Made by a program: the position numbers and the translations under genes | Part shown: piece by piece, positions 1 to 64,000 of the stretch | Numbering within the stretch: the stretch's first letter is position 1 | Layout: every line of letters begins with the position of its first letter | The notes under the pieces: generated by a model | The model's database searches: none | What the model was told of the DNA's origin: nothing | What the model saw: only the letters and a program-made list of their open reading frames with translations | NCBI RefSeq assembly: GCF_004087835.1 | Contig: NZ_CP035119.1 | Location: 682,001 to 746,000, forward strand | Direction of reading: 5' to 3' | Length of the DNA: 64,000 nucleotides | DNA from: Halorussus pelagicus | GTDB taxonomy: Archaea; Halobacteriota; Halobacteria; Halobacteriales; Haladaptataceae

Positions 1-566
1 ATGTCGAACTCGCTCCCGAGGTCTTCGAGGGTCGTCTGGCGCGGGTCGTCGAAGTAGCCAGCCTTGAACGCCGTTACGATAGTCCGGCGCTGGTCGTCGG
101 TCAGGCCGTACTGCTCGCCAGCCTTGACCTCGCCGAGACTGTTGATTCGGTCGAGACGGAGGTCGATGTCGTTCTCGGCGCAGTACCGCTGGAGAGTGGC
201 GACCGCGCCGCGGTCGGGCGACCTGAGGCGGAACCGCCAGACGCCCTCGTAGCGGGTCACTCCCAGCAGGGTGGCCTCCGACTGGAGGATGCCCTCCACG
301 AGGTCGGGCGTCGAGGCCCACGTCGCGCGGATGAGTGCGCCGTCCTCGACTCGGTCCAGCACGCAGACCGCCTCGATGTCCGCCTCGCGCTTCAGTTCGG
401 CCACGAACGCGTCCACGTCGTCGCCCCACGCCCAGAAGAACGGGAGGGCACCGGTGTCGGTCGGGACGATTCGCTCCAACTCGACCTGCATATCGGGTGT
501 CGTGGCAAGTGCCCGACCGAGCGGAAAGTCCTCGACCGGGACGGACAGTTCCGAGATGACGCTCAT
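1..566 (-). CDS. Bat-type HTH regulator (partial, runs off the left edge)
   Basis: Reading the minus strand from the ATG at 566 gives 188 codons with no stop before the window edge. The N-terminal part looks like the GAF/bacterio-opsin activator sensor fold of haloarchaeal Bat-family regulators. The last visible residues, GLTDDQRRTIVTAFKAGYF and then EDLGSEF, match the start of the HTH_10 DNA-binding domain, so perhaps 30-40 C-terminal residues lie outside the window. The family binds DNA and regulates many targets in haloarchaea; the target here is unknown. It is divergent from the E1 alpha gene, with about 100 bases between the start codons. Confidence 0.85.
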   Translation of the reverse strand, partial: MSVISELSVPVEDFPLGRALATTPDMQVELERIVPTDTGALPFFWAWGDDVDAFVAELKREADIEAVCVLDRVEDGALIRATWASTPDLVEGILQSEATLLGVTRYEGVWRFRLRSPDRGAVATLQRYCAENDIDLRLDRINSLGEVKAGEQYGLTDDQRRTIVTAFKAGYFDDPRQTTLEDLGSEFD

Positions 567-666
567 CCCGACCTACCTTCATCAGCGCGGGGTAAGGCTG
601 TTCTGGTGAACCATCGTGTCGTTCGGTTCCGGAACCACTATGCGAGGGGCGGACAAACCGCGGCCC

Positions 667-1764
667 ATGAACCGCATTATCGGCGAACGCGACCTCTCGG
701 AGACCCCGTTCACGCCCGAGCAGGCGCGAGCGACCTACCGGGAACTGGTCCGTGCGCGGGCGTTCGACGAGCGAGCGCTGGCGCTCCAGCGCAGAGGTTG
801 GATGAGTAGCTGGCCGCCCTACCGCGGGCAGGAGGGTTCGCAGGTCGGGGCCGCGATGGCGATGGCCGACAACGACTGGCTGTTCCCGACCTATCGGTCG
901 AACGCGATGCAGATAGCCCGCGACGTGCCGATGAGCGACATTCTGCTCTTCCGGCGCGGGATGCCCGAGTACCACTCGGGCCACGACGTGCCGAACTTCC
1001 CGCAGGCGGTGCCCATCGCTACCCAGATTCCCCACGCCGCGGGCGTCGGCATGGCGATGAACTACGAGCGGTCGGTGAAAGGCGACGGCGCGGATGCCGA
1101 GGGAACGCAAGCGGACGGCGGCGACGCCCCGGCCACGCTCTGTTACTTCGGCGACGGCGCGACCAGCGAGGGTGACTTCCACGAGGGCCTGAACTTCGCG
1201 GGCGTCTTCGACGCGCCGACCGTCTTCTTCTGCGAGAACAACGAGTGGGCGATTAGCCTGCCGCGCCACCGCCAGACCGCCAGCGACACCATCGCCCAGA
1301 AGGCCGGAGCCTACGGGTTCGAGGGCGTGCAGGTTGACGGCAACGACCCGCTCGCGGTCCGAGAGACGGTCGCCGAGGCGCTCGATTCGGCGCGCGAGGG
1401 CGAGCCGGTTCTCGTCGAGAGTCTGACCTACCGGCAGGGCGCACACACGACCAGCGACGACCCGAGCCAGTACGAGGACGCCGCGAAGGAACTACCCGAC
1501 TGGCGGACCGCCGACCCCGTCGAGCGCTACGAAGAATACTGCCGCGAGCAGGGCGTGCTTGACGACGAGTTCGTCGAGGAAGTCGAGGCGGAAATCGACG
1601 CGCAACTGGACGAGGCCGTCGAACGAGCCGAATCCGCCGACCCCGGCGACCCCCACGACGTGTTCGACCGAGTGTACGAGAACCTGCCGCCGACGCTCCG
1701 AGACCAGAAGGCGTGGCTTGACTCGTTCCTCGCCGACAACGACGTGCAGGAACTGGACCACTGA
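667..1764 (+). CDS. Thiamine-dependent 2-oxoacid dehydrogenase E1 component, alpha subunit
   Basis: The 365-residue protein belongs to the PDH/branched-chain oxoacid dehydrogenase E1 alpha family, which decarboxylates a 2-oxoacid with thiamine diphosphate. The cofactor motif is visible: GDGATSEGDFHE begins at about residue 162 and the closing NN is at 191-192. An acidic stretch (residues 139-154) precedes it. I chose the ATG at 667 because homology begins near there; an in-frame ATG at 616 would add 17 poorly conserved residues. No E1 beta, E2 or E3 gene lies beside it, so the subunit is an orphan here. Its substrate (pyruvate, branched-chain or other 2-oxoacid) cannot be read from the sequence. 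Confidence 0.9.
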   Translation: MNRIIGERDLSETPFTPEQARATYRELVRARAFDERALALQRRGWMSSWPPYRGQEGSQVGAAMAMADNDWLFPTYRSNAMQIARDVPMSDILLFRRGMPEYHSGHDVPNFPQAVPIATQIPHAAGVGMAMNYERSVKGDGADAEGTQADGGDAPATLCYFGDGATSEGDFHEGLNFAGVFDAPTVFFCENNEWAISLPRHRQTASDTIAQKAGAYGFEGVQVDGNDPLAVRETVAEALDSAREGEPVLVESLTYRQGAHTTSDDPSQYEDAAKELPDWRTADPVERYEEYCREQGVLDDEFVEEVEAEIDAQLDEAVERAESADPGDPHDVFDRVYENLPPTLRDQKAWLDSFLADNDVQELDH

Positions 1765-1796
1765 CCACGGAGCGCGTCGCGGAAACCCGACCGCGC

Positions 1797-2027
1797 TCAG
1801 TCGATTGCCATGTACGTCTTGGTGTCCGCGACCCCGTTCATCCCCGAGATGTCCGACGAGGAGACCTGTAGTACGTCGTAGACCTCGTCGCCGTCGGCCT
1901 CCACGATAACGTCGAACTCGCCAGCGACGACGTGGGCCTCGGAGATGCGGTCCAGTTCGCGGACTCCCGCCAGCACGTCTTCGGAGCGCCCGGCGGCGGT
2001 TTTCACCATGATAAACGCGTGAACCAT
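1797..2027 (-). CDS. Stand-alone Lrp/AsnC ligand-binding (RAM) domain protein
   Basis: The 76-residue protein MVHAFIMVKTAAGRSEDVLA... is a complete AsnC ligand-binding domain (beta-alpha-beta-beta-alpha-beta, dimerising) with no DNA-binding HTH. It is a paralogue of the gene at 2806: both share the frame VHA/VTAY...MVK, the central HVVAGEFDVI or HIVAGDVDIV segment and the ending TYMAID or TYIAMD. Such single-domain proteins bind small effectors, often amino acids, or pair with full-length Lrp proteins. It is divergent from the TrkA-type gene, which suggests a shared regulatory region at 2028-2108. Confidence 0.85.
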   Translation of the reverse strand: MVHAFIMVKTAAGRSEDVLAGVRELDRISEAHVVAGEFDVIVEADGDEVYDVLQVSSSDISGMNGVADTKTYMAID

Positions 2028-2073
2028 CTCGGTATGTGGTTCAGTACCATACGAGAAAAACCTTTGGGGGGAG

Positions 2074-2083
2074 AAAAGTTATT
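2074..2083 (+). promoter_or_regulatory. Putative TATA element for the TrkA-type gene
   Basis: The A/T-rich run aaaagttatt lies 26-35 bases before the ATG at 2109, the spacing expected for a leaderless haloarchaeal transcript. It sits in an 81-base gap between divergent genes. Confidence 0.4.
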
Positions 2084-2108
2084 CAGGCAGTGTCGCGTAA
2101 GCACTACC

Positions 2109-2804
2109 ATGCGATTCGTTATCATCGGCTCGGGTCGGGTCGGACTCCGGACCGCGCGCGTCCTTCGAGAGGAGGGCCACGAGGTCACGCTGGTCGAGCG
2201 CGACGCCAACAAGGTCGAGCGCGCCCGGAACGACGACTTCGAGGTCATCGAGGGAGACGGCGGGCGCGAGGACGTGCTGACCCAAGCCGACCTCGACTCC
2301 GCCGATGCCGTCGGCGCGCTGACCGGCGACCTCAACGTCAACTTCGCGGCGTGCATGGTCGGCAAGCACTACGACTGCCGGACGGTCCTGCGAATCGACG
2401 AGGACTACCGGGAGGACATCTACCGGAAGTTCGCCAGCGACGTGGACGAGGTTGTCTACCCCGAGCGCCTCGGCGCAATCGGCGCGAAAAACGCCCTGCT
2501 CGGGGGCAACATCCGCGCCATCGCCGACATCGCCCAGAGCCTACAGGTCGTGGAACTCACCATCACCGACGAATCGCCGGTGAAGGGCTACACCATCAGC
2601 GAACTCTCGCTTCCGGCCGACTCCCGACTTCTGGCGTTCGGGAAAGCCGACGAGGCGATGGGCATCCCGCTCCCCGACGACTCGCTAGAGGTCGGGGACA
2701 GACTGGCGGTTCTCGCCGACTTCGAGGTGCTGGAGGACGTGCGCCAGATTCTGGTCGGCGACGCCAGCAGAGCGAGCGCCCAAGCAATGACGGGAGGCAA
2801 CTAA
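2109..2804 (+). CDS. TrkA-type RCK protein (TrkA-N plus TrkA-C)
   Basis: This 231-residue cytosolic protein starts MRFVIIGSGRVGLRTA, a Rossmann GxGxxG nucleotide-binding motif, and continues with an RCK/TrkA-N domain to about residue 125 and a TrkA-C-like domain (about 140-225, with VVELTITDESPVKGYTISEL). Proteins of this family bind NAD(H), ATP or c-di-AMP and gate potassium channels or transporters. No channel or Trk/Ktr membrane subunit is encoded nearby, so its partner is elsewhere. A longer reading frame opens at 1932, but homology begins at 2109. Its stop is followed after one base by the RAM-domain gene at 2806, so the two are almost certainly co-transcribed. Confidence 0.88.
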   Translation: MRFVIIGSGRVGLRTARVLREEGHEVTLVERDANKVERARNDDFEVIEGDGGREDVLTQADLDSADAVGALTGDLNVNFAACMVGKHYDCRTVLRIDEDYREDIYRKFASDVDEVVYPERLGAIGAKNALLGGNIRAIADIAQSLQVVELTITDESPVKGYTISELSLPADSRLLAFGKADEAMGIPLPDDSLEVGDRLAVLADFEVLEDVRQILVGDASRASAQAMTGGN

Positions 2805-2805
2805 C

Positions 2806-3036
2806 ATGGTCACAGCGTACGTTATGGTCAAAGCGAACACGGGCGAGGCGGACAGGCTCAAGAATGCCATCACGGACCTCGACGGCGTGGTTGACGCCCA
2901 CATCGTCGCGGGCGACGTGGACATCGTCGCTAAACTCGACGTGGACTCGACCGCAGACGTGAAAGCGGTCGCGGCGGACGGGATTCAGGGCGTCGAGGGC
3001 GTCGAGAACACCCAGACCTACATCGCAATGGACTGA
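2806..3036 (+). CDS. Stand-alone Lrp/AsnC ligand-binding (RAM) domain protein, second copy
   Basis: This 76-residue AsnC ligand-binding domain lacks an HTH and is the same length as the divergent copy at 1797-2027. It starts one base after the TrkA-type stop codon, so translational coupling is likely. The close association suggests that the RAM domain senses a ligand for, or interacts with, the RCK protein. That functional link is inference; the domain assignment is secure from the MVTAYVMVKANTGEADRLK start and the DIVAKLDVDSTADVKAV region. Confidence 0.85.
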   Translation: MVTAYVMVKANTGEADRLKNAITDLDGVVDAHIVAGDVDIVAKLDVDSTADVKAVAADGIQGVEGVENTQTYIAMD

Positions 3037-3038
3037 GT

Positions 3039-3611
3039 TTAGAGCGGCGCGCCGCCGGACCCTCCGGCGGGACCGGTCGGGCCACCGGAACTGCCGGGTC
3101 CCGACGACCCGCCCGACCCGTCTTCGTCGTCGTTCTGGCGAGCGTTTTGACGTAGACTCGCCGCTGGCTCCCGGTAGTCGTAGCCGGGGATGATACCCTG
3201 CACCCACGTCCCCTCGACGTATTCGACGACCGCCAGCGCGTCCTCGACGGCCTGCTCGGGGTCCGAGGACGCGAACTCGACGGTCACGACGACCTCCTCG
3301 CCTTCGCGCTCGATTTCGGGCGGCGCGGCGTCGGCGTTGGCGACGGTGTGAGCGTCTCCGAGTCGCAACTCCAGCGTCTCGAACCAGCCGTCTTCGACCA
3401 CTTCGGCGACTTCCTCGCCCTCGACAACGGCGTCGAGCATCGGCGTCCGGACCTCGATGCGGTACTTGCTCGTCGCATCGCCGTCGCCTGCCGCCTCGCT
3501 CGCGGCGACGACGCCGGGAAACGGTTTCTCGGGCGTCTCGAACCGGCTGTCGTCGATTCGCTCGAAATCGGGATGCTGTCGGAACGCGCGCTCGACTCGC
3601 TCGTCGGTCAT
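3039..3611 (-). CDS. Conserved haloarchaeal protein, DUF5813-like
   Basis: The 190-residue protein starts at MTDERVERAF; a longer in-frame ATG at 3719 would add 36 unlikely residues. The middle (VRTPMLDAVVEGEEVAEVV, DGWFETLELRL) and the EYVEGTWVQGIIPGYDYR segment recall the haloarchaeal DUF5813 family, an assignment from memory. The C terminus is a Gly/Ser/Pro-rich low-complexity tail of about 35 residues. No signal peptide, membrane segment or catalytic motif is visible. It is convergent with the RAM-domain gene and only two bases separate their stops. Confidence 0.7.
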   Translation of the reverse strand: MTDERVERAFRQHPDFERIDDSRFETPEKPFPGVVAASEAAGDGDATSKYRIEVRTPMLDAVVEGEEVAEVVEDGWFETLELRLGDAHTVANADAAPPEIEREGEEVVVTVEFASSDPEQAVEDALAVVEYVEGTWVQGIIPGYDYREPAASLRQNARQNDDEDGSGGSSGPGSSGGPTGPAGGSGGAPL

Positions 3612-3797
3612 TAGGTCTCCGTAATGGACTCGGGGAAATGGAGGTTTCGACTGGCCGCCGTCCGGTCCGAACGACCGAGACGCGTCGTCTCTCGTCGCTG
3701 TTCGCTCCGGTCGAAGCACCGTCAGGCGGTCCCTACGCCGAGTTCGGTGGAGCCTACCCGGCCCATACTTTAACCGGTGGAAACGGACGGCTAACGC

Positions 3798-5057
3798 ATG
3801 AAGACACAGCGTTCAACGAGCGGGGCAGTCGTCGTCCCCGCGGTCGATTCGGCGAGTTCCACTTGCGTCCTGCGCTCGCTCGGTCGGCGCGGCATCCGGA
3901 CCATCGCGGCGTCGTTCCGCGACACGCCCCCCGCGTTTCGTTCGAAGTATTGCGACGACGCGGTCCGCGTCCCGTCGTACCGCGACGACGTGGTCGCGTA
4001 CAAAGACGCGCTCCTCTCGCTCGCCCGTCGGCCGTCGGTACGCACCGTCTTCCCGCTCCAAGAGATGGATACGTACGTCCTCTCGCGGTATCGGTCGGAG
4101 TTCGCCGAGCATCTCGATCCGGTCTGGCCGACGATGGAGACGCTCGCGGACGCTCAGGACCGACTTCGACTGGTCGAGGCGGCGGAGTCGGCCGGGGTCG
4201 CGGTGCCCGAGACGCGACTCCTTGACGAAGTCGAGGACTGGACCCGAAAGCAGATAGTCAAGGCGCGCTACACGGTGTTGACCGACGCCTACGTCGATTC
4301 GTTCTCGCCCGACCAGTATCGGTTCGGCGGTTCGACGCGGTACCTCCGGTCCGGCGTCGAACCCGACCGCGAGGCGATTCGGGCGGAGAGCGGTCACGTC
4401 CCCATCGTCCAAGAGTACGTGCCGGGCGACGAGTACGCTCTGTGGGCACTCTACGACGAGGGTGACCCGGTGGCGACCTGCGGCAAACGCCAGCGCCGAG
4501 CGTACTCGTGGGCTGGCGGGACGAGCATCTGCCGTGAGACCACCGACGACCCGCAACTGGAGGCGGCCGGGCGCGCCCTCCTCGACGAACTCGACTGGCA
4601 CGGTCCCGCGTCGGTTCAGTTTGTCAAGGACGAGGAGACGGGGGAGTTCACGCTCCTCGAAATCAACCCCCGCTTCTGGGTCTCGCTGTCGTGTCCGGTC
4701 AGGGCCGGTCTCGACTTCCCGCAGTATTTCTGGCAGTTGGCGAGCGGCGAGTCGGTCGCCCCGAGCGACGACTACGAGACGGGGGTCGCCACCCACCTCC
4801 TGCGCGGCGAAGCCGTCCACCTCCACAGCGTCCTCACCGAGGAGTTCCCCTACGAGAACCCGCCGTCGTTCTCGGCGAAGGTTCGGGAGGTCACCGAGTC
4901 GGTCGCGCGCCAACCCAACTTCGACTACCTGACGCTGGACGACCCCGGACCGTTCGTTCGGGACGCGCTCAATCAAGTCTCGTCGGTTGGCGGGTCGCTT
5001 CGGGGCGTCCTTTCGCCGGACTCGGACGGTGACGCGACGACCGCTCCGGACGTGTAG
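3798..5057 (+). CDS. ATP-grasp family ligase (carboxylate-amine ligase-like)
   Basis: The 419-residue soluble protein has an N-terminal PreATP-grasp Rossmann-like region (VVVPAVDSASSTCVLRSLGR), a central ATP-grasp domain with lysine-bearing KQIVKARY, a VQEYVPGDEY strand-turn (about 204-213), and the metal/ATP-binding motif LLEINPRFW at about 286-294. The family couples ATP hydrolysis to ligation of a carboxylate to an amine or thiol through an acyl-phosphate. The closest groups by motif are the carbamoyl-phosphate synthase-like ATP-grasp proteins found in polysaccharide and peptide-tailoring clusters. No biosynthetic partner is adjacent, so the substrate is unknown. It stands alone, followed by a repeat-rich gap. 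Confidence 0.8.
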   Translation: MKTQRSTSGAVVVPAVDSASSTCVLRSLGRRGIRTIAASFRDTPPAFRSKYCDDAVRVPSYRDDVVAYKDALLSLARRPSVRTVFPLQEMDTYVLSRYRSEFAEHLDPVWPTMETLADAQDRLRLVEAAESAGVAVPETRLLDEVEDWTRKQIVKARYTVLTDAYVDSFSPDQYRFGGSTRYLRSGVEPDREAIRAESGHVPIVQEYVPGDEYALWALYDEGDPVATCGKRQRRAYSWAGGTSICRETTDDPQLEAAGRALLDELDWHGPASVQFVKDEETGEFTLLEINPRFWVSLSCPVRAGLDFPQYFWQLASGESVAPSDDYETGVATHLLRGEAVHLHSVLTEEFPYENPPSFSAKVREVTESVARQPNFDYLTLDDPGPFVRDALNQVSSVGGSLRGVLSPDSDGDATTAPDV

Positions 5058-5076
5058 TCGGTTGGAGTGGTGGCGG

Positions 5077-5126
5077 TTCATCCACGAGTACGCACCAGCG
5101 ATTCATCCACGAGTACGCACCAGCAG
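5077..5126. repeat. Two-copy 25-base tandem repeat
   Basis: The 23-base core beginning ttcatccacgagtacgcacc occurs at 5077-5099 and again at 5102-5124, identical in both copies, with two variable bases after each. It starts 19 bases after the stop codon of the ATP-grasp gene. Confidence 0.9.
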
Positions 5127-5237
5127 TTCACCGCGAGCGAACGACCGAAGGGAGTGAGCGAGCGGGCCAAGCGACGACGAGAGCGAACGAAGTGAGCGGC
5201 GGGAGGAGCGCAGTGCTTTTTGATCGAGCTTTTTATC

Positions 5238-5266
5238 GAGCGCAGTCGCCGACGGCGACTGCGCTC
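5238..5266. repeat. Perfect 13-base inverted repeat (hairpin, possible transcript end)
   Basis: The arms gagcgcagtcgcc (5238-5250) and ggcgactgcgctc (5254-5266) are perfect reverse complements around a 3-base loop. T-rich sequence before the left arm and A-rich sequence after the right arm could extend the stem. It lies between the convergent ATP-grasp gene and tRNA-Leu, where a transcript end is expected, but no U-tract follows on either strand. Confidence 0.75.
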
Positions 5267-5282
5267 GCAATAAAAAGGTCGT

Positions 5283-5305
5283 ATGCGAGAGATGGGATTC
5301 GAACC
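5283..5305 (-). repeat. Partial copy of tRNA-Leu 3' end (att-like remnant)
   Basis: On the plus strand this region reads tgcgagagatgggattcgaa, matching the tRNA-Leu 3' end at 5444 onward at all but one base through the T-loop. The rest of a tRNA fold is absent. Such fragments are what tRNA-targeted integrases leave behind, but no integrase is visible nearby. Confidence 0.6.
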
Positions 5306-5443
5306 ACGCCCAGACGTTCCTGCTCGGCCTACGGCCTGCGCGGGCGTGCGACTGGTCTACTTCGAATCCATCCGGTTCAATTTTCACGACGCGCTGGGCT
5401 TGCGAGCGCACGGGGCGCTCGCGGCGTCGCGCGTCGAGAGAAA

Positions 5444-5526
5444 TGCGAGGGATGGGATTCGAACCCATGGACTCCTTCGAGAGCGGGTCTTAAGCCCGCC
5501 GCCTTTGGCCGCTCGGCAACCCTCGC
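5444..5526 (-). tRNA. tRNA-Leu (anticodon UAA)
   Basis: The minus strand gives an 83-base class II tRNA. The acceptor stem pairs GCGAGGG with CCCTCGC and is followed by discriminator A. The anticodon stem GCGGG/CCCGC encloses loop CTTAAGA, giving anticodon TAA. A long variable arm and the T-arm ATGGG-TTCGAAT-CCCAT follow. CCA is not encoded, and no intron is present. Confidence 0.95.
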
Positions 5527-5649
5527 TCAGGAGCAGATTGACGACTCTCCCCGAAGTGGGTTTCGGTCTGTGCGGGCCGAAAGGAAACGGACAGAGCCGT
5601 GACCGTCGTTCGGCGTCCGAGCGGGCGTTCGAAACGTCGATAGCGTCGG

Positions 5650-6198
5650 TTAGTCGTGAATTTCGACGCGTTCGAGCGTCACGTCCTCGTTGGGGCTGTC
5701 GTTGCGGTCGGTCGAAACGTCGCCGATCTCCTCGACAACGTCCATTCCGTCGATTACCTCGCCGAAGACCGCGTGGCGGTCGTCCAGATGCGGCTGGGCT
5801 TCGAGAGTGATGAAGAACTGCGAGCCGTTGGTGTCGGGACCGCTGTTGGCCATCGAGAGGACGCCCGCGCCGTCGTGGCGGAGTTCGTCGTGGAACTCGT
5901 CTTCGAACTCGTAGCCGGGACCGCCGCGGCCGGTGCCGGTCGGGTCGCCGCCCTGAATCATGAAGTCCTCGATGATTCGGTGGAAGGGCACGTCGTTGTA
6001 GAGCGCGTCGCCGCGGACTTCGCCGGACTCGGGGTCCTTCCACGTCGGCGTCTCCGGCGCGGGGTCGTCGTTCGCGGCGGGGTCGTGTGTCGCCAGATTG
6101 ACGAAGTTCTCGACGGTCTTCGGCGCGCGCTCGTCGAACAGTCGGACTTCGATGTCGCCGTGCGTCGTGTACAGCGTCGCGGTTAGGTCGTCTGCCAT
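5650..6198 (-). CDS. ppiA: Cyclophilin-type peptidyl-prolyl cis-trans isomerase
   Basis: The 182-residue cytosolic protein is a single cyclophilin domain that isomerises proline peptide bonds during folding. The active-site region is visible as FHRIIEDFMIQGGDPTGTG (catalytic Arg in FHRII) followed by FFITLEAQPHLDDRHAVFG. An acidic insertion of about 25 residues near 38-60 (DPAANDDPAPETPTWKD) is typical of haloarchaeal versions. The start MADDLTATLYTTHGDIEVRL is the first Met upstream of homology. It lies upstream of tRNA-Leu and downstream of the peptide transporter operon, on the same strand; an 84-base gap to dppF makes it probably a separate unit. Confidence 0.95.
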   Translation of the reverse strand: MADDLTATLYTTHGDIEVRLFDERAPKTVENFVNLATHDPAANDDPAPETPTWKDPESGEVRGDALYNDVPFHRIIEDFMIQGGDPTGTGRGGPGYEFEDEFHDELRHDGAGVLSMANSGPDTNGSQFFITLEAQPHLDDRHAVFGEVIDGMDVVEEIGDVSTDRNDSPNEDVTLERVEIHD

Positions 6199-6282
6199 GC
6201 CTGCGAGAAGGGTCGCTGGACGGATAACGGTGCCGGACGAATCCCGAGACCGGGCGCGAGCGCCGACCGCGCGACGCCCTCG

Positions 6283-7335
6283 TCAGTCGTCGGCGACCTG
6301 TTCGGCCACTTGCTCGTCGGTTTCGAGCGGCGGACTGTCCCAATACTCGTGGGACTCGACCTGCCGGAAGCAGGCCGCCCGGTGGTCTTCATCTTCGACC
6401 TCGTAGTCCTCGGGGGACGACTGCGTGCAGGCCTCGCGGGCGTACGGACAGCGCGTGTGGAATCGACAGCCAGCGGGCGGGTCTCGCGGCGACGGCACGT
6501 CGCCTGCCAGCGTGTCCACCTGCCGCCCCTGCTCGCTGGTGTCGGCTCGCGGGACGCTCTCCAGCAGGGCCTCGGTGTAGGGGTGGCCGGGGTTCTCGAA
6601 TATCTCCTCGACGGGACCGACCTCGACGATTTCGCCCAGATACATCACGGCCACGCGGTCGGAGATGTGCCGAACGACGCTCAGGTCGTGAGCGATGAAC
6701 AGGTAGGTCAGACCGAACTCCTCCTGCAAGTCCTCCAAGAGATTCAGAATCTGGGCCTGCACCGACACGTCCAGCGCCGACACCGGTTCGTCGCAGACGA
6801 TGAAGTCCGGTTCGAGCGCGAGCGCGCGGGCGATGCCGATGCGCTGGCGCTGACCGCCCGAGAACTCGTGGGGATAGCGGTCAACCTGTCCGGCCGAGAG
6901 ACCGACTCGCTCCATCAGGTCCGCAACGTGTTCGCGGCGCTCGGCCTTCGTGCCGATGCCGTGAACGTCGAGGGGTTCGCGGACGATTTCACCCGCGGTC
7001 ATCCGCGGGTCGAGACTGGAGAAGGGGTCCTGAAAGACGACCTGCGCGCGCTTGCGGAACTCGGTGAGGTCGTCCTTCTCGAAGACGCTCTCGCCGTCGA
7101 AGTACATTTTTCCGTCGGTCGGTTCCCGGAGTTTGAGCAGGGTCTCGCCCGTCGTGGACTTGCCACATCCCGACTCACCGACCAGACCCAGCGTCTCGCC
7201 TTCCCGCACCTCGAAGCTCACGCCATCGACGGCCTGCACGCTCTCTGGTTCTCGACCGAGCAGTCGGTCGGTGAGGTTGTCCCCTTCGAAGTAGTATTTG
7301 TGCAGGTCCTCGACGCGAACGAGCGGGTCAGTCAT
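6283..7335 (-). CDS. Peptide/nickel-type ABC transporter ATP-binding protein (DppF/OppF-like)
   Basis: This 350-residue ATPase drives import through the permease pair encoded upstream. Walker A is GESGCGKST, the ABC signature is [15 protein letters not shown] and Walker B ends in VCDEP. The C-terminal oligopeptide/dipeptide domain carries the family [13 protein letters not shown] motif. It overlaps the preceding ATPase gene by 8 bases and is the last gene of the five-gene operon. The acidic tail [10 protein letters not shown] is haloarchaeal in character. Confidence 0.93.
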
Positions 7336-8596
7336 CCGCGCTCACCTCCTCGTTTTCGCTCGCTGGTTCCTCGCCCGCGCGGTCCGCGGCGCGTCGCGCG
7401 TCGCTCTTGAAGTAGTCGTCGGGAAGCGCCTGCGAGGGGTCGTACTCGCGCCGTGCGAGAACGCACCGAGCGCCGTGTTCTCCGGTCTCGGTCGTCCCGT
7501 CTCGGGGGTCTCCAGTCTCCACGTCGAACTCCGGGGGGTGGTTCAGACACTCCTCCATCGCTTTCGGACAGCGGTCGGCGAAGTAACATCGGTTTTCCAT
7601 CTCGTCGTCGTAGAGGTCCGGCACGTTGCCCTCGATGGGTTGGAGTCGGGGCGCGGGTTCGTCCATGTCGGGAATCGAACCGAGTAGCCCCTGCGTGTAG
7701 GGGTGAACCGGGTCGTCGAACACGTCTTGGAGCGTGCCCCGCTCCACTATTTCTCCGGCGTACATCACGCCGACTCGGTCGCACATCCGGGCGATGACGC
7801 CGAGGTTGTGCGTAATCATCATGATGCTCATCCCGGTGTCCTCCTGCAAGTCGCGCAGGAGGTCGAGAATCTGGGCCTGAATCGTCACGTCGAGCGCCGT
7901 CGTCGGTTCGTCGGCGATGAGCAGGTCGGGTTCACCCGCGAGGGCTTGGGCTATCATCGCGCGCTGGAGCATCCCGCCCGAGAACTCGTGGGGGTACTCG
8001 TCGGCGCGCTCGGCCGGGTCGGGGATGCCGACCTGTTCGAGCAGGTCGATGGCCTCGGCCCGACTCTCCTCGCTGACGTAGCTCCGCGACGGCAGGACCG
8101 CACTCGTAAGCAGGTCAGTGAGTCCGAACCCCTGCGTGCGCGAGCGCGTCGAACGCGGATTCGAGCGCGCGCGGCGCTGGACCTCGACCGCTTCGGCTAT
8201 CTGCTCGCCGACGGTCAGCGAGGGGTTCAGACTGCTCATCGGGTCCTGAAAGATGGTGCTGAACGACGGCCCGCGGAGCGACCGCCGGACGTTCTCGGGC
8301 ACCCGACGCACGTCCACGAACTCGCCGTCCACTGCCTCCGGGGTGTCGTCTCGGACTTCCTCAGCGAGGTCCGAATTGCGGTACCAGACCTCGCCGCTGG
8401 TGACGCGGCCCGGCGACTCCACGAGGTCGATGACCGAGAGCGCGGTCACGCTCTTGCCCGACCCCGACTCGCCGACGATGCCGAAGACTTCGCCGTCGCG
8501 CACGTCGAAGTCAACGGATTCGACTGCGTTGACCTGTCCGTCCTCGGTGAAAAAGCGCGTCGAGAGGTCCCGGACGCGCAGGAGGTCATCAGCCAT
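7328..8596 (-). CDS. Peptide/nickel-type ABC transporter ATP-binding protein (DppD/OppD-like)
   Basis: The 422-residue ATPase is the partner of the following DppF-like protein. Walker A is GESGSGKSV, the signature is [15 protein letters not shown] and Walker B ends in LLIADEP. It is longer than the usual 320-330 residues because of a basic loop of about 40 residues between the Q-loop region and the signature ([18 protein letters not shown]) and a charged C-terminal tail (after about 380). The C-terminal [14 protein letters not shown] motif fits the oligo_HPY domain. Its start codon overlaps the permease stop by one base. Confidence 0.92.
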
Positions 8597-9666
8597 CAGA
8601 CGCCACCTCCTTCGCCCTCGATACCGGGGTCCAAGGCGTCACGAAGCCAGTCGCCCACGAGGTTGATGCCGATGACCGTCAGCACGATGGCGACGCCGGG
8701 CACCGTCGAAATCCACCACGACGACGCCAGATAATCCCGGCCCTGCGCGATGTCGAAGCCCCACGAGAGGCTAGTCCCCGAGAAGCCGAGGAACGACAGC
8801 GCCGACTCCAGCAGGACGATGGCCGCGATTTGGATGGTCGCCAGCACGAGGATGGGTGTCACGCTGTTGGGCAGGATGTGCTTGCGAAGGATGAAGCCGT
8901 CGTTCGCACCCACCGAGCGGGCGGCCTTGACGTACTCTTGGCCCTCGATGGACAACGCCTCGCCGCGGGCGACGCGGGCGAACCACACCCAGTTTACGAG
9001 TCCGACGACGATGATGACCGTCCCCGGTAACGCGAACGTCTCGGGCATGTTCGGCGCGATACCCGCCTGTACGAGCGGGTCGGGCAAGTCAACGACCGCC
9101 CTGCCGAACAGACCGACCAGCGCGACGGCCAACACGAGCGACGGGAACGCGAGCATGATGTCGGCACTCCGCATCAGCGCGTCGTCCACTTTCCCGCCGT
9201 AGTAGCCAGCGGCAAGTCCCACGGTGACGCCGACCGACGCGGCGATGAGCGTCCCGAGGAGACCGACCAATAGGGAGGTCCGCGCGCCGTAGATGACCCG
9301 CGAGAGCATGTCCCTGCCGAGCGAGTCGGTTCCGAGCGGGTACTTCGGCGTCGCCGACACCGTGACTGTCTCGTTGACGACCTCTATCGACCCGTTGACC
9401 ATCTCGGAACTGGTCTCGGTGGACGTTTGGCTGAACCCGAGCGGGGGAAGTTGGGACTGCTCCAAATTCTGATTCGTGGGGTTGTGGGGCGCGATTAGGG
9501 GTGCGAACAGCGCCACCAGCACGATTGCGACCACGACGACGATACCGATTTTCGCCAGTGCGCTCTGGCGAAGCTCCTTCCGAAGATTCCGAACTGTTCG
9601 CGGGGAGACGCCCCGCTTGAGTCCGTTCCAGAACGCCTCGAAGAGTCTCTCTATCGGTCCGACCAT
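8596..9666 (-). CDS. Peptide/nickel-type ABC transporter permease (DppC-like)
   Basis: This 356-residue membrane protein carries the BPD_transp_1 permease domain with about six helices. The N-terminal cytoplasmic part (LRKELRQSALAKIGIVVV) leads into the first helix. A long loop (about 70-115) includes LGTDSLGRDMLSRVIYGAR, the conserved DppC motif. The EAA-like coupling loop RSVGANDGFILRKHILPN contacts the ATPases. It overlaps both its neighbours by a single base, consistent with translational coupling through the operon. Confidence 0.93.
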   Translation of the reverse strand: MVGPIERLFEAFWNGLKRGVSPRTVRNLRKELRQSALAKIGIVVVVAIVLVALFAPLIAPHNPTNQNLEQSQLPPLGFSQTSTETSSEMVNGSIEVVNETVTVSATPKYPLGTDSLGRDMLSRVIYGARTSLLVGLLGTLIAASVGVTVGLAAGYYGGKVDDALMRSADIMLAFPSLVLAVALVGLFGRAVVDLPDPLVQAGIAPNMPETFALPGTVIIVVGLVNWVWFARVARGEALSIEGQEYVKAARSVGANDGFILRKHILPNSVTPILVLATIQIAAIVLLESALSFLGFSGTSLSWGFDIAQGRDYLASSWWISTVPGVAIVLTVIGINLVGDWLRDALDPGIEGEGGGV

Positions 9667-10652
9667 TAGTGAACCACCTGCGGGTTGATGTAGGCGTACA
9701 GCGCGTCAACGAAGATGTTGATGACGACGAATCCCATTCCGATGACGATGAGCGACCCCTGAATCAGCGGCCAGTCGCGGGCGTTGATGGCGTTGATGAG
9801 CAGGGTTCCCAGTCCGGGCCACGCGAAGACGGCCTCGGTGATGACCGCGCCGCCGATGAGCGTCCCGAGTTGGAGTCCAAGCACGGTGATGACCGGAATC
9901 AGCGTGTTCCGGAGCGCGTGCTTGTACCGAACCAACGTCTCGGGCAGTCCCTTCGCCCGCGACGAGCGGACGTAGGGCTTGCCGAGTTCGTCGAGCATCC
10001 CGCTCCGAGTCAGTCGCGTGATGAGCGCGGTGAAGTAGGTACCGAGCGTAATCGCCGGGAGCGTGATGTGGTTGAGCCACGTTATCAGTCCCGAGACCTG
10101 AAACTGCGTCACCAGCATCGTCAGCGCCGGGTAGAGACCGATACCCCGGCGACTCGTCGGGAACAGGCTGAACTGGACCGACAGAATCAGCACCAGCATG
10201 ATGCCGAGCCAGAAGTTCGGCGTCGAGATGCCGACGAGCGAGAAACTGGTCGCGGCGTAGTCGGCGGGTTCGTGTCGCCTCGTGGCCGAGATAACGCCGA
10301 GCGGAATCGAGATTACCACGGCGACGATGCTCGCGGCGACCGCCAGTTCGAGGGTAGCCGGGAGGCGAGCGAAGATGAGACCGCTTGCCTCGACGCCCCG
10401 AATGTAGGAGTAGCCCATGTCGCCCTGTAACAGGTTGAGGAGGTAGTCGAAATACTGGACGTAGAAGGGTCTGTTCAGACCTAATTCCGTGGCTATCTGT
10501 TGGCGTAACTCTTGGCTTGCGTCCAGCGGCGCGACGAACGTAATCGGGTTGCCCGGCGTCACGTATCGCAGTCCGAACACCACCGTTACGACGCCCCAGA
10601 CGACCAGTATTCCCTGTGCGCTACGCTTGAGTAAGAATCGTCCCATCGACAT
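9666..10652 (-). CDS. Peptide/nickel-type ABC transporter permease (DppB-like)
   Basis: The 328-residue membrane protein is the second permease of the importer. It starts MSMGRFLLKRSAQGILVVWG, a short basic cytoplasmic head and first helix, followed by the family motif VVFGLRYVTPGNP. The coupling loop is RSSRAKGLPETLVRYKHALRN. It has about six predicted helices and usual length. The gene follows the substrate-binding protein by 39 bases and its stop overlaps the next start by one base. Confidence 0.93.
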   Translation of the reverse strand: MSMGRFLLKRSAQGILVVWGVVTVVFGLRYVTPGNPITFVAPLDASQELRQQIATELGLNRPFYVQYFDYLLNLLQGDMGYSYIRGVEASGLIFARLPATLELAVAASIVAVVISIPLGVISATRRHEPADYAATSFSLVGISTPNFWLGIMLVLILSVQFSLFPTSRRGIGLYPALTMLVTQFQVSGLITWLNHITLPAITLGTYFTALITRLTRSGMLDELGKPYVRSSRAKGLPETLVRYKHALRNTLIPVITVLGLQLGTLIGGAVITEAVFAWPGLGTLLINAINARDWPLIQGSLIVIGMGFVVINIFVDALYAYINPQVVH

Positions 10653-10691
10653 TAGCCATCACTCCGTCGAAGCGAAAACATGAGTTGAGAC

Positions 10692-12329
10692 TTACTGTCC
10701 GTCGGCGGGTGCCATCGCGTAGGCGTCGATTCGCTCGTCGCGGCGGGCCTGCCACTGAATCCGGTTCTGGACTCCGTACACGCTGTACTGGCGGTTCAGG
10801 AATATCCACGGCGCTTGGTCGTGGAGCGTCTGATTGACCGACTGGAGCGTCTGCTCGCGTTGGTCCTGGTCGCCCTGACTCTGGGCCTGCTCCATCATGC
10901 TATCGACCTCCTCGTTGCTGTATGAACTGAGCGCGCCGTCGGTGGTCAACAGCGGGATGATGGTCTGGCTCGCGTCGAACGTCGCGTTGCCCCACCCGAT
11001 GAGGTAGAAGTCCGGACTCGTCTCCAGATTCCCGTCGGTGAGTTCGCCCGCGAGCGTCCCGAAGTCGCGCTGTTGGACCGAACAGGAGACGTTCGAGAGC
11101 TGGTCGATCTGGTTGGCGACCGCTTGCGCGACTTCGAGGTCCTTGAGGTATCGACCGACCGGCGTGTGGAGCGTGATGGAGGCTCCGGCGTGGCCGCTCT
11201 CCTCGACCAGTTGTTCGGCCTGCTCCACGTCGTACGGGTACGGGTTCACGTCTGAGTTGTATCCGAAGAAGCCTTCGAGCGTGGGCTGGCCTGTCGGGTC
11301 GGCGAATCCCGAGAGGACGTTCTCGATGATGCTGTCGAGGTTCACCGCGTGATTCATCGCGCGGCGGAACTTCGGGCTGGAGAACGGTTCGACGTTGTAC
11401 TTCATCGCGTTGTAGATGACCCGCGTACTCGGGGCCGCGCTGATTTTGGCGCTCCCCGAGTTCCGGACCCGCGAAACGTCTTGGGGCGGGACGTTGACGA
11501 CGATGTCGGTCTCGCCCTCCACCAGTTGGTTCACGCGCGTACTCGATTCCGAGGCCGCACGGAACGTCAGCGACGTGACTGCGGCCGGTTCCCGCCAGTA
11601 GTCCTCGTAGTTGGAGAACTCGACTTTCACGTCGGACTGGTACTCTTCGAGTTGGAACGGTCCGGTGCCGTTCATCTGCTGGGCGACTTCGGACTTCGAG
11701 CGCTCTTGCACCCACGACTGCTGCATCACGTCGCAGTAAGTCGCAAACAGCGAGAACACGACGGGGTTGATGCCGTCGGACATCACGTCTACCGCGCGCT
11801 CGCCATCGACGACTTCCGCACCCGTGACGCCAGCGAGTTGGTCGGACTGGGGGCTAGCGATGCCAACGTCCTCCTGAACGATGCGGTTGATGCTGAACGC
11901 CACGTCCTGTGGCGTTAGCTGGTCGCCGTTGTGGAAGGTGACGCCCTCCCGGATGGTGAATCGAATGCGCCCCGGCTCTTGGCGTTCGTAAGCCGTCGCC
12001 AACTTCTCGACGATTGTCCCGTCCTGTTCTCGGCCGAGTACACCCTCGTAGGCGTGGAGAACCACGTTGTCCGTCGGCGTCTCGCGGTGGTTCTGCGGGT
12101 CCAGCGTCGAGGGCATCTGGCCCTGCGTGATGGTGACCGCAAACTCCTCGCCGTCGCCGCCGTTCTCTTCGGTCGTTTCGGTTCCTTCCGTCGTCGTATC
12201 CGTCTCGGTCGTCGTCGTTTCCTGACCGCCACCGCCGGTACACCCCGCGACCGAAGCGGTCGCGGCCGCGGCACCGGCAGCCGTCAGAAACTTCCGTCGA
12301 GATGGACCTTCGTCGTGCGCCATATCCAC
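10692..12329 (-). CDS. Peptide-type ABC transporter substrate-binding lipoprotein (DppA-like, Tat-exported)
   Basis: The 545-residue protein is an SBP_bac_5 binding protein. The N terminus carries a twin-arginine motif (SRRKFL, Arg 11-12), a hydrophobic stretch and a lipobox ending at Cys30 (SVAGC). A Thr/Glu-rich linker of about 30 residues, typical of haloarchaeal lipoproteins, follows. The family motif region is TIREGVTFHNGDQLTPQDVAFS. It captures peptides or other small ligands outside the cell and delivers them to the permeases. First gene of the operon; a palindrome overlaps its likely promoter. An alternative Met lies two codons downstream (MAHDEG). The ligand cannot be read from sequence. 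Confidence 0.93.
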   Translation of the reverse strand: MDMAHDEGPSRRKFLTAAGAAAATASVAGCTGGGGQETTTTETDTTTEGTETTEENGGDGEEFAVTITQGQMPSTLDPQNHRETPTDNVVLHAYEGVLGREQDGTIVEKLATAYERQEPGRIRFTIREGVTFHNGDQLTPQDVAFSINRIVQEDVGIASPQSDQLAGVTGAEVVDGERAVDVMSDGINPVVFSLFATYCDVMQQSWVQERSKSEVAQQMNGTGPFQLEEYQSDVKVEFSNYEDYWREPAAVTSLTFRAASESSTRVNQLVEGETDIVVNVPPQDVSRVRNSGSAKISAAPSTRVIYNAMKYNVEPFSSPKFRRAMNHAVNLDSIIENVLSGFADPTGQPTLEGFFGYNSDVNPYPYDVEQAEQLVEESGHAGASITLHTPVGRYLKDLEVAQAVANQIDQLSNVSCSVQQRDFGTLAGELTDGNLETSPDFYLIGWGNATFDASQTIIPLLTTDGALSSYSNEEVDSMMEQAQSQGDQDQREQTLQSVNQTLHDQAPWIFLNRQYSVYGVQNRIQWQARRDERIDAYAMAPADGQ

Positions 12330-12344
12330 TACAACAGCTACTCT

Positions 12345-12371
12345 ATCATAAATATGCTGTGGTGTACCACA
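12345..12371 (-). promoter_or_regulatory. Putative promoter and palindromic operator of the peptide transporter operon
   Basis: On the minus strand an AT-rich TATA-like element (about 12345-12355) lies 16-26 bases before the operon's first ATG. Immediately upstream is tgtggtgtaccaca at 12358-12371, whose 6-base arms are perfect reverse complements around a 2-base centre. It would overlap the BRE position, a plausible site for a regulator. Confidence 0.45.
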
Positions 12372-12420
12372 CCATTCGCCGGTCTCGAGGTCCGCTCTGC
12401 CCTCCCGTGATTTGCAGCCG

Positions 12421-12433
12421 TAAGTTTAAGTTA
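12421..12433 (+). promoter_or_regulatory. Putative TATA element for the RNase H-like gene
   Basis: The run taagtttaagtta lies 22-34 bases before the ATG at 12455, fitting a leaderless transcript. Confidence 0.4.
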
Positions 12434-12454
12434 CACCGGACCGGTAGCTCATAT

Positions 12455-13105
12455 ATGGCCGTTCACGGCCGCTCCTCTCCACTCCGGGCACTGTTCGACG
12501 AATCGCCCACGCCCCACATCGCCCACCCGCCGCGGACGCATCACCGCGATTTCTACGTCGCCACGGACGGCTCGTACAGCCTCCAGAGCGACGACGGCGG
12601 ACTGGGTGCCATCATCGAAACGCGGGACGGTAAGCGGGTCGCTCGCCTCTCGGTCCCCGACGAATCGGTCACCGACAACAACGTGGCCGAGTATCGTGCG
12701 CTCCACCTCGGACTCGACGTGCTGGCGGCGCGCGCGCCGACCGGCGCGCGCGTCGGCGTCCTCGTGGACCACGACGACCTCGCGGCCAACGTCAACAGCG
12801 CGGCGCTGGCGACTCGTCGGACCGACAACACGCCGCCGCGGAAACTGTCGGTGCCACCCGCGGGCGAACACCACTGGCGCGGGATTCGGGCGCGAGTCTC
12901 TCGGTTCGGCGAAATCCGGGCCGCGGTCCTCGAAAGCGGCCAAAACCCCGCTCACGCGCTGGCGAACGCGCCCGAGGAGTTCGCGCACGTCAACCGCGAG
13001 TCGGACCGGTGTCTCCTGCCCGAGCGCACGACCTCCAGCGAGGCCCAGATTCCACCGCCCTCGCGGGCAGACCGGCAAACTGGTGATTCGCGGGCAAGCG
13101 ACTGA
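12455..13105 (+). CDS. RNase HI-fold protein
   Basis: The 216-residue protein shows the RNase H fold pattern: the first-strand aspartate in FYVATDGSYS, the helix glutamate in NNVAEYRALHLGL and an aspartate after the fourth strand in VGVLVDHDDL. The final acidic residue is probably in HVNRESDRCL near residue 185. The first 30 residues are a separate head (LFDESPTPHIAHPP). The family cleaves the RNA strand of RNA-DNA hybrids, but some archaeal members are catalytically altered, so activity is likely rather than certain. The upstream frame to 12302 has no homology, hence the ATG at 12455. Confidence 0.75.
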   Translation: MAVHGRSSPLRALFDESPTPHIAHPPRTHHRDFYVATDGSYSLQSDDGGLGAIIETRDGKRVARLSVPDESVTDNNVAEYRALHLGLDVLAARAPTGARVGVLVDHDDLAANVNSAALATRRTDNTPPRKLSVPPAGEHHWRGIRARVSRFGEIRAAVLESGQNPAHALANAPEEFAHVNRESDRCLLPERTTSSEAQIPPPSRADRQTGDSRASD

Positions 13106-13302
13106 CGGCTCCGTGACTATCCAGTTCACGACCGGACGGACTCGCAGTCGCTGGCTGGCCCGCGGTCGATGTGGCTGTCGCTATCGGTATCCGCGGACAG
13201 CGACCGCGCAAAGCTCGTCGGCCGTTCGGGGGCGGTTTCCCCAGAGAGTCGGGCGCTACCGAGTTTCGAATTCGACAGCGCAGACGCGAATCGTGGGACG
13301 GC

Positions 13303-13404
13303 CTACTCGACCAAACCCACGGCGTAGACGTGTCCGCGGAGTTCCGATTCGGACTCGAACGACTCCCCACACGCCTCGCACACGCACGTCTCGTGGTTCC
13401 ACAT
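13303..13404 (-). CDS. Very small zinc-finger protein (33 residues)
   Basis: The frame MWNHETCVCEACGESFESES continues with ELRGHVYAVGLVE. It has the CxxC pair and one His of a C2H2-type finger, and the ending HVYAVGLVE resembles small haloarchaeal C2H2 proteins. In-frame Mets further upstream (13425 and 13437) could extend it to 40-48 residues. The second His of a full finger is missing, so metal binding would need another ligand such as His4 or a Cys. The function is unknown; it may be a micro-protein of the type abundant in haloarchaea. Confidence 0.5.
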   Translation of the reverse strand: MWNHETCVCEACGESFESESELRGHVYAVGLVE

Positions 13405-13704
13405 GACCGCGGAGACGGTCGGAAACGGCGTAAACATTGGTCGAAGCATCGGGAAACGTAAACGACGAGCGCCGCGAGTAGCGGGCGCGTCGGTCCAATC
13501 GCGCGAGCGAGGGGACGAACGGGCACGCGCCGAGTTGGTCTCGTTCCGGTAGGTAAACGTTCGTCCGATTCGGGATGGTTTCCCACACCCCCGTCGCGCA
13601 TGAAGACGGCGTCGAACAGCGCACCGTCTCGTTCGACGGTGACTCGACGCCGAATCTGTCGCGCGACCGGAAATGATACGGCCCGCCGCCCACAGGGTCC
13701 GAGT

Positions 13705-14217
13705 ATGAACGCTCGCAACCTGATGACCGACGACGTAGAGACGGTCCACGAAGACGACGAAATCAGCGAGGTGCTGACTCGCCTCGGGAGCGCTGAGTTC
13801 AACGGCTTCCCGGTCGTGGACGACGACGAGCGCGTGGTCGGCATCGTCACCCAACACGACCTCGTCCACATGTTCCAACCGAGCGACCGGACGCTGTGGA
13901 TTCCCATCGGCTTTCCGCCGTTCCTCGAAACGCTGGAGTACGCCATCGACCTCTCGTGGGACGACCTCGACACCGAACTCGACCTGCTCAAACACGCAAA
14001 CAAGCCGGTTCGGACCGTCATGACCGACGACGTGGTGACGGTCGCTCCCGACACCGACTTCGACCGCATTCTCGACTTGCTGGTGGACGACGAGCGCGAT
14101 ATCAACCGCCTGCCAGTCGTTGACGAGCAGGGGAAACTCCTCGGCATCGTGGCCCGACAGGACGTGCTTCGGGCGGTCCGCGACGAGCGACGCGCGGGCG
14201 AAAAATCGGTCTCGTAA
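13705..14217 (+). CDS. Two-CBS-domain protein
   Basis: The 170-residue soluble protein consists of two CBS motifs forming one Bateman module: residues 1-60 (MNARNLMTDDVETV..., FNGFPVVDDDERVVGIVT) and about 105-165 (VRTVMTDDVVTVAPD..., INRLPVVDEQGKLLGIVAR). A linker of about 45 hydrophobic/charged residues (PSDRTLWIPIGFPPFLETLE) separates them. CBS pairs bind adenosine nucleotides and regulate partner proteins. No catalytic domain is attached, and the partner is unknown. The ATG at 13705 begins directly at the domain. Confidence 0.9.
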   Translation: MNARNLMTDDVETVHEDDEISEVLTRLGSAEFNGFPVVDDDERVVGIVTQHDLVHMFQPSDRTLWIPIGFPPFLETLEYAIDLSWDDLDTELDLLKHANKPVRTVMTDDVVTVAPDTDFDRILDLLVDDERDINRLPVVDEQGKLLGIVARQDVLRAVRDERRAGEKSVS

Positions 14218-14274
14218 CCGGCAACCCTCGGTACCCATCGAAACGTTCAGGCTTTGGGGGAAGCCAGTCCGACC

Positions 14275-15201
14275 GTGAGAAGATACCGGAACGTCGCGCT
14301 GTTCGTCGCATTGGCCGCGGTCTGGGGGTCGGCATTTATGGCCATCAAGGCCGGACTCACCTACTTCCCGCCGGTTCTCTTCGCGGCGATTCGCTACGAC
14401 ATCGCGGGCGTACTGATGTTGGCCTACGCCGTCTACGCCACCGACCGCTGGCGACCCAGAACCAGCGGCGAGTGGCAGTTAGTTGCAGTCGGCGCAACGC
14501 TCCTGATTGCGGGCTACCACGCCTTTCTGTTCGTCGGCGAGCAGTACACGACCAGCGCCGTCGCCGCCGTCATCGTTAGCCTGAGTCCCGTCCTGACGAC
14601 GGGGTTCGCGCGTCTCTTTCTCCCGAGCGAGCGACTGACCCCGGCGGGTATCGCGGGACTCCTCCTCGGACTCGTCGGCGTGGTCGTCCTGAGCGACCCG
14701 AATCCGAACAACCTCGTGACCTCGAATGCGGTGGGGCAAGTGCTCGTGTTCGCCGCCGCCGGGTCGTTCGCGCTCGGGAGCGTCCTGACCCGCCGCATCG
14801 ACGTCGAACTCCCCATCGAGACGATGGAGGCGTGGTCGATGGTCCTCGGCGCACTTTTGATGCACGCCGTTAGCTTCGCCCGGCCGAGCGAGTCGCTGGC
14901 CGCGGTCCGCTGGACGCCCGAGGCTATCTGGGCGATAGCGTACCTCTCCATCGCGGCGAGTGCGCTCGGGTTCCTCGTCTACTTCGACCTACTGGAGCGA
15001 CTCGGTCCCATCGAAATCAACTTCGTCTCCTACGTCGCGCCCGTCTTCGCGGCGCTCTCGGGGTGGTGGTTCCTCGGCGAGAGCATCGACCTCACGACGG
15101 TCGCGGGCTTCCTCGTCATCTTCGCGGGATTCTGTCTACTGAAGCGCGAGACGCTGGCCAGCGAACTCCCGAAACTCCGCGCCGTCGTGACCCGGCGCTG
15201 A
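14275..15201 (+). CDS. EamA/DMT-superfamily transporter
   Basis: The protein of about 308 residues has ten predicted membrane helices arranged as two EamA repeats (helix 1 LFVALAAVWGSAFMAIKAG; second repeat starts near VLVFAAAGSFALGSVLTRR). The family exports metabolites such as amino acids, nucleotides or drugs; the substrate is unknown. No ATG is available near the start: GTG at 14275 (then RRYRNVAL) and TTG at 14254 are the candidates, and I prefer GTG for its position just before the first helix. It is followed by a small membrane protein on the same strand. Confidence 0.87.
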   Translation: MRRYRNVALFVALAAVWGSAFMAIKAGLTYFPPVLFAAIRYDIAGVLMLAYAVYATDRWRPRTSGEWQLVAVGATLLIAGYHAFLFVGEQYTTSAVAAVIVSLSPVLTTGFARLFLPSERLTPAGIAGLLLGLVGVVVLSDPNPNNLVTSNAVGQVLVFAAAGSFALGSVLTRRIDVELPIETMEAWSMVLGALLMHAVSFARPSESLAAVRWTPEAIWAIAYLSIAASALGFLVYFDLLERLGPIEINFVSYVAPVFAALSGWWFLGESIDLTTVAGFLVIFAGFCLLKRETLASELPKLRAVVTRR

Positions 15202-15298
15202 TGGTCGGCCGGGGTTCCGAAACGACGGTCACCCGCGACCCGACGACGGACTGCCCGGACCAGAAGGACTTTGAGGGCGCGACGAACACCACCGACAA

Positions 15299-15529
15299 AT
15301 GACCGAACGGAACGATTTCACCGGATTCGCGCCCGAACGGGACGAAATCGGGCGAGACCGGTCGAACCCGGCCCGCTCGCGGACCGCAACTGTACTCTTC
15401 GTCGTCGGTCTGAGCGTCGTCGCCGCGAACAGCGCGCTCTACTTCTTCGACGTGCAACTGCTCTCGCACCCGGCGGTTTCGGTTCTCGGTCTCGCGCTGT
15501 TGCTGCCGCTGTATCTGCGCGAGCGATGA
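15299..15529 (+). CDS. Small two-helix membrane protein, unknown
   Basis: The 76-residue protein has a charged head (MTERNDFTGFAPERDEIGRD) and two hydrophobic segments, about 30-48 (TATVLFVVGLSVVAANSAL) and 56-72 (PAVSVLGLALLLPLYL). Codon use fits its neighbours. I do not recognise a function; similar small membrane proteins are widespread in haloarchaea. Confidence 0.65.
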   Translation: MTERNDFTGFAPERDEIGRDRSNPARSRTATVLFVVGLSVVAANSALYFFDVQLLSHPAVSVLGLALLLPLYLRER

Positions 15530-15631
15530 CTGGACTCGGAGTCCGCTGACGGAGAGTTGCTGTCGGCCGCGCTCGGTGGTGGATGTGTGGCCACAACCGC
15601 TTTTGAACCGACTCCGGTAGTTCTCTGCTCG

Positions 15632-16333
15632 ATGAGCGCATTCATTATCAGGCGGTCCACGTTCGTTGCGGTCGGACTCGGCGTGTTGCTCGTCGTCGGT
15701 GCCGTCGCTGGGGGTGTCGTCGCTGGCGCGTTCGACGCCGGAGCGAGCGACGAGACGCTACAACCAGACGCCGACACTGCCGACCGGGCAGTCGGGGCAG
15801 TCGGACTGCAGAACGAGAGCGACGGCAACGACACCACGGTCTCCCCGAATCAGACCTTCGATGCGATGCGAACCGTAGAGAACCGGACGAACGGCACCGT
15901 CGTCGGCGCGCGCCTCACCGGCGAAGGAAACAGCGAGTTGGCCCAATCGACGTTCGTCTACGAACTCAACGTGTTAGCGGCCAACGGCACGCGACTCGTG
16001 GCGGAGGTCTACGCGAGCAACCAGACGGTTATCGGCGTCGAAGCGTCAAACGAGAGCGACGGCTTTTTCGACGACCTGCTCGGCTCTGACGACGGCGTCC
16101 CCGACGAGGCGCGCAACGCGAGTTCGCTTCGGTCCGGAATCGAGGCCGTTCGGGTCGCCCTGAACGAAACCGAGGCCGCTCCTGAAAATTCGAGCGTTAC
16201 GAAACTCGCGCTCGGGACCCGAGACGACTCGCTGGTCTACACGGTGACGATACTCGAACCGGGCGGCGAATCGCGCGAGATAGTGGTGGCCGCAACAAAA
16301 GGCGCAGACGGCGTCGTCACGACCGACCCGTAA
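15632..16333 (+). CDS. Membrane-anchored extracytoplasmic protein, PepSY-like
   Basis: The 233-residue protein has a short cytoplasmic head, one N-terminal hydrophobic segment (about 11-34, FVAVGLGVLLVVGAVAGGVV) and a long acidic exterior rich in Asn-x-Ser/Thr sites. The region FVYELNVLAANGTRLVAEV with VIGVEAS looks like a PepSY-type beta-strand pair. Repeated NGT/NES/NQT sites suggest N-glycosylation. The ATG at 15632 places the membrane segment correctly, so I prefer it to an upstream start at 15557. No enzymatic motif is seen. Confidence 0.7.
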   Translation: MSAFIIRRSTFVAVGLGVLLVVGAVAGGVVAGAFDAGASDETLQPDADTADRAVGAVGLQNESDGNDTTVSPNQTFDAMRTVENRTNGTVVGARLTGEGNSELAQSTFVYELNVLAANGTRLVAEVYASNQTVIGVEASNESDGFFDDLLGSDDGVPDEARNASSLRSGIEAVRVALNETEAAPENSSVTKLALGTRDDSLVYTVTILEPGGESREIVVAATKGADGVVTTDP

Positions 16334-16360
16334 CGTCGGGCAAGTCGCCTCCGGCGCTCG

Positions 16361-17329
16361 TCACTTCGCCTCGGCGAGTCGCTGAAACTGCTCGGCCGAG
16401 AGGTCGATGTTGGTGGCCGCGAGGTTCTCCTCCAACTGTTTGACCGTGCGCGCGCCGACGATGGGTGCCGTGACCTGCTCGTGGTCGGTCAGCCACGCGA
16501 GGCTGACCTGTGCGGGACTGGCACCGACTTCCTCGGCGACGGCTTCGACAGCCTCCAACGCGTCGAAGTTCTCCGCGGTGAGATACGAGTCGCGGAACTG
16601 CTGGTCGGTCGCGCCGCGGGTTCCCTCCGCCGGTTTCTCGCCGCGGTTGTACTTCCCAGTGAGGAATCCGCCCGCGAGCGGACTCCACGGGACGACCTCG
16701 ATGTCGTAGTCGGCGCACATTTCGAGATAGTTGCCCTCGATTTCGCGGTTGGCGAGGTTGTACCGCGGCTGGGCGAGTTTGAACGGTTCGTAGCCGCGCT
16801 TGTCCGCCAGTTCGTTGGCCTTAGCGACCTTCCACGCGTTCGGGTCGAGCGTCGAGGTTCCGAGGTAGTTGACCTTGCCGTCGCGCACGAACTCGTCGAG
16901 CGTGCGCATGAACTCCTCGGCGGGCGTCTCGTCGTCCCAGCGGTGGATGTAGAGCAGGTCCACGTAGTCGGTTCCGAGACGCTCCAGAATCTCATCGATG
17001 TTGTTCTGGAGATGCTTGCGCGAGAGGCCCTGTCCGTTCGGGTCGTCGCGCGTCGGCCAGTAAATCTTCGAGGCGACGACGAAGTCCTCGCGCTCGCGGT
17101 CGGACAGCCAGTTGCCGATGAACTCCTCGCTCCGCCCGTCGCCGTACATGTCGGCGGTGTCGATGAAGTTCCCGCCCGCGTCGGCGTAGGCGTCGAGGAG
17201 CTTGTGGGCGCGCTTCTCGCCGATTTCGACGTTCCCCTCGTCGTCTTCTCGGCCGAAGCGCCACGTCCCGAACGCGAGTTCGCTGACCGTCGTCCCGGTC
17301 GGACCGAGCGAGACCGTATCGAGTTCCAT
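16361..17329 (-). CDS. Aldo/keto reductase
   Basis: The 322-residue TIM-barrel enzyme reduces carbonyl substrates with NAD(P)H. The catalytic tetrad is visible: Asp and Tyr in FIDTADMYGDGRSEE, Lys in FVVASKIYWP and His in LLYIHRWDD. The C-terminal cofactor region APIVGARTVKQLEENL fits NADP binding. It resembles the YajO/general stress protein 69 (AKR11/12) subgroup. The physiological substrate is not evident. It is convergent with the PepSY-like gene. Confidence 0.93.
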   Translation of the reverse strand: MELDTVSLGPTGTTVSELAFGTWRFGREDDEGNVEIGEKRAHKLLDAYADAGGNFIDTADMYGDGRSEEFIGNWLSDREREDFVVASKIYWPTRDDPNGQGLSRKHLQNNIDEILERLGTDYVDLLYIHRWDDETPAEEFMRTLDEFVRDGKVNYLGTSTLDPNAWKVAKANELADKRGYEPFKLAQPRYNLANREIEGNYLEMCADYDIEVVPWSPLAGGFLTGKYNRGEKPAEGTRGATDQQFRDSYLTAENFDALEAVEAVAEEVGASPAQVSLAWLTDHEQVTAPIVGARTVKQLEENLAATNIDLSAEQFQRLAEAK

Positions 17330-17434
17330 ACGCCGACGCTTCCGGCGGCGAGCCGTTAAATCCGTCCTTTCGGTCGAGGAGTATCAAGAACGCAAGCGAT
17401 AGAGAGCGTGAGAGAGGGAGGGCCGAAGCGTTCG

Positions 17435-17731
17435 TCACTCGCGCTTGTGGCCATGTCCAGCGAGGAGGGCCGCCACGTTCAACGCGAGCAGACCGACGAA
17501 AGTGAGCAGTTCGCCCTGCGAGGAGATGCCGTTGAACAGCAGCGGCACGTAGAGGAACGGAAGCGCGACGGCCGACCAGAAGCCGAGGACTTCGACGGGC
17601 GTCGTCAGCGTGTGGTCCTGATAGCGGTCGTACAGGGTCGCAAGCTTGGTGCGCCCTGCGGTCGCCTCACCGGTCTCTGCGGGGGAGCCGACGGCGGAGT
17701 TGTTTTCGTTTTGGAGGGTGGATTCGGTCAT
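17435..17731 (-). CDS. Small haloarchaeal membrane protein, unknown
   Basis: The 98-residue protein has a polar head of about 45 residues and two hydrophobic segments, about 48-66 (VLGFWSAVALPFLYVPLLF) and 73-91 (ELLTFVGLLALNVAALLAG), ending in GHGHKRE. The pattern is a conserved type in haloarchaea but no function is known to me. It is separated from the aldo/keto reductase by 105 bases on the same strand. Confidence 0.7.
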   Translation of the reverse strand: MTESTLQNENNSAVGSPAETGEATAGRTKLATLYDRYQDHTLTTPVEVLGFWSAVALPFLYVPLLFNGISSQGELLTFVGLLALNVAALLAGHGHKRE

Positions 17732-18102
17732 GGGGACATCTCGACCTCGATACCTCCTTCGACCGGGAGGGTCATATAACGGGCCGAGCGTTAGCGCGAT
17801 TTCAGAATAGTTTATCGGCGAACCCGCAAAAAAGTATCTTTCAAAACAGGCCCTAAGGGATTTATAAAATTTAAAACCGATTCTTAGAGTTTTTCTCTTT
17901 CCTTACGGAGGTTGGAACTACTCATCCGCTCGGCGGGAGTATGGGGGACGCAGGCTTCGCTTGTACCGAAACAAGCAGTACCAATAGTTATCTCGAACCG
18001 AGGGGTTGCTGTGTTGGCACCGACCACGTCGCGGAGATGACAGGGCACGACGTTCTGGTCGGATACAGGAGTTCCTTCGGAACGTAAACGAGCGTCGAAA
18101 AG
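17732..18102. other. Gene-free gap before tRNA-Met
   Basis: No coding sequence is seen. The first 150 bases include an AT-rich patch (about 17805-17900) that could hold the promoter of the small membrane protein. The rest is ordinary GC-rich spacer with one small hairpin, gttcc-ttc-ggaac, near 18071. Confidence 0.7.
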
Positions 18103-18252
18103 TGCCCGGGGAGGGCTCCGAACCCTCGATCTCCGCATGACCCAGGTACGAGGCTCGGCGGGCCTCTCGGGCATGGGAGGCTTCCAAGGCCTGAGCACCG
18201 AATCTCAGTAACCCTATGAGTGCGGCGCTATGTCCAGCTAAGCCACCCGGGC
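18103..18252 (-). tRNA. tRNA-Met (CAU, elongator) with intron
   Basis: On the minus strand the 5' exon is 18215-18252 and the 3' exon 18103-18138, with a 76-base intron at 18139-18214. The acceptor stem pairs GCCCGGG with CCCGGGC, followed by discriminator A. The anticodon stem CCGCA/TGCGG closes after splicing to loop CTCATAA. The intron sits between positions 37 and 38, the standard archaeal bulge-helix-bulge site. Haloarchaeal elongator tRNA-Met genes commonly have such an intron. The T-arm is GAGGG-TTCGGAG-CCCTC. Confidence 0.9.
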
Positions 18253-18400
18253 TCAGTTTCGAGTAGGGGGGTGTTACTCTTTAAAGTTCTCATCTTCCCC
18301 CGCTTCGGGACTGCGAAACACGGTGGTTTCGGTTAGGAACGTTTCAGTACAGTTTCCCACCGTCCGTGGGTCGGCGCGGAGAATTTAGACGGAGAATCAA

Positions 18401-19834
18401 TCAGAAGATGTTCGCCTGTCGATAGACGCTGATGCCCTCGTTCGTGATGGAGTAGGGCTTGATCTCCCGAGAGTGGTTCGCGTCCCGAATCTTCTGGATT
18501 TCGACGGCCAGCCGCGTCTCCCGGAAGTCATCGCCCGACCGGATGTACCGCAGGATGAACACGGCGTCCACGAGGTACTCGATGATGCCGTGTCGGGAGG
18601 CGTAGGCGGTGTCTTCGCTGGCCTCGCTGGTGAGCATCGTCGTCACTCCGGCGTCTTTCAGGCTCTTGGTGAAGTCGTAGATTTCGTTCCTGCGGGTCGA
18701 TTGCTCGTCGTACATCATCTCCAGCAGGGACACCGAGTCGAGGACGAGGCGGGTCGCGCCGAACTGTTCGATGAGTCGCGGCAGGTCGTTGCGGATGGAG
18801 GTGAGGCTGTTCGCCATCTCGATGGGGTCCAAGTCGATGACCGCGAGACTGCCCTCCTCCTCGTACTCGTCGAAGTCCCACCCCTTCTCGGTCGCGGTGT
18901 TGACGATGCGGTCGTGGCTCTCTTCGAGCGTGATGAACACCGCGTTTTCGCCCTTCACGAGGGCTTCGTGGAGGAACTGGAGACCGAAGGTCGTCTTCCC
19001 GGTTCCCGCCGACCCGATGGTCGTGATGAGTGAACGCTCGGGGACGCCGCCCTGTATCATGCTGTCGAGACCCTCAATTCCCACGTCAATGCGGGGAATC
19101 GACGACTCGAACTCCTCGTCGTCGAAGGCGTCGTCCTCGAAGGGTTCGCCGCCGCCGAAGTCGTCGCCGCCCATGCCGAACTCGCCCCCTCCGCCGCCGA
19201 AGCCTCCCGACTCGGTTTCTGACGTATCGACGCCGAACCCGCCACCGCCGCCGGAGTCTACGCCGCCCTCCGGACCGCCGCCGCCGGGCGCGCTCTCGAA
19301 CGCGCTGGCGAAGTCCTCGTCGAAGAGTCCCTCGTCGTCGCCGTCGTCGTAGGGGTCGGCGTCCGCGAATCCGCCACTGGCGGATTCGCTCGCCGACGTT
19401 TGGGAGTCGGTGGACTCGCTGGCCGACGACTGCCCGCCGGTGTCGCCCGAGTCGGTCTCATCCGTCTCGAAACCGGCGTCCGAATCCATTCCGAAGCCTT
19501 CGGTTCCATCGTCCTCTATTCCGAAGTCTTCAGTCTCGTCTCCCGTCCCAAAGGCCGCTCCGTCATCAGTTTCGGGGTCAGGTGCGCCAGCGAACCCTCC
19601 CGGTTGGTCGTCGGGGTCGGTACCGGATTCGAGGTCCGCGACTTCGGAGGAATTGGACGTTTCAGTTTCTTCCCCGCGTTCGGAATCTTCTCCCTCTGTC
19701 TCCGCTTTCTCCTCGGACTCCTCGCTCTCCTCCTCGCGGAGTGCGCGCTCGAACCAGTCGTCGTCCTCGGTCACGAGACCCACCTCCTCGTCGGTCGAGC
19801 GCGTCGCATATCCGGCACCTCGGACTGGCCGCAT
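18401..19834 (-). CDS. KaiC/RAD55-like RecA-fold ATPase with long acidic Gly/Ser-rich N terminus
   Basis: The 477-residue protein has two halves. Residues 35-244 are low-complexity, rich in Asp, Glu, Gly and Ser, and probably disordered. Residues 247-477 form a KaiC-type ATPase domain: IPRIDVGIEGLDSMIQGG entry, Walker A GSAGTGKTT at 274-282, Walker B region TRLVLDSVSLLEMM. Proteins of this group act in signal transduction or as assembly ATPases. An alternative GTG start at 19774 (VTEDDDWFERAL) would remove 20 residues and may be the true start. It is divergent from NAD kinase, with 60 bases between. Confidence 0.85.
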   Translation of the reverse strand: MRPVRGAGYATRSTDEEVGLVTEDDDWFERALREEESEESEEKAETEGEDSERGEETETSNSSEVADLESGTDPDDQPGGFAGAPDPETDDGAAFGTGDETEDFGIEDDGTEGFGMDSDAGFETDETDSGDTGGQSSASESTDSQTSASESASGGFADADPYDDGDDEGLFDEDFASAFESAPGGGGPEGGVDSGGGGGFGVDTSETESGGFGGGGGEFGMGGDDFGGGEPFEDDAFDDEEFESSIPRIDVGIEGLDSMIQGGVPERSLITTIGSAGTGKTTFGLQFLHEALVKGENAVFITLEESHDRIVNTATEKGWDFDEYEEEGSLAVIDLDPIEMANSLTSIRNDLPRLIEQFGATRLVLDSVSLLEMMYDEQSTRRNEIYDFTKSLKDAGVTTMLTSEASEDTAYASRHGIIEYLVDAVFILRYIRSGDDFRETRLAVEIQKIRDANHSREIKPYSITNEGISVYRQANIF

Positions 19835-19894
19835 TTCAATGTTTCTCGGCGTCGCGTCGGCGGACTTTTCACCACCGGGGGAGAACTACCGACG

Positions 19895-20716
19895 ATGAGA
19901 GTCGGCATCGTCGCCCAGAAGGGCAACTCGCAGACCGCCGTGTTGGCCGACCGGATACGCGAGACTCTGCCAGAGGAGGTGTCGGTCCGTCTGGACACCG
20001 CGACTGCCGAGCAGTTGGACCGCGAGGGCTACCCCGTGGACGAGATGGACGACTGCGACCTCGTGGTCTCCATCGGCGGCGACGGGACGTTCCTCTTCGC
20101 GGCCCGCGGCGCGGGAGCGACGCCGATTCTGGGCGTCAACCTGGGCGAGGTCGGATTCCTGAACGGCGTCGCGCCGGACGACGCGGTTGAGACCGTCAAG
20201 GCGGTCGTCGCGGGCTATCGAGAGACGGACACGATTCCCTCGCGGGACGTGCCCCGCCTTCGGGCCGAGGGCGAGGGCGACTGGTCGGTCCACCCTGCGC
20301 TGAACGAAATCGTCGTTCAGGGACCCCAGCGCGGCCACGGCGAGGGTCTCGACTACGAGGTCCGGGTGGACGACCGCGTGTTCACTACCGGACACGGCGA
20401 CGGCGTGTTGGTCTCGACGCCGACCGGAAGCACGGCGTACAACCTGAGCGAGGGCGGTCCGCTCGTCCATCCCGAGACGGACGCGCTCGTCGTCACCGAG
20501 ATGTGCGCCGCCGAATCGATGCCGCCGCTGGTCGTGCCGGAGGACAGCGCGGTCGAAATCCGCGCGACGGGCGCGGAGTTCGGCTACGTGAGCGCCGACA
20601 GCACCAGAAAGCGAGTCGAGTTCCCCGAACGAGTGCGGGTCTCCCCGACGGAGGAACCGACCCACATCGCCGAACCGTCGAGCGACTTCTTCCGGGCGCT
20701 CGGAAAGCTCGACTGA
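19895..20716 (+). CDS. nadK: NAD kinase
   Basis: The 273-residue cytosolic enzyme phosphorylates NAD to NADP. The kinase motif GGDGT is in [15 protein letters not shown] near residue 60, and the NE motif is in [11 protein letters not shown]. The [13 protein letters not shown] segment forms the second substrate-binding region. A longer open frame extends to 19400, but it overlaps the divergent KaiC-like gene; [11 protein letters not shown] at 19895 is the true start. mptA follows 50 bases later on the same strand. Confidence 0.95.
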
Positions 20717-20766
20717 ACTTTCCGGAAAGGAAAGCCCTAATCCCACGGATTCGTAAGGATGCGATA

Positions 20767-21696
20767 ATGGACGAACAACTGCCGGACGTGCAGGCGTCGG
20801 AACCCGACGTGACTGTCGGACTGAATCGTGTCGGCGTCACCGGCGTCACGAAGTTGGTCGAACTCGCTCGCCCCGAGAAGCGACCCATCGTGCTGACCGC
20901 AGAGTTCGAGGTCCTCGTTGACCTGCCGAGTTGGCGGAAGGGCGCGGACATGAGTCGCAACATGGAGGTCGTTGACGAGATTCTGGAGGATGCGGTGAGC
21001 GAACCGACCTACCGCGTCGAGGATGTCTGTGGCGAGGCCGCCGAGCGACTGCTGGAGAAACACGACTACACCTCGAAGGCCGAGGTCGAGATGGAGGCCG
21101 AGTACATGATAAAGGACCGGACGCCCGAGAGCGACCGGCCGACGCAGGCCACGGCCGACATCATCGCCAGCGCCACCGCGACCGAGGAGGGCACCCGCGA
21201 ACAAATCGGCGCGCGCGTCACCGGCATGACGGTCTGTCCCTGCTCGCAGGGGATGATGGGACAGACCGCCCGCGAGAAACTCGAAGAGTTGGGCGTCGGC
21301 GAGGCAGAGGTCCGAGAGTTTCTCCAAGAGATTCCGCAGGCGGGCCACTCCCAGCGCGGTCACGCCACCCTGACCGTCGAGAGCGAGGGCGCGCCGGAAG
21401 TCAACCTGATGGAACTCATCGAGGTTGCGCGCGACTCGATGAGCGCGCGCATCTACAACCTCGCCAAGCGCCCCGACGAGGACCACATGACCTTCGAGGC
21501 CCACGCGAACGCGAAGTTCGTCGAGGACTGCGTGCGCGACATGGCCGAGGGCGTCGTGAGCGAGTTCCCGGACCTGCCGGACGACGCCGTGGTGACGATG
21601 AAACAGAGCAACGACGAGTCCATCCACCAGCACAACGCCCACGCCGAGCGCGTGGCCGAGGTGGGATCGCTCCGCGAAGAACTGGCCGACGACTAA
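20767..21696 (+). CDS. mptA: GTP cyclohydrolase MptA (FolE2/MptA family)
   Basis: The 309-residue enzyme belongs to the Fe(II)-dependent GTP cyclohydrolase family that opens the purine ring of GTP at the start of pterin biosynthesis. The metal site region is [15 protein letters not shown], and [13 protein letters not shown] and [15 protein letters not shown] are family motifs. In methanogens MptA starts methanopterin synthesis; in haloarchaea the same enzyme is taken to feed folate and other pterins. It starts 50 bases after nadK, and a long hairpin lies about 140 bases downstream. Confidence 0.93.
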
Positions 21697-22131
21697 CCGA
21701 CTCTGTCTGCGCTTTCTGCCGTCTGTTCGGTCGCCGCGGTTCGCTCCGCTAATCAGCGAGTATCCGACGAACAACCGAGAGCGTCGTCCGCCACGAACAC
21801 CCGGACGCGCTCAATGAACCGAACCACCGGACGCGCCGCGTCTTCTCTCGGCCGCATCTACGGTGCGGTCGCGGCCGAGCGAAGACGCAAGCGGGGAGGC
21901 TCGGGGCGCAGTTGCGGGGCGGTTGCGGTGTTGTGCAGTGCTGTGACTCCTTGGTGTCGGCAGTAGCTAGCTACACCGAGACTGACACAGAGGTGTTCAC
22001 AGCAATTACCACCACGATAGTCACGACAACCGCCACAACAATGCTCACGACCACCTATCTCTCCGACCGCGTGCCTCGTACTCCCACACACTGATACGCC
22101 TCGACGCCGTACCATAGTCGAGTGAGCGCCC
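21697..22131. other. Gene-free gap
   Basis: No convincing gene in these 435 bases. It holds the strong hairpin listed separately (21838-21888) and, at 21960-22090, a stretch of ACC/ACN-rich sequence that encodes only low-complexity threonine in one frame. Confidence 0.65.
21838..21888. repeat. 18-base inverted repeat (hairpin)
   Basis: The arms 21838-21855 (gcgtcttctctcggccgc) and 21871-21888 (gcggccgagcgaagacgc) are reverse complements at 17 of 18 positions, with a 15-base loop. It could end the nadK-mptA transcript, although no T-tract follows. Confidence 0.7.
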
Positions 22132-22338
22132 ATGAGCGTCACAGGTCTCTGTCAAATCTGCGAGCAGAACGAAGCCGAACACTCCTGTCCCAACTGCGGG
22201 ACCCTCGCGTGCGAGGACCACTGGGACGAGATACAGGGCCTCTGTGCGCAGTGTGCCGCGACCGTCGAACGCGGCAGGCGCGACGAAGGGACTGTCAGTC
22301 CCGACGACCTCGACGACGACGAAGTGATGCGATTCTGA
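22132..22338 (+). CDS. HIT-type zinc-finger protein
   Basis: The 68-residue protein has a treble-clef-like array: CQIC at 7-10, CPNC at 19-22, then C27, H30 and CAQC at 39-42. This spacing matches HIT-type zinc fingers found as small conserved proteins in haloarchaea. The C-terminal third is acidic (SPDDLDDDEVM). No partner is known; it converges on pyrF with 16 bases between the stop codons. Confidence 0.82.
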   Translation: MSVTGLCQICEQNEAEHSCPNCGTLACEDHWDEIQGLCAQCAATVERGRRDEGTVSPDDLDDDEVMRF

Positions 22339-22354
22339 ACCGAGCGCCGACCAA

Positions 22355-23266
22355 CTATTTTCGGTGGCGGTTCAGTTGCCGCGAGAGGCGGCGGGCCGAC
22401 TGCCCCGCCGCCCCGGCGTAGTCGTCCTGTCCGCGGGACCGACCCCGACCGCGTCCCGCTCCGACGGTCTCGCCCGCGTAGAGGACTTCCCGCGTCGCTT
22501 CGACCAGACCGACGCCCTCGTTCGGGCCGCCCTCCGGCGCGGCCCACGCCGCGACTTCCGGTTCGTTTCGCGCCCCGCCGACCGCGAGGAAGGGCAGGTC
22601 CGGCGCGCGCTCTCGGAGGCGTTCGAGATCGTCGCTCTCTCCGCCGACCAGCAGGCCTACGTCCGCCCGTGCGTCGGTGGCCCACGACGCCGCGAGGTCG
22701 GCGACGGCGTCGGCCACTGTGGGGTCGCCGCCCGCGGATTCGTCGTCGTTCTCTTCGTCTCTCTCGCCCTCGATTTCGCCGTCTTCGCTGCTCGCTTCGT
22801 TCCCGTCGGTCGCAATCCGTCGGTCCTGAAGCGCCGCCGCGCCCGGATTCGGCGTCCGGCAGGTCACGAACACGCCGAGGTCCGAGTCGAGCGCAGGCCG
22901 AAGGGCCGCGCGACCCCAGTACGGCGAGACCGTCACGGCGTCCACCCGGTCGAGCAGGTCGGCGTCGGGGTTCGGCAGGTCGGCGTACTTGCCGTCGAGG
23001 ACGACCGGGACGCCCCGACCCTGCGCGTAGGCGACGGTTTCGGCCAGTGAGGTCCATCCCTCCGAATCGGCGTAGTACGCCGGATTCACGCTGTAGGCGG
23101 CGACGCGCTCGTAGGTCGCGTCCACGATACGGCGGGTGAACGCCCGCCGGGGGTAGTCGTACTCCAGACAGTCGTCGGGAAGCCGCGAGCGGTCGGGGTT
23201 CAGGCCCACCGCAAGCAGGCCCTCCGTGCGCCGGATTCGCTCCCGGAGGCGGTCGAAGAAGGTCAT
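22355..23266 (-). CDS. pyrF: Orotidine 5'-phosphate decarboxylase
   Basis: The 303-residue enzyme makes UMP, the last step of de novo pyrimidine synthesis. The catalytic DxKxxD motif is DGKYAD in VPVVLDGKYADLPN. The N terminus FFDRLRERIRRTEGLLAVGLNPD carries the phosphate-barrel start. It resembles the long bacterial-type OMP decarboxylase more than the short archaeal type. A strongly acidic insertion (about 177-197, GEIEGERDEENDDES) and a Gly/Arg-rich tail after 265 are odd additions. Confidence 0.9.
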   Translation of the reverse strand: MTFFDRLRERIRRTEGLLAVGLNPDRSRLPDDCLEYDYPRRAFTRRIVDATYERVAAYSVNPAYYADSEGWTSLAETVAYAQGRGVPVVLDGKYADLPNPDADLLDRVDAVTVSPYWGRAALRPALDSDLGVFVTCRTPNPGAAALQDRRIATDGNEASSEDGEIEGERDEENDDESAGGDPTVADAVADLAASWATDARADVGLLVGGESDDLERLRERAPDLPFLAVGGARNEPEVAAWAAPEGGPNEGVGLVEATREVLYAGETVGAGRGRGRSRGQDDYAGAAGQSARRLSRQLNRHRK

Positions 23267-23358
23267 ACTGGCGGTTGCTGCGGGTCCGACATGGCTCTTG
23301 CCTTCGTTCCGCAGCCGGTCCCGTAGCTCTCAAGGGGGAGTCCCGACAATGCAACTGC

Positions 23359-24015
23359 ATGACTCTCTCCGCTGTCGTCTTCGACTTCGACTACACGCTG
23401 ACGGTTCCCGACCGCCCGCGACAGGACGTGCTGGACGAGGCGACCGCGGCGGTCGGTGCGCCTGACCTGTCCCGCGAGGAGTATCTCGACGCCCACTCTC
23501 GACACCTCGACAGTCCGGACCGCACGCCCATCTTCGCCGACATTCTCCCCGAGGACAGCGACACGGACCCCGAGGCGCTGAGCGAGGCGTACCGCGAGAA
23601 AGTGGCCGACTCGCTGGTCGCGGTCGAGGGCGTCGCGGGCCTGCTCGCGGACCTCCGCGAGGAGTACGCGCTCGGCCTGCTCACCAACGGTCCCACGGAC
23701 GCCCAGATGAGCAAACTCGACCGCTTCGACTGGGTGGACAACTTCGAGGCGGTCGTCGTCACGGGCGACCTTGAGGCCGGAAAGCCCGACGAGCGTGCGT
23801 TCGAGGCCGTCCTCTCGGACCTCGGCGTCGCCCCGGAGAACGCGGTCTACATCGGCGACGACGTTGACGCCGACGTGAAGGGCGCGCGGAACGCGGGGAT
23901 GTACGCGATACAGGTCGTCTTCGAGGGCGGACCCGACCCGCACGCCGACGCCGACGCGCACGTCGAGCGCGACGCGCTGGCGACCGAGTTGCCCGAGATA
24001 CTGAAAACTCTATAG
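23359..24015 (+). CDS. HAD-family hydrolase
   Basis: The 218-residue protein is a HAD-IA phosphatase: motif I is VFDFDYTLT (nucleophile Asp in DFDYT), motif II is LGLLTNGPT, motif III Lys is in DLEAGKPDERAF and motif IV is YIGDDVDADVKGA. The family removes phosphate from small metabolites; the substrate is not determinable here. A good purine-rich SD-like gggggag precedes the start. It converges with the gene at 24010 and their ends overlap by 6 bases. Confidence 0.9.
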   Translation: MTLSAVVFDFDYTLTVPDRPRQDVLDEATAAVGAPDLSREEYLDAHSRHLDSPDRTPIFADILPEDSDTDPEALSEAYREKVADSLVAVEGVAGLLADLREEYALGLLTNGPTDAQMSKLDRFDWVDNFEAVVVTGDLEAGKPDERAFEAVLSDLGVAPENAVYIGDDVDADVKGARNAGMYAIQVVFEGGPDPHADADAHVERDALATELPEILKTL

Positions 24016-24378
24016 CACCGCGACGAACACGTCTGTCGCGCGCTTGACCTCCGCGCCGTCCTCCACGAAGACGAGCGTCCGCGGCGGTTGGACCGCTTTG
24101 GGTCGCACCCGGAGACCCACCTCGTCGGCGGTCTCGGCCGCGGCGTCCGTCCGCTCGCGGAACTCGACGCGGGCGCGCTCGTCGTGGACGTACACTTCGG
24201 CCAGAATTTCCTCCCCGCGAGCTATCTCGTAGGCCAGTTCGCCCTCGGCCGACGGCTCCACGTCGGCGTCGGCGTTGGCGACTTCGAGGGCGTCGAAGCC
24301 GGAGTCCTCGCGGCTCGACACCTCCGAGGAGAGCAGTTGGGCGATGCGCTTGCCGTCGGTCGTTCGGTCCTCGACCAT
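24010..24378 (-). CDS. Conserved haloarchaeal protein, unknown
   Basis: The 122-residue soluble acidic protein starts MVEDRTTDGKRIAQLLSSE. An in-frame Met upstream at 24495 would add unlikely Arg/Pro-rich residues. The end, RVRPKAVQPPRTLVFVEDG and KRATDVFVAVL, has a regular alpha/beta pattern. I recognise no function. It is followed upstream by DUF2240 on the same strand, 67 bases away, and may be co-transcribed. Confidence 0.7.
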   Translation of the reverse strand: MVEDRTTDGKRIAQLLSSEVSSREDSGFDALEVANADADVEPSAEGELAYEIARGEEILAEVYVHDERARVEFRERTDAAAETADEVGLRVRPKAVQPPRTLVFVEDGAEVKRATDVFVAVL

Positions 24379-24445
24379 GCCCGGACGGTCGGCCCGCGAG
24401 CGAATCAGCCTTCGGCTTTCGAGTCGGACGGGGCGACTCAGGCGG

Positions 24446-24892
24446 TCAGTTCCGCAGTTCCTCACGGGCCTCGGTGGTCTCCGCGCTGGCGTCAACGCCG
24501 CGCCGCCGGGCGTAGACCACCGCGGCGGCCTCGATGGTCACGCCGAGGCGACTCTGCAGGTCGTTAATTTCGGCCACCGCGGTCTGCTTGTCGGTCCCGG
24601 CCGAGACCACCTTGTCGAGCAACTTCTCGAAAGTGGACTGCTCTTGGAGGATGGACTCGTCAGGGACGAACTCTTCGGGAATCTCGACCTCGCCGGGGTC
24701 GAACTCCGCGGCCACGTCGCCGTCGTCGCGGGCCAGCAAACCCTGTCCGGTCGCCACGTCGATGAGCCGTTCGGCTTGGTCGGGCGAGAACCAGTCGCGG
24801 TCCAGCGACAGCGCGACGACGAACTCGCTCTCGGGCATCGACTCGCGGCCCTTCTGCTGGAACGGGGCGGCCACCGTACTTCGGAGACTCAT
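24446..24892 (-). CDS. DUF2240 family protein
   Basis: The 148-residue protein matches the archaeal DUF2240 pattern: LRSTVAAPFQQKG at the start, EFVVALSLDRDWFSPDQAERL, then a C-terminal helical part (LLDKVVSAGTDKQTAVAEIN) predicted to be winged-helix-like. The family is conserved in haloarchaea and has no established biochemical role; a nucleic-acid-binding function is a guess from the fold. Confidence 0.85.
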   Translation of the reverse strand: MSLRSTVAAPFQQKGRESMPESEFVVALSLDRDWFSPDQAERLIDVATGQGLLARDDGDVAAEFDPGEVEIPEEFVPDESILQEQSTFEKLLDKVVSAGTDKQTAVAEINDLQSRLGVTIEAAAVVYARRRGVDASAETTEAREELRN

Positions 24893-25180
24893 TCGGATGT
24901 GAGTGGTGCGGGAGTGGTGGGTAAAGCTGGCGGTTCTTCGGCGAAGGAGTTCTCTCGGTGAACGTTGGCCTATCGGTAGAGCGGGCCGAGAGAGAGCGAG
25001 TACAGCTTCGAGGGTCCTCGGTCGCTCGCTGTCGCCGAGAACATCGAAGTCACGATAGAAGCGTCAAAGAGCTAGTTCGTAGCCAAATAGAGAAATTCCA
25101 AATACGGGGAACTGCCCTCACGAGGTCCGAGTACAGTAATGAGAACCGATTAGGGTCACCGCACCGTTATACCGACTACA

Positions 25181-25732
25181 ATGGGTTCCTCATCTCGGGC
25201 AGTTTCACCGGTTGTAGCGAGCATCCTAATGGTCGCTATCGTGGTGATACTCGCGGTGACAGTTTCGGTGTTTGCGTTCGGGTTCACCGAAAAAACGACC
25301 GAAGCAGGACCTATTGTCGGTCAATCGAGCGGTAAGCTCGTCCCTCAAGACGGTAGTGACGATGGCATCGTCCGAATAACACACCTCGGCGGGGACACGA
25401 TACAGGTGTCTAACATGGAAGTCGTCGTTGACGCGTCGGATGCCTGCGGGAAACACGGTCGATTGGTCAACTTGCCAGTCCCCTCAAGCGGCAATGACAT
25501 CGAAGATTCGAACATCGAGGGCGATGATATCTTCGACCAGAGAGCATACGGCTTCTCCGGCGTACCCGGCCCAAACGCGATTCACGAGTCGGAGTACGCA
25601 GCCACCGACGAAGTTGCATTCCGTATCACTTCTAGCGCCTGTCCGATTACTCAGGGGGACGAAATTACCGTTCGTATCGTCCACACACCGACAAACTCGG
25701 TTGTAATCAAGCAAACACTGACCGCGTCGTAG
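25181..25732 (+). CDS. Archaeal type IV pilin-like protein
   Basis: The 183-residue protein has a class III signal: SSRAVSPVVASILMVAIVVI, the haloarchaeal pilin/DUF1628-type N terminus cleaved by the prepilin peptidase PibD and assembled into pili. The hydrophobic stretch covers about 9-33. The exterior domain contains four cysteines or more (Cys in DACGKHG and SSACPITQG) that could form disulfides, unusual in a haloarchaeal pilin. No PilB/PilC assembly genes are adjacent, so it relies on machinery elsewhere. GC content is lower than its neighbours. Confidence 0.9.
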   Translation: MGSSSRAVSPVVASILMVAIVVILAVTVSVFAFGFTEKTTEAGPIVGQSSGKLVPQDGSDDGIVRITHLGGDTIQVSNMEVVVDASDACGKHGRLVNLPVPSSGNDIEDSNIEGDDIFDQRAYGFSGVPGPNAIHESEYAATDEVAFRITSSACPITQGDEITVRIVHTPTNSVVIKQTLTAS

Positions 25733-25896
25733 ACGACCACGGAGGTAGTTCTCGTCGTCCGGTTCGAGAGTTGTGGCGTCAATCGCAGTGGTGTTACCCG
25801 GCGAAGTGGAGGAACATCCCTAACTTCGTCGATATCCTCGATTTCGTACACGTCTGTCTCGGAAAGTTCGGTCGGGTCAAGCGCTTCGTCTACCAT
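25651..25896 (-). pseudogene. Possible gene remnant, acidic N-terminal fragment
   Basis: The minus strand starts MVDEALDPTELSETDVYEIE, which looks like a genuine acidic haloarchaeal N terminus for about 38 residues, then turns into low-quality sequence and runs over the end of the pilin gene. This suggests a truncated gene rather than a working one. It shares a palindromic TATA-like site with the CARF-like gene. Confidence 0.25.
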
Positions 25897-25932
25897 CGGT
25901 GATGTGCAGATCAACGCTCGTGAGACTGGTGA

Positions 25933-25942
25933 TTTATTTAAA
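25933..25942. promoter_or_regulatory. Putative TATA element for the CARF-like regulator
   Basis: The self-complementary run tttatttaaa lies 22-31 bases before the ATG at 25964, fitting a leaderless transcript. Confidence 0.5.
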
Positions 25943-25963
25943 CACCGGCCCCACGTACCGCGT

Positions 25964-26875
25964 ATGCAGACCCACATTGTCCCGGTCGGGTTCGACTACG
26001 ACCGGCTCATCGCGCCGCTCGTGCGCGACCAGTTGGACGTTGACCGCGTCATCCTGTTGGAAGGTGCGGTCGGGAGCGAAGCCAACGTCGAATACTCCCA
26101 GAACCTCTCGAAAAAACTCGAACAGGACTTCCGGAATCTCTTGGGCGCGACCACCGAACGCGTCGTCGTCGCGGACGTGTACGACTACGACGCCGCCTTC
26201 GAGCAGGCCTACGACCTCATCAACGCGGAACTGGACGAGGGCCGAGAGGTCTGGGTCAACATCTCCGCGATGCCCCGGACGGTCAGTTTCGCCTTCGCCA
26301 CGGCGGCCCACTCCGTGATGGTCGAGCGCGAGGAGGACCGCGAGAAGATTCACACCTACTACACCGCCCCGGAGAAGTACCTCGAAACCGAACTCGCCGA
26401 GGAGCTTCGCCGCCAGACGGACCTGCTCGAAGACCTCTCGGCGGACGACGCGGACCCCGGCGACGAAGCCGAGCGCATCGAGGAACGCCTCAAGAGCGCC
26501 CGCGACCTGCTCTCGGAGTTCGACGAGCGCGGGACCACCATCGGCGCGAAGGAGATAAACGACGGCCACATCGCGGAACTCCCGGTCGCGCTCTTCTCGA
26601 ACGTCAAGCCCTTCGAGGAGGTCATCCTGTTCAAACTCGGCGAGGAGGGCGAGTTCGAGTCGGTCTCGGAACTCGCCGAAGCCCTCGCGCGCGAACTGAA
26701 CGAGGAGTACACCGACAGCTTTCGGTCGAAGGTCATCTACAACGTCGATAGGTTGGGTCCCGGCGGCAAGGGGTACATCGAGCAGGAGGAACGCGGGAAG
26801 TCCTACCGGACGAAGCTGTCCAGAATTGGGGAGTTGTGGGTCCGAGCGCACGCGAATGGCGAGGCCGGAACGTAG
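25964..26875 (+). CDS. CARF-like / winged-helix regulator (DUF6293, HFX_2341 family)
   Basis: The 303-residue protein has two domains. Residues 1-140 form a Rossmann-like domain (MQTHIVPVGFDYDRLIAPLV, VILLEGAV at 29-36) whose loop NISAMPRTVSFAFATA (99-114) occupies the position where CARF domains contact cyclic oligoadenylate. Residues about 195-300 form a winged helix (VSELAEALARELNEEYTDSF). This matches the haloarchaeal HFX_2341/DUF6293 family, related to Csa3-type regulators. A charged helical linker (145-190) joins the halves. No CRISPR array or cas gene is in the window. The ATG at 25964 fits the TATA position. Confidence 0.85.
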   Translation: MQTHIVPVGFDYDRLIAPLVRDQLDVDRVILLEGAVGSEANVEYSQNLSKKLEQDFRNLLGATTERVVVADVYDYDAAFEQAYDLINAELDEGREVWVNISAMPRTVSFAFATAAHSVMVEREEDREKIHTYYTAPEKYLETELAEELRRQTDLLEDLSADDADPGDEAERIEERLKSARDLLSEFDERGTTIGAKEINDGHIAELPVALFSNVKPFEEVILFKLGEEGEFESVSELAEALARELNEEYTDSFRSKVIYNVDRLGPGGKGYIEQEERGKSYRTKLSRIGELWVRAHANGEAGT

Positions 26876-27078
26876 TGGAGGCCTCGAAAGTGCGAGCGGC
26901 GAAGCCGCAAGGGGGAGGCACGAACGGAGTGAGTGTTTCCGAGCGGTCCGTCGTTATCAAGGCACAGACGTACTCCTCGCCGTGAAATCGATGTCGAGTG
27001 TCTCGGAGAAGCCCTCAAATTCGTCTCTGCTGATAGGCATGCGTCATGGTTCGTGTGTAATCGTACTAAAAACAGCGG

Positions 27079-27789
27079 TCAGTTCACACTCACTTCCAAC
27101 TTCTTCACGCGCGTCGCCAGCGCGAGGAACGTCGCCGCGAGGGTAATCACGACTGCACCGGCGGCCGCGATTTCGTGGGTCGGCGACGGGTGGGAGAACC
27201 CGTTCGCCAGCGCCTCTTGGCCGGGAAGCGTGGTGTGGTGGGGCGTTCCGACGACGGGGATGAAGTAGTCCACCACGTCGTTGAAGCCGTACCAGACCAC
27301 GGCGACGAACACCGCGCCGACCGGGAAGTCGCTGTAGCGGTGAATCAGGAACGCCTCGGCGACCATGCCGAGGTGGCTCCAGAATAGGAAGTTGTACATC
27401 AACACCGAGTTGTACGAAAAGCCCTCCATGAACGCCAGCAGGGTGAACGGCGTCCAGAGACCGAGTTTGAGACAGCCGAAGAACGCCAGCGCGTTGACCA
27501 CCTCGGAGTTGCGGCCGAGTTTCCAGAGCGCAAGGCTGGCCGCGATGAAGAACGTCGCCATCGGGCTATCGGGGACGAACGGCCACATCACGGGGGGTTC
27601 GACGGCGAACTGCAACGTTATCAGCGGGTCCGAGAGCGGGAGCGGGTGGAACCCGTAGTACCAGAAGCCGAACGCGGTCCCGGCGAGGTTGACCGCGACG
27701 ATGAGCCACGCGTACCGGAGCGCGAAATCCTCCAGCGACTCCGGCAGGGGAGCGAGATAGCGCGGCAGGTCGGCCCGGTCGGGGAGCAT
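27079..27789 (-). CDS. DUF1405 family membrane protein
   Basis: The 236-residue integral membrane protein has about six to seven helices (starting YAWLIVAVNLAGTAFGFWYY) and the DUF1405 signatures FWYYGFHPLPL and FFGCLKLGLWTPFTL. The family occurs in archaea and Bacillus and its function is unknown. I prefer the Met at MLPDRADLP (27789) to one nine codons upstream. The HPLPLSDP/PFVPDSP loops are highly conserved and probably functional. It is downstream of the FNT-UspA fusion on the same strand, 60 bases away. Confidence 0.88.
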   Translation of the reverse strand: MLPDRADLPRYLAPLPESLEDFALRYAWLIVAVNLAGTAFGFWYYGFHPLPLSDPLITLQFAVEPPVMWPFVPDSPMATFFIAASLALWKLGRNSEVVNALAFFGCLKLGLWTPFTLLAFMEGFSYNSVLMYNFLFWSHLGMVAEAFLIHRYSDFPVGAVFVAVVWYGFNDVVDYFIPVVGTPHHTTLPGQEALANGFSHPSPTHEIAAAGAVVITLAATFLALATRVKKLEVSVN

Positions 27790-27849
27790 ACCCGAGTCCT
27801 CTCGCGTCCGGCGCAAAGCTTTGGCGGTCTCGCGCCGGAGTCGCCGACG

Positions 27850-29673
27850 TTACCGACGGCCGAGGAGTCGCTGGCGAATGCTCCGGTCGGTCGCGCGCTC
27901 GGCCAGCACCATCGAGCTATCGGTCTCGTTGACGATGTCGAAGTGCAGCGAGTCGGTGACGAGGCGAGAGAGCAGTCCCTGCTCGGTCGCGCCGACCAGC
28001 ACGAGTGAGTGGTCGGCGGCCCGCGTGGCGATTGCGCTCTCTACGTCGCCGGAGTCGTCAACGACGAACGTCGCCTCCGCTAAGTCGTGGTCGGCGGCCC
28101 AGTCGGCGAGGAACTGCTCGCCCGCCTCGCGCTCGTCGGAGTCGTTGACGACTCGTAGGAGCGCGATGTCCGACCCGGCGGTGGTGCGGAGCGCCCGCGC
28201 GACTTCGGCGTTCAGGTCGGCGTGAGCGTTGTCCACGACCGGCAGGAGAATCCGCGATGCGTCCAGTCCGCGGTCCTTGAACACGAGGAAATCGGCCGGA
28301 AGTGTACTCGTGAGTTCGCCCAGCGCGCGCTCCGCGCGCCCGGCCGACCAGAGTCGGTCGTCGCCCCAACCCATCACCACGAGGTCGGCGTGCTTGCGCT
28401 CGGCGATGTCGAATATCTCCTCGAACGAGCGGTGGGAGACGACCGTAGAAGTCTCGTAGTCGATGTCGTAATCCTCCGCAATCGAGCGGATGTCCGCCAT
28501 CAACTCGTTGGACTCGGCGACGATACGGCCGCGCTGGTCAACGCTGTAGCCCCGCGGCGTCCGGTCGGGCGTCTGGACGATGTGAACGACGTGGACGCTG
28601 GCGTCCGATTTCTGGCTCGCCAACGCACACGCTAAGTCCACCAGCGCCGTCTCGGTCCGCGGGTTCGAAATCGGGACGACGATTCGGTAGTCGTCGTCGC
28701 CCTCGCTGGCGTGTCCCTCGGCGGTGTCTATCAGCGGGACGTACGACCGGCCAGCCAGTCCGCCGAACAGCCACTCGCGGACCGAGAGCTGTCGGTTAGC
28801 GCCCTCGAAGCGGGCGGATTCGAGTCGATGCTCGGTCGTCTGGAAGTAGTTGACCACGGTGACGAGGACGACCCCGCCGAGGGTGTTGCCGAGCAACACC
28901 GGGAGGACGAACTCGACGAGACCGACCGCGATTGCGAGGTCGCCGTGGAGGACCAGATACACCATCTCGGTGAACGAGACGACCGAGTGGTAGAGTCCGC
29001 CGAGCGGAATCGAGAGGAAGGCGATGTAGACGACCACGAGGCGAGAGATGGTGTCACGGGCGGCGTACTCCACCCAGACGACGCCAGCGACGATGAGACC
29101 GGCGAACGCGGCCTTCGAGAAGAGGCTCCACCACGCGGTTGCGACGCCTTTCTGTCCGAGGTCCGCGGCCACCGTCGCGGCCTCCGGAGAGATGACGCCG
29201 CCGAACGCGAGCGCGGCCGCGCCGAGCGCGCCGCCGGTGAAGTTCCCGGCTAGCACCACCGTCCAGTTGCGCAACAGCGCCGGAATGCTGGCCAGTCGTT
29301 CGAGCGTCAGCGCCACTGGCGGGAGCGTGTTCTCGGTGTACAACTGGTAGCCGCCGATGATGATGTAGATGAACCCGAGCGGATACAGCAGCGCGCTCAG
29401 TACGGGGTCGCCGCCCGTTGAGGCCGTCAGCGAGACGTACAGCATGAACGTGATCGTGATTGCGAACCCGGCCGCGAGGGCGCTGAAGAATAACTCTCGA
29501 CTGCCCGACGTGATTTCCTCGTCGGCGGCCGCGGTGATTCGCTGGAAGATTTCGTCGGAAGAGAATCGGTCACGAACGACCGACCCGACCGCTGGCGCAC
29601 CGCTTCTGGAGCGTTCGACCGCCTCTCGAACCGACTCCTCCGGGTCGAGTGAATCGGCGTCGGGGTCAGACAT
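27850..29673 (-). CDS. Formate/nitrite-type channel fused to two UspA domains
   Basis: The 607-residue protein combines an FNT-family channel (about 50-300, six helices, with GNFTGGALGAAALAF and LGNTLGGVVLVTVVNYF as the FNT signature half-helices) and two cytoplasmic universal-stress-protein domains (about 330-465 and 467-595). The first UspA domain has a G-x2-G-x9-G-like segment in VMGWGDDRLWSAGRAERALG; the second has LVGATEQGLLSRLVTDSLHF. FNT proteins pass formate, nitrite, hydrosulfide or lactate; UspA domains often bind ATP. The fusion suggests nucleotide-controlled transport. The substrate is not determinable. The N-terminal 45 residues are acidic. Confidence 0.88.
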   Translation of the reverse strand: MSDPDADSLDPEESVREAVERSRSGAPAVGSVVRDRFSSDEIFQRITAAADEEITSGSRELFFSALAAGFAITITFMLYVSLTASTGGDPVLSALLYPLGFIYIIIGGYQLYTENTLPPVALTLERLASIPALLRNWTVVLAGNFTGGALGAAALAFGGVISPEAATVAADLGQKGVATAWWSLFSKAAFAGLIVAGVVWVEYAARDTISRLVVVYIAFLSIPLGGLYHSVVSFTEMVYLVLHGDLAIAVGLVEFVLPVLLGNTLGGVVLVTVVNYFQTTEHRLESARFEGANRQLSVREWLFGGLAGRSYVPLIDTAEGHASEGDDDYRIVVPISNPRTETALVDLACALASQKSDASVHVVHIVQTPDRTPRGYSVDQRGRIVAESNELMADIRSIAEDYDIDYETSTVVSHRSFEEIFDIAERKHADLVVMGWGDDRLWSAGRAERALGELTSTLPADFLVFKDRGLDASRILLPVVDNAHADLNAEVARALRTTAGSDIALLRVVNDSDEREAGEQFLADWAADHDLAEATFVVDDSGDVESAIATRAADHSLVLVGATEQGLLSRLVTDSLHFDIVNETDSSMVLAERATDRSIRQRLLGRR

Positions 29674-29830
29674 TGGCGGAACTGTATCGCAGGAAAACTA
29701 AGTAGTTGGCATCTCACGTCGTAGGCCGACGCCGCTGCCGGGAGGCGAACGGAGCGACGACGGGAGTCGCTCCCGGCAACGCCGTGACCAACCGGTACTC
29801 ATTAGCCCATCGCGTCCTCACTTCTCAGAC

Positions 29831-30739
29831 ATGGCCGAAGAGACAGACATCGAGGAGCTAAAGCGAGGCAGCGAACTCGTCAAGCGCGGGTTCGCGCGGA
29901 TGCAGAAGGGCGGGGTCATCATGGACGTGGTGGACCGCGAGCAAGCCCGAATCGCCGAGGACGCGGGCGCGGTCGCGGTGATGGCGCTCGAAGCCGTCCC
30001 GGCGGACATCCGCAAGCGCGGCGGCGTCGCGCGGATGGCCGACCCCGCGGACGTAGAGGAGATCATCGACGAGGTGTCCATCCCGGTGATGGGCAAGTCC
30101 CGAATCGGCCACGCCAAGGAGTCCCAGATTTTGGAGGCCATTGGCGTGGACATGATCGACGAGTCGGAGGTTCTCACTCCGGCCGACGACAAGTACCACA
30201 TCGACAAGCGCGAGTTCACGAGTCCCTTCGTCTGCGGGGCGCGCAACCTCGGCGAGGCGCTTCGCCGCATCGAGGAGGGCGCGGCGATGATTCGCACGAA
30301 GGGCGAGGCCGGAACCGGCGACGTGAACCAAGCGGTTCACCACCAGCGCAACATCAAGAGCGCGATTCGCAAGCTGGAGGGCATGACCAAAGAGGAGCGC
30401 GAGGCCTTCGCCCGCGACATCGAGGCCCCCGCGCCGCTCGTCCACGAGACGGCCGAGGCGGGTCGCCTGCCGGTCGTCAACTTCGCGGCTGGCGGCATCG
30501 CCACGCCTGCGGACGCCGCGCTGATGATGCACCACGGCTGTGACGGTATCTTCGTCGGGTCGGGCATCTTCGGCGCAGAGGACCCCGTGGAGATGGCCAA
30601 CGCCATCGTGGAGGCGACGAACAACTGGGACGACCCCGAACGACTCGCCGAAATCAGCAAGGACATCGGCTCGGGCATGAAAGGCGAGGCCAACGCCGAC
30701 CTGCCCGACGAAGAGAAGCTTCAGGGTCGCGGAAACTGA
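29831..30739 (+). CDS. pdxS: Pyridoxal 5'-phosphate synthase lyase subunit PdxS
   Basis: The 302-residue TIM-barrel enzyme assembles PLP from ribose 5-phosphate, glyceraldehyde 3-phosphate and glutamine-derived ammonia. The catalytic lysines are in [13 protein letters not shown] and in [19 protein letters not shown]. Length is normal. The glutaminase partner PdxT is not adjacent and must be elsewhere. The ATG at 29831 begins [13 protein letters not shown], and the gene is divergent from the FNT-UspA gene. Confidence 0.97.
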
Positions 30740-30928
30740 GCCTCGAAAGCGACCGTTTTTCGCGCGGACGGGACGCGCGTGGGTTTCGAGCCGACGCAAC
30801 CCTGATTTGGGATCTAAACGCTCTACTTACTCGGAGTGGCTACTCCAACAACGACTTCCCCCGAACGTAATTCCGTGAGAACTCCGAGACCACCCCCGCG
30901 CTAACTGCCGTTCTGCGGGCGACCGAAC

Positions 30929-31810
30929 TCACTCATAAATCTCCGCACCGTTGCCGATTTCGGTCTGGTAGGCGAACGCGTCTAACCCCGCGTCGTCAAA
31001 CGCCCCGACCATTGCCGAGGCGACCGCCCGACGCTGGCCGCGGTGGCGACACACCGCCAAGACGCCGGGACCCGCGCCCGAAATCGTCACGCCGGTCGCG
31101 CCCGCCTCATGGGCCGCCTCGGTGACGGCGTCGTACCCCTCCACGAGTTCGGCGCGCGCGGGCGTGACCACCGGGTCGGTCAGGCCGCGCCCGACCAGTT
31201 CCGGGTCGTCGCGGGCCATCCCCGCGACCAGCGTCGAGGCGTTGCCGACCGTCTCGACCAGCTGGTCCATCGCCACCGTCTCGGGGACGACGCCGCGAGC
31301 GTCGCGGGTCGAGACCACGAGGTCGGGCAGGCAGACGACGACCGGCAGGTCGGCGTCTATCGCCGTGATGCCGTCGTCGGTGACGATGGTGAATCCGCCG
31401 AGAATCGAGGGTGCGACGTTGTCGGCGTGGGCCTCGCCCGAGACGACCGCCTCGCCCTCGGCCGCCAACCGGACCAACTCCTCGCGCGAGAGATCGCGGT
31501 CGTAGAGTTCGTTGAGCGCGACGGCCGCGCCAGCGGCACTCGACGCCGAAGAGCCGAGTCCCGACGAGGGTCTGACGCCCTTGTCGATTCGGATGTGGGC
31601 TGGCGCGTCGAGTTCGCGCGCGACGACGCCCGCCGTGTTCTCCTCGGGGTCGGTCGGGACGTACTCCGCGCCCGCGCCGGTCACCGAAATCGTCGTCTCG
31701 CTGGCGCGTTCGACTCGCACCACGTCCGCGGGGTGGCCGAGCGCCGCGCCGAACACGTCGAAGCCACTGCCGAGATTCGCAGTTGTCGCCGGGGCCCGCA
31801 CCGTGAGCAT
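30929..31810 (-). CDS. thrB: Homoserine kinase
   Basis: The 293-residue GHMP kinase phosphorylates homoserine on the way to threonine. Family motifs are visible: N-terminal VRAPATTANLGSGFD and the ATP loop PSSGLGSSASSAAGAAVAL, with C-terminal GVTISGAGPGVLAV. I chose the Met at 31810 (MLTVRAPAT); an upstream Met at 31834 adds eight residues of no clear value. It is divergent from adk. Confidence 0.95.
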   Translation of the reverse strand: MLTVRAPATTANLGSGFDVFGAALGHPADVVRVERASETTISVTGAGAEYVPTDPEENTAGVVARELDAPAHIRIDKGVRPSSGLGSSASSAAGAAVALNELYDRDLSREELVRLAAEGEAVVSGEAHADNVAPSILGGFTIVTDDGITAIDADLPVVVCLPDLVVSTRDARGVVPETVAMDQLVETVGNASTLVAGMARDDPELVGRGLTDPVVTPARAELVEGYDAVTEAAHEAGATGVTISGAGPGVLAVCRHRGQRRAVASAMVGAFDDAGLDAFAYQTEIGNGAEIYE

Positions 31811-31923
31811 ATGCCCGTGGCTAGTCAGGGCCAAATCAAAAACCTGCCGGGCGGGGGCGAGGAAGTCGGGGTGTCGCGCACCGACGGTCCCCGCGGGAGC
31901 GCGCGACGACTTTCTTTAAAGCC

Positions 31924-31930
31924 TTTATAT
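31924..31930 (+). promoter_or_regulatory. Putative TATA element for adk
   Basis: The run tttatat lies 24-30 bases before the adk ATG, the expected spacing for a leaderless transcript. Confidence 0.5.
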
Positions 31931-31953
31931 GTGGGAGACGCAGGTTCAGACAC

Positions 31954-32598
31954 ATGGACCCGCACATTCTGATACTGGGCGCGCCGGGCGCAGGCAAAGG
32001 GACTCAAAGCGACCGCATCGTCTCGGAGTTTGGCGTCGAACACGTCACCACGGGCGACGCGCTTCGGTCGAACAAGGAGATGGACATCAGCCACCTTGGC
32101 CTCGAATACGACACGCCGGGCGAGTACATGGACCAAGGCGAACTCGTCCCCGACGAAGTCGTCAACGAAATCGTCGATACCGCGCTCGACGAGGCTGACG
32201 GCTACGTCCTCGACGGCTACCCCCGGAACCTCGAACAGGCCGAAACGCTCTCCGAGATGACCGACCTCGACGTGGTCCTCTATCTCGACGTGGACGAAGA
32301 CGTGCTGGTCGGCCGCTTGACCGGTCGTCGCGTCTGCGAGGACTGTGGCGCGACCTACCACGTCGATTTCAACGCGCCCGAAGAGGAGGGCGTCTGCGAC
32401 GAGTGTGGCGACGACCTCTACCAGCGCGAGGACGACACCGAGGAGACCGCCCGCGAGCGCATCCGCGTCTACGAGGAGAACACCGCGCCCGTCGTGGAGT
32501 TCTACGACGACGAGGGCCGTCTGGTCCGCGTTGACGGCGAGCAGACCCCCGACGAGGTCTGGGAGGGCGTGAGGGACGCCATCGAATCGAACGCCTGA
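31954..32598 (+). CDS. adk: Adenylate kinase (zinc-LID type)
   Basis: The 214-residue enzyme interconverts ATP, ADP and AMP. The P-loop is GAPGAGKGT at about 8-16, the AMP site includes HVTTGDALR, and LDGYPRN is the nucleotide-binding turn. The LID domain carries four cysteines (CEDCGATYH and CDECGDDLY) that bind zinc. The enzyme is of the bacterial type, usual for haloarchaea. It heads the adk - DUF106 - cmk - cbf5 cluster, with gaps of 97, 186 and 4 bases. Confidence 0.97.
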
Positions 32599-32695
32599 GC
32601 GCGGCCGTTTTTCTTCCGCGGAGCGACCGATAACTGGCTCTGACTGGCGAGCAAGAGCGAAAGTTGATTAACCGGGGGATTCCAAATCCCTCACA

Positions 32696-33610
32696 ATGGC
32701 ACGGACCGCGGACAAAATCGAGTCGCTCATCGCCGATGATTCGGCGATGGCCGACGCCTTGGCGGTCGTCTACGACCGCACCGACGGCGGCTCCGAGCGC
32801 ATCGAGTGGGCCGAAGTCAACGACGACCTCACGAGCGGTCAGTGGGGCCGACTCATCGAAAAGGACGTGTTGGAGAGCGTCGGCGACGAGTTCCAAATCG
32901 CCGACCCAGACGCGGTCGAGACGGCGCTGAACGACGATTCGTCGGCGACTGTCTCGACTTCGACGCCGGATATCGGAGACGACGCAGACACCGAAGGGTC
33001 GTCGTGGACGACGTGGGACAAACTCGCGGCGGTCGGCGCGGGTGGACTGTTCCTCGGCTACTCCCAACAGCCGGTGCGAAACGTCGTGGGGAGCGCCGTT
33101 GAGGTATTCATCGGGCCTATCGACCAAGTGTTGCCTTTCTACGTGGTCGTGTTGGTCGTCGCGCTCCTGACCGGCCTGTTCAGCACGCTCCTGCAAGCGA
33201 ACCTGATGAACATGGACAAGATGAGCGCCTATCAGGAACGCATGAAGGCGATTCAGGAGAAGCGCAAGGAGGCCCAAGAGCGCGGCGACGACGAGGCACT
33301 CGAACAGATTCGTGAAGAGCAGATGGACGCGATGGGCGACCAGTTGGGCATGTTCAAAGAGCAGTTCCGCCCGATGGTCTGGACGATGTTTGTCACCATT
33401 CCGGTGTTCCTCTGGATATACTGGATGGTTCTGGACGGTCACGTCGCGGCGAGCGAGACCCAAATCGTCGCGCCGCTCATCGGCGAGGCGACGTGGACTG
33501 CGAAGGTCCTCGGCCCGATGCAAATGTGGATCATCTGGTACTTCCTCTGCTCGATGAGCCTGACTCAGCTCATCCGGAAGTCGCTGAACATCCAGACGAC
33601 GCCGACATAA
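32696..33610 (+). CDS. DUF106 / EMC3-like membrane protein insertase (archaeal Oxa1/YidC-like)
   Basis: The 304-residue protein has an N-terminal cytoplasmic helical region (1-85), then a hydrophobic segment (VGAGGLFLGYSQQP), a long helix (about 140-165) and, after the coiled-coil YQERMKAIQEKRKEAQER at about 180-197, two further helices (PMVWTMFVTIPVFLWIYWM and MWIIWYFLCSMSLTQLI). This layout is that of archaeal DUF106 proteins, homologous to Oxa1, YidC, EMC3 and TMCO1, which insert membrane proteins. It sits between adk and cmk, the conserved haloarchaeal neighbourhood. Confidence 0.92.
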   Translation: MARTADKIESLIADDSAMADALAVVYDRTDGGSERIEWAEVNDDLTSGQWGRLIEKDVLESVGDEFQIADPDAVETALNDDSSATVSTSTPDIGDDADTEGSSWTTWDKLAAVGAGGLFLGYSQQPVRNVVGSAVEVFIGPIDQVLPFYVVVLVVALLTGLFSTLLQANLMNMDKMSAYQERMKAIQEKRKEAQERGDDEALEQIREEQMDAMGDQLGMFKEQFRPMVWTMFVTIPVFLWIYWMVLDGHVAASETQIVAPLIGEATWTAKVLGPMQMWIIWYFLCSMSLTQLIRKSLNIQTTPT

Positions 33611-33796
33611 CGCGGCGTTTCTGCGGTCGGTTCGCGGCGTTTCTCTTTCGTTTCGTCGGGGTCCGCCGACGGCCAGTTCTCTGCAGCGTTCCTCCGCGGT
33701 CGATTTGCAGTCCGTGAGCGACGTACTCGCCGCGAACGTCGCACCGGCCCCGGCGAAGTTCAAAACCTCTTTCAAACCGCCGCTCCGAGTGGAGTT

Positions 33797-34372
33797 ATGC
33801 TAATTACCGTCTCTGGACCACCGGGGAGCGGCAAGAGTACGACCGCCTCCGAACTGGCGGCGACGCTCGGCTTCGACCACGTCAGCGGCGGGGACATCTT
33901 CCGCGAACTCGCCGACGAGCGCGACTACACCACCTTGGAGTTCAACAAGCTCGCCGAGGAGGACGACCAGATAGACCGCGATTTGGACCGTCGCCTCCAG
34001 CAAATCGCGGCCGAGCGCGACGACGTGGTCTTGGAGTCGCGTCTCGCCGGATGGCTAGCGGGCGACCACGCCGACTTCCGAATCTGGCTCGACGCGCCCC
34101 TCGAAGTCCGCGCCGAGCGCATCGCCGACCGTGAGGGAAAGGCCGTCGCCGAAACCCGCGAGGAGACTGCGGCCCGGCAGGGGAGCGAGGCCGAGCGCTA
34201 TCGAGAGTATTACGGCATCGACATCACCGACCTGACCATCTACGACCTCTCGGTCAACACCGCTCGGTGGGACGCCCCGGCCGTACTCGACATGCTCGTG
34301 ACCGCAGTCGAGGAGTACGAACCCGAGACCGACGAGGGCAAATACCCCGTGGACACGGATTACGATTTCTGA
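33797..34372 (+). CDS. cmk: Cytidylate kinase (archaeal AAA-like type)
   Basis: The 191-residue kinase phosphorylates CMP and dCMP. The P-loop is GPPGSGKST at residues 7-15. [14 protein letters not shown] is the CMP-binding turn, and [12 protein letters not shown] and [16 protein letters not shown] follow as in archaeal Cmk. It ends four bases before cbf5, with which it is co-transcribed. Confidence 0.95.
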
Positions 34373-34376
34373 CGCC

Positions 34377-35246
34377 ATGCTCCGCGGACCTCCGGACGAA
34401 CGGACTCCCGACGAACTGCTCGCCTTCGGCGTCGTGAATCTCGACAAGCCGCCCGGTCCCTCGGCCCATCAGGTCGCGGCGTGGGTGCGGGACATGGCTG
34501 GCGTCGAGCAGGCGGCCCACGCCGGAACGCTGGACCCGAAAGTCACTGGCTGTCTCCCGGTCCTGACCGGCGCGGCGACCCGACTCTCGCAGGTGTTCCT
34601 CGAAGGCGCGAAGGAGTACGTCTCGGTGCTGGAACTCCACGACGACGCCCCCGCCGACACGGAGGCCATCGCCGCGGAGTTCGAAGGCCCGCTCTACCAG
34701 AAACCGCCGCGCAAGAGCGCGGTCGCCCGCCGACTGCGCGTCCGGGAAGTGTACGACCTCGACGTGCTGGAGGTGCAAGACCGCCAAGCCCTGCTCCGGA
34801 TTCGCTGCGAGAGCGGCACCTACATCCGGAAGCTCTGTCACGACCTCGGTCTCGCGCTCGGCACGGGCGGGCATATGGGCGACTTGCGGCGGACCGCGAC
34901 CGACCCCTTCGACGACACGACGCTGGCGACGATGGAGGACTTCGCGGACGGGTTGGCGAGGTGGCGAGAGGATGGGGAGGACGACTGGCTCCGAGAGGTC
35001 GTCCAACCGGCCGAGCGCGCCCTCTCGCACCTCCCCGCGGTGACCATCGCGCCGAGCGCGGCCGAACAGGTCGCGCGGGGCGCGCAGGTGTACGCGCCGG
35101 GCGTCATCGACGCGGAGGATGCGGCGGACGGACAATTGGTCGTCTGTTTCACCCCCGACGACGCCGCGGTCTGCTTGGGGACGATGGTCGGTGACGCCGA
35201 CGCCGAAGAGGGGTTAGTCGTGGAGTTAGAGCGCGTGTTGGTGTAA
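34377..35246 (+). CDS. cbf5: Pseudouridine synthase Cbf5 (H/ACA RNP catalytic subunit)
   Basis: The 289-residue protein joins a TruB-type catalytic domain and a C-terminal PUA domain (about 215-289). The catalytic aspartate is D53 in AAHAGTLDPKVTGCLPVLTG. Cbf5 works with H/ACA guide RNA, Nop10, Gar1 and L7Ae to pseudouridylate rRNA. GSGVYIRKL-equivalent motif here reads CESGTYIRKLCHDLG. It follows cmk by four bases, completing the conserved cluster. Gar1 and Nop10 genes are not nearby. Confidence 0.93.
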   Translation: MLRGPPDERTPDELLAFGVVNLDKPPGPSAHQVAAWVRDMAGVEQAAHAGTLDPKVTGCLPVLTGAATRLSQVFLEGAKEYVSVLELHDDAPADTEAIAAEFEGPLYQKPPRKSAVARRLRVREVYDLDVLEVQDRQALLRIRCESGTYIRKLCHDLGLALGTGGHMGDLRRTATDPFDDTTLATMEDFADGLARWREDGEDDWLREVVQPAERALSHLPAVTIAPSAAEQVARGAQVYAPGVIDAEDAADGQLVVCFTPDDAAVCLGTMVGDADAEEGLVVELERVLV

Positions 35247-35558
35247 ATTCGGTTCTTTCTCTGGTTTTTGGGAAGAGGTGCGACGTACGAAACGAGACAG
35301 AAAGCAGAGATAGCTATTTCCGACACCAATCATACCCCGACCGCCCCGCACAGCACCGCATCAGCCTCACACCTCCCCAACCTCGGCGGTGCGCAGTCGC
35401 GCCGCGCCGTCGGACAACCCGCGTCCGACGAGCCTGCGCTCGCATCCGCTCGCGCAGACGCCAGCGCGCGCCGGAGTGGAGGTTCGAATCTCCGAGACTC
35501 GAAGCTCTCCTCTGCCGCCACGCCCACTTTTTTCACCGCGCCCTGCAACCTCACCGAC
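35247..35558. other. Gene-free gap
   Basis: The gap holds the 5' side of the desuccinylase-like gene. The in-frame extension of that gene to 35268 has no homology. At about 35480 a tRNA T-arm-like ggaggttcgaatctcc occurs with no acceptor or anticodon stem around it. Confidence 0.55.
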
Positions 35559-36650
35559 ATGCAACTCGGAACCGCGGAATCCGCCCCCGGCGAACTCGCT
35601 ACCGGGTGGCTCGACGTGACCGACCTCCCGACCGGCACCCCCGAGCGCCTGCCCGTCCTCGTCGCCGAGGGCGAGGAAGAGGGACCAACACTCTGGATTA
35701 CCGCCGCCATCCACGGCAACGAGGTGACGGGTCTCGCCGTCGCCCAAGACGTGATGACCGACGAACTCGCGGCGGAAATCCGGGGTACCGTGGTCTGCAT
35801 CCCAAATCTCAACCCCGCGGGCCTGCGCCGCAATTCCCGGACCTCCTACTACGACGACGAGGACCCCAACCGCTACTTCCCGGACCCCGACGCCGAGAGC
35901 AGTCGCCCGCCGAGCGTCCAGCAACTCGTTGACGAGCGCATCTACGAGGCGTTCGCCGACTCGGCCCACGCGCTCGTTGACCTTCACACTGCCCACGTCG
36001 GGTCGATGCCGTTCCTCATCCGCGATAGAGTCCTCTATGGCGAGGAGCGCACGAAGTCGGAGGCCCGCGACCTCGCGGCCGACCTCGAATCGCTCGCGGA
36101 GGCGTTCGGCATGCCTATCGTCAACGAGTACGCCGCCGAGGAGTACACCGAGCAGAACCTCCAGCGTTCGACGGCGGGCGCGGCGCTCAACAACGCCGGA
36201 ATCCCGGCGTTCACCGCGGAGTTGGGCGGCCACGAAGTCGTGGAGGGGGACATCCGCGAGGCTGGCGTCGAGGGCCTTCGGAACGTCATGCGCGAACTCG
36301 GTGTGCTTCCGGGCGACCCGGACCCCGACGCCGTCGGCCCGGAACCACCGGTCGAGTACCCCGTCAAGCGCGCGGTCCATCCCCACGCAGATACGCCGGG
36401 CATCGCGCGCCATCGCGTCGAAGCGGGCGACATGGTGTCGGAGGGCGACCCAATCGCAGACATCTGCACGCCCCACGGCGAGTCGAAGGCGACCGTTGAG
36501 TCCAACCACGACGGCTACGTCCTCGGGCGAATGGCTGGCGTCGCGGTCTACGAGAACGACGCACTGGCGAGCATGGCGGTCCGCGACGACGGCGACCTCG
36601 TGGTCCCGCGCAATGCGGACGATTCGCACGAAGACGGCGATTCGGCGTGA
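35559..36650 (+). CDS. Succinylglutamate desuccinylase/aspartoacylase family zinc hydrolase
   Basis: The 363-residue enzyme belongs to the AstE/AspA (M14-like) zinc carboxypeptidase group. Zinc ligands are visible: His52 and Glu55 in AAIHGNEVTG and His143 in LVDLHTAHVGS. A C-terminal beta domain starts near 265 (VKRAVHPHADTPGIARHRVEAG). The group deacylates N-acyl amino acids; the substrate is not determinable. The ATG at 35559 is 5 bases after a run of C/A/T-rich spacer. Confidence 0.9.
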   Translation: MQLGTAESAPGELATGWLDVTDLPTGTPERLPVLVAEGEEEGPTLWITAAIHGNEVTGLAVAQDVMTDELAAEIRGTVVCIPNLNPAGLRRNSRTSYYDDEDPNRYFPDPDAESSRPPSVQQLVDERIYEAFADSAHALVDLHTAHVGSMPFLIRDRVLYGEERTKSEARDLAADLESLAEAFGMPIVNEYAAEEYTEQNLQRSTAGAALNNAGIPAFTAELGGHEVVEGDIREAGVEGLRNVMRELGVLPGDPDPDAVGPEPPVEYPVKRAVHPHADTPGIARHRVEAGDMVSEGDPIADICTPHGESKATVESNHDGYVLGRMAGVAVYENDALASMAVRDDGDLVVPRNADDSHEDGDSA

Positions 36651-36721
36651 GCTACTCGACTCGAAACGAAGCGCTTAACTCGGAGACGGGCTTTTGTCGA
36701 TATGCACACGGAGTGCATTGC

Positions 36722-36792
36722 GGGACCGTGGGGTAGCGGTATCCTCAGCCGATGGGGTCGGTTGGACCTGAGTTCGAATCTCGGCGGTCCCA
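36722..36792 (+). tRNA. tRNA-Pro (anticodon GGG)
   Basis: The 71-base gene has acceptor arms gggaccg and cggtccc and discriminator A. The anticodon stem AGCCG/CGGTT (one G-U pair) encloses loop ATGGGGT, giving anticodon GGG. The T-arm is CTGAG-TTCGAAT-CTCGG. CCA is not encoded. No intron. Confidence 0.93.
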
Positions 36793-37102
36793 CTTTTTGC
36801 GAAGCAAAAATGGGAGCACGAGGTATCGCGGTTTGATACGTCGGTAGTCCCATTCCAAATTCTACGCGACACTACGTTTCATAGCCGTCGCGCCGCGCAT
36901 CGTCCCGACATCCGCAGTCGCCGGACGGCGACGCCGACTCCGGCAAGACCGAATTCCAAGTCTCTTGGAACATCCTGTAGAAGTTGATAGTAACCGCATC
37001 GTGTCAGGGAGTTGGGAAGAAACCATCGGCTCGTCGTCCGCCACACCTATATTTATTTTTTAAAGAAAATATTAAATAAAACATACTCTAACTTCGTACG
37101 TT
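36793..37102. other. Gene-free gap after tRNA-Pro
   Basis: No coding sequence is seen. The last 60 bases are strongly AT-rich and hold the BKACE promoter. The gap begins directly at a tRNA 3' end, the usual integration site of mobile elements, but I see no integrase or repeat of the tRNA end. Confidence 0.6.
37071..37080 (+). promoter_or_regulatory. Putative TATA element for the BKACE gene
   Basis: The run attaaataaa lies 23-32 bases before the ATG at 37103, inside an AT-rich block (37050-37085). Confidence 0.5.
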
Positions 37103-38149
37103 ATGGCACCGGACAGCCCAGATTCGGACGGCGACTCCTTACACCGAAACCTCTACGACGACCTCGCGTTCGACGAGTTGGAACCAGCGGGCACGTTCAC
37201 GCGGGATGCGGCCAAGCAGTTCTTCCCGGTCCACGAGGACGACCAGATTGACACGATGGACAGTCCCGTCGTCATCGAGTGCGCATGTCCGGGGTGGCAA
37301 CCCGGCGGCGACCACTACCCTGCGGTTCCGGACTCGAAAGGCGAGCAGATACAGGAACTCGTGGACAGCGTCAAGGCCGGTGCCGCCGCCGTCCACGTCC
37401 ATCCGCGCGACGAGAACCGCCGCCCGCAGTGGAACGACAACGACCTGCTCGTGGACCTGCTTGACCCCGTATTCGAGGAGTGCGGCGATGTGATAACGTT
37501 CAGTCAGGGGTGGGAGGTGAGCGCCCACGCCGACTACGTCTCGGGCGTCGCCGACCTGCTGGAGCGCGGCGACGGGAACAAATACTGCCAAGGGAGCGTC
37601 GTCCTCCCGCCCGGTCTGTTCGGCGCGGGCGCACTTCACTCGCTGTCGTCCATCACGGAGGGCGTCCGGTTCTACGAGGAGAACGGCGTTAAGCCAATTT
37701 TCCAGTTGTACGATACCCACGTCCTGCGCGACGTGAAACACCACATCTTGGACGCCAACGAGGCCGTCTGGGACCCGTTCGTTCTCTGTATCCGTGCGGG
37801 CGCTCACGACTCGCTGACCACGGGTAACGACCCGTGGTCGTACTTCAAAGTCCTCTCGGAGATATACAACGTGCGCCAGAGCGTCCCGGAGAGCGTCGTC
37901 GGTCTCTACCCCGGCGGGCGAAACTGGCTTCCGACGCTGGCGATGGGACTCATCGCGGGCGCAAACGTCGTGCGCGTCGGCATCGAGGACGCTTACTGGA
38001 AATATCCCCACAGCGACGAACTGATCGAGAAGAACTCCGAGGTGGTAGAGATGGCGGTCGAACTCGCCGAACTGCTCGGCCGAGACGTGATTACCGACCC
38101 CGAGCGCGCTCGGGAGTTCCTCGGGATGGAGTACACCTCACCGCGATAG
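37103..38149 (+). CDS. BKACE-family enzyme (beta-keto acid cleavage, DUF849)
   Basis: The 348-residue TIM-barrel protein fits the BKACE/DUF849 family that cleaves a 3-keto acid with acetyl-CoA. The zinc-binding HxH is His98/His100 in AAVHVHPRDENRRPQW. The ending motif MGLIAGANVVRVGIEDAYW matches the family VGLED region. Prototype activity is 3-keto-5-aminohexanoate cleavage in lysine fermentation, but members act on many keto acids, so the substrate here is open. A transferase or CoA ligase partner is not adjacent. Confidence 0.85.
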   Translation: MAPDSPDSDGDSLHRNLYDDLAFDELEPAGTFTRDAAKQFFPVHEDDQIDTMDSPVVIECACPGWQPGGDHYPAVPDSKGEQIQELVDSVKAGAAAVHVHPRDENRRPQWNDNDLLVDLLDPVFEECGDVITFSQGWEVSAHADYVSGVADLLERGDGNKYCQGSVVLPPGLFGAGALHSLSSITEGVRFYEENGVKPIFQLYDTHVLRDVKHHILDANEAVWDPFVLCIRAGAHDSLTTGNDPWSYFKVLSEIYNVRQSVPESVVGLYPGGRNWLPTLAMGLIAGANVVRVGIEDAYWKYPHSDELIEKNSEVVEMAVELAELLGRDVITDPERAREFLGMEYTSPR

Positions 38150-38209
38150 GGTCTCAAAAGCGGTCGGCCCGCCGAAAACGACGGCCCAACTACCGCGACG
38201 GCGAGCGAT

Positions 38210-38740
38210 TCACCACGAAATCTGGAACGTCGTGACCTCGCCGTCGCTAGTCTGTTCGACGCGGACGAATGCGCCGTCGCCGCTGAACTTCTCGGCGGTG
38301 GCCTTCAGCAGGCCCTCGTCGAGCGCTGCGGGATAGGGGTTCTTAGACTCCATGACGCCACCGCTGTCGCCGGTCTTCTCGAAGTCGTAGTAACCGATGT
38401 CGTCGCCGCGGTGGGTGTTCTGGTACTGTTCGTCGAGGGCCGCGAGACCGCCCTCGACGCTATCGACGGTCGGCGGCCAATCGACCAGACCGGGAATCTC
38501 GGAACCGATCTTCGTCACCGTCTTCGGGCCGACAGTGTCGGCGAGTTCTTCGAAGGCGTCGATGTACGCGCCCCACGAGTACCAGTCGTCCTCTTCCGGT
38601 TCGGGCAGGCCGTGGTTGTCAAGGATGTCGAGCGCACGATCCTCGTACGTGCTGGAGAACTGGGCGACACCGTCAACGATAGACCGGACGGTCTGTCCGC
38701 TTACTTCGCCATCTCGACTGAACGCTTTCTGTTGTGCCAT
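38210..38740 (-). CDS. Unknown haloarchaeal protein
   Basis: The 176-residue acidic soluble protein starts MAQQKAFSRDGEVSGQTVRS. The middle (DWYSWGAYIDAFEELADTVG, VTKIGSEIPGLVDWPP) and end (YPAALDEGLLKATAEKFSG, VRVEQTSDGEV) form an alpha/beta pattern loosely like V4R/heme-NO-binding-type ligand pockets, which I note only as a resemblance. An in-frame Met nine codons upstream is less likely because it falls in the AT-rich promoter. It shares a divergent, AT-rich promoter region with the methyltransferase gene. Confidence 0.65.
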   Translation of the reverse strand: MAQQKAFSRDGEVSGQTVRSIVDGVAQFSSTYEDRALDILDNHGLPEPEEDDWYSWGAYIDAFEELADTVGPKTVTKIGSEIPGLVDWPPTVDSVEGGLAALDEQYQNTHRGDDIGYYDFEKTGDSGGVMESKNPYPAALDEGLLKATAEKFSGDGAFVRVEQTSDGEVTTFQISW

Positions 38741-38785
38741 ACTCACCCTATAATGTTTAGTTAACATAGGTTTAACGGTGTAATA

Positions 38786-38810
38786 TTATCAGTTATGATA
38801 ATTGATAATG
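38786..38810. promoter_or_regulatory. Inverted and direct repeats in divergent promoter region
   Basis: A perfect dyad TTATCA-GTTA-TGATAA (38786-38801) is followed by a second tgataat, so tgataat occurs at 38796-38802 and 38804-38810. It lies about 46 bases before the 38740 start in the low-GC gap 38741-38945, a plausible operator for one or both divergent genes. Confidence 0.4.
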
Positions 38811-38914
38811 GTAGTGGGGTTTGGAAATCGAGTTCCGGTATGGTGAATTTTGGATTTTCAGAAGCTATACTATGCAAATTGACCATACGTTATATGATGT
38901 GTCTCGGAGGATAA

Positions 38915-38925
38915 TTTTATAATCC
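38915..38925 (+). promoter_or_regulatory. Putative TATA element for the methyltransferase-like gene
   Basis: The run ttttataatcc lies 21-31 bases before the ATG at 38946. Confidence 0.45.
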
Positions 38926-38945
38926 GAAAGTTAGGCGTATAATAC

Positions 38946-39644
38946 ATGGGTGACACGGAGACGTACGCGATAGACGATGTTGCCTTCATCGGTCGAACGG
39001 TGGGGGAGTACGAGAAGATGTTCGACATCGACCTCTCAGCGTGGGGGGGCGAGTCTGTCCTCGACTGTCCGGGCGGAGCGTGCGCGTTCGTCGCCGAGGC
39101 GAATCGGCGCGATATCGACGCAGTCGGCGTGGACATGCTGTATCACATCCCGCCGGACGAGTTACGGGAGAAGTGCGAGCGCGACATCGACACCGCCATC
39201 GCCGGGTTCGACGGCGTCGAAGACCAGTTCGTCTGGGAGTTCTACGACGACGTGACCGACGTTCGAAACCACTGGACCCGCGCCTACGAACAGTTCATCG
39301 CGGATTACGCCGACTACCACGACACCGACCGATACGTGAAGGCCGAACTGCCGGACCTCCCGTACGCCGACGACTCGTTTTCCCTGGTCCTCTCGGCGCA
39401 CCTCATGTTCCTCTACATGGACAAACTCGACCACGAGTTCCACAGACAGTCCCTACTGGAACTGGCCCGCGTGGCCAGCGAGGAGGTTCGAGTCTACCCG
39501 CTCGAACGCTTCGACGGGAAACGCTACCCGCGACTGGACGACCTTCGAGAGATGCTGGCCGACGAGGGGTACGAGACCAAGATTCGGTCGGTTCCCTTCG
39601 AGTTCCAACAGGGTGCCGACGAACTGCTCCGCATCGTGGTTTGA
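38946..39644 (+). CDS. Class I SAM-dependent methyltransferase-like protein
   Basis: The 232-residue protein has a Rossmann methyltransferase core. Motif I is SVLDCPGGACAFVAEA (38-51), the acidic residue of motif II is in AVGVDMLYH and a later loop is LPYADDSFSLVLSAHL. A helical stretch with several aromatic residues (NHWTRAYEQFIADYADYH) between motif II and the later loop is unusual and may form a substrate cap. The substrate is unknown. It is divergent from the unknown gene at 38210. Confidence 0.85.
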   Translation: MGDTETYAIDDVAFIGRTVGEYEKMFDIDLSAWGGESVLDCPGGACAFVAEANRRDIDAVGVDMLYHIPPDELREKCERDIDTAIAGFDGVEDQFVWEFYDDVTDVRNHWTRAYEQFIADYADYHDTDRYVKAELPDLPYADDSFSLVLSAHLMFLYMDKLDHEFHRQSLLELARVASEEVRVYPLERFDGKRYPRLDDLREMLADEGYETKIRSVPFEFQQGADELLRIVV

Positions 39645-39736
39645 AACGCCTGCTCGCTCACTCGCTACGCTCGTTCGCTCGCACGCGGCGAAACGGCGTA
39701 CAGAGCGCGCCGTCACGTCCGTAAAACGCCATTCGC

Positions 39737-41446
39737 CTACTCGTCGCGTTTCACACCCGGATTCGTCACGGCACCGTTCGCGGCCGACCCGAACGTCGCG
39801 CCGTACTTCGCCAGCACGCCGTTTTTGTAGGCCATTTCCGGTTCGTCGCGCGCGTCGAGGCGCGCTTCAAGTTCCTCGTCCGAGAGGTCCGCGTCGAGAG
39901 TCCGCTCGGCGATGTCGATGGTCACGCGGTCGCCGTCCTCCAGCGCCCCGATGGGACCGCCCGAGAACGATTCGGGCGCGACGTGGCCGATCATCGGCCC
40001 GCGGGTCGCGCCCGAGAACCGGCCGTCCGTGACCATCGCCACGTCGTCCTCGTGGCCCGCGCCGACGACTGCGGACGTGACGCCCAGCATCTCACGCATT
40101 CCGGGACCGCCCTTCGGTCCCTCGTTGCGGATGACGATAACGTCGCCCGACTCGATGCGGCCCTCTTGGACGTAGGCCATCGCGTCCTCCTCGGTCTCGA
40201 AGACGCGGGCTGGTCCCTCGTGGTGGAAGTTGTCCTCGCCCGTGACCTTGAGGACCGCACCGTCGGGCGCGAGGTTGCCCGTGAGAATCTTGATGGCCCC
40301 CTCCTCGTGGAAGGGGTCGGAGACCGGGCGGACGAACTCGGCGTCGATGTCGTCGTCTGCGGGCAGGTCCAACTCGTCCAGTTCCTCCGAAATCGTCCGG
40401 CCCGTCACCGTCATGGCGTCGCCGTCGAACAGGCCCGCGTCCACGAGGCGGCGAATCACGACCGGGACGCCGCCCTGCTCGTAGAGGTCGAACATCACCC
40501 GCTCGCCGCCGGGTTGGAGGTTCGCAATCTTGGGCGTCCGCCGAGAAATCTCGTCGAACTCCTCGATGTCGAGGTCCACACCGGCCTCGGCGGCCAGCGC
40601 GAGCAGGTGGAGGACGGCGTTGGTTGACCCGCCGATGGCGACCTGTAGCGCGATGGCATTCTCGAACGACCGCTTGTCGAGAATGTCGGAGGGGCGGCGG
40701 TCGTTCTCGATGCAGTCGAGCGCGAGTTCCCCGGCGCGCTCGGCGATGTCGTATCGCTCCTCAAACTCGGCAGGTGCGCCCGCGCTCCCGAGCGGCGCGA
40801 GACCAAGCGCCTCCGAGATTGAGGCCATCGTGTTCGCGGTGAACATCCCGCCACAGGACCCCGCGCCGGGGCAGGCGTGGCGTTCGAGGTCGTCGAGTTC
40901 GTCCTCGCTCATCTCGCCCTCGGCGACCGCGCCGACGCCCTCGAAGACGTTCTGGACGGTGACTTCTCGGCCCTCGTGCTCGCCGGGCATGATGGACCCG
41001 CCGTAGAGGAAGACGGAGGGCAGGTCGGTCCGAATCGCGGCCATCATCATCCCCGGCAGGTTCTTGTCGCACCCGCCGAGCGTGACCAGCCCGTCCATGC
41101 GCTCGCCGAACGCGACCAACTCCACCGAGTCGGCGATGACCTCCCGAGAGACCAGCGAGGCGCGCATCCCTTCGGTCCCCATCGAGATGGCGTCGGAGAT
41201 GGTGATGGTCCCGAACTCGATTGGCATCCCGTCCGCCGAATCGACGCCCTCGTAGGCCGCGGCCGCCACGTCGTCCAAATGGACGTTGCACGGTGTGATG
41301 TCGGCCGCCGGGTTGGCGACGCCGACCATCGGCGACGAGAGGTCGGCGTCGTCGTACCCCATCGCGCGGAACATCGCGCGGTGGGGCGCGCGCTCGACGC
41401 CCTCGGTGACTTCGCTGCTCCGCAGATTTCCGGACTTCTCGGTCAT
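39737..41446 (-). CDS. ilvD: Dihydroxy-acid dehydratase
   Basis: The 569-residue Fe-S enzyme makes 2-keto acids in isoleucine, valine and leucine synthesis. Fe-S cysteine regions are visible in [18 protein letters not shown] and in [17 protein letters not shown], and another at the [14 protein letters not shown]-like start ([10 protein letters not shown]). Length is normal. It is alone on the minus strand here; other ilv genes are not nearby. Confidence 0.97.
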
Positions 41447-41536
41447 ACGTCCGCATGACCGCGGAGGGGCTTAAGTTGCCGCCCTCGGACAGATGTTGCT
41501 GTTCGACTGCTCTCGAACGAGCCTCGAACCCCAGGA

Positions 41537-41570
41537 TATTATATTAACTTGATTCTAAGTAAATTTTTTA
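41537..41570 (+). promoter_or_regulatory. Putative promoter region of the glucoamylase gene
   Basis: Two AT-rich runs, tattatatta at 41537-41546 and taaatttttta at 41560-41570, precede the ATG at 41599. The latter has leaderless spacing (29-39 bases); the former would give a short leader. Confidence 0.35.
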
Positions 41571-41598
41571 CTCAGGCAATCCAAGATAGGAACACTAC

Positions 41599-43743
41599 AT
41601 GTCGAACAACAGGTTCAGCCGACGAACGGTCCTGCAAGGAATCGGCGGCACGGCCACCGGGAGCGCCCTCCTGCGAAGCGTCTCGACCCCCGCTTCGGCG
41701 GGCGAAAACTACCCCGACAGCGACAAGGACGCCGTTGTCAGCGCGCCCAACGGCGCGGGCCAAAACGTGCTGGCGACGCTCAACCAGTACCCCGGAACCG
41801 CCGGTGGCGACCGGTACGGCACCCTCATCGAGGACACCTCGGCGTTCCGCCGCGACGTGGAGCATCTTCGGGACGTTCACACGATACTCTGGGACGCCGA
41901 CCTCGGCCAGACCCTCGACGTGCGCAACGACGCCGCGGGGAGCGAGGTGTCCTACGAGTCCAGCACGGTGCCGGAGGTCCACGTCCACAACTGGTTCCAG
42001 TTCGACAGCGGCTACTCCGCCGACCTGTATCAGGACGTACTCGTCACCGCCGACAAGCCCGCGCTCCTCGTGCAGAACAACGCGCAGTTCGACCAAGCAA
42101 ACGACCACACCCTCTTTACGCTCGTCAACCCGGCCATCGACGAGTTCGACAGTCGCGGCGAGGGCGACAGCGGCTACGTCACGACCGCGAACGGTTACGA
42201 CTGCGTGGTCGCGTCCGACGGGTCGTGGTACCTCGCGTACGCCCAGCAGCGCCCCTCGACCGGAAAGACGACCTTCGACGGCCACCGGGTCGGCGTCGAA
42301 GGCTCGACCTCCGGGTCGGACAAGAGCGCGTGGCACGACATCTACGGCGAGAACGACGGCTACATCGACGCCAACTCCTCGGCCTCGGGCAACGTGGATT
42401 CCGGCGTCGGTCTCTACGTCGGCGGCGCGACGGATGTGACGTGGCTCACCGCAATCGGCTTCGGGAAGTCCGAAAGCGAGGCCATCGATAACGCCACCGC
42501 CGCGCTCGACAACGGGTACGCGGCCGAGCGCAACGGCTTCGTCTCGGCGTGGGACGACTGGCACGCCAGCGTCTCCTCGGGTCCAACGGGCGACGCCACC
42601 GCGGACGCGATGTACGAGAAGTCCCTGACCAGCCTCAAGTGCGCTCAAGACCCCCGCGGGCCGATGATTGCGGGAGCGTTCGAACCCGGCAGCGAGGAGT
42701 ACACCTACGTCTGGCCGCGCGACCAAGTCGTCATGATTCAGTCGCTCCTCTCGGCGGACGCGACCACCGAGGCCAGAGAGGCCCTCCAGTGGCTCGACGA
42801 CCACCAGATTAAGACCGCGACGACGGACGACCGCGGCATCGACCGCGAGGGAACGTGGTGGCAGAACTACTACGTAGACGGGTCGGCCCACTGGGAGGCG
42901 CTCCAACTGGACCAAGTCGGCGGTCCCATCTACGCCCACTGGTTGACATGGCAGGAGACCGGCGACAGCGCGGTCCTCGACGACCACTACTCGATGTCCA
43001 AGAGCGCGGGCCAGTTCCTGCTCGGCTACGACAACGGCTACGGCTTCCCGAAGAAGCATCAGGACCCGTGGGAGGAAATCTGGGGCTACTCGACCGAAGG
43101 CACGGCGTCGGCGATTGCTGGACTGAGAGCGATGGCCGAACTGGCCGACGCGAAGGGCGAGACGGCCTTCGCCGACGACTGCCGGAACAAGGCCGATACG
43201 TGGGCGAGCAACTTTGACGGCTACTGCTACAAGACGAACGCCTATCTGGGCGACCACTACGTCACCGCCGACAGCCCGACGTACAACGACGGCACGCTCG
43301 ACGCCGACGTTCGTCCCGACGCCGCGGCGTTCATGGCCGCGTGGCCGTGGAACGTCAAGGACGCGAGCAGTCCCGAGATGACCTCGACTGTCCAGAAGGC
43401 CGACGACACCGCGTGGAAAGCCGACGACACGCCCTGTTTAGGTCGGTATCCACAGGACGACTACACGCCGAGCGGGAGCGCCAACGACGGCGGGTGGCCA
43501 CTCTGCGAGGCGTACGCCGACGTGGTTCGGTGGCAGAGCGGCGTCGATTCGAACGCCATGAGCGACTACGTCTTCGACCACGCCGAGCAGTGGACCACCG
43601 CCGCCGGACTCCTGCCCGAGCGCGTGGACGGCAACGGCGACGTGCAGTGGAACTCCAACCTCCAGTGGAGTCAGGCGATGTACCTGCTGCTAGTCGAGAG
43701 CGACCAGCGTGGCGCGCCGTTCGGTCTCGCACCGAGTAGCTAA
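41599..43743 (+). CDS. Tat-exported GH15 glucoamylase-family glycoside hydrolase
   Basis: The 714-residue secreted enzyme has a twin-arginine signal (FSRRTVLQG, Arg 8-9) and a likely cleavage site after STPASA (residue 34). It has an N-terminal beta-sandwich domain and a C-terminal (alpha/alpha)6 barrel with GH15 motifs: YVWPRDQVV, then the general acid glutamate in DPWEEIWGYSTEG and the base glutamate in GLLPERVDG. It is likely to release glucose from starch- or glycogen-type glucans. It sits upstream of a MurG-like glycosyltransferase on the same strand, 138 bases away. Confidence 0.92.
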   Translation: MSNNRFSRRTVLQGIGGTATGSALLRSVSTPASAGENYPDSDKDAVVSAPNGAGQNVLATLNQYPGTAGGDRYGTLIEDTSAFRRDVEHLRDVHTILWDADLGQTLDVRNDAAGSEVSYESSTVPEVHVHNWFQFDSGYSADLYQDVLVTADKPALLVQNNAQFDQANDHTLFTLVNPAIDEFDSRGEGDSGYVTTANGYDCVVASDGSWYLAYAQQRPSTGKTTFDGHRVGVEGSTSGSDKSAWHDIYGENDGYIDANSSASGNVDSGVGLYVGGATDVTWLTAIGFGKSESEAIDNATAALDNGYAAERNGFVSAWDDWHASVSSGPTGDATADAMYEKSLTSLKCAQDPRGPMIAGAFEPGSEEYTYVWPRDQVVMIQSLLSADATTEAREALQWLDDHQIKTATTDDRGIDREGTWWQNYYVDGSAHWEALQLDQVGGPIYAHWLTWQETGDSAVLDDHYSMSKSAGQFLLGYDNGYGFPKKHQDPWEEIWGYSTEGTASAIAGLRAMAELADAKGETAFADDCRNKADTWASNFDGYCYKTNAYLGDHYVTADSPTYNDGTLDADVRPDAAAFMAAWPWNVKDASSPEMTSTVQKADDTAWKADDTPCLGRYPQDDYTPSGSANDGGWPLCEAYADVVRWQSGVDSNAMSDYVFDHAEQWTTAAGLLPERVDGNGDVQWNSNLQWSQAMYLLLVESDQRGAPFGLAPSS

Positions 43744-43881
43744 TCGTCGCGCCGGTGGTCGTCGCTCACACCGTGTATCCGCCCGACGACCTGTCTCGCG
43801 TCACCGCGAGGACACATCTTGGTCGCCCGACAAAATCTCGGAATGAGAACATACTTTTCGGGCGGCCGTCGAAAAGAGGTC

Positions 43882-44841
43882 ATGGACCTGACGGTCGCCG
43901 TCGCGCACTACCCCGAAGGCGCTGGCCACGCCACCCGGATGCTCGCAGTCGGGCAAGCGTTCGAAGACGCGGGGGCGGACATCGCGCTCGCTGGCGGCGG
44001 TCCCGGCTCGCGCTTCATCGAACACAACGGCTACGACGTGTTCCGGGCCGCGCCGGTCGATTACATCGGCGACTACCAACAGGGGTCGCTCGGCCGCGTG
44101 CTGACCAGAAGCCTCCCCTACAGCGGCAAGCGCGTCTTCGACTTCGTGCGCTGGCTCCGACGTGAGGACCCCGCGGCGCTGGTGACCGACGACATGTTCG
44201 CCGCGATGGCCGCGCCGCTGACGGGGACGCCCCTCTACATCGTCACCCACAACGCGGCCTCCTACTACGACGCCGCGGTCGAACAGGTGTTTACCTGGCT
44301 GCTCAACCGCTACCAGTTGGGCGCGGCCGAGACGTTCCTCTACCCGGCGGTCTGGCCGTCCGACGGCGGCGACCCGCCGGGCGTGACCCACGTTCCGCCC
44401 GTCGCGCTCGACCCCGACGACTGTCGCGGCCCGAACGAGGAAATCGACGTGTTGGTCGTGCCGAGCGTCTACTCGACGAACTTCGACGTGCTCGCCGAGA
44501 CCCTTCGGACAGAGGGCCACCGCGTGACGCTGGTCGGCGACGACGACTGGGAGGCAGTGCCCGCACTCTTGCCGTGGATTCGGGCCGCCGACGTGGTGGT
44601 CTGTTCGGGCTACTCGACCGTGATGGAGGCCGCGGTCGGCGGGACCCCCTGCGTAATCTACCCGTTCACCGACGAGCAACACGGCGTGACCCGCGTCATC
44701 GAACGCCGCGGCGTCGAGGGCTTTCAGGTCGAACACTCGGTTACGCACGTCGCACGGGCGGTCCGCCAGCCGCCCGAGTCGCCCGACCACGACAACGGCG
44801 TCGAGCGCGTGGCCAGCCACGTCCTCGAAGAGCTAACCTGA
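43882..44841 (+). CDS. MurG-like (GT28-type) glycosyltransferase
   Basis: The 319-residue protein has a GT-B architecture: N-terminal AVAHYPEGAGHATRMLAVG (G-x-G-H loop) and a C-terminal GT28 donor-site segment VVCSGYSTVMEAAVGGTPCVIYP. It resembles UDP-GlcNAc-using MurG/MGDG synthase proteins. Haloarchaea have no murein, so the acceptor is something else, possibly a lipid or glycan. The upstream frame to 43819 adds residues with no homology. It ends 53 bases before the beta-RFAP synthase-like gene, so the two may be co-transcribed. Confidence 0.85.
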   Translation: MDLTVAVAHYPEGAGHATRMLAVGQAFEDAGADIALAGGGPGSRFIEHNGYDVFRAAPVDYIGDYQQGSLGRVLTRSLPYSGKRVFDFVRWLRREDPAALVTDDMFAAMAAPLTGTPLYIVTHNAASYYDAAVEQVFTWLLNRYQLGAAETFLYPAVWPSDGGDPPGVTHVPPVALDPDDCRGPNEEIDVLVVPSVYSTNFDVLAETLRTEGHRVTLVGDDDWEAVPALLPWIRAADVVVCSGYSTVMEAAVGGTPCVIYPFTDEQHGVTRVIERRGVEGFQVEHSVTHVARAVRQPPESPDHDNGVERVASHVLEELT

Positions 44842-44894
44842 CCAGTTTTTGCCACTGTCGGAACTACGAACCCCGTCGCTCGCTAACCACCGGT

Positions 44895-45860
44895 ATGGCA
44901 CGAGTCGTCGCCGGAGCGCGCCTCCACTTCGGCTTTCAGAACCTCTCGCTGGCCCACGAGCGACTCTACGGGTCGCTCGGAGTCGCGCTCGACTCGCCGC
45001 GGGTCGAGGTGGTGGCCGACCCCGCAGAGACGGTTCGATGTAACCACGACGACGCCAGCGCGTACGCCCGCCGCGCGGTCGAACTTCTCGGTGTCTCCGG
45101 CGCAGACGTAACGGTCGAGCGAACCCTGCCACGACACGTCGGTCTCGGGAGCGGGACGCAGTTGGCACTCGCGGTGCTCGCGGCGGTCGCGCGCGCTCAC
45201 GGCCGCAATCCGCGAGTCCGCGAGCGCGCCCCAAAACTAGGCCGTGGCGGTCGGAGCGGCGTCGGGGTGGCGACCTTCGAGTCCGGCGGGTTCGTCCTCG
45301 ACTCGGGACACCCGACCGAGCGGTTCACGGCCGACCGACCGCCCCGCGGGGAGTGGTCGGTCCCGCCGGTCACGGCCAGCCACGAGGTCCCCGACGACTG
45401 GCGCTTCGTGGTCGTTCACCCCGACGCGGAACCCGGCCGGAGCGGCGACGACGAGGACGCCAGCATGCGGTCGGTCGTCGAGCGCGCGGACCCCTCGCTC
45501 GCCGACGAAATCGCCGCGGTCGTGACTCGGCGCGTCCTCCCAGCAGTCGCCGAGGGCGACCCCGAGACGTTCGGCGCGGCGCTCGCCGAGGTGGGCCGGT
45601 TGAACGGCGCGTGGTACGCCGACGAGCAGGGCGGCGTCTACCGCCCGCCGGTCGGCGAACTCGTCGCGGAGCTATCCGGAACGACCGCGATAGCTGGCGC
45701 TGGCCAGTCGTCGTGGGGTCCCGCGGTCTACGCCGTGACCACCGACGAGCGCGCGCCTGCGGCCCGCGAGGCGGCCCACGCGGCGCTCTCGGCGGCGGGC
45801 GTCGGCGGCGAGGTGGTGGTCGCCGAACCCCGGAATCGGGGCGCGGAAATCGACGCGTGA
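44895..45860 (+). CDS. Beta-ribofuranosylaminobenzene 5'-phosphate (beta-RFAP) synthase family protein
   Basis: The 321-residue protein has the GHMP-kinase-like fold of beta-RFAP synthase. RLHFGFQNLSLAHERLYGS is the family N terminus, the phosphate loop reads LPRHVGLGSGTQLALAVLAA and a conserved second block is RGGRSGVGVATFESGGFVLD. In methanogens it joins p-hydroxy- or p-aminobenzoate to PRPP in methanopterin synthesis. Haloarchaea are not known to make methanopterin, so the true product is in doubt. The long upstream frame beginning at 44574 overlaps the glycosyltransferase and is not real. Confidence 0.85.
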   Translation: MARVVAGARLHFGFQNLSLAHERLYGSLGVALDSPRVEVVADPAETVRCNHDDASAYARRAVELLGVSGADVTVERTLPRHVGLGSGTQLALAVLAAVARAHGRNPRVRERAPKLGRGGRSGVGVATFESGGFVLDSGHPTERFTADRPPRGEWSVPPVTASHEVPDDWRFVVVHPDAEPGRSGDDEDASMRSVVERADPSLADEIAAVVTRRVLPAVAEGDPETFGAALAEVGRLNGAWYADEQGGVYRPPVGELVAELSGTTAIAGAGQSSWGPAVYAVTTDERAPAAREAAHAALSAAGVGGEVVVAEPRNRGAEIDA

Positions 45861-46096
45861 GTTGGCACAGTCCTCTCGGAGTAGTCGGACTGGCGGTCAC
45901 GGAGTCATCGACACTGCCGACTGAGTCGTCGGCTCCCTGTCCGTGACCGCGCGAAGCGTCCGTGCAAGGATGGTCTCGGTTTCGTATTTGAACGTTCGCG
46001 TCGAAGAAAGGACTCCGGATGAGTCCGGGGAGAGAAGCGAGACTGGTAGACGAAAGACCCAAACGCCCCGGCCGAGACCCCCGTAACGAGAGCTTC

Positions 46097-46933
46097 ATGA
46101 ACCGAATTCCGTTCGGCGTCTCCCGACTGGACGACATCATCGGCGGCGGCGCGCCGCCCGGAAGCGTGGTTCTGCTGGCAGGCGAGGCCGGGGCCGGTGC
46201 CCGCGAGTTCTGCTACACCAGCGCGACCATCAACGGGTTGGCCCACACCGACGAGGAGCAGTTCGGTCTCCACTACGGCGAGGTGTCCGACCGGGCCGCG
46301 GTGCCCGAGGATATCCACTACGTCTCGTTCACCGCCAGCGGCGACGAACTCCGGCGGGAAATCGAGTTCACCATGAGCGAGGAGATAGTCCGGCCGGGCG
46401 TCCGGACCGTCGATTTCGCCGACTTCAGTCAGGAATACTTCCAACTCTCTGCGATTCCCCGCGAGTGGTACACCCGCAAGACTCAGACCATCACCGACCT
46501 CGGGAAAGGGGGCGACCGCCGTGGTGTGCTAGAAGCGCTCGGCGAGTACCTCAACGAACACGCCACGGGCAACCTCGTCGTCATCGACTCGCTGACCGAC
46601 CTCGCGCGCGCGCCGAACGAACACTTAGACTGGAGCGATATCACTCTACTCGTCAAGGGTCTCCAAAAGGCCTCGCGCGCGTGGGACGGCCTGATTTTGG
46701 TCCTCGTGAATCAGGAAGCCCTCTCGGACATCCAGATGGGGAGTCTGATGGGTGCGGCCGACGGCACCATCGCCTTTGAGTGGGAGACCGGCGGCAACGA
46801 GCGCGACCGGGTGATGTTCGTCCGGGAGTTCCGCGGGGTGTTGTCGCGGTTGGAGGCCGAGGACATCATCCGCTTCGAGACGGAGATTCACGACGCCGGA
46901 TTCGACATCAGTAACGTGCGGAAGATTCGCTGA
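46097..46933 (+). CDS. HTR-like RecA-fold protein with degenerate Walker A
   Basis: The 278-residue protein follows the KaiC/RAD55 layout (MNRIPFGVSRLDDIIGGGAP, LVVIDSLTDLARAP as Walker B-like strand). Its Walker A reads GEAGAGAREFC (29-39): the Lys of GxxGxGKT is Ala35 and the Ser/Thr is Arg36. It therefore should not hydrolyse ATP in the usual way and may be regulatory. In haloarchaea such proteins are annotated HTR-like. The longer frame to 46019 starts with Arg-rich residues and looks spurious. Confidence 0.85.
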   Translation: MNRIPFGVSRLDDIIGGGAPPGSVVLLAGEAGAGAREFCYTSATINGLAHTDEEQFGLHYGEVSDRAAVPEDIHYVSFTASGDELRREIEFTMSEEIVRPGVRTVDFADFSQEYFQLSAIPREWYTRKTQTITDLGKGGDRRGVLEALGEYLNEHATGNLVVIDSLTDLARAPNEHLDWSDITLLVKGLQKASRAWDGLILVLVNQEALSDIQMGSLMGAADGTIAFEWETGGNERDRVMFVREFRGVLSRLEAEDIIRFETEIHDAGFDISNVRKIR

Positions 46934-47248
46934 GGGGTTCAGTCACGTTTGTGGAATTGTTCAGATAAGCTGATTCCATGCAAAGACGGAGTTTGCAACC
47001 AATTTTCGGCGGTACGGTGAGTAGCGTTCTGGAAATAGTTGGCATGAAACGGTTACTGAACTTCATCAGCGGTTCCGGTATCACCTCTTGCTCCACACCA
47101 TCTAACTCGATTCATTGCCACAGCCGTTGAGTCGGTCGAATTCTGGCAGAGGCAACCAGAACTCCAATCGCCTCATGCTTCAACGCGTATCTGAACAGTA
47201 CCTGTACCGTGCGCCACATTTATTACATTCTATTACGTTCTATTATAC
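46934..47248. other. Gene-free gap upstream of the toxin pair
   Basis: No coding sequence with convincing haloarchaeal composition is seen. GC content falls relative to neighbours toward the toxin pair, and the last 32 bases hold tandem repeats described separately. Confidence 0.6.
47217..47246. promoter_or_regulatory. Three tandem 10-base repeats over the toxin-pair promoter
   Basis: The repeats are catttattac (47217-47226), attctattac (47227-47236) and gttctattat (47237-47246), ending two bases before the ATG. They span the TATA position and the expected start of a leaderless transcript, and their 10-base spacing puts them on one face of the helix. Confidence 0.6.
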
Positions 47249-47566
47249 ATGCCAATCAGTATCGATCAGTTCAACGAAGACCCGTCGGGAGCCCTCGACA
47301 TCCAAGAGGGCACCAATCCCTACCGCATCATCCAGTTCCTCGCCGAAAACGAACATCAAGCGTTCACCCAAACCGAAATCCACGAGGCGACCGGTATCAA
47401 TCGCGGAAGCGTCGGTGCCACCCTATCGCGTCTCGAAGACCGTGGTCTCGTCCGTCATCGCGGTCGGTACTGGGCACTCGCCGAAGACGACCGCCTCGCG
47501 TCATACGCGGCCCAGACGCGGGCCAGTTCGGCGTCAACGACCGACGACTACTACGGTGAAGAATAG
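47249..47566 (+). CDS. Winged-helix protein, probable antitoxin
   Basis: The 105-residue protein has a winged-helix core at about 25-75 (YRIIQFLAENEHQAFTQTEI, ATGINRGSVGATLSRLEDRG) followed by a flexible acidic tail (TTDDYYGEE), the part that in toxin-antitoxin pairs usually blocks the toxin. A MarR/TrmB-like fold is likely. It is immediately upstream of a MazF-like gene, with the start just two bases past its stop, and its promoter carries tandem repeats. Autoregulation is inferred. Confidence 0.75.
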   Translation: MPISIDQFNEDPSGALDIQEGTNPYRIIQFLAENEHQAFTQTEIHEATGINRGSVGATLSRLEDRGLVRHRGRYWALAEDDRLASYAAQTRASSASTTDDYYGEE

Positions 47567-47568
47567 CG

Positions 47569-47898
47569 ATGATGTACGACCGCGGTGTAGTCGTGAAAGG
47601 CCCGGACCTGCTCGCTGACCACAACTATCGCCCCTACGTCTGTCTAAGTGACGACGCTCACCCGTTTAGCGATGAGGAAGCACTCTACGCGGCGGTTACG
47701 ACAACACGACGCGCGGTTGCGATTCCGCTCGCAGACGCCGAGTTCAAAACCGGTGGACTCCCCCGTGAAAGCTACGTCAATCCGTGGACCGTCGTGCCCA
47801 TCCGGCACGCAGATGTTCACGGTGAAGAAGGTCGCCTAGTCGAAGCGACGACAAAGAAGGTTGCACAGGAGGCCGCCGGGTATCTAGGCGTCGAGTAG
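47569..47898 (+). CDS. PemK/MazF-like toxin
   Basis: The 109-residue protein shows the PemK/MazF strand order: GVVVKGPDLLADHNYRPYVC (with the Arg-Pro turn), LSDDAHPFSDEEALYAAVTT, then VNPWTVVPIRHADV. MazF proteins are ribonucleases that cleave RNA. Catalytic status here is not proven: the loop that carries the usual Arg/Thr pair needs alignment. A second Met at 47572 is an alternative start. The gene directly follows the winged-helix protein, consistent with a type II toxin-antitoxin operon. Confidence 0.7.
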   Translation: MMYDRGVVVKGPDLLADHNYRPYVCLSDDAHPFSDEEALYAAVTTTRRAVAIPLADAEFKTGGLPRESYVNPWTVVPIRHADVHGEEGRLVEATTKKVAQEAAGYLGVE

Positions 47899-47902
47899 GA
47901 AA

Positions 47903-48391
47903 CTACCCGTCTACGTACTCCCCGTCCACTTTCTCAGCTAGCCCCAACAACACGGCCCACTCCAACAGATACTCCACGCGCTCGCTCCAAATCGTCTCCC
48001 ACGTATTCGGATTCTTGTAGTGTTCCCACGTCGGGACCTCCTCTTCGAACTGCTCGAACACCGTCTCGGCAGAAAGTGGTCTCCCGGCGTCGTCCAGAAT
48101 CTCTAACAGCGCGGGCGCCCCGAAGACGTTTGCTCGGAACTGCTCGGCCAGAAACTCCGGCGTCGGGTCCTCGCGCGTCCGGGTAAAGCCCGACGACTGC
48201 TCCTCGGCCAGTCCGAGCGCGCGCAGGAACGTCAGCCACGTCCGGGCCTCGTCTCGACTCGTCAGGTCGGTCCGGTTGAGCATCCGGGCGCAACAGTCGT
48301 CTTCGCTCCCCGGTACGAGCGGCACCGCGCGCTGTGCGTCGGCCACGAAGTCGAGGGACTGGGGCGGTTCGGGAACCAGTTTGAATTGCAT
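47903..48391 (-). CDS. Conserved haloarchaeal protein, unknown (helical)
   Basis: The 162-residue soluble protein begins MQFKLVPEPPQSLDFVADAQ and looks mostly helical. The second half (ETVFEQFEEEVPTWEHYKNP, YLLEWAVLLGLAEKVDGEYV) resembles a winged-helix pair, with SSGFTRTREDPTPEFLAEQF in the middle. I recognise no function. Its stop is 5 bases from the MazF-like stop on the opposite strand, and it starts 16 bases after mch ends on the same strand, so mch and this gene are probably co-transcribed. Confidence 0.7.
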   Translation of the reverse strand: MQFKLVPEPPQSLDFVADAQRAVPLVPGSEDDCCARMLNRTDLTSRDEARTWLTFLRALGLAEEQSSGFTRTREDPTPEFLAEQFRANVFGAPALLEILDDAGRPLSAETVFEQFEEEVPTWEHYKNPNTWETIWSERVEYLLEWAVLLGLAEKVDGEYVDG

Positions 48392-48407
48392 CCTCTCTCC
48401 CTCCGAC

Positions 48408-49340
48408 TCAGATGCCGAAGCTCTCGGCCAGCAGGTCTTCGTCGCGCTCGCCGACGACGTAGGTGTCGCCGCCGATTACGTCCACCGTCGCGCGGGCGGG
48501 CGCGAAGACGCCCTCCGCGACATCGTAGAAGTCCCAATCGACAGATTCGAAGATTTCCGCGAAGTGGGTGCCGTACTCGTCGTTCGCGGTCGAGACGATT
48601 TCGTCGAAGCGGTCGAACTCCTCGCGGACGGTCATGTGAACTTCGCCGCCGTAGGCCAGCGCGTCGTTCGTCCGCGCGATGGCGGTCTCCTCGTCGCCCG
48701 CCACGGGCGCGACTGGGGCCGACCCGGTGGCGCTCACCACATCGAGGGGGTCGTAGCCGAGTTCCGAGAGTCGGAAGACGGCCATCTCGGCCGCGCGCGA
48801 GGCGATGCCGACGCTCCCGGCGAGGCTGGCGGTCGGAACCGACGCGAGAAAGACGCTGGTCGTCTCGACGCCGGTCAGGTCCGCGACCTGCTCGGCGGCC
48901 GACGCGGTGGGGTAGTCGTCGCTCTCGACGGCCAGCACCGCGAAGTCCGACACGTCCTCGTAGCCCACACGCGCGAACTCGTCTTCCTCCGCGACGAGCG
49001 CGCGGGCCGGGCCGCTCCCGAGACCCTCGAAGTCCTCGGTCGTGAGCTCCCACCCGGCCTTCTGCGAGCAGAGCAGGGCCAGCGCGGGGTGGTCGCTGGT
49101 CAACTCGACGTACTGGAAGGGCGCGCCAGCGACCTCGTCCATCCGGGTCTGTACCGTTGCGAGTCCCGCGGTCTGCATCTCCGCAAGCAGGAGTCCGGCC
49201 TCGACGCCGCCGTCGAACTCGTGGCCGAAGTCCAGTACCGTGGCTCCGTTGTCGAGTTCGCGCGCGCCGATGTCCAACTCTTCGGCGAAATCGAGGGCTT
49301 CGTCGGCGAGTTCCAACGCGTTCCGATTGAGACTGTCCAT
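48408..49340 (-). CDS. mch: Methenyltetrahydromethanopterin cyclohydrolase family protein
   Basis: The 310-residue protein matches Mch, which hydrolyses N5,N10-methenyl-pterin to formyl-pterin. Family segments include NALELADEALDFAEELDIG, GATVLDFGHEFDGG, QKAGWELTTEDFEGLGSGPA and a glycine-rich VHMTVREEFD region. The upstream in-frame extension to 49538 is ruled out by its overlap with the neighbour. In haloarchaea Mch may act on tetrahydrofolate or an unidentified pterin. Gene pair with the unknown protein at 47903. Confidence 0.88.
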   Translation of the reverse strand: MDSLNRNALELADEALDFAEELDIGARELDNGATVLDFGHEFDGGVEAGLLLAEMQTAGLATVQTRMDEVAGAPFQYVELTSDHPALALLCSQKAGWELTTEDFEGLGSGPARALVAEEDEFARVGYEDVSDFAVLAVESDDYPTASAAEQVADLTGVETTSVFLASVPTASLAGSVGIASRAAEMAVFRLSELGYDPLDVVSATGSAPVAPVAGDEETAIARTNDALAYGGEVHMTVREEFDRFDEIVSTANDEYGTHFAEIFESVDWDFYDVAEGVFAPARATVDVIGGDTYVVGERDEDLLAESFGI

Positions 49341-49491
49341 GTGCGCCGATTGGGCGTCACCCCGTAAACCGTTTATCAGTCGGTGTGGGTTCGACGGTTT
49401 CGACAACTTCGGACCGTCCGATTCCGACTCGGTGACGGCCACGCAGCATGAACTTCCGGCGGGAGAGGTGAGAAAACGCTCGGCTCCGGGA

Positions 49492-49803
49492 CTACCGTTC
49501 CCGTTTCGCCTCTCGGCCGAGCGCGTCCTCGACCGCATCTACTTTCTCGTGCGCGCGTTGCTCGCGCGTGCGCTTGTCGTCTATTTTCAGGACCGTACTC
49601 ACGCGGTCGCCGTCCACCGCCTCGTGGGCGGCTTGGGCGGCCGCAAACAGTTCATCCACCGAATCGGTCTCGATGACGGTCCCCATCGGGTTGGTCTCGT
49701 AGGACACGTCGAAGTCGTCGAGCGCGGCGACGGCCTTGGCCACTTCCTCGGCCATGCTTTCCTCGACGACCGGTGCGACGCTCAGGAGTGCGATTACGGC
49801 CAT
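49492..49803 (-). CDS. MTH1187/YqgV family thiamine-binding-type protein
   Basis: The 103-residue protein is a single MTH1187/DUF77 domain: VIALLSVAPVVEESMAEEVA, DVSYETNPMGTVIET and a charged helix SVDELFAAAQAAHEAVDGDR. Proteins of this family assemble into tetramers and bind thiamine or hydroxymethylpyrimidine-like ligands. Whether it is for uptake or regulation is unknown. It lies between tRNA-Gly and mch on the same strand. Confidence 0.88.
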   Translation of the reverse strand: MAVIALLSVAPVVEESMAEEVAKAVAALDDFDVSYETNPMGTVIETDSVDELFAAAQAAHEAVDGDRVSTVLKIDDKRTREQRAHEKVDAVEDALGREAKRER

Positions 49804-49925
49804 AGCGGATGGACGAACGGGCGGCGGCCTCTTTGCCGTTTGGTCCTCATCGGTCGTCGTGACAAAATGCGACGCGACGACGTAACGTAGAGTTACAACT
49901 CCGTGGGAAGTAGCGTTTGGAAAAG

Positions 49926-49996
49926 TGCGCCGGCGGGGATTTGAACCCCGGTTGCGACCATGGCAAGGTCACGTGATACCACTACACTACCAGCGC
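49926..49996 (-). tRNA. tRNA-Gly (anticodon GCC)
   Basis: The minus strand gives a 71-base tRNA. The acceptor GCGCTGG pairs with CCGGCGC (one G-U), followed by discriminator A. The anticodon arm GTGACC-TTGCCAT-GGTCGC gives anticodon GCC. T-arm is CGGGG-TTCAAAT-CCCCG. No intron, no encoded CCA. Confidence 0.95.
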
Positions 49997-50208
49997 CCTG
50001 CGAGTGCATTTCTACGTAATGCCGGGTAACAAATAAGGCTTGCGAATCGAAGTAGAATCGGGGGGCGGTGACACGAATCAAGGACCGATTTCTGGCGCTA
50101 CGAGCTTTGTGACGCGGCCGCACAGATAGAACCAAAGCGGCACCCTTTTACGAACCAAGCCGGTACGATTCGCTACAGTCTAGTGACGGGGCGTCGAAGC
50201 GTCACGGT

Positions 50209-51099
50209 ATGACCGTCAGCCTACTCGTTCCGTCATCCCTCGTCCGGGAAGCCGAAGACAAGCGCGAGGCGACTCGCAAAATCGGTTACGTCGCCCGCGC
50301 GGCGACGGTGTTCCGGGCCGACCGCCTCGGGGTCTTTCCCGACCCTGAGGGGGAGGAAAAATGGGGTGGCGGGTTCGTAAGCACCGTGCTGAACTACGCC
50401 GCGACGCCGCCCTACCTCCGAAAAGAGGTATTCGGTAAGCGGGACGAACTGGAGTACGCGGGCATCCTACCGCCGCTCCGCGCTCCGTCACAGACCGGCT
50501 CCGAATCCGAGGGTTCGGGGTCGTTAAGACAGGGAATCGTGACCGAGGTCGGACCTGAAGGGCGCGTTCGGGTCAATTGCGGACTGCAACACCCGATCTC
50601 GCTCGTCGTGCCGCCAGAAATGGAGGTCGGCGAGCGGGAGCGCGTAACCGTCAGGATCTCTTCGCGAAGTCCGGTCCGTGCGAAGCTCGTAGACGAGCCC
50701 CTTTCGGGCTGGTCGGTGATGCGCACGGACCTTCCGGCGGCGCTCGACCGCGACGACGCGGGCGTTCGAATCGCAACGTCCCGCCACGGGGTCGAATTGA
50801 CGACTCGGCGGCTGACCGATGTGGTCGGCCGTATCGAACGCGACGGTATGACTGTCGCGTTCGGCGCACCGGGTCGCGGCTTGCCGGAGATACTCGACCT
50901 CCCCACCGAAACGCTGGCCGACGCGCGGCCCGGCGACGACGGGGAGGACGAGGCGGACGCGGAGTCCGGAGTCGAATCGGGCGCACCCGGCCGGTTTGAC
51001 CTCTGGGTCAACGCGGTTCCGAATCAAGGCAGCAAGGTCGTGCGAACTGAAGAAGCGATGTTCGCCTCCCTTGCCTGTCTGAACCTCAAAGAGAAGTGA
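50209..51099 (+). CDS. SPOUT-type RNA methyltransferase (putative uridine-N3), conserved upstream of uL3
   Basis: The 296-residue protein is the haloarchaeal member of the DUF171/SPOUT group with an OB-fold insertion (about 105-160, GIVTEVGPEGRVRVNCGLQH). The knot region is at the C terminus: VTVAFGAPGRGLPEIL, LWVNAVPNQGSKVVRTEEAM. This gene regularly precedes rpl3 in archaea. rpl3 starts 5 bases after its stop, so it is the first gene of the ribosomal operon. RNA target is unproven here. Confidence 0.85.
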   Translation: MTVSLLVPSSLVREAEDKREATRKIGYVARAATVFRADRLGVFPDPEGEEKWGGGFVSTVLNYAATPPYLRKEVFGKRDELEYAGILPPLRAPSQTGSESEGSGSLRQGIVTEVGPEGRVRVNCGLQHPISLVVPPEMEVGERERVTVRISSRSPVRAKLVDEPLSGWSVMRTDLPAALDRDDAGVRIATSRHGVELTTRRLTDVVGRIERDGMTVAFGAPGRGLPEILDLPTETLADARPGDDGEDEADAESGVESGAPGRFDLWVNAVPNQGSKVVRTEEAMFASLACLNLKEK

Positions 51100-51103
51100 T
51101 ACG

Positions 51104-52120
51104 ATGCCAGAAACAAGCAGACCACGTAAAGGTTCGCTAGGGTTCGGCCCCCGCCAGCGCGCGGCCAGTGAGGTACCGCGCTTCAACTCGTGGCCCGACG
51201 GAGACGGCAACCCGTCTCTCCAAGGCTTCGCGGGTTACAAGGCAGGCATGACCCACGTGGTGATGGTGAACGACGAATCCAACTCCCCGCGAGAAGGGAT
51301 GGAGGAGACCGTTCCCGTCACTATCGTGGAGACGCCGCCGATGCGGGCGGTTGCTCTGCGAGCCTACGAAGACACGCCGTACGGCAAAAAGCCGCTGACG
51401 GAAGTGTGGGGCGACGACTTCCACGACGACCTCTCTCGCACGCTCGACGTGCCGGAGGACCACGATATCGACGCCGCCGAGTCAGAGCTCCGCGAGGCGC
51501 TCGACAACGGCGACGTTTCCGACCTTCGTGTCGTCACCCACACCGTTCCCGAAGAGGTGCCAAGCATTCCGAAGAAAAAGCCCGACGTGATGGAGAGTCG
51601 CGTCGGTGGCGGGTCGCTCAGCGACCGCGCCGACTTCGCGTTGGACCTCCTCGAAGACGGCGGGGAACACGCCATGAACGACGTGTTCCGCGCAGGCGAG
51701 TACACCGACGTCAGCGGTGTGACGAAAGGTAAAGGCACGCAGGGTCCCGTCAAGCGATGGGGCGTCCAGAAGCGGAAGGGCAAGCACGCCCGTCAGGGAT
51801 GGCGACGACGGATCGGCAACCTCGGTCCGTGGAACCCCTCGCGCGTCCGCTCGACGGTGCCCCAGCAGGGCCAGACCGGCTACCACCAGCGTACTGAACT
51901 CAACAAGCGCCTCATCGACATCGGTGAGGACGACGACATCAACGTTGACGGCGGCTTCGTCAACTACGGCGAAGTCGATGGTTCCTACGCGCTGGTCAAA
52001 GGCTCGGTCCCCGGTCCGGACAAGCGCCTCCTGCGTTTCCGCCCGGCCATCCGGCCGAAAGACCAGCCGCGCCTCGACCCCGAGGTACGGTACGTAAGCA
52101 CCGAATCCAATCAGGGATAA
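51104..52120 (+). CDS. rpl3: Ribosomal protein uL3
   Basis: The 338-residue large-subunit protein starts MPETSRPRKGSLGFGPRQRA, and its extended loop reaches the peptidyl transferase centre (VKRWGVQKRKGKHARQGWRR). It has the standard archaeal length. It begins the ribosomal protein run of the S10 operon, three bases before rpl4. Confidence 0.98.
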   Translation: MPETSRPRKGSLGFGPRQRAASEVPRFNSWPDGDGNPSLQGFAGYKAGMTHVVMVNDESNSPREGMEETVPVTIVETPPMRAVALRAYEDTPYGKKPLTEVWGDDFHDDLSRTLDVPEDHDIDAAESELREALDNGDVSDLRVVTHTVPEEVPSIPKKKPDVMESRVGGGSLSDRADFALDLLEDGGEHAMNDVFRAGEYTDVSGVTKGKGTQGPVKRWGVQKRKGKHARQGWRRRIGNLGPWNPSRVRSTVPQQGQTGYHQRTELNKRLIDIGEDDDINVDGGFVNYGEVDGSYALVKGSVPGPDKRLLRFRPAIRPKDQPRLDPEVRYVSTESNQG

Positions 52121-52123
52121 AGT

Positions 52124-52870
52124 ATGCAAGCAACAGTACGAAACCTCGACGGCGAGGAAGACGGCACGCTCGACCTGCCGGATGTCTTCTCGAAGACTGT
52201 CCGGCCGGACCTCATCAAACGCGCCGTCCTCGCCGCGCAGGCAAACCGCAAGCAGGACTACGGCGCGGACGACTACGCCGGGATGCGAACCTCGGCGGAG
52301 TCGCCCGGCAGTGGTCGCGGGATGGCCCACGTCCCCCAAACGAACGGACAGGGCGCACGAGTGCCCCAGACCGTCGGTGGTCGCAAGGCCCACCCGCCGA
52401 AAGAAGAGAAGGACCGCTCGCTCGACATCAACACGAAAGAGCGAAAGAAGGCGATTCGGAGCGCCATCGCGGCGACGACCGACGCCGACACCGTGGCCGA
52501 GCGCGGCCACCAGTTCGACGACGACCTCGAACTGCCGCTCGTCGTCAGCGACGACTTCGAGGACCTCGTGAAGACCAAGGAGGTCGTCTCGTTCCTCGAA
52601 GCCATCGGCGCGGACGCCGATATCGAGCGCGCAGAGGAGAACAAGTCGATCCGAGCGGGTCGCGGGACCACGCGTGGGCGTAAGTACAAGACGCCCAAGT
52701 CGGTCCTGTTCGTGACCAGTGAGGAACCCTCGAAGGCCGCCCGCAACCTCGCGGGTGCCGACGTTGCCACGGCCCGAGAACTCAACGCAGAGGATCTCGC
52801 GCCCGGCACGCATCCCGGCCGACTCACCGTGTGGACCGAGAGCGCGGTCGAGGAGGTGGCCGACCGATGA
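52124..52870 (+). CDS. rpl4: Ribosomal protein uL4
   Basis: The 248-residue protein starts [20 protein letters not shown]. Its extended loop ([20 protein letters not shown], then [13 protein letters not shown]) lines the exit tunnel. It overlaps rpl23 by four bases (ATGA). Confidence 0.98.
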
Positions 52871-53118
52871 GCGTCATCGAGTACCCGTGGGTCACTGAGA
52901 AGGCAATGAATCAGATGGACTTCGACAACAAGCTTCAGTTCATCGTGGACCTCGACGCCGAGAAGCCCGAGATCCGCGAGGAGATTCAGGAGCAGTACGA
53001 AGTCACCATCGAGAAGATCAACACGCAAGTCACCATGAACGGCGACAAGAAGGCCACGGTGACGCTTTCGGAGGACGACGACGCGCAGGAAGTCGCCTCC
53101 CGAATCGGGGTGTTCTGA
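52867..53118 (+). CDS. rpl23: Ribosomal protein uL23
   Basis: The 83-residue protein starts [20 protein letters not shown], overlapping the rpl4 stop by four bases, and sits at the tunnel exit where SRP docks. The longer frame starting at 52831 overlaps rpl4 and is not the real start. Confidence 0.97.
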
Positions 53119-53120
53119 AC

Positions 53121-53840
53121 ATGGGACGACGAATCCAAGGACAACGACGCGGTCGCGGGACGCCGACGTTCCGCGCCCCGTCGCACCAGTACAAAGCGGA
53201 CCTCACGCACAAGAAGCCCGAAGAGGTCGACACCGTCTCCGGCACCGTCGTGGACATCGAACACGACCCGGCCCGGAGCGCACCGGTGGCGGCCGTCGAG
53301 TTCGAGGACGGCGACCAGCGTCTCATCCTCGTGCCCGAGGGCGTCGGCGTCGGCGAGACCATTCAGGTCGGCGTCAGCGCCGAGATCAAACAAGGAAACA
53401 CCATGCCGCTGGCCGAGATTCCGGAAGGAGTCCCGGTCTGTAACGTCGAGCGCCAGCCCGGCGACGGCGGCAAGTTCGCTCGCGCCTCCGGCGTGAGCGC
53501 GAACCTCGTCACGCACGACCGCGACGCCGCGGTCGTCGAGCTTCCGAGCGGCGAGGTCAAGCGTCTCTCGCCCGATTGTCGGGCGACCATCGGCGTGGTC
53601 GCAGGTGGCGGCCGAACGGAGAAGCCGATGGTGAAGGCAGGAAACAAGCACCACAAGATGAAAGCGCGCGGCACCAAGTGGCCGAACGTCCGCGGCGTTG
53701 CGATGAACGCCGTCGATCACCCGTTCGGTGGCGGTGGCCGCCAGCACCCCGGCAAGCCGAAGTCCGTCTCGCGGAACGCTCCGCCCGGACGGAAGGTCGG
53801 GGACATCTCGTCCCGGCGAACGGGACGAGGAGGTAACTAA
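53121..53840 (+). CDS. rpl2: Ribosomal protein uL2
   Basis: The 239-residue protein starts MGRRIQGQRRGRGTPTFRAP and contains the conserved RGVAMNAVDHPFGGGGRQHP segment with the peptidyl-transferase-proximal histidine. Four bases separate it from rps19. Confidence 0.98.
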   Translation: MGRRIQGQRRGRGTPTFRAPSHQYKADLTHKKPEEVDTVSGTVVDIEHDPARSAPVAAVEFEDGDQRLILVPEGVGVGETIQVGVSAEIKQGNTMPLAEIPEGVPVCNVERQPGDGGKFARASGVSANLVTHDRDAAVVELPSGEVKRLSPDCRATIGVVAGGGRTEKPMVKAGNKHHKMKARGTKWPNVRGVAMNAVDHPFGGGGRQHPGKPKSVSRNAPPGRKVGDISSRRTGRGGN

Positions 53841-53843
53841 GCC

Positions 53844-54269
53844 ATGAGTGAAGGCGAATACCGAACCGGCCGCGAAGGTGAGTTCACCTTCCGCGGTTAC
53901 GACCTCGACGACCTGCAGGACATGAGTCTTGAGGAAGTCGCGGAACTGCTTCCCGCACGCCAGCGGCGAACCATCGAGCGCGGTCTGTCCACCGAGCAGG
54001 AGAAGCTTATCGAAGAGGCCCGCGAGGCCACCGAAGACGGCTCGGCGAACGACCCGATTCGGACACACCTCCGGAACATGCCGATTCTCCCCGAATTCGT
54101 CGGGAAGACGTTCTCGGTGTACACCGGTCAGAGCTTCGAGCGAGTGTACGTCGAGCCGGAGATGCTGGGCCACTACCTCGGCGAGTTCCAGCTGACGCGG
54201 AAATCGGTCGAACACGGACAGGCCGGTATCGGCGCGACCCGCTCCTCGAAGTTCGTGCCACTCAAGTGA
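53844..54269 (+). CDS. rps19: Ribosomal protein uS19
   Basis: The 141-residue small-subunit protein starts [20 protein letters not shown], longer than bacterial S19 by an N-terminal extension typical of archaea. The conserved core ends [17 protein letters not shown]. Confidence 0.97.
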
Positions 54270-54273
54270 TACC

Positions 54274-54735
54274 ATGGGAATCAGTTACAGCGTCGAGACC
54301 GACCCGGACACCACCGCCAAGGGGATGCTCCGGGAGCGGCACATGAGCCACAAGCACAGCAAAGCCATCGCCCGCGAAATCAAGGGCAAGACCGTGGAGG
54401 ACGCCCGAGAGTACCTCCAAGCGGTCATCGACGGCGAGCGGTCGGTGCCGTTCAAGCAACACAACAGCGGCGTCGGCCACCGTAGCGACATCGACGGCTG
54501 GGACGCCGGTCGCTACCCCGAGAAGGCCAGTGAGGCCTTCCTGACCCTCATCGAGAACGTCGTCAACAACGCCGACCAGCAGGGCTTCGACGGCGAGTCG
54601 ATGGAAATCATGCACGTCGCCGCCCACAAGATCGGCGAAGTGCAGGGCCGCAAGCCCCGAGCGATGGGGCGGGCGAGCGCGTGGAACACGCCCGAGGTAG
54701 ACGTGGAACTCGTACTCAAAGAGGTGCAAGAATAA
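54274..54735 (+). CDS. rpl22: Ribosomal protein uL22
   Basis: The 153-residue protein starts MGISYSVETDPDTTAKGMLR, with an archaeal N-terminal extension and the tunnel-lining loop near GVGHRSDIDGWDAGRYPEK. Its stop overlaps the rps3 start by one base. Confidence 0.97.
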   Translation: MGISYSVETDPDTTAKGMLRERHMSHKHSKAIAREIKGKTVEDAREYLQAVIDGERSVPFKQHNSGVGHRSDIDGWDAGRYPEKASEAFLTLIENVVNNADQQGFDGESMEIMHVAAHKIGEVQGRKPRAMGRASAWNTPEVDVELVLKEVQE

Positions 54736-55655
54736 TGGCAGACGAACAGCAGTTCATTCACGACGGACTTCAGCGGTCCCAGATCGACGAGTTCTTCGGC
54801 GAAGAACTCGGCCGTGCGGGTTACGGCGGCATGGATGTCGCCAAGACCCCGATGGGGACCCAAATCGTTCTCAAGGCCGAGAAGCCCGGTATGGTCATCG
54901 GCAAGGGCGGGAAGAACATCCGGAAGATTACCACGCAGCTCGAAGAGCGGTTCGACCTCGAAGACCCGCAGATCGACGTGCAGGAAGTGGACGAGCCGGA
55001 CCTCAACGCCCGAATCGTCGCGGACCGACTCGCCAACGCGCTCGAACGCGGTTGGTACTTCCGGAAGGCCGGACACACCACCATCGACCGCATCATGGAC
55101 GCCGGTGCGCTCGGTGCCGAAATCGTCCTCTCCGGGAAAGTTACCGGTGCGCGCTCGCGCGTCGAGAAGTTCAACCGTGGGTACATCAAGCACAACGGTG
55201 AACCCGCCGAGGACATCGTTGACCACGGGCAGGGCGTCGCCGTCCTGAAGCTCGGCACCATCGGCGTGGACGTGAAAATCATCCCGCCGAACGCCAAGCT
55301 CCCCGACGACTTCGAGATTCAGGAAGACGCGAGTCCCGAAGAGATCGTCCCCGAGGCCGTCGAGGCCAACGAGCAGGCTGGCGTCGAGGAACTTCTCGAA
55401 GAGCCGACCGACGAGGAACTCGAAGAGCTTCGTGAGGAGGAGGACGCGGACGAGGTTCCCGCCGAACCCGCCGAAGAGGAGCTTGACGAGGAAGTCGTCG
55501 AAGAGGTAATCGAGGACGAGACCAGCGAGGAGTCGGCCGACGAGACCGAAACCGAGAACTCGGTCGAAGAGGAACTCGACGAGCTCGAAGAGGAAGTCGA
55601 GCAGGAAGCAGAGGACCTCATGGACGAGATGGAAGACGAGGAGGGTGACGAATAA
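54735..55655 (+). CDS. rps3: Ribosomal protein uS3
   Basis: The 306-residue protein starts [20 protein letters not shown]. The KH domain carries [20 protein letters not shown]. The C-terminal tail (from about 215) is a long acidic region, usual for haloarchaeal uS3. A frame opening at 54681 is spurious; the ATG overlaps the rpl22 stop. Confidence 0.97.
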
Positions 55656-55867
55656 TGGCCATCCTTCATATCGAGGAAATCCGCGACATGACTCCCGCAG
55701 AGCGTGAGTCGGAGCTGGAAGACCTCGAAACCGAACTCCTCAACGAGAAGGCCGTGAAGGCCGCCGGTGGCGCACCGGAGGACCCCGGCCGATTCCAGCA
55801 GCTTCGCCGGACCATCGCGCAGATCAAGACGATCCAGCGCGAGGAAGGCGACCTGAGCGACGAATAA
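55655..55867 (+). CDS. rpl29: Ribosomal protein uL29
   Basis: The 70-residue helical protein starts [20 protein letters not shown]. It overlaps the rps3 stop by one base and is followed by rnp1 after two bases. Confidence 0.97.
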
Positions 55868-55869
55868 TC

Positions 55870-56394
55870 ATGCCACTTACACCCGAGAACCTGACGCGAC
55901 ACGAACTCAACGGACTTCACGTCCGCGTCGCCGACGCGCCGAACCCGGACCTCGTGGGAATCGAGGGCCGGGTCGTCGCCGAGACGCAGGGCACGTTGAG
56001 CGTCGCGTCCGCCTCTCGGGTGCGGCAGGTGCCGAAAGAGGGCTCGACATTCGAGTTCGCGCTTACAGATGAATCCGCCGACCGTTCCGAGACGCGCTCG
56101 GGACCTCGTCGCGCCTCGCGCGACGATGCCGCGAAGGGGTCGGGGACCGCGTCCAAACTTGCATCGGAAACTGCCGGAGTTGCCTCCGGTCAGTCCGGTG
56201 CTGTCTCCGAACCACGTTCGGGGGGCAGTCGGCGTTCGGCCGACTGCACCTCCGGAGGGCGCTCGGAGGCTCGTCGGCCGAACGCCGACGGTGGCGAGGG
56301 CGTGGCCTACGTTACGGTGGATGGCGCGCGGCTGCTCTCACGACCCGAACTACGCACCGAAAACGCAGGTGAATCTAAATGGCAACAGGACTGA
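55870..56394 (+). CDS. rnp1: RNase P protein component 1 (Rpp29/Pop4) with a long low-complexity insertion
   Basis: The 174-residue protein carries the Rpp29 core at 1-68 ([40 protein letters not shown]) and its final strands at 145-165 ([20 protein letters not shown]). Between them (about 69-143) is a Ser/Gly/Arg/Ala-rich insertion that is likely disordered; the archaeal family is usually near 90-150 residues. Rpp29 helps RNase P mature tRNA 5' ends. It overlaps rps17 by 16 bases. Confidence 0.88.
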
Positions 56395-56756
56395 ACGTAT
56401 CAGAGCCGGAAGGAACCTGCTCCGACGAGAACTGTCCGTTCCACGGAACGCTGTCCGTGCGCGGTCAGACGCTCGAAGGAGAGGTTGCTTCCACAGACAT
56501 GGACAAAACCGTGATCGTCGAGCGAGAGTACGACGTTCCGGTTCCGAAGTACGACCGGTACATGAAGCGCCGGTCCCGAGTCCCGGCACACCACCCGGAC
56601 TGCTTGGAACTGGAAGTCGGCGACACGGTTCGTATCGCAGAGACCCGACCGCTTTCGAAGACGAAGAGCCACGTCGTCGTCGAGCAGTTCGAGACGACGC
56701 GGAGCTTCGGAGCGGGCGGCACCGAACAACAAGACGAATCGGAGGACGAAGAATAA
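56379..56756 (+). CDS. rps17: Ribosomal protein uS17
   Basis: The 125-residue protein starts [20 protein letters not shown]. The N-terminal Cys pair ([10 protein letters not shown]) is archaeal-type and may bind zinc. The core includes [20 protein letters not shown]. It overlaps rnp1 by 16 bases and its stop overlaps the rpl14 start by one base. Confidence 0.96.
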
Positions 56757-57154
56757 TGGAAGCGCTCAAAGCCGACATTACGCAGGGCCTCTCGAAAGGC
56801 TCGCTCCTCAACTGCGCCGACAACACGGGCGCACGCGAGGTCAAACTCATCAGCGTCTCCGGCTACTCCGGCGCCAAGAGCCGCCACCCGAAGGCGGGCA
56901 TCGGTGACAAAGTGACCGTCTCGGTCACGAAGGGTACCCCAGAGATGCGACGGCAAGTGCTGGAAGCGGTTGTTGTTCGCCAGCGCCAGCCGATTCGTCG
57001 TCCCGACGGCATGCGCGTCAAGTTCGAAGACAACGCGGCCGTCATCATCGACGACGTTGAGGAACCGCGCGGGACCGAAATCAAGGGTCCCATCGCGCGG
57101 GAAGTCGCAGAGCGGTTCGGAAGCATCGCAAGCACCGCTACGATGATAGTATGA
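56756..57154 (+). CDS. rpl14: Ribosomal protein uL14
   Basis: The 132-residue protein starts [20 protein letters not shown], with the conserved [15 protein letters not shown] and the ENAAVIIDD-like [17 protein letters not shown]. It ends four bases into rpl24. The long frame that opens at 56069 is a shadow through rnp1 and rps17. Confidence 0.97.
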
Positions 57155-57507
57155 CTCAGCAACCACGCAAACAACGAAACCAGACCGAGCGCGCCTCGCT
57201 CCACGAGCGACACGAGCAGGTCAAGGCGACGCTCGCCGACGACCTCCGCGAGGAGTTCGACACCCGCAGTGTCCGCGTCAACGCGGGCGACACCGTCGAG
57301 GTGATGCGCGGGGACTTCGCTGGCGACGAAGGCGAAGTCATCAAGGTTGACCTCCGCGACGCGGTCGTTCACGTCGAGGACGTGACTCTCGAGAAGGCCG
57401 ACGGCGAAGAAGTGCCCCGGCCGCTCGACGCGAGCAATCTCAAGGTCACCGACCTCGACCTCGAAGACGACCTGCGCGAGGAGCGCCTCCGAGGTGAGAA
57501 CGAATGA
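57151..57507 (+). CDS. rpl24: Ribosomal protein uL24
   Basis: The 118-residue protein starts [20 protein letters not shown], with KOW motif [20 protein letters not shown]. It overlaps uL14 and eS4 by four bases each. Confidence 0.97.
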
Positions 57508-58205
57508 CGAAACACCAGAAGCGACTCTCAGTTCCGAAGTCCTGGCCGGTCGAGCGCAAGACCGAAACCTTCACCGTGAAGGCCGATTCCGGCCCGCACG
57601 GAGAGGACGGCGTGCCCCTCATCATCCTGCTGCGGGACGTGCTGGGCTACGTCGGCTCCCGGAAGGAAGCACGATACGCTCTCGATCAGGGCAACGTGCT
57701 GGTCAACGGCGACGAGAACGTCGCCGAGGACCGACCTATCGGGATGTTCGACATCATCGCGTTCACCGAGCGCGAAGAGTTCTACCGCGTCTTCCCCGAC
57801 GAGGGCGGTCGGCTCACGCTGACTCCCATCGAGGCCGACGCCGCCGAGAGCAAGCTCGGAAAGATCGAGGACAAGACGAAGGTCTCGGGCGGTCGCACCC
57901 AGCTCAACCTCCACGACGGGCAGAACCTGCTCGTCGAGGACGACGAGTACAGCGCCGGGGACTCCATCGTCATCAGCAACGACGACACCGAGGTCGTCGC
58001 GCACTTCCCCTACGAGGAAGGCAGCCTCGTGACCGCTGTCCGCGGTTCGCACGCGGGCGACATCGGCGAGGTCACCGAGATTCAGGTGACGCCCGGTAGC
58101 GGTTCGAACAACGTCGTGGTCGAGACGGACGACGACGGCACCTTCGAGACGGTCGAAGAGTACGTCGTGGTCATCGACGAGAACTTCGTGGGTGATGACG
58201 AATGA
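57504..58205 (+). CDS. rps4e: Ribosomal protein eS4
   Basis: The 233-residue archaeal/eukaryal protein starts [20 protein letters not shown], with an S4-type RNA-binding region ([20 protein letters not shown]) and a KOW segment ([15 protein letters not shown]). Both flanking junctions are four-base overlaps. Confidence 0.97.
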
Positions 58206-58726
58206 GCGAAGCAGACGCTGATTTCCACGAGATGCGCGAGCCGACCATCGAGAAGGTCGTCGTCCACATGGGCGTCGGCGAAGGCGGCCGCGAGCTCGCG
58301 GACGCCGAGGACATTCTCGAAGACGTGACTGGCCAGCAGAGCGTGCGGACGCAGGCCAAGTCCACCAAGCCCGAGTTCGGCATCCGTCAGGGCGACCCCA
58401 TCGGTGCGAAGGTCACCCTGCGCGACGACGAGGCGACGGAATTCCTCCAGAAGGCGCTCCCGCTGGCCGACATCGCGGGTCGTCAGTTCGACGGCACGGG
58501 GAACTTCAGCTTCGGCGTCGAGGAACACACCGAGTTCCCGAGCCAAGAGTACGACCCGAACATCGGCATCTACGGGCTGGACGTGACGGTTAACCTCGTC
58601 CGACCCGGCTACCGAATCAGCAAGCGCGACAAGGTTACGCGGTCGCTCCCCTCGGCACACAAGCTGAACGCCGAGGACGCCATCGCGTACATCGAATCGA
58701 ACTTCGACGTGGAGGTTGAACGATGA
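58202..58726 (+). CDS. rpl5: Ribosomal protein uL5
   Basis: The 174-residue 5S rRNA-binding protein starts [20 protein letters not shown] and contains [18 protein letters not shown]. It overlaps rps14 by four bases. Confidence 0.97.
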
Positions 58727-58905
58727 GTGAAAGCGAAATAGACTCCGAAGCGACCGGAGAACACGCCGCCAAGCGTACCGGCCAGTCGGACGAGTGCCAG
58801 CGCTGCGGTCGGAAGCAGGGTCTCGTCGGCAAGTACGACATCAACCTGTGTCGGCAGTGTTTCCGCGAAGTCGCCCGAAGCATGGGCTTCAAGAAGTACC
58901 GATAA
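58723..58905 (+). CDS. rps14: Ribosomal protein uS14 (zinc type)
   Basis: The 60-residue protein carries the C+ zinc knuckle: CQRCGRKQG and LCRQCF. The short length and Cys pattern are those of archaeal uS14. Confidence 0.97.
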
Positions 58906-58907
58906 CT

Positions 58908-59300
58908 ATGGCAGGAAACGATCCGTTGGCCAACGCACTCTCCGGCATCGACAACGCCGAGAGCGTCGGTCATTTGGACCACACAGTACAGCCCGCGTCG
59001 AACGAGATCGGCAGCGTACTCGAAGTCTTCTACGACCGAGGGTACATCGACGGCTTCGAGTTCGTCGATGACGGTAAAGCCGGTCAGTTCGAGGTCGAAC
59101 TGAAAGGCGCCATCAACGAGTGCGGCGCGGTCAAGCCCCGGTACTCGGCCGGGTCCGACGACTTCGAGAAGTGGGAGAAGCGATTCCTCCCCGCCCGCGA
59201 CTACGGGGCACTCGTCGTCACGACCAGCCACGGCGTCATGAGCCACTACGAGGCCCGCGAAGAGGGCGTCGGTGGTCAGGTCATCGCGTACGTCTACTAA
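58908..59300 (+). CDS. rps8: Ribosomal protein uS8
   Basis: The 130-residue protein starts [20 protein letters not shown] and ends with [20 protein letters not shown]. The frame starting at 58794 overlaps rps14 and is spurious. Confidence 0.97.
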
Positions 59301-59302
59301 CA

Positions 59303-59839
59303 ATGGCACGAACAGAACTCGAAATTCCGGACGACGTGACTGCGGAGCAGGACCACCTCGAACTCACCGTCGAGGGGCCGGAAGGAGCCGTTACGCGACG
59401 GCTTTGGTACCCCGACGTGTCCGTAAGCGTCGAGGACGAGTCCGTAGTCATCGAGAGCGAGGAGGAAGACGCCAAGACCAACGCGACCGTGGGTACGTTC
59501 GAGAGCCACGTTCGCAACATGTTCCACGGCGTGACCGAGGGTTGGGAGTACACCATGGAGGTGTTCTACTCTCACTTCCCGATGCAGGTCCGCGCCGAGA
59601 ACGGCGAGGTCGTCATCGAGAACTTCCTCGGTGAGAAAGCTCCCCGAACCACCGATATTCACGGCGACACGACCGTCAGCGTGGACGACGAGGTCCTGAC
59701 CCTGAGCGGACCGAGCATCGAGGACGTAGGCCAGACGGCCGCGGACATCGAACAGCTCACCCGCGTCAAGGACAAGGACACCCGCGTCTTCCAAGACGGC
59801 GTCTACATCACCGAGAAGCCCCAGACTGGAGGTGTCTAA
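59303..59839 (+). CDS. rpl6: Ribosomal protein uL6
   Basis: The 178-residue protein starts MARTELEIPDDVTAEQDHLE and has the two-repeat uL6 fold. Segments VGTFESHVRNMFHGVTEGWE and VTGNIFLG-equivalent VIENFLGEKAPRTTDIHGDT are visible. Confidence 0.97.
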   Translation: MARTELEIPDDVTAEQDHLELTVEGPEGAVTRRLWYPDVSVSVEDESVVIESEEEDAKTNATVGTFESHVRNMFHGVTEGWEYTMEVFYSHFPMQVRAENGEVVIENFLGEKAPRTTDIHGDTTVSVDDEVLTLSGPSIEDVGQTAADIEQLTRVKDKDTRVFQDGVYITEKPQTGGV

Positions 59840-59842
59840 CGA

Positions 59843-60559
59843 ATGGCAGAAGAAAACGACGAACCCCAATCGCTCGAAGACGTGAGCGGAGTCGGCCCGA
59901 GCAAGGCCGAGTCGCTCCGCGACGCGGGCTTCGAGTCGGTACAGGACGTGAAGGCCGCGAGTCAAGACGACCTCGCGGAGGTCAACGGCATCGGGAACGC
60001 CCTCGCCGCCCGTATCAAGGCGGACGTTGGCGGTCTCGAAGTCGAAGAGGAGACCGAGGCCGAAATCGAAGAGGACGAACCGGACGAGGCAGACGCCGAG
60101 ACCGACGAGGAGGTCGAGACCGAACTCCAGCCCCGCGGGCTGGTCGATAAGACCCCCGACCTCAGCGACCGTGAGGAGGAGCTTCTCACGCAGCGCAAGC
60201 GCGTCGGCAAGCCGCAGTTCAACCGGCAAGACTACCACAAGAAAAAGCGGACGCCGACCTCGTGGCGACGCCCGCGCGGCGCGCTGTCGAAGCAGCGCCG
60301 CGGCGTCAAGGGCAAAGGCGACACGGTGCAGGCTGGCTTCCGGACGCCGACCGAGGTGCGCGGCAAGCACCCGAGCGGCTTCGAGGAAGTCCGCGTCCAC
60401 AACACCGACGACCTCGAAGGCGTCGATGGCGACACGGAAGCAGTCCGCATCGCCTCGAAAGTCGGCGCTCGCAAGCGCGAGCGTATCGAGGAACAGGCCG
60501 AAGAACAGGGCGTTCGCGTCCTGAACCCGACCTACGTCGAAGTGGAGGTTGACGAATGA
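59843..60559 (+). CDS. rpl32e: Ribosomal protein eL32 with N-terminal helix-hairpin-helix extension
   Basis: The 238-residue protein has an N-terminal extension (1-60, [20 protein letters not shown]) of the helix-hairpin-helix type and an acidic linker (60-95) before the eL32 core ([20 protein letters not shown]). Haloarchaeal eL32 is known to be extended this way. Its stop overlaps rpl19e. Confidence 0.96.
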
Positions 60560-60996
60560 GCGACCTGAGCGCACAGAAGCGACTCGCGTCCGACGTTCTC
60601 GACGTTGGCGAGAACCGCGTCTGGTTCGACCCCGAAGCACAGGGAGCGATCGCGGAGGCGATTACCCGCGAGGACATCCGCGAACTGGTCGAGGACGGCT
60701 CGATCAAGGCGAAGGACAAGAAAGGCAACTCCCGCGGCCGCGCCCGCAAGCGGAAGGCCAAGCGCGACTACGGTCACCAGACCGGCGCTGGCACCCGAAA
60801 GGGGAAGTCGGGCGGTCGCCAGCAGGGCAAAGAACAGTGGCAGCAGAAGATTCGCGCGCAGCGAACGAAGCTCCGTGAACTCCGTGCCGAGGGCGAAATC
60901 ACGCAGTCTCAGTACCGAGACCTGTACGACAAGTCCAAAGGCGGCGAGTTCCGTAGCGTCCAGTACCTGCTGAACTACATCGAGAGTAACTACTAA
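60556..60996 (+). CDS. rpl19e: Ribosomal protein eL19
   Basis: The 146-residue helical basic protein starts [20 protein letters not shown] and carries the [20 protein letters not shown] stretch. It overlaps eL32 by four bases. Confidence 0.97.
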
Positions 60997-60998
60997 CA

Positions 60999-61550
60999 AT
61001 GGCAACAGGACCACGATATACGGTGCCGATGCGCCGTCGCCGCGAGGTCCGGACTGACTACCATCAGAGGTTGCGCCTGCTAAAATCGGGCAAGCCCCGG
61101 CTGGTCGCTCGCAAGAGCAACAAGCACGTCAGGGCGCAGCTGGTCACGATGGGTCCCAACGGCGACGAAACGGTTACGAGCGCGTACTCCGGCGACCTCG
61201 AAGAGTACGGCTGGGAAGCCCCCACGGGCAATCTCCCCAGCGCGTACCTGACGGGGCTGCTGGCAGGCAAGCGAGCGCTCGAAGCCGGACTCGAGGAGGC
61301 GGTCCTCGACATCGGTCTCAACACCGCGACACCCGGAGGCAAAGTATTCGCAGTACAGGAAGGCGCAATCGACGCCGGGCTCGAAATCCCCCACAACGAC
61401 AGCGTGCTGGCCGACTGGTCGCGCAACCGCGGCGAACACATCGCCGAGTACGCCGAGCAGTTGGACGAACCGCTCTACAGCGGGGACTTCGACGCCACAG
61501 AACTACCCGCGCACTTCGACGAAGTGCGAGAGAACCTCATGGAGGACTAA
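60999..61550 (+). CDS. rpl18: Ribosomal protein uL18
   Basis: The 183-residue 5S rRNA-binding protein starts MATGPRYTVPMRRRREVRTD. It is longer than bacterial uL18, as in other archaea, and contains TDYHQRLRLLKSGKPRLVAR. Confidence 0.97.
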   Translation: MATGPRYTVPMRRRREVRTDYHQRLRLLKSGKPRLVARKSNKHVRAQLVTMGPNGDETVTSAYSGDLEEYGWEAPTGNLPSAYLTGLLAGKRALEAGLEEAVLDIGLNTATPGGKVFAVQEGAIDAGLEIPHNDSVLADWSRNRGEHIAEYAEQLDEPLYSGDFDATELPAHFDEVRENLMED

Positions 61551-61553
61551 CGT

Positions 61554-62198
61554 ATGTGTGCTAACCACGACGGCTGGGAACCCCAGACCCGTCTCGGCCG
61601 CAAAGTCGCCGAGGGCGAAATCGACACGATGGAGGACGCCCTCAACTCCGGACTCCCGCTGAAGGAGTCGGAGCTCGTCGATCAGCTGCTGCCGGGACTC
61701 GAAGACGAAGTGCTGGACATCAACATGGTCCAGCGGATGACCGACTCCGGTCGGCGCGTGAAGTTCCGCTGTGTCGTCGCCATCGGCAACCGAGACGGCT
61801 ACGTCGGCTACGCCGAAGGCCGCGACGATCAGGTCGGCGGTGCCATCCAGAAGGCAATCGACATTGCGAAGCTGAACATGATTCAGGTCAACCGCGGCGC
61901 GGGGTCGTGGGAGGACCGAAGCGAACGGCCCCACTCGCTGGCCCGCCAGACGAAGGGCAAGGCTGGCAGCGTTGAGGTCGAACTGATTCCGGCCCCGACC
62001 GGTCTCGGTCTCGCGGCGACCGACACCGTCCGCAAGATTCTCGAACTCGGCGGCGTCGAGAACGCGTGGACCAAGAGTCACGGCAACACCCGGACGACGC
62101 TCAACCTCGCCAAGGCGACGTACAACGCCTTGGAGAACGCCGCGGAGTCCCGCGGCCCGCGCGGTCGAACTGACTTCAGCGAGGAGGTGGCCGAGTGA
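61554..62198 (+). CDS. rps5: Ribosomal protein uS5
   Basis: The 214-residue protein begins [20 protein letters not shown] and has the double-stranded RNA-binding fold with [20 protein letters not shown]. Its stop overlaps the rpl30 start by one base. Confidence 0.97.
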
Positions 62199-62662
62199 TG
62201 AAGGCGGTCGTCCAGATTCGCGGTGAAGTTGACATGACCGGCGAAACGCAGGACACGCTGGAGATGCTGAATCTCCACCGCGTCAACCACTGCACGCTCG
62301 TCCCGGACACCGACGCCTACCGCGGTATGGTCGCAAAGGTCAACGACTACACCGCCTACGGCGAACCCAGCCAAGACGTGCTGGAGACGGTACTTCAGAA
62401 GCGCGCCGAACCCGAAGCGGGAAGCGCCGACATCGACGACGAGTGGGTCGCCGACAACACCGACTACGACGATGTGAGCGACCTCGCAAGCGCGCTGCTG
62501 GACGAGGAGACGACGCTGCGAGAGCAGGGTCTCTCCCCGGTCCTCCGACTTCACCCGCCGCGTGGCGGTCACGACGGAATCAAGCACCCGACTAAAGAGG
62601 GCGGTCAGCTCGGCAAGCACAACACCGAGCAGATCGACTCGCTCCTGAAGGCGATGCGATAA
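62198..62662 (+). CDS. rpl30: Ribosomal protein uL30
   Basis: The 154-residue protein starts at the [23 protein letters not shown]; a GTG one codon upstream (62195) overlaps rps5 and is less likely. It is longer than the bacterial form, usual for archaea. It contains LRLHPPRGGHDGIKHPTKEG. Confidence 0.96.
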   Translation: MKAVVQIRGEVDMTGETQDTLEMLNLHRVNHCTLVPDTDAYRGMVAKVNDYTAYGEPSQDVLETVLQKRAEPEAGSADIDDEWVADNTDYDDVSDLASALLDEETTLREQGLSPVLRLHPPRGGHDGIKHPTKEGGQLGKHNTEQIDSLLKAMR

Positions 62663-62664
62663 CC

Positions 62665-63141
62665 ATGACGGACAAGAAACGACGACAGCGCGGCTCCCGC
62701 ACGCACGGCGGCGGTAGTCACAAGAACCGGCGCGGTGCCGGTCACCGCGGCGGACGCGGACGCGCGGGTCGCGCCAAACACGAATTCCACAACTACGAAC
62801 CGCTCGGCAAGCACGGCTTCTCCCGACCGGATAAGGTTCAGGACGAGGTCCTGACCATCACCGTCCAGAAGCTCGACGAGGACGCGGCCCTGATGGCCGC
62901 CGAGGGCGATGCCGAGGAGACCGACTTCGGCTACCGTCTCGACGTTCGAGACATCGTCGAGGACGGCTGGGACGCCGACGCCGTGAAGGTTCTCGGCGAC
63001 GGCCAAGTGCGCAACCAACTCGAAGTGACGGCCGACGCCTTCTCTGCGAGCGCGGTCGAACTCATCGAGGAGAAGGGCGGCGACGCCGTCCTCAGTGAGC
63101 GCGGCGAGGAAGACGACGCGGACGACTCGAACGACGAGTAG
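62665..63141 (+). CDS. rpl15: Ribosomal protein uL15
   Basis: The 158-residue basic N-terminal protein starts MTDKKRRQRGSRTHGGGSHK, a glycine/arginine-rich region typical of uL15. It is the last ribosomal gene visible in the operon. secY, which often follows, is not in the window. Confidence 0.97.
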   Translation: MTDKKRRQRGSRTHGGGSHKNRRGAGHRGGRGRAGRAKHEFHNYEPLGKHGFSRPDKVQDEVLTITVQKLDEDAALMAAEGDAEETDFGYRLDVRDIVEDGWDADAVKVLGDGQVRNQLEVTADAFSASAVELIEEKGGDAVLSERGEEDDADDSNDE

Positions 63142-63253
63142 TCGCGCAGTCGCAGTTTTCGATTTTTCGATGGTGTTCGGTTTCGATTTGAGTGGCGACA
63201 GCGTTGAGACAATCGAGTGAAACGCTTATGAGGCCACCTCTTCAATACGGAGT

Positions 63254-63913
63254 ATGACCTACGATACCGTCGTCTTCGACAACGACGGTGTCCTCGTCGG
63301 CCGGACGAGCTTCGACGTTCTGCGGGACGCGACCCTACGAACGTTCGAGAAGTTCGACGTGACCGACCCGGACTCCGACCACGTAGACGATATGACGGTA
63401 GGCGCGACACCGAGTCGCGTCAGTGAAGTTTGCAGGACGTACGACCTCGACCCCGAGCGGTTCTGGCGAGCCCTCGACAGCACCTCCTCGCGCGCCCAGC
63501 AGATGGAGGCTCGTGAAGGACGCAAGACCCCCTACGACGACGTGGACACGCTGGCCGACCTCGACACCTCGATGGGAATCGTCAGTTCGAACCAGCAAGA
63601 GACGGTGGATTTCCTCATCGATCACTTCGATGTGGACCATCTGTTCGAGACGGCGTACGGCCGCGAGGCGACCATCGAGAGCCTCGACCGGCGCAAGCCC
63701 AACTCCCACTACATCGACCGGGCGCTGTCAGACTTGGACGCCGACTCGGCGCTGTTCGTCGGCGACAACGAGTCGGACATCCGGGCCGCTGAGAACGCGG
63801 GCATCGACTCGGCGTTCATCCGGCGACCCCACCGTCGAGATTGGGACCTGAACGTCTGGCCGACGTGGGACATCGAGTCGCTGGACGACCTCCACAGAAT
63901 CTGTAGCGCCTGA
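63254..63913 (+). CDS. HAD-family hydrolase (phosphoglycolate phosphatase-like)
   Basis: The 219-residue protein has HAD motifs: motif I VVFDNDGVLVGRT (nucleophile in DNDG), motif II GIVSSNQQETVDFL, motif III lysine in SLDRRKPNSHYIDRA and motif IV LFVGDNESDIRAAE. It hydrolyses phosphate from a small metabolite; the substrate is not determinable. An SD-like gag/ggag precedes the ATG. It follows rpl15 by 112 bases and may be a separate transcript. 87 bases follow to the window edge with nothing visible. Confidence 0.9.
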   Translation: MTYDTVVFDNDGVLVGRTSFDVLRDATLRTFEKFDVTDPDSDHVDDMTVGATPSRVSEVCRTYDLDPERFWRALDSTSSRAQQMEAREGRKTPYDDVDTLADLDTSMGIVSSNQQETVDFLIDHFDVDHLFETAYGREATIESLDRRKPNSHYIDRALSDLDADSALFVGDNESDIRAAENAGIDSAFIRRPHRRDWDLNVWPTWDIESLDDLHRICSA

Positions 63914-64000
63914 GGAAGCCGACAGCACTCGCGGGAAAGCGGCGCGCCAGCGGTAGCTACGCCAGCGGTTCAGACGGCCGCGACCGGTCGTACGTCTCCC

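Follow-up and report, generated by a model that had tools for sequence, protein, structure and literature searches.

Why would a membrane channel of the formate/nitrite transporter (FNT) family carry two domains of the universal stress protein (USP) type at its C-terminus, and what could they do there? The question is raised by a gene of Halorussus pelagicus lying in a window of 64,000 nucleotides (contig NZ_CP035119.1, positions 682,001 to 746,000), which is the whole stretch of DNA analysed here. The architecture itself is already known, because FNT-UspA fusions have been reported before (Anderson et al., 2011; PMC3102087): several haloarchaeal FNT transporters, namely Hmuk_1674, HQ1451A, NP6264A, Hlac_2299, and Htur_2705, were found fused or adjacent to UspA domains, most haloarchaeal APC amino-acid transporters were likewise found to have UspA domains, and regulation was suggested. 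The same authors proposed formate as the substrate, based on nearby folate enzymes in two species. Besides this paper, no description of an FNT-UspA fusion appeared among the best-ranked literature matches, judged by titles and the beginnings of abstracts. To the relevant passage of the 2011 report the present analysis adds the tandem nature of the domains, counts of their nucleotide-binding motif, a YfdC-like pore, a cotransporter-like fold, the distribution of the fusion, and its single clade.

The fusion gene is one uninterrupted frame of 607 codons starting from ATG, and its parts are listed in Table 1. The initial annotation had placed it at exactly these coordinates. Two separate genes or a frameshift are ruled out by a single open frame both here and in 61 distinct relatives, which are 57–88% identical and share the same architecture; the nearest named ones are Halorussus species with 87–88% identity. 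Pfam matches the channel over the full Form_Nir_trans profile (positions 1–240 of 240) and assigns Usp to residues 330–438 of the first USP-like domain (E 8.2e-13). This is the sole Usp stretch of the 607-residue protein: the second domain is left unmatched by PF00582, and a pair alignment of the two domains within the query is weak. The second domain is backed by a fold match of the predicted model, by a profile of the module that covers both domains of the tandem USP TTHA0350, and by three related permeases, each with two passing Usp stretches. The gene had been described as an FNT-type channel with two C-terminal UspA domains, and this is borne out, by Pfam for the channel and first domain and by fold, profile, and related permeases for the second. 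The conserved N-terminal segment, which we infer to be cytoplasmic, has low pLDDT in the monomer model.

Table 1. Parts of the fusion gene, with positions counted in the window.
Feature	Position	Strand	Evidence
FNT channel + tandem USP-like module, fusion gene, 607 aa	27850..29673	(-)	one open frame + Pfam
N-terminal segment, residues 12-46 (SRSGAP...RDRF), conserved	29536..29640	(-)	near-invariant or invariant columns from residue 16, 62 rows
FNT channel domain, residues 41-277	28843..29553	(-)	PF01226 E 1.3e-48; FocA 3klz Z 26.8
Pore histidine His229 (= FocA His209)	28987..28989	(-)	62/62 sequences
Linker, residues 278-328, GRSYVP motif at 308-313	28690..28842	(-)	near-invariant, 62 rows
First USP-like domain, residues 329-467, canonical nucleotide motif lost	28273..28689	(-)	PF00582, fold, motif counts
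Second USP-like domain, residues about 472-596, canonical nucleotide motif lost	27886..28260	(-)	fold, motif counts, related permeases

Is such a fusion a rarity? It had been called unusual, which holds against FNTs in general but not within haloarchaea, where it has been in print since 2011 and where a survey found it to be widespread: of 117 genomes sampled from the order, 62 have a full-length fusion (64 places), and these represent 10 of the 17 family codes encountered. When 294 genomes were sampled across the phylum, the 34 full-length matches all fell within the order. Some match at E up to 1e-10 occurs in 50 genomes outside the order, and among the matches listed these cover the channel part only or the module part only, including two close module-less channels (62% in G319 and 52% in G310). 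FNT channels as such are common in the order (PF01226 in 241 of 293 genomes), and the source genome encodes a second one of 274 residues that has no module. PF01226 and PF00582 are both found in all 62 aligned fusions, although conservation drops sharply from channel to module, with 89 invariant columns before residue 329 vs. 14 from there on. These 62-row counts leave out locus L022 of the uncultured archaeon A07HR67, where the fusion gene (about 4991–6880) runs over two frames through a frameshift or an assembly error; its two pieces remain as two rows in the FNT tree described below.

The channel part has the hallmarks of its family. The conserved pore histidine that was expected is present as the S-loop residue His229, and the Leu-x-Thr of the omega loop as Leu111 and Thr113; these three residues together with Tyr97, Phe101, Gly192, Val195, and Asn263 are each found in 62/62 sequences, followed closely by Phe255 (61/62), Val232 (59/62), and Ile222 (59/62, the rest Val). 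The predicted model shows the six-helix FNT fold and matches the structures of FocA, HSC, NirC-type channels, PfFNT, and LciA with Z 24–27. LciA is the nearest solved sequence, and we dropped the idea of borrowing a function from it, several FNT subfamily structures being tied within about 1–2 Z. Pore positions were mapped by hand onto the published FocA numbering, which gives a central constriction YIHV with Gly at 172 and Phe at 254. The YfdC subfamilies, to which most archaeal FNTs belong and which have no assigned function, are described as having aromatic residues at 79 and 254, an aliphatic one at 202, Val at 212, and Gly at 172 (PMC5525234). By this hand mapping the whole set is found here as Phe101, Phe255, Ile222, Val232, and Gly192. 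The slit disagrees: it is typically FLTI (alpha) or FLTM (beta) in YfdC channels, with Ile or Met at position 175, whereas FLTV is typical of NirC-alpha (PMC5525234). Neither Ile nor Met is seen at this site in the fusions, which have Val195 in 62/62 and thus the FLTV state of NirC-alpha, and for this reason we call the pore YfdC-like rather than YfdC; position 175 is known as a variable hydrophobic one within the family (PMC5525234). Equivalents of Phe202 and Asn172, the formate residues of FocA/FdhC, are absent, being replaced by Ile222 (59/62) and Gly192 (62/62). The term "formate/nitrite" channel consequently stands as a family name only and not as a substrate assignment; because most pore positions are of the YfdC type, neither formate nor nitrite should be assumed from it.

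The fold of the module was modelled separately (306 residues, mean pLDDT 76, pTM 0.78). In this model the two USP-like domains are one unit, packed as an internal pseudo-dimer. The best match is 3g40, the cytoplasmic domain of a prokaryotic cation-chloride cotransporter (Z 18.8, rmsd 3.0 A, 225 aligned residues), with the C-terminal domain (CTD) of C. elegans KCC-1 at the same Z of 18.8, the KCC1 CTD 7aip at Z 17.2, and human or mouse KCC/NKCC/NCC cytoplasmic domains at Z 14–18. Tandem USPs match over both domains and come within about 2 Z of the best cotransporter matches (Rv2623, Z 17.5; TTHA0350, Z 16.9), and a Foldseek search was also run on the module. The second domain taken separately (residues 170–291 of the module model) matches 2z09 and 2z08 with Z 13.5 and 13.4, and TeaD with Z 13.4. 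In a full-length model (pLDDT 70, pTM 0.48) the N-terminal part again matches FocA (Z 26.8) and the C-terminal part 3g40 (Z 18.6); with a pTM of 0.48, this model does not fix how channel and module are placed relative to each other. At the profile level, Pfam CCC_C_2nd_pro passes an E cut-off of 0.01 in two of the 62 members, with 0.0092 as the best value, and the query is not one of them. A fold shared with cotransporter domains does not by itself demonstrate function.

What the module might sense depends on its nucleotide-binding site. The initial annotation had suggested that the UspA domains bind ATP or AMP and that transport is gated by energy status. On the alignment, neither domain of any of the 62 sequences has the complete G-x2-G-x9-G(S/T) motif, and an alignment-free pattern search, duplicates included, recovered it in 0 of 68 fused frames, 0 of 6 stand-alone frames, and 1 of 16 permease modules. 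Loss of nucleotide-binding residues from both domains had been named beforehand as refuting the suggestion, and for its triphosphate-binding part these counts show such a loss; gating by ATP or energy status is not supported. Absence of the motif alone is not rare: the source genome has 23 further Usp stretches, some of them truncated, and the motif is present in 8. In the first domain, whose motif positions come from an ungapped placing against MJ0577, the first Gly is kept in 52/62 sequences and followed by Asp or Glu (53/62), while Glu448 (47/62) and Arg449 (55/62) occupy the positions of the third Gly and the Ser/Thr. In the second domain the first Gly is kept throughout (62/62), Glu564 takes the second Gly site (51/62), and the remaining sites hold Asp574 (33/62; Gly in 15) and Ser/Thr575 (57/62). 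The aliphatic-His stretch of beta2 reads Val363 (60/62) and His364 (59/62) in the first domain; its counterpart in the second is Leu506 (54/62) followed by His (41/62) or Arg (14/62) at position 507. The Asp between beta1 and alpha1, fully conserved among ATP-binding USPs (PMC8214093), corresponds, by hand placing, to Asn337 in the first domain (60/62) and to position 481 in the second, which is Gly in 34/62 and Asp in 25/62.

Such a loss could mean that the module has no ligand whatever. Nucleotide binding of another kind may also be considered, the first Gly and the aliphatic-His stretch being largely kept, and both are general USP features. By resemblance of residues, what is left looks closer to the AMP/c-di-AMP-binding domain of KdpD than to ATP-binding USPs: the USP domain of S. 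aureus KdpD binds c-di-AMP and still has its first Gly and beta2 stretch in place, with most other motif residues gone (PMC8214093). A diadenylate cyclase domain (PF02457) is encoded in the source genome and in 11 of 14 control genomes, and this domain is common among archaea and bacteria. That the tandem module is a sensor of c-di-AMP or AMP, a plug-in common to anion channels and amino-acid permeases that is either kept or lost, is a long shot. If it were true, the gate of an anion channel would answer to a messenger known in other organisms for its control of K+ and osmolyte transport, and anion permeability would be tied to the osmotic state in these salt-in archaea.

A gate of the standard kind, in which the UspA domains bind ATP or AMP in the usual manner and couple transport to energy status, appears improbable to us. 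ATP binding is frequent among USP domains, the first Gly of both domains and Val363-His364 of the first are kept as counted above, and one of the fold matches, KCC1, is an ATP/ADP binder that uses lysines located in beta1 and the beta1/alpha1 loop of the corresponding lobe (PMC8280820). Motif loss does not exclude ATP, since KCC1 binds it through these lysines, and the equivalent loop of the first domain has a conserved Arg339 (59/62). The usual manner of binding is nevertheless opposed by the missing motif in every sequence of each domain, by Glu448, Arg449, and Glu564 at motif positions, and by Asn337 and Gly or Asp481 at the beta1-alpha1 site. The same loss of the motif in both domains would suit a docking or assembly domain that senses no small molecule and serves either to hold the oligomer or to recruit another protein, such as a stand-alone USP. 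The linker and N-terminus, conserved and yet predicted with low confidence, may pack only in the oligomer, and the many other Usp stretches of the genome are possible partners. The kept adenosine-facing positions would be needless for pure docking, though they are general USP features too, and relatives without the module persist, so that the module is not required for channel assembly. We regard docking alone as rather unlikely.

These module-less relatives, along with degraded-looking pieces of the fusion in one genome (see below), might also be read as signs of a passive passenger, joined by accident and of little consequence for the channel, and the much lower number of invariant columns in the module points in the same direction. 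Even so, one frame has been kept across 10 family codes with PF00582 recognizable in 62/62 sequences, and many positions of the module are near-invariant; a passenger of this kind is very improbable.

Where the module came from is suggested by haloarchaeal APC amino-acid permeases, which end in homologous tandem modules. The nearer copies are about 46–56% identical, a wider draw adds remoter ones near 25–31%, and a few modules stand alone; in all three module-bearing permeases checked, PF13520 is followed by two Usp stretches. A tree of 82 modules, made by a quick method, puts all 63 FNT copies on one side of a branch with SH-aLRT 100, among the permease copies; this nesting rests on one long, distant outgroup row. 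In the FNT tree, channels without the module occur within the same clade and the module label needs 4 changes, one of which is due to the broken-frame L022. Among 19 module-less relatives looked at, 8 end in the GRSYVP linker motif or a close form of it. The existence of module-less channels, 8/19 of which keep the linker motif, indicates that the module is an add-on and not a part of the pore. One genome (G043:C1:516128-516667) has adjacent short pieces of the channel and the second USP domain, with stops, and retains a module-less channel; from their sequence the pieces look like a degraded fusion gene. The simplest account would be a single gain and some later losses, in an order that stays tentative near the base.

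Most of the gene neighbourhood was judged by visual inspection, with crude filtering for coding frames. No recurrent operon partner that would name the substrate was found among the neighbours listed; an unsystematic look recognised no folate enzymes near the source locus. The neighbours pdxS and a DUF1405/LhaT-like gene recur mainly in near relatives. The next gene downstream in the window, at 27079–27816 (-), encodes DUF1405 (PF07187), and its match to the lipoprotein acetyltransferase LhaT is sub-threshold (68.5 vs. a cut-off of 255 bits); DUF1405-like ORFs adjoin the fusion in four Halorussus/Halobacterium loci. A transcriptional regulator of the HFX_2341 family lies at 25904–26875 (+) and has a weak match to a Csa3 CARF-like domain. 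In distant haloarchaea, Pfam-confirmed potassium-uptake genes are located near the fusion (TrkH and TrkA in L026, 6816–9741; TrkH in L063, 6019–7500), Trk-like ORFs cluster near it in L012, L019, L070, L071, and L074, and L017 has an MscS gene. A beta carbonic anhydrase adjoins the fusion in a single case (L072, 1493–2209 (-)); LciA, the nearest solved sequence, is an FNT bicarbonate channel. In 6 of 40 loci (L012, L063, L066, L074, L075, and L076) a permease-USP gene adjoins the fusion or lies no more than about 5 kb away, a number not to be read as a rate, four of these (L063, L074, L075, and L076) having been fetched for the known closeness of both genes; of the 24 named loci picked without regard to such a gene, L012 alone shows one in its flanks of 5 kb. 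In L063, L066, L074, L075, and L076 the APC permease and FNT genes stand side by side, each ending in a homologous tandem USP module, and L074 has further module frames besides this pair.

Our preferred reading, which we hold with moderate confidence, is that the gene encodes a YfdC-like FNT channel with a cytoplasmic tandem-USP regulatory module, captured once from a tail of the APC-permease type and acting in the manner of cation-chloride cotransporter (CCC) tails. The module would have been gained once, early in haloarchaeal evolution, with transfer probably running from the tandem-USP tail of a permease to the channel. Since FNT topology puts the termini in the cytoplasm (PMC5572259), the module is expected on the cytoplasmic side. 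The module of each protomer would thus lie under the channel and most likely act like the cytoplasmic domains of SLC12/CCC proteins. By analogy with solved FNTs, a pentamer with five modules would carry ten USP-like domains, and a module that is a pseudo-dimer in itself would fit a five-fold channel without symmetry conflict. Allosteric control is the most likely role of the module: a small ligand or a partner protein would bind to it and alter the cytoplasmic mouth of the pore, and if the ligand was a nucleotide, the residue pattern would favour AMP or a cyclic di-adenosine nucleotide over ATP. In KimA, c-di-AMP bound on the cytosolic domain restrains membrane helices (PMC10284832), which serves as an analogy only for an action of the module on the pore. 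KimA was also tried as a fold relative and dropped, its cytosolic domain being described as PPAT-like (PMC10284832). If the module is indeed regulatory, two transporter folds without relation to each other are controlled in haloarchaea by a single plug-in domain, which resembles the regulatory domain of human chloride cotransporters and offers a small soluble archaeal unit for asking what USP-like tails of transporters sense, those of SLC12 included.

How does the fusion compare with known systems? The FNT-UspA proteins of Anderson et al. (2011) are fusions of this kind, likewise from haloarchaea and likened here by their description only, and the passage on them is silent on a second domain, on a lost motif, on the type of pore, and on any likeness to a cotransporter fold. 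FocA/FdhC share the FNT fold (3klz, Z 26.8), the invariant His, and the omega-loop Thr with the haloarchaeal fusion, which differs from them by Ile, Val, Phe, and Gly in place of Phe202, Ala212, Leu79, and Asn172 and by its USP tail. The APC permeases, such as those at L075 2648–4927 and L076 2262–4544, have the homologous tandem module, and 15 of 16 permease modules are without the full nucleotide motif as in the fusion; their transport part is an amino-acid permease and not an FNT channel. The USP domain of KdpD is likened by residue pattern only, the first Gly and beta2 stretch being kept and the rest of the ATP motif mostly lost in both, and it is a single domain in a sensor kinase, unlike the tandem tail of a transporter. 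The cytoplasmic domains of SLC12/CCC proteins (3g40, KCC, NKCC, and NCC) are only 8–16% identical to the module and sit on an APC-fold cotransporter, whereas the module sits on an FNT channel, a pentamer in solved homologues; yet they have the same two-lobed USP-like fold (Z 14–18.8) and, like the module, are placed C-terminal to a transporter.
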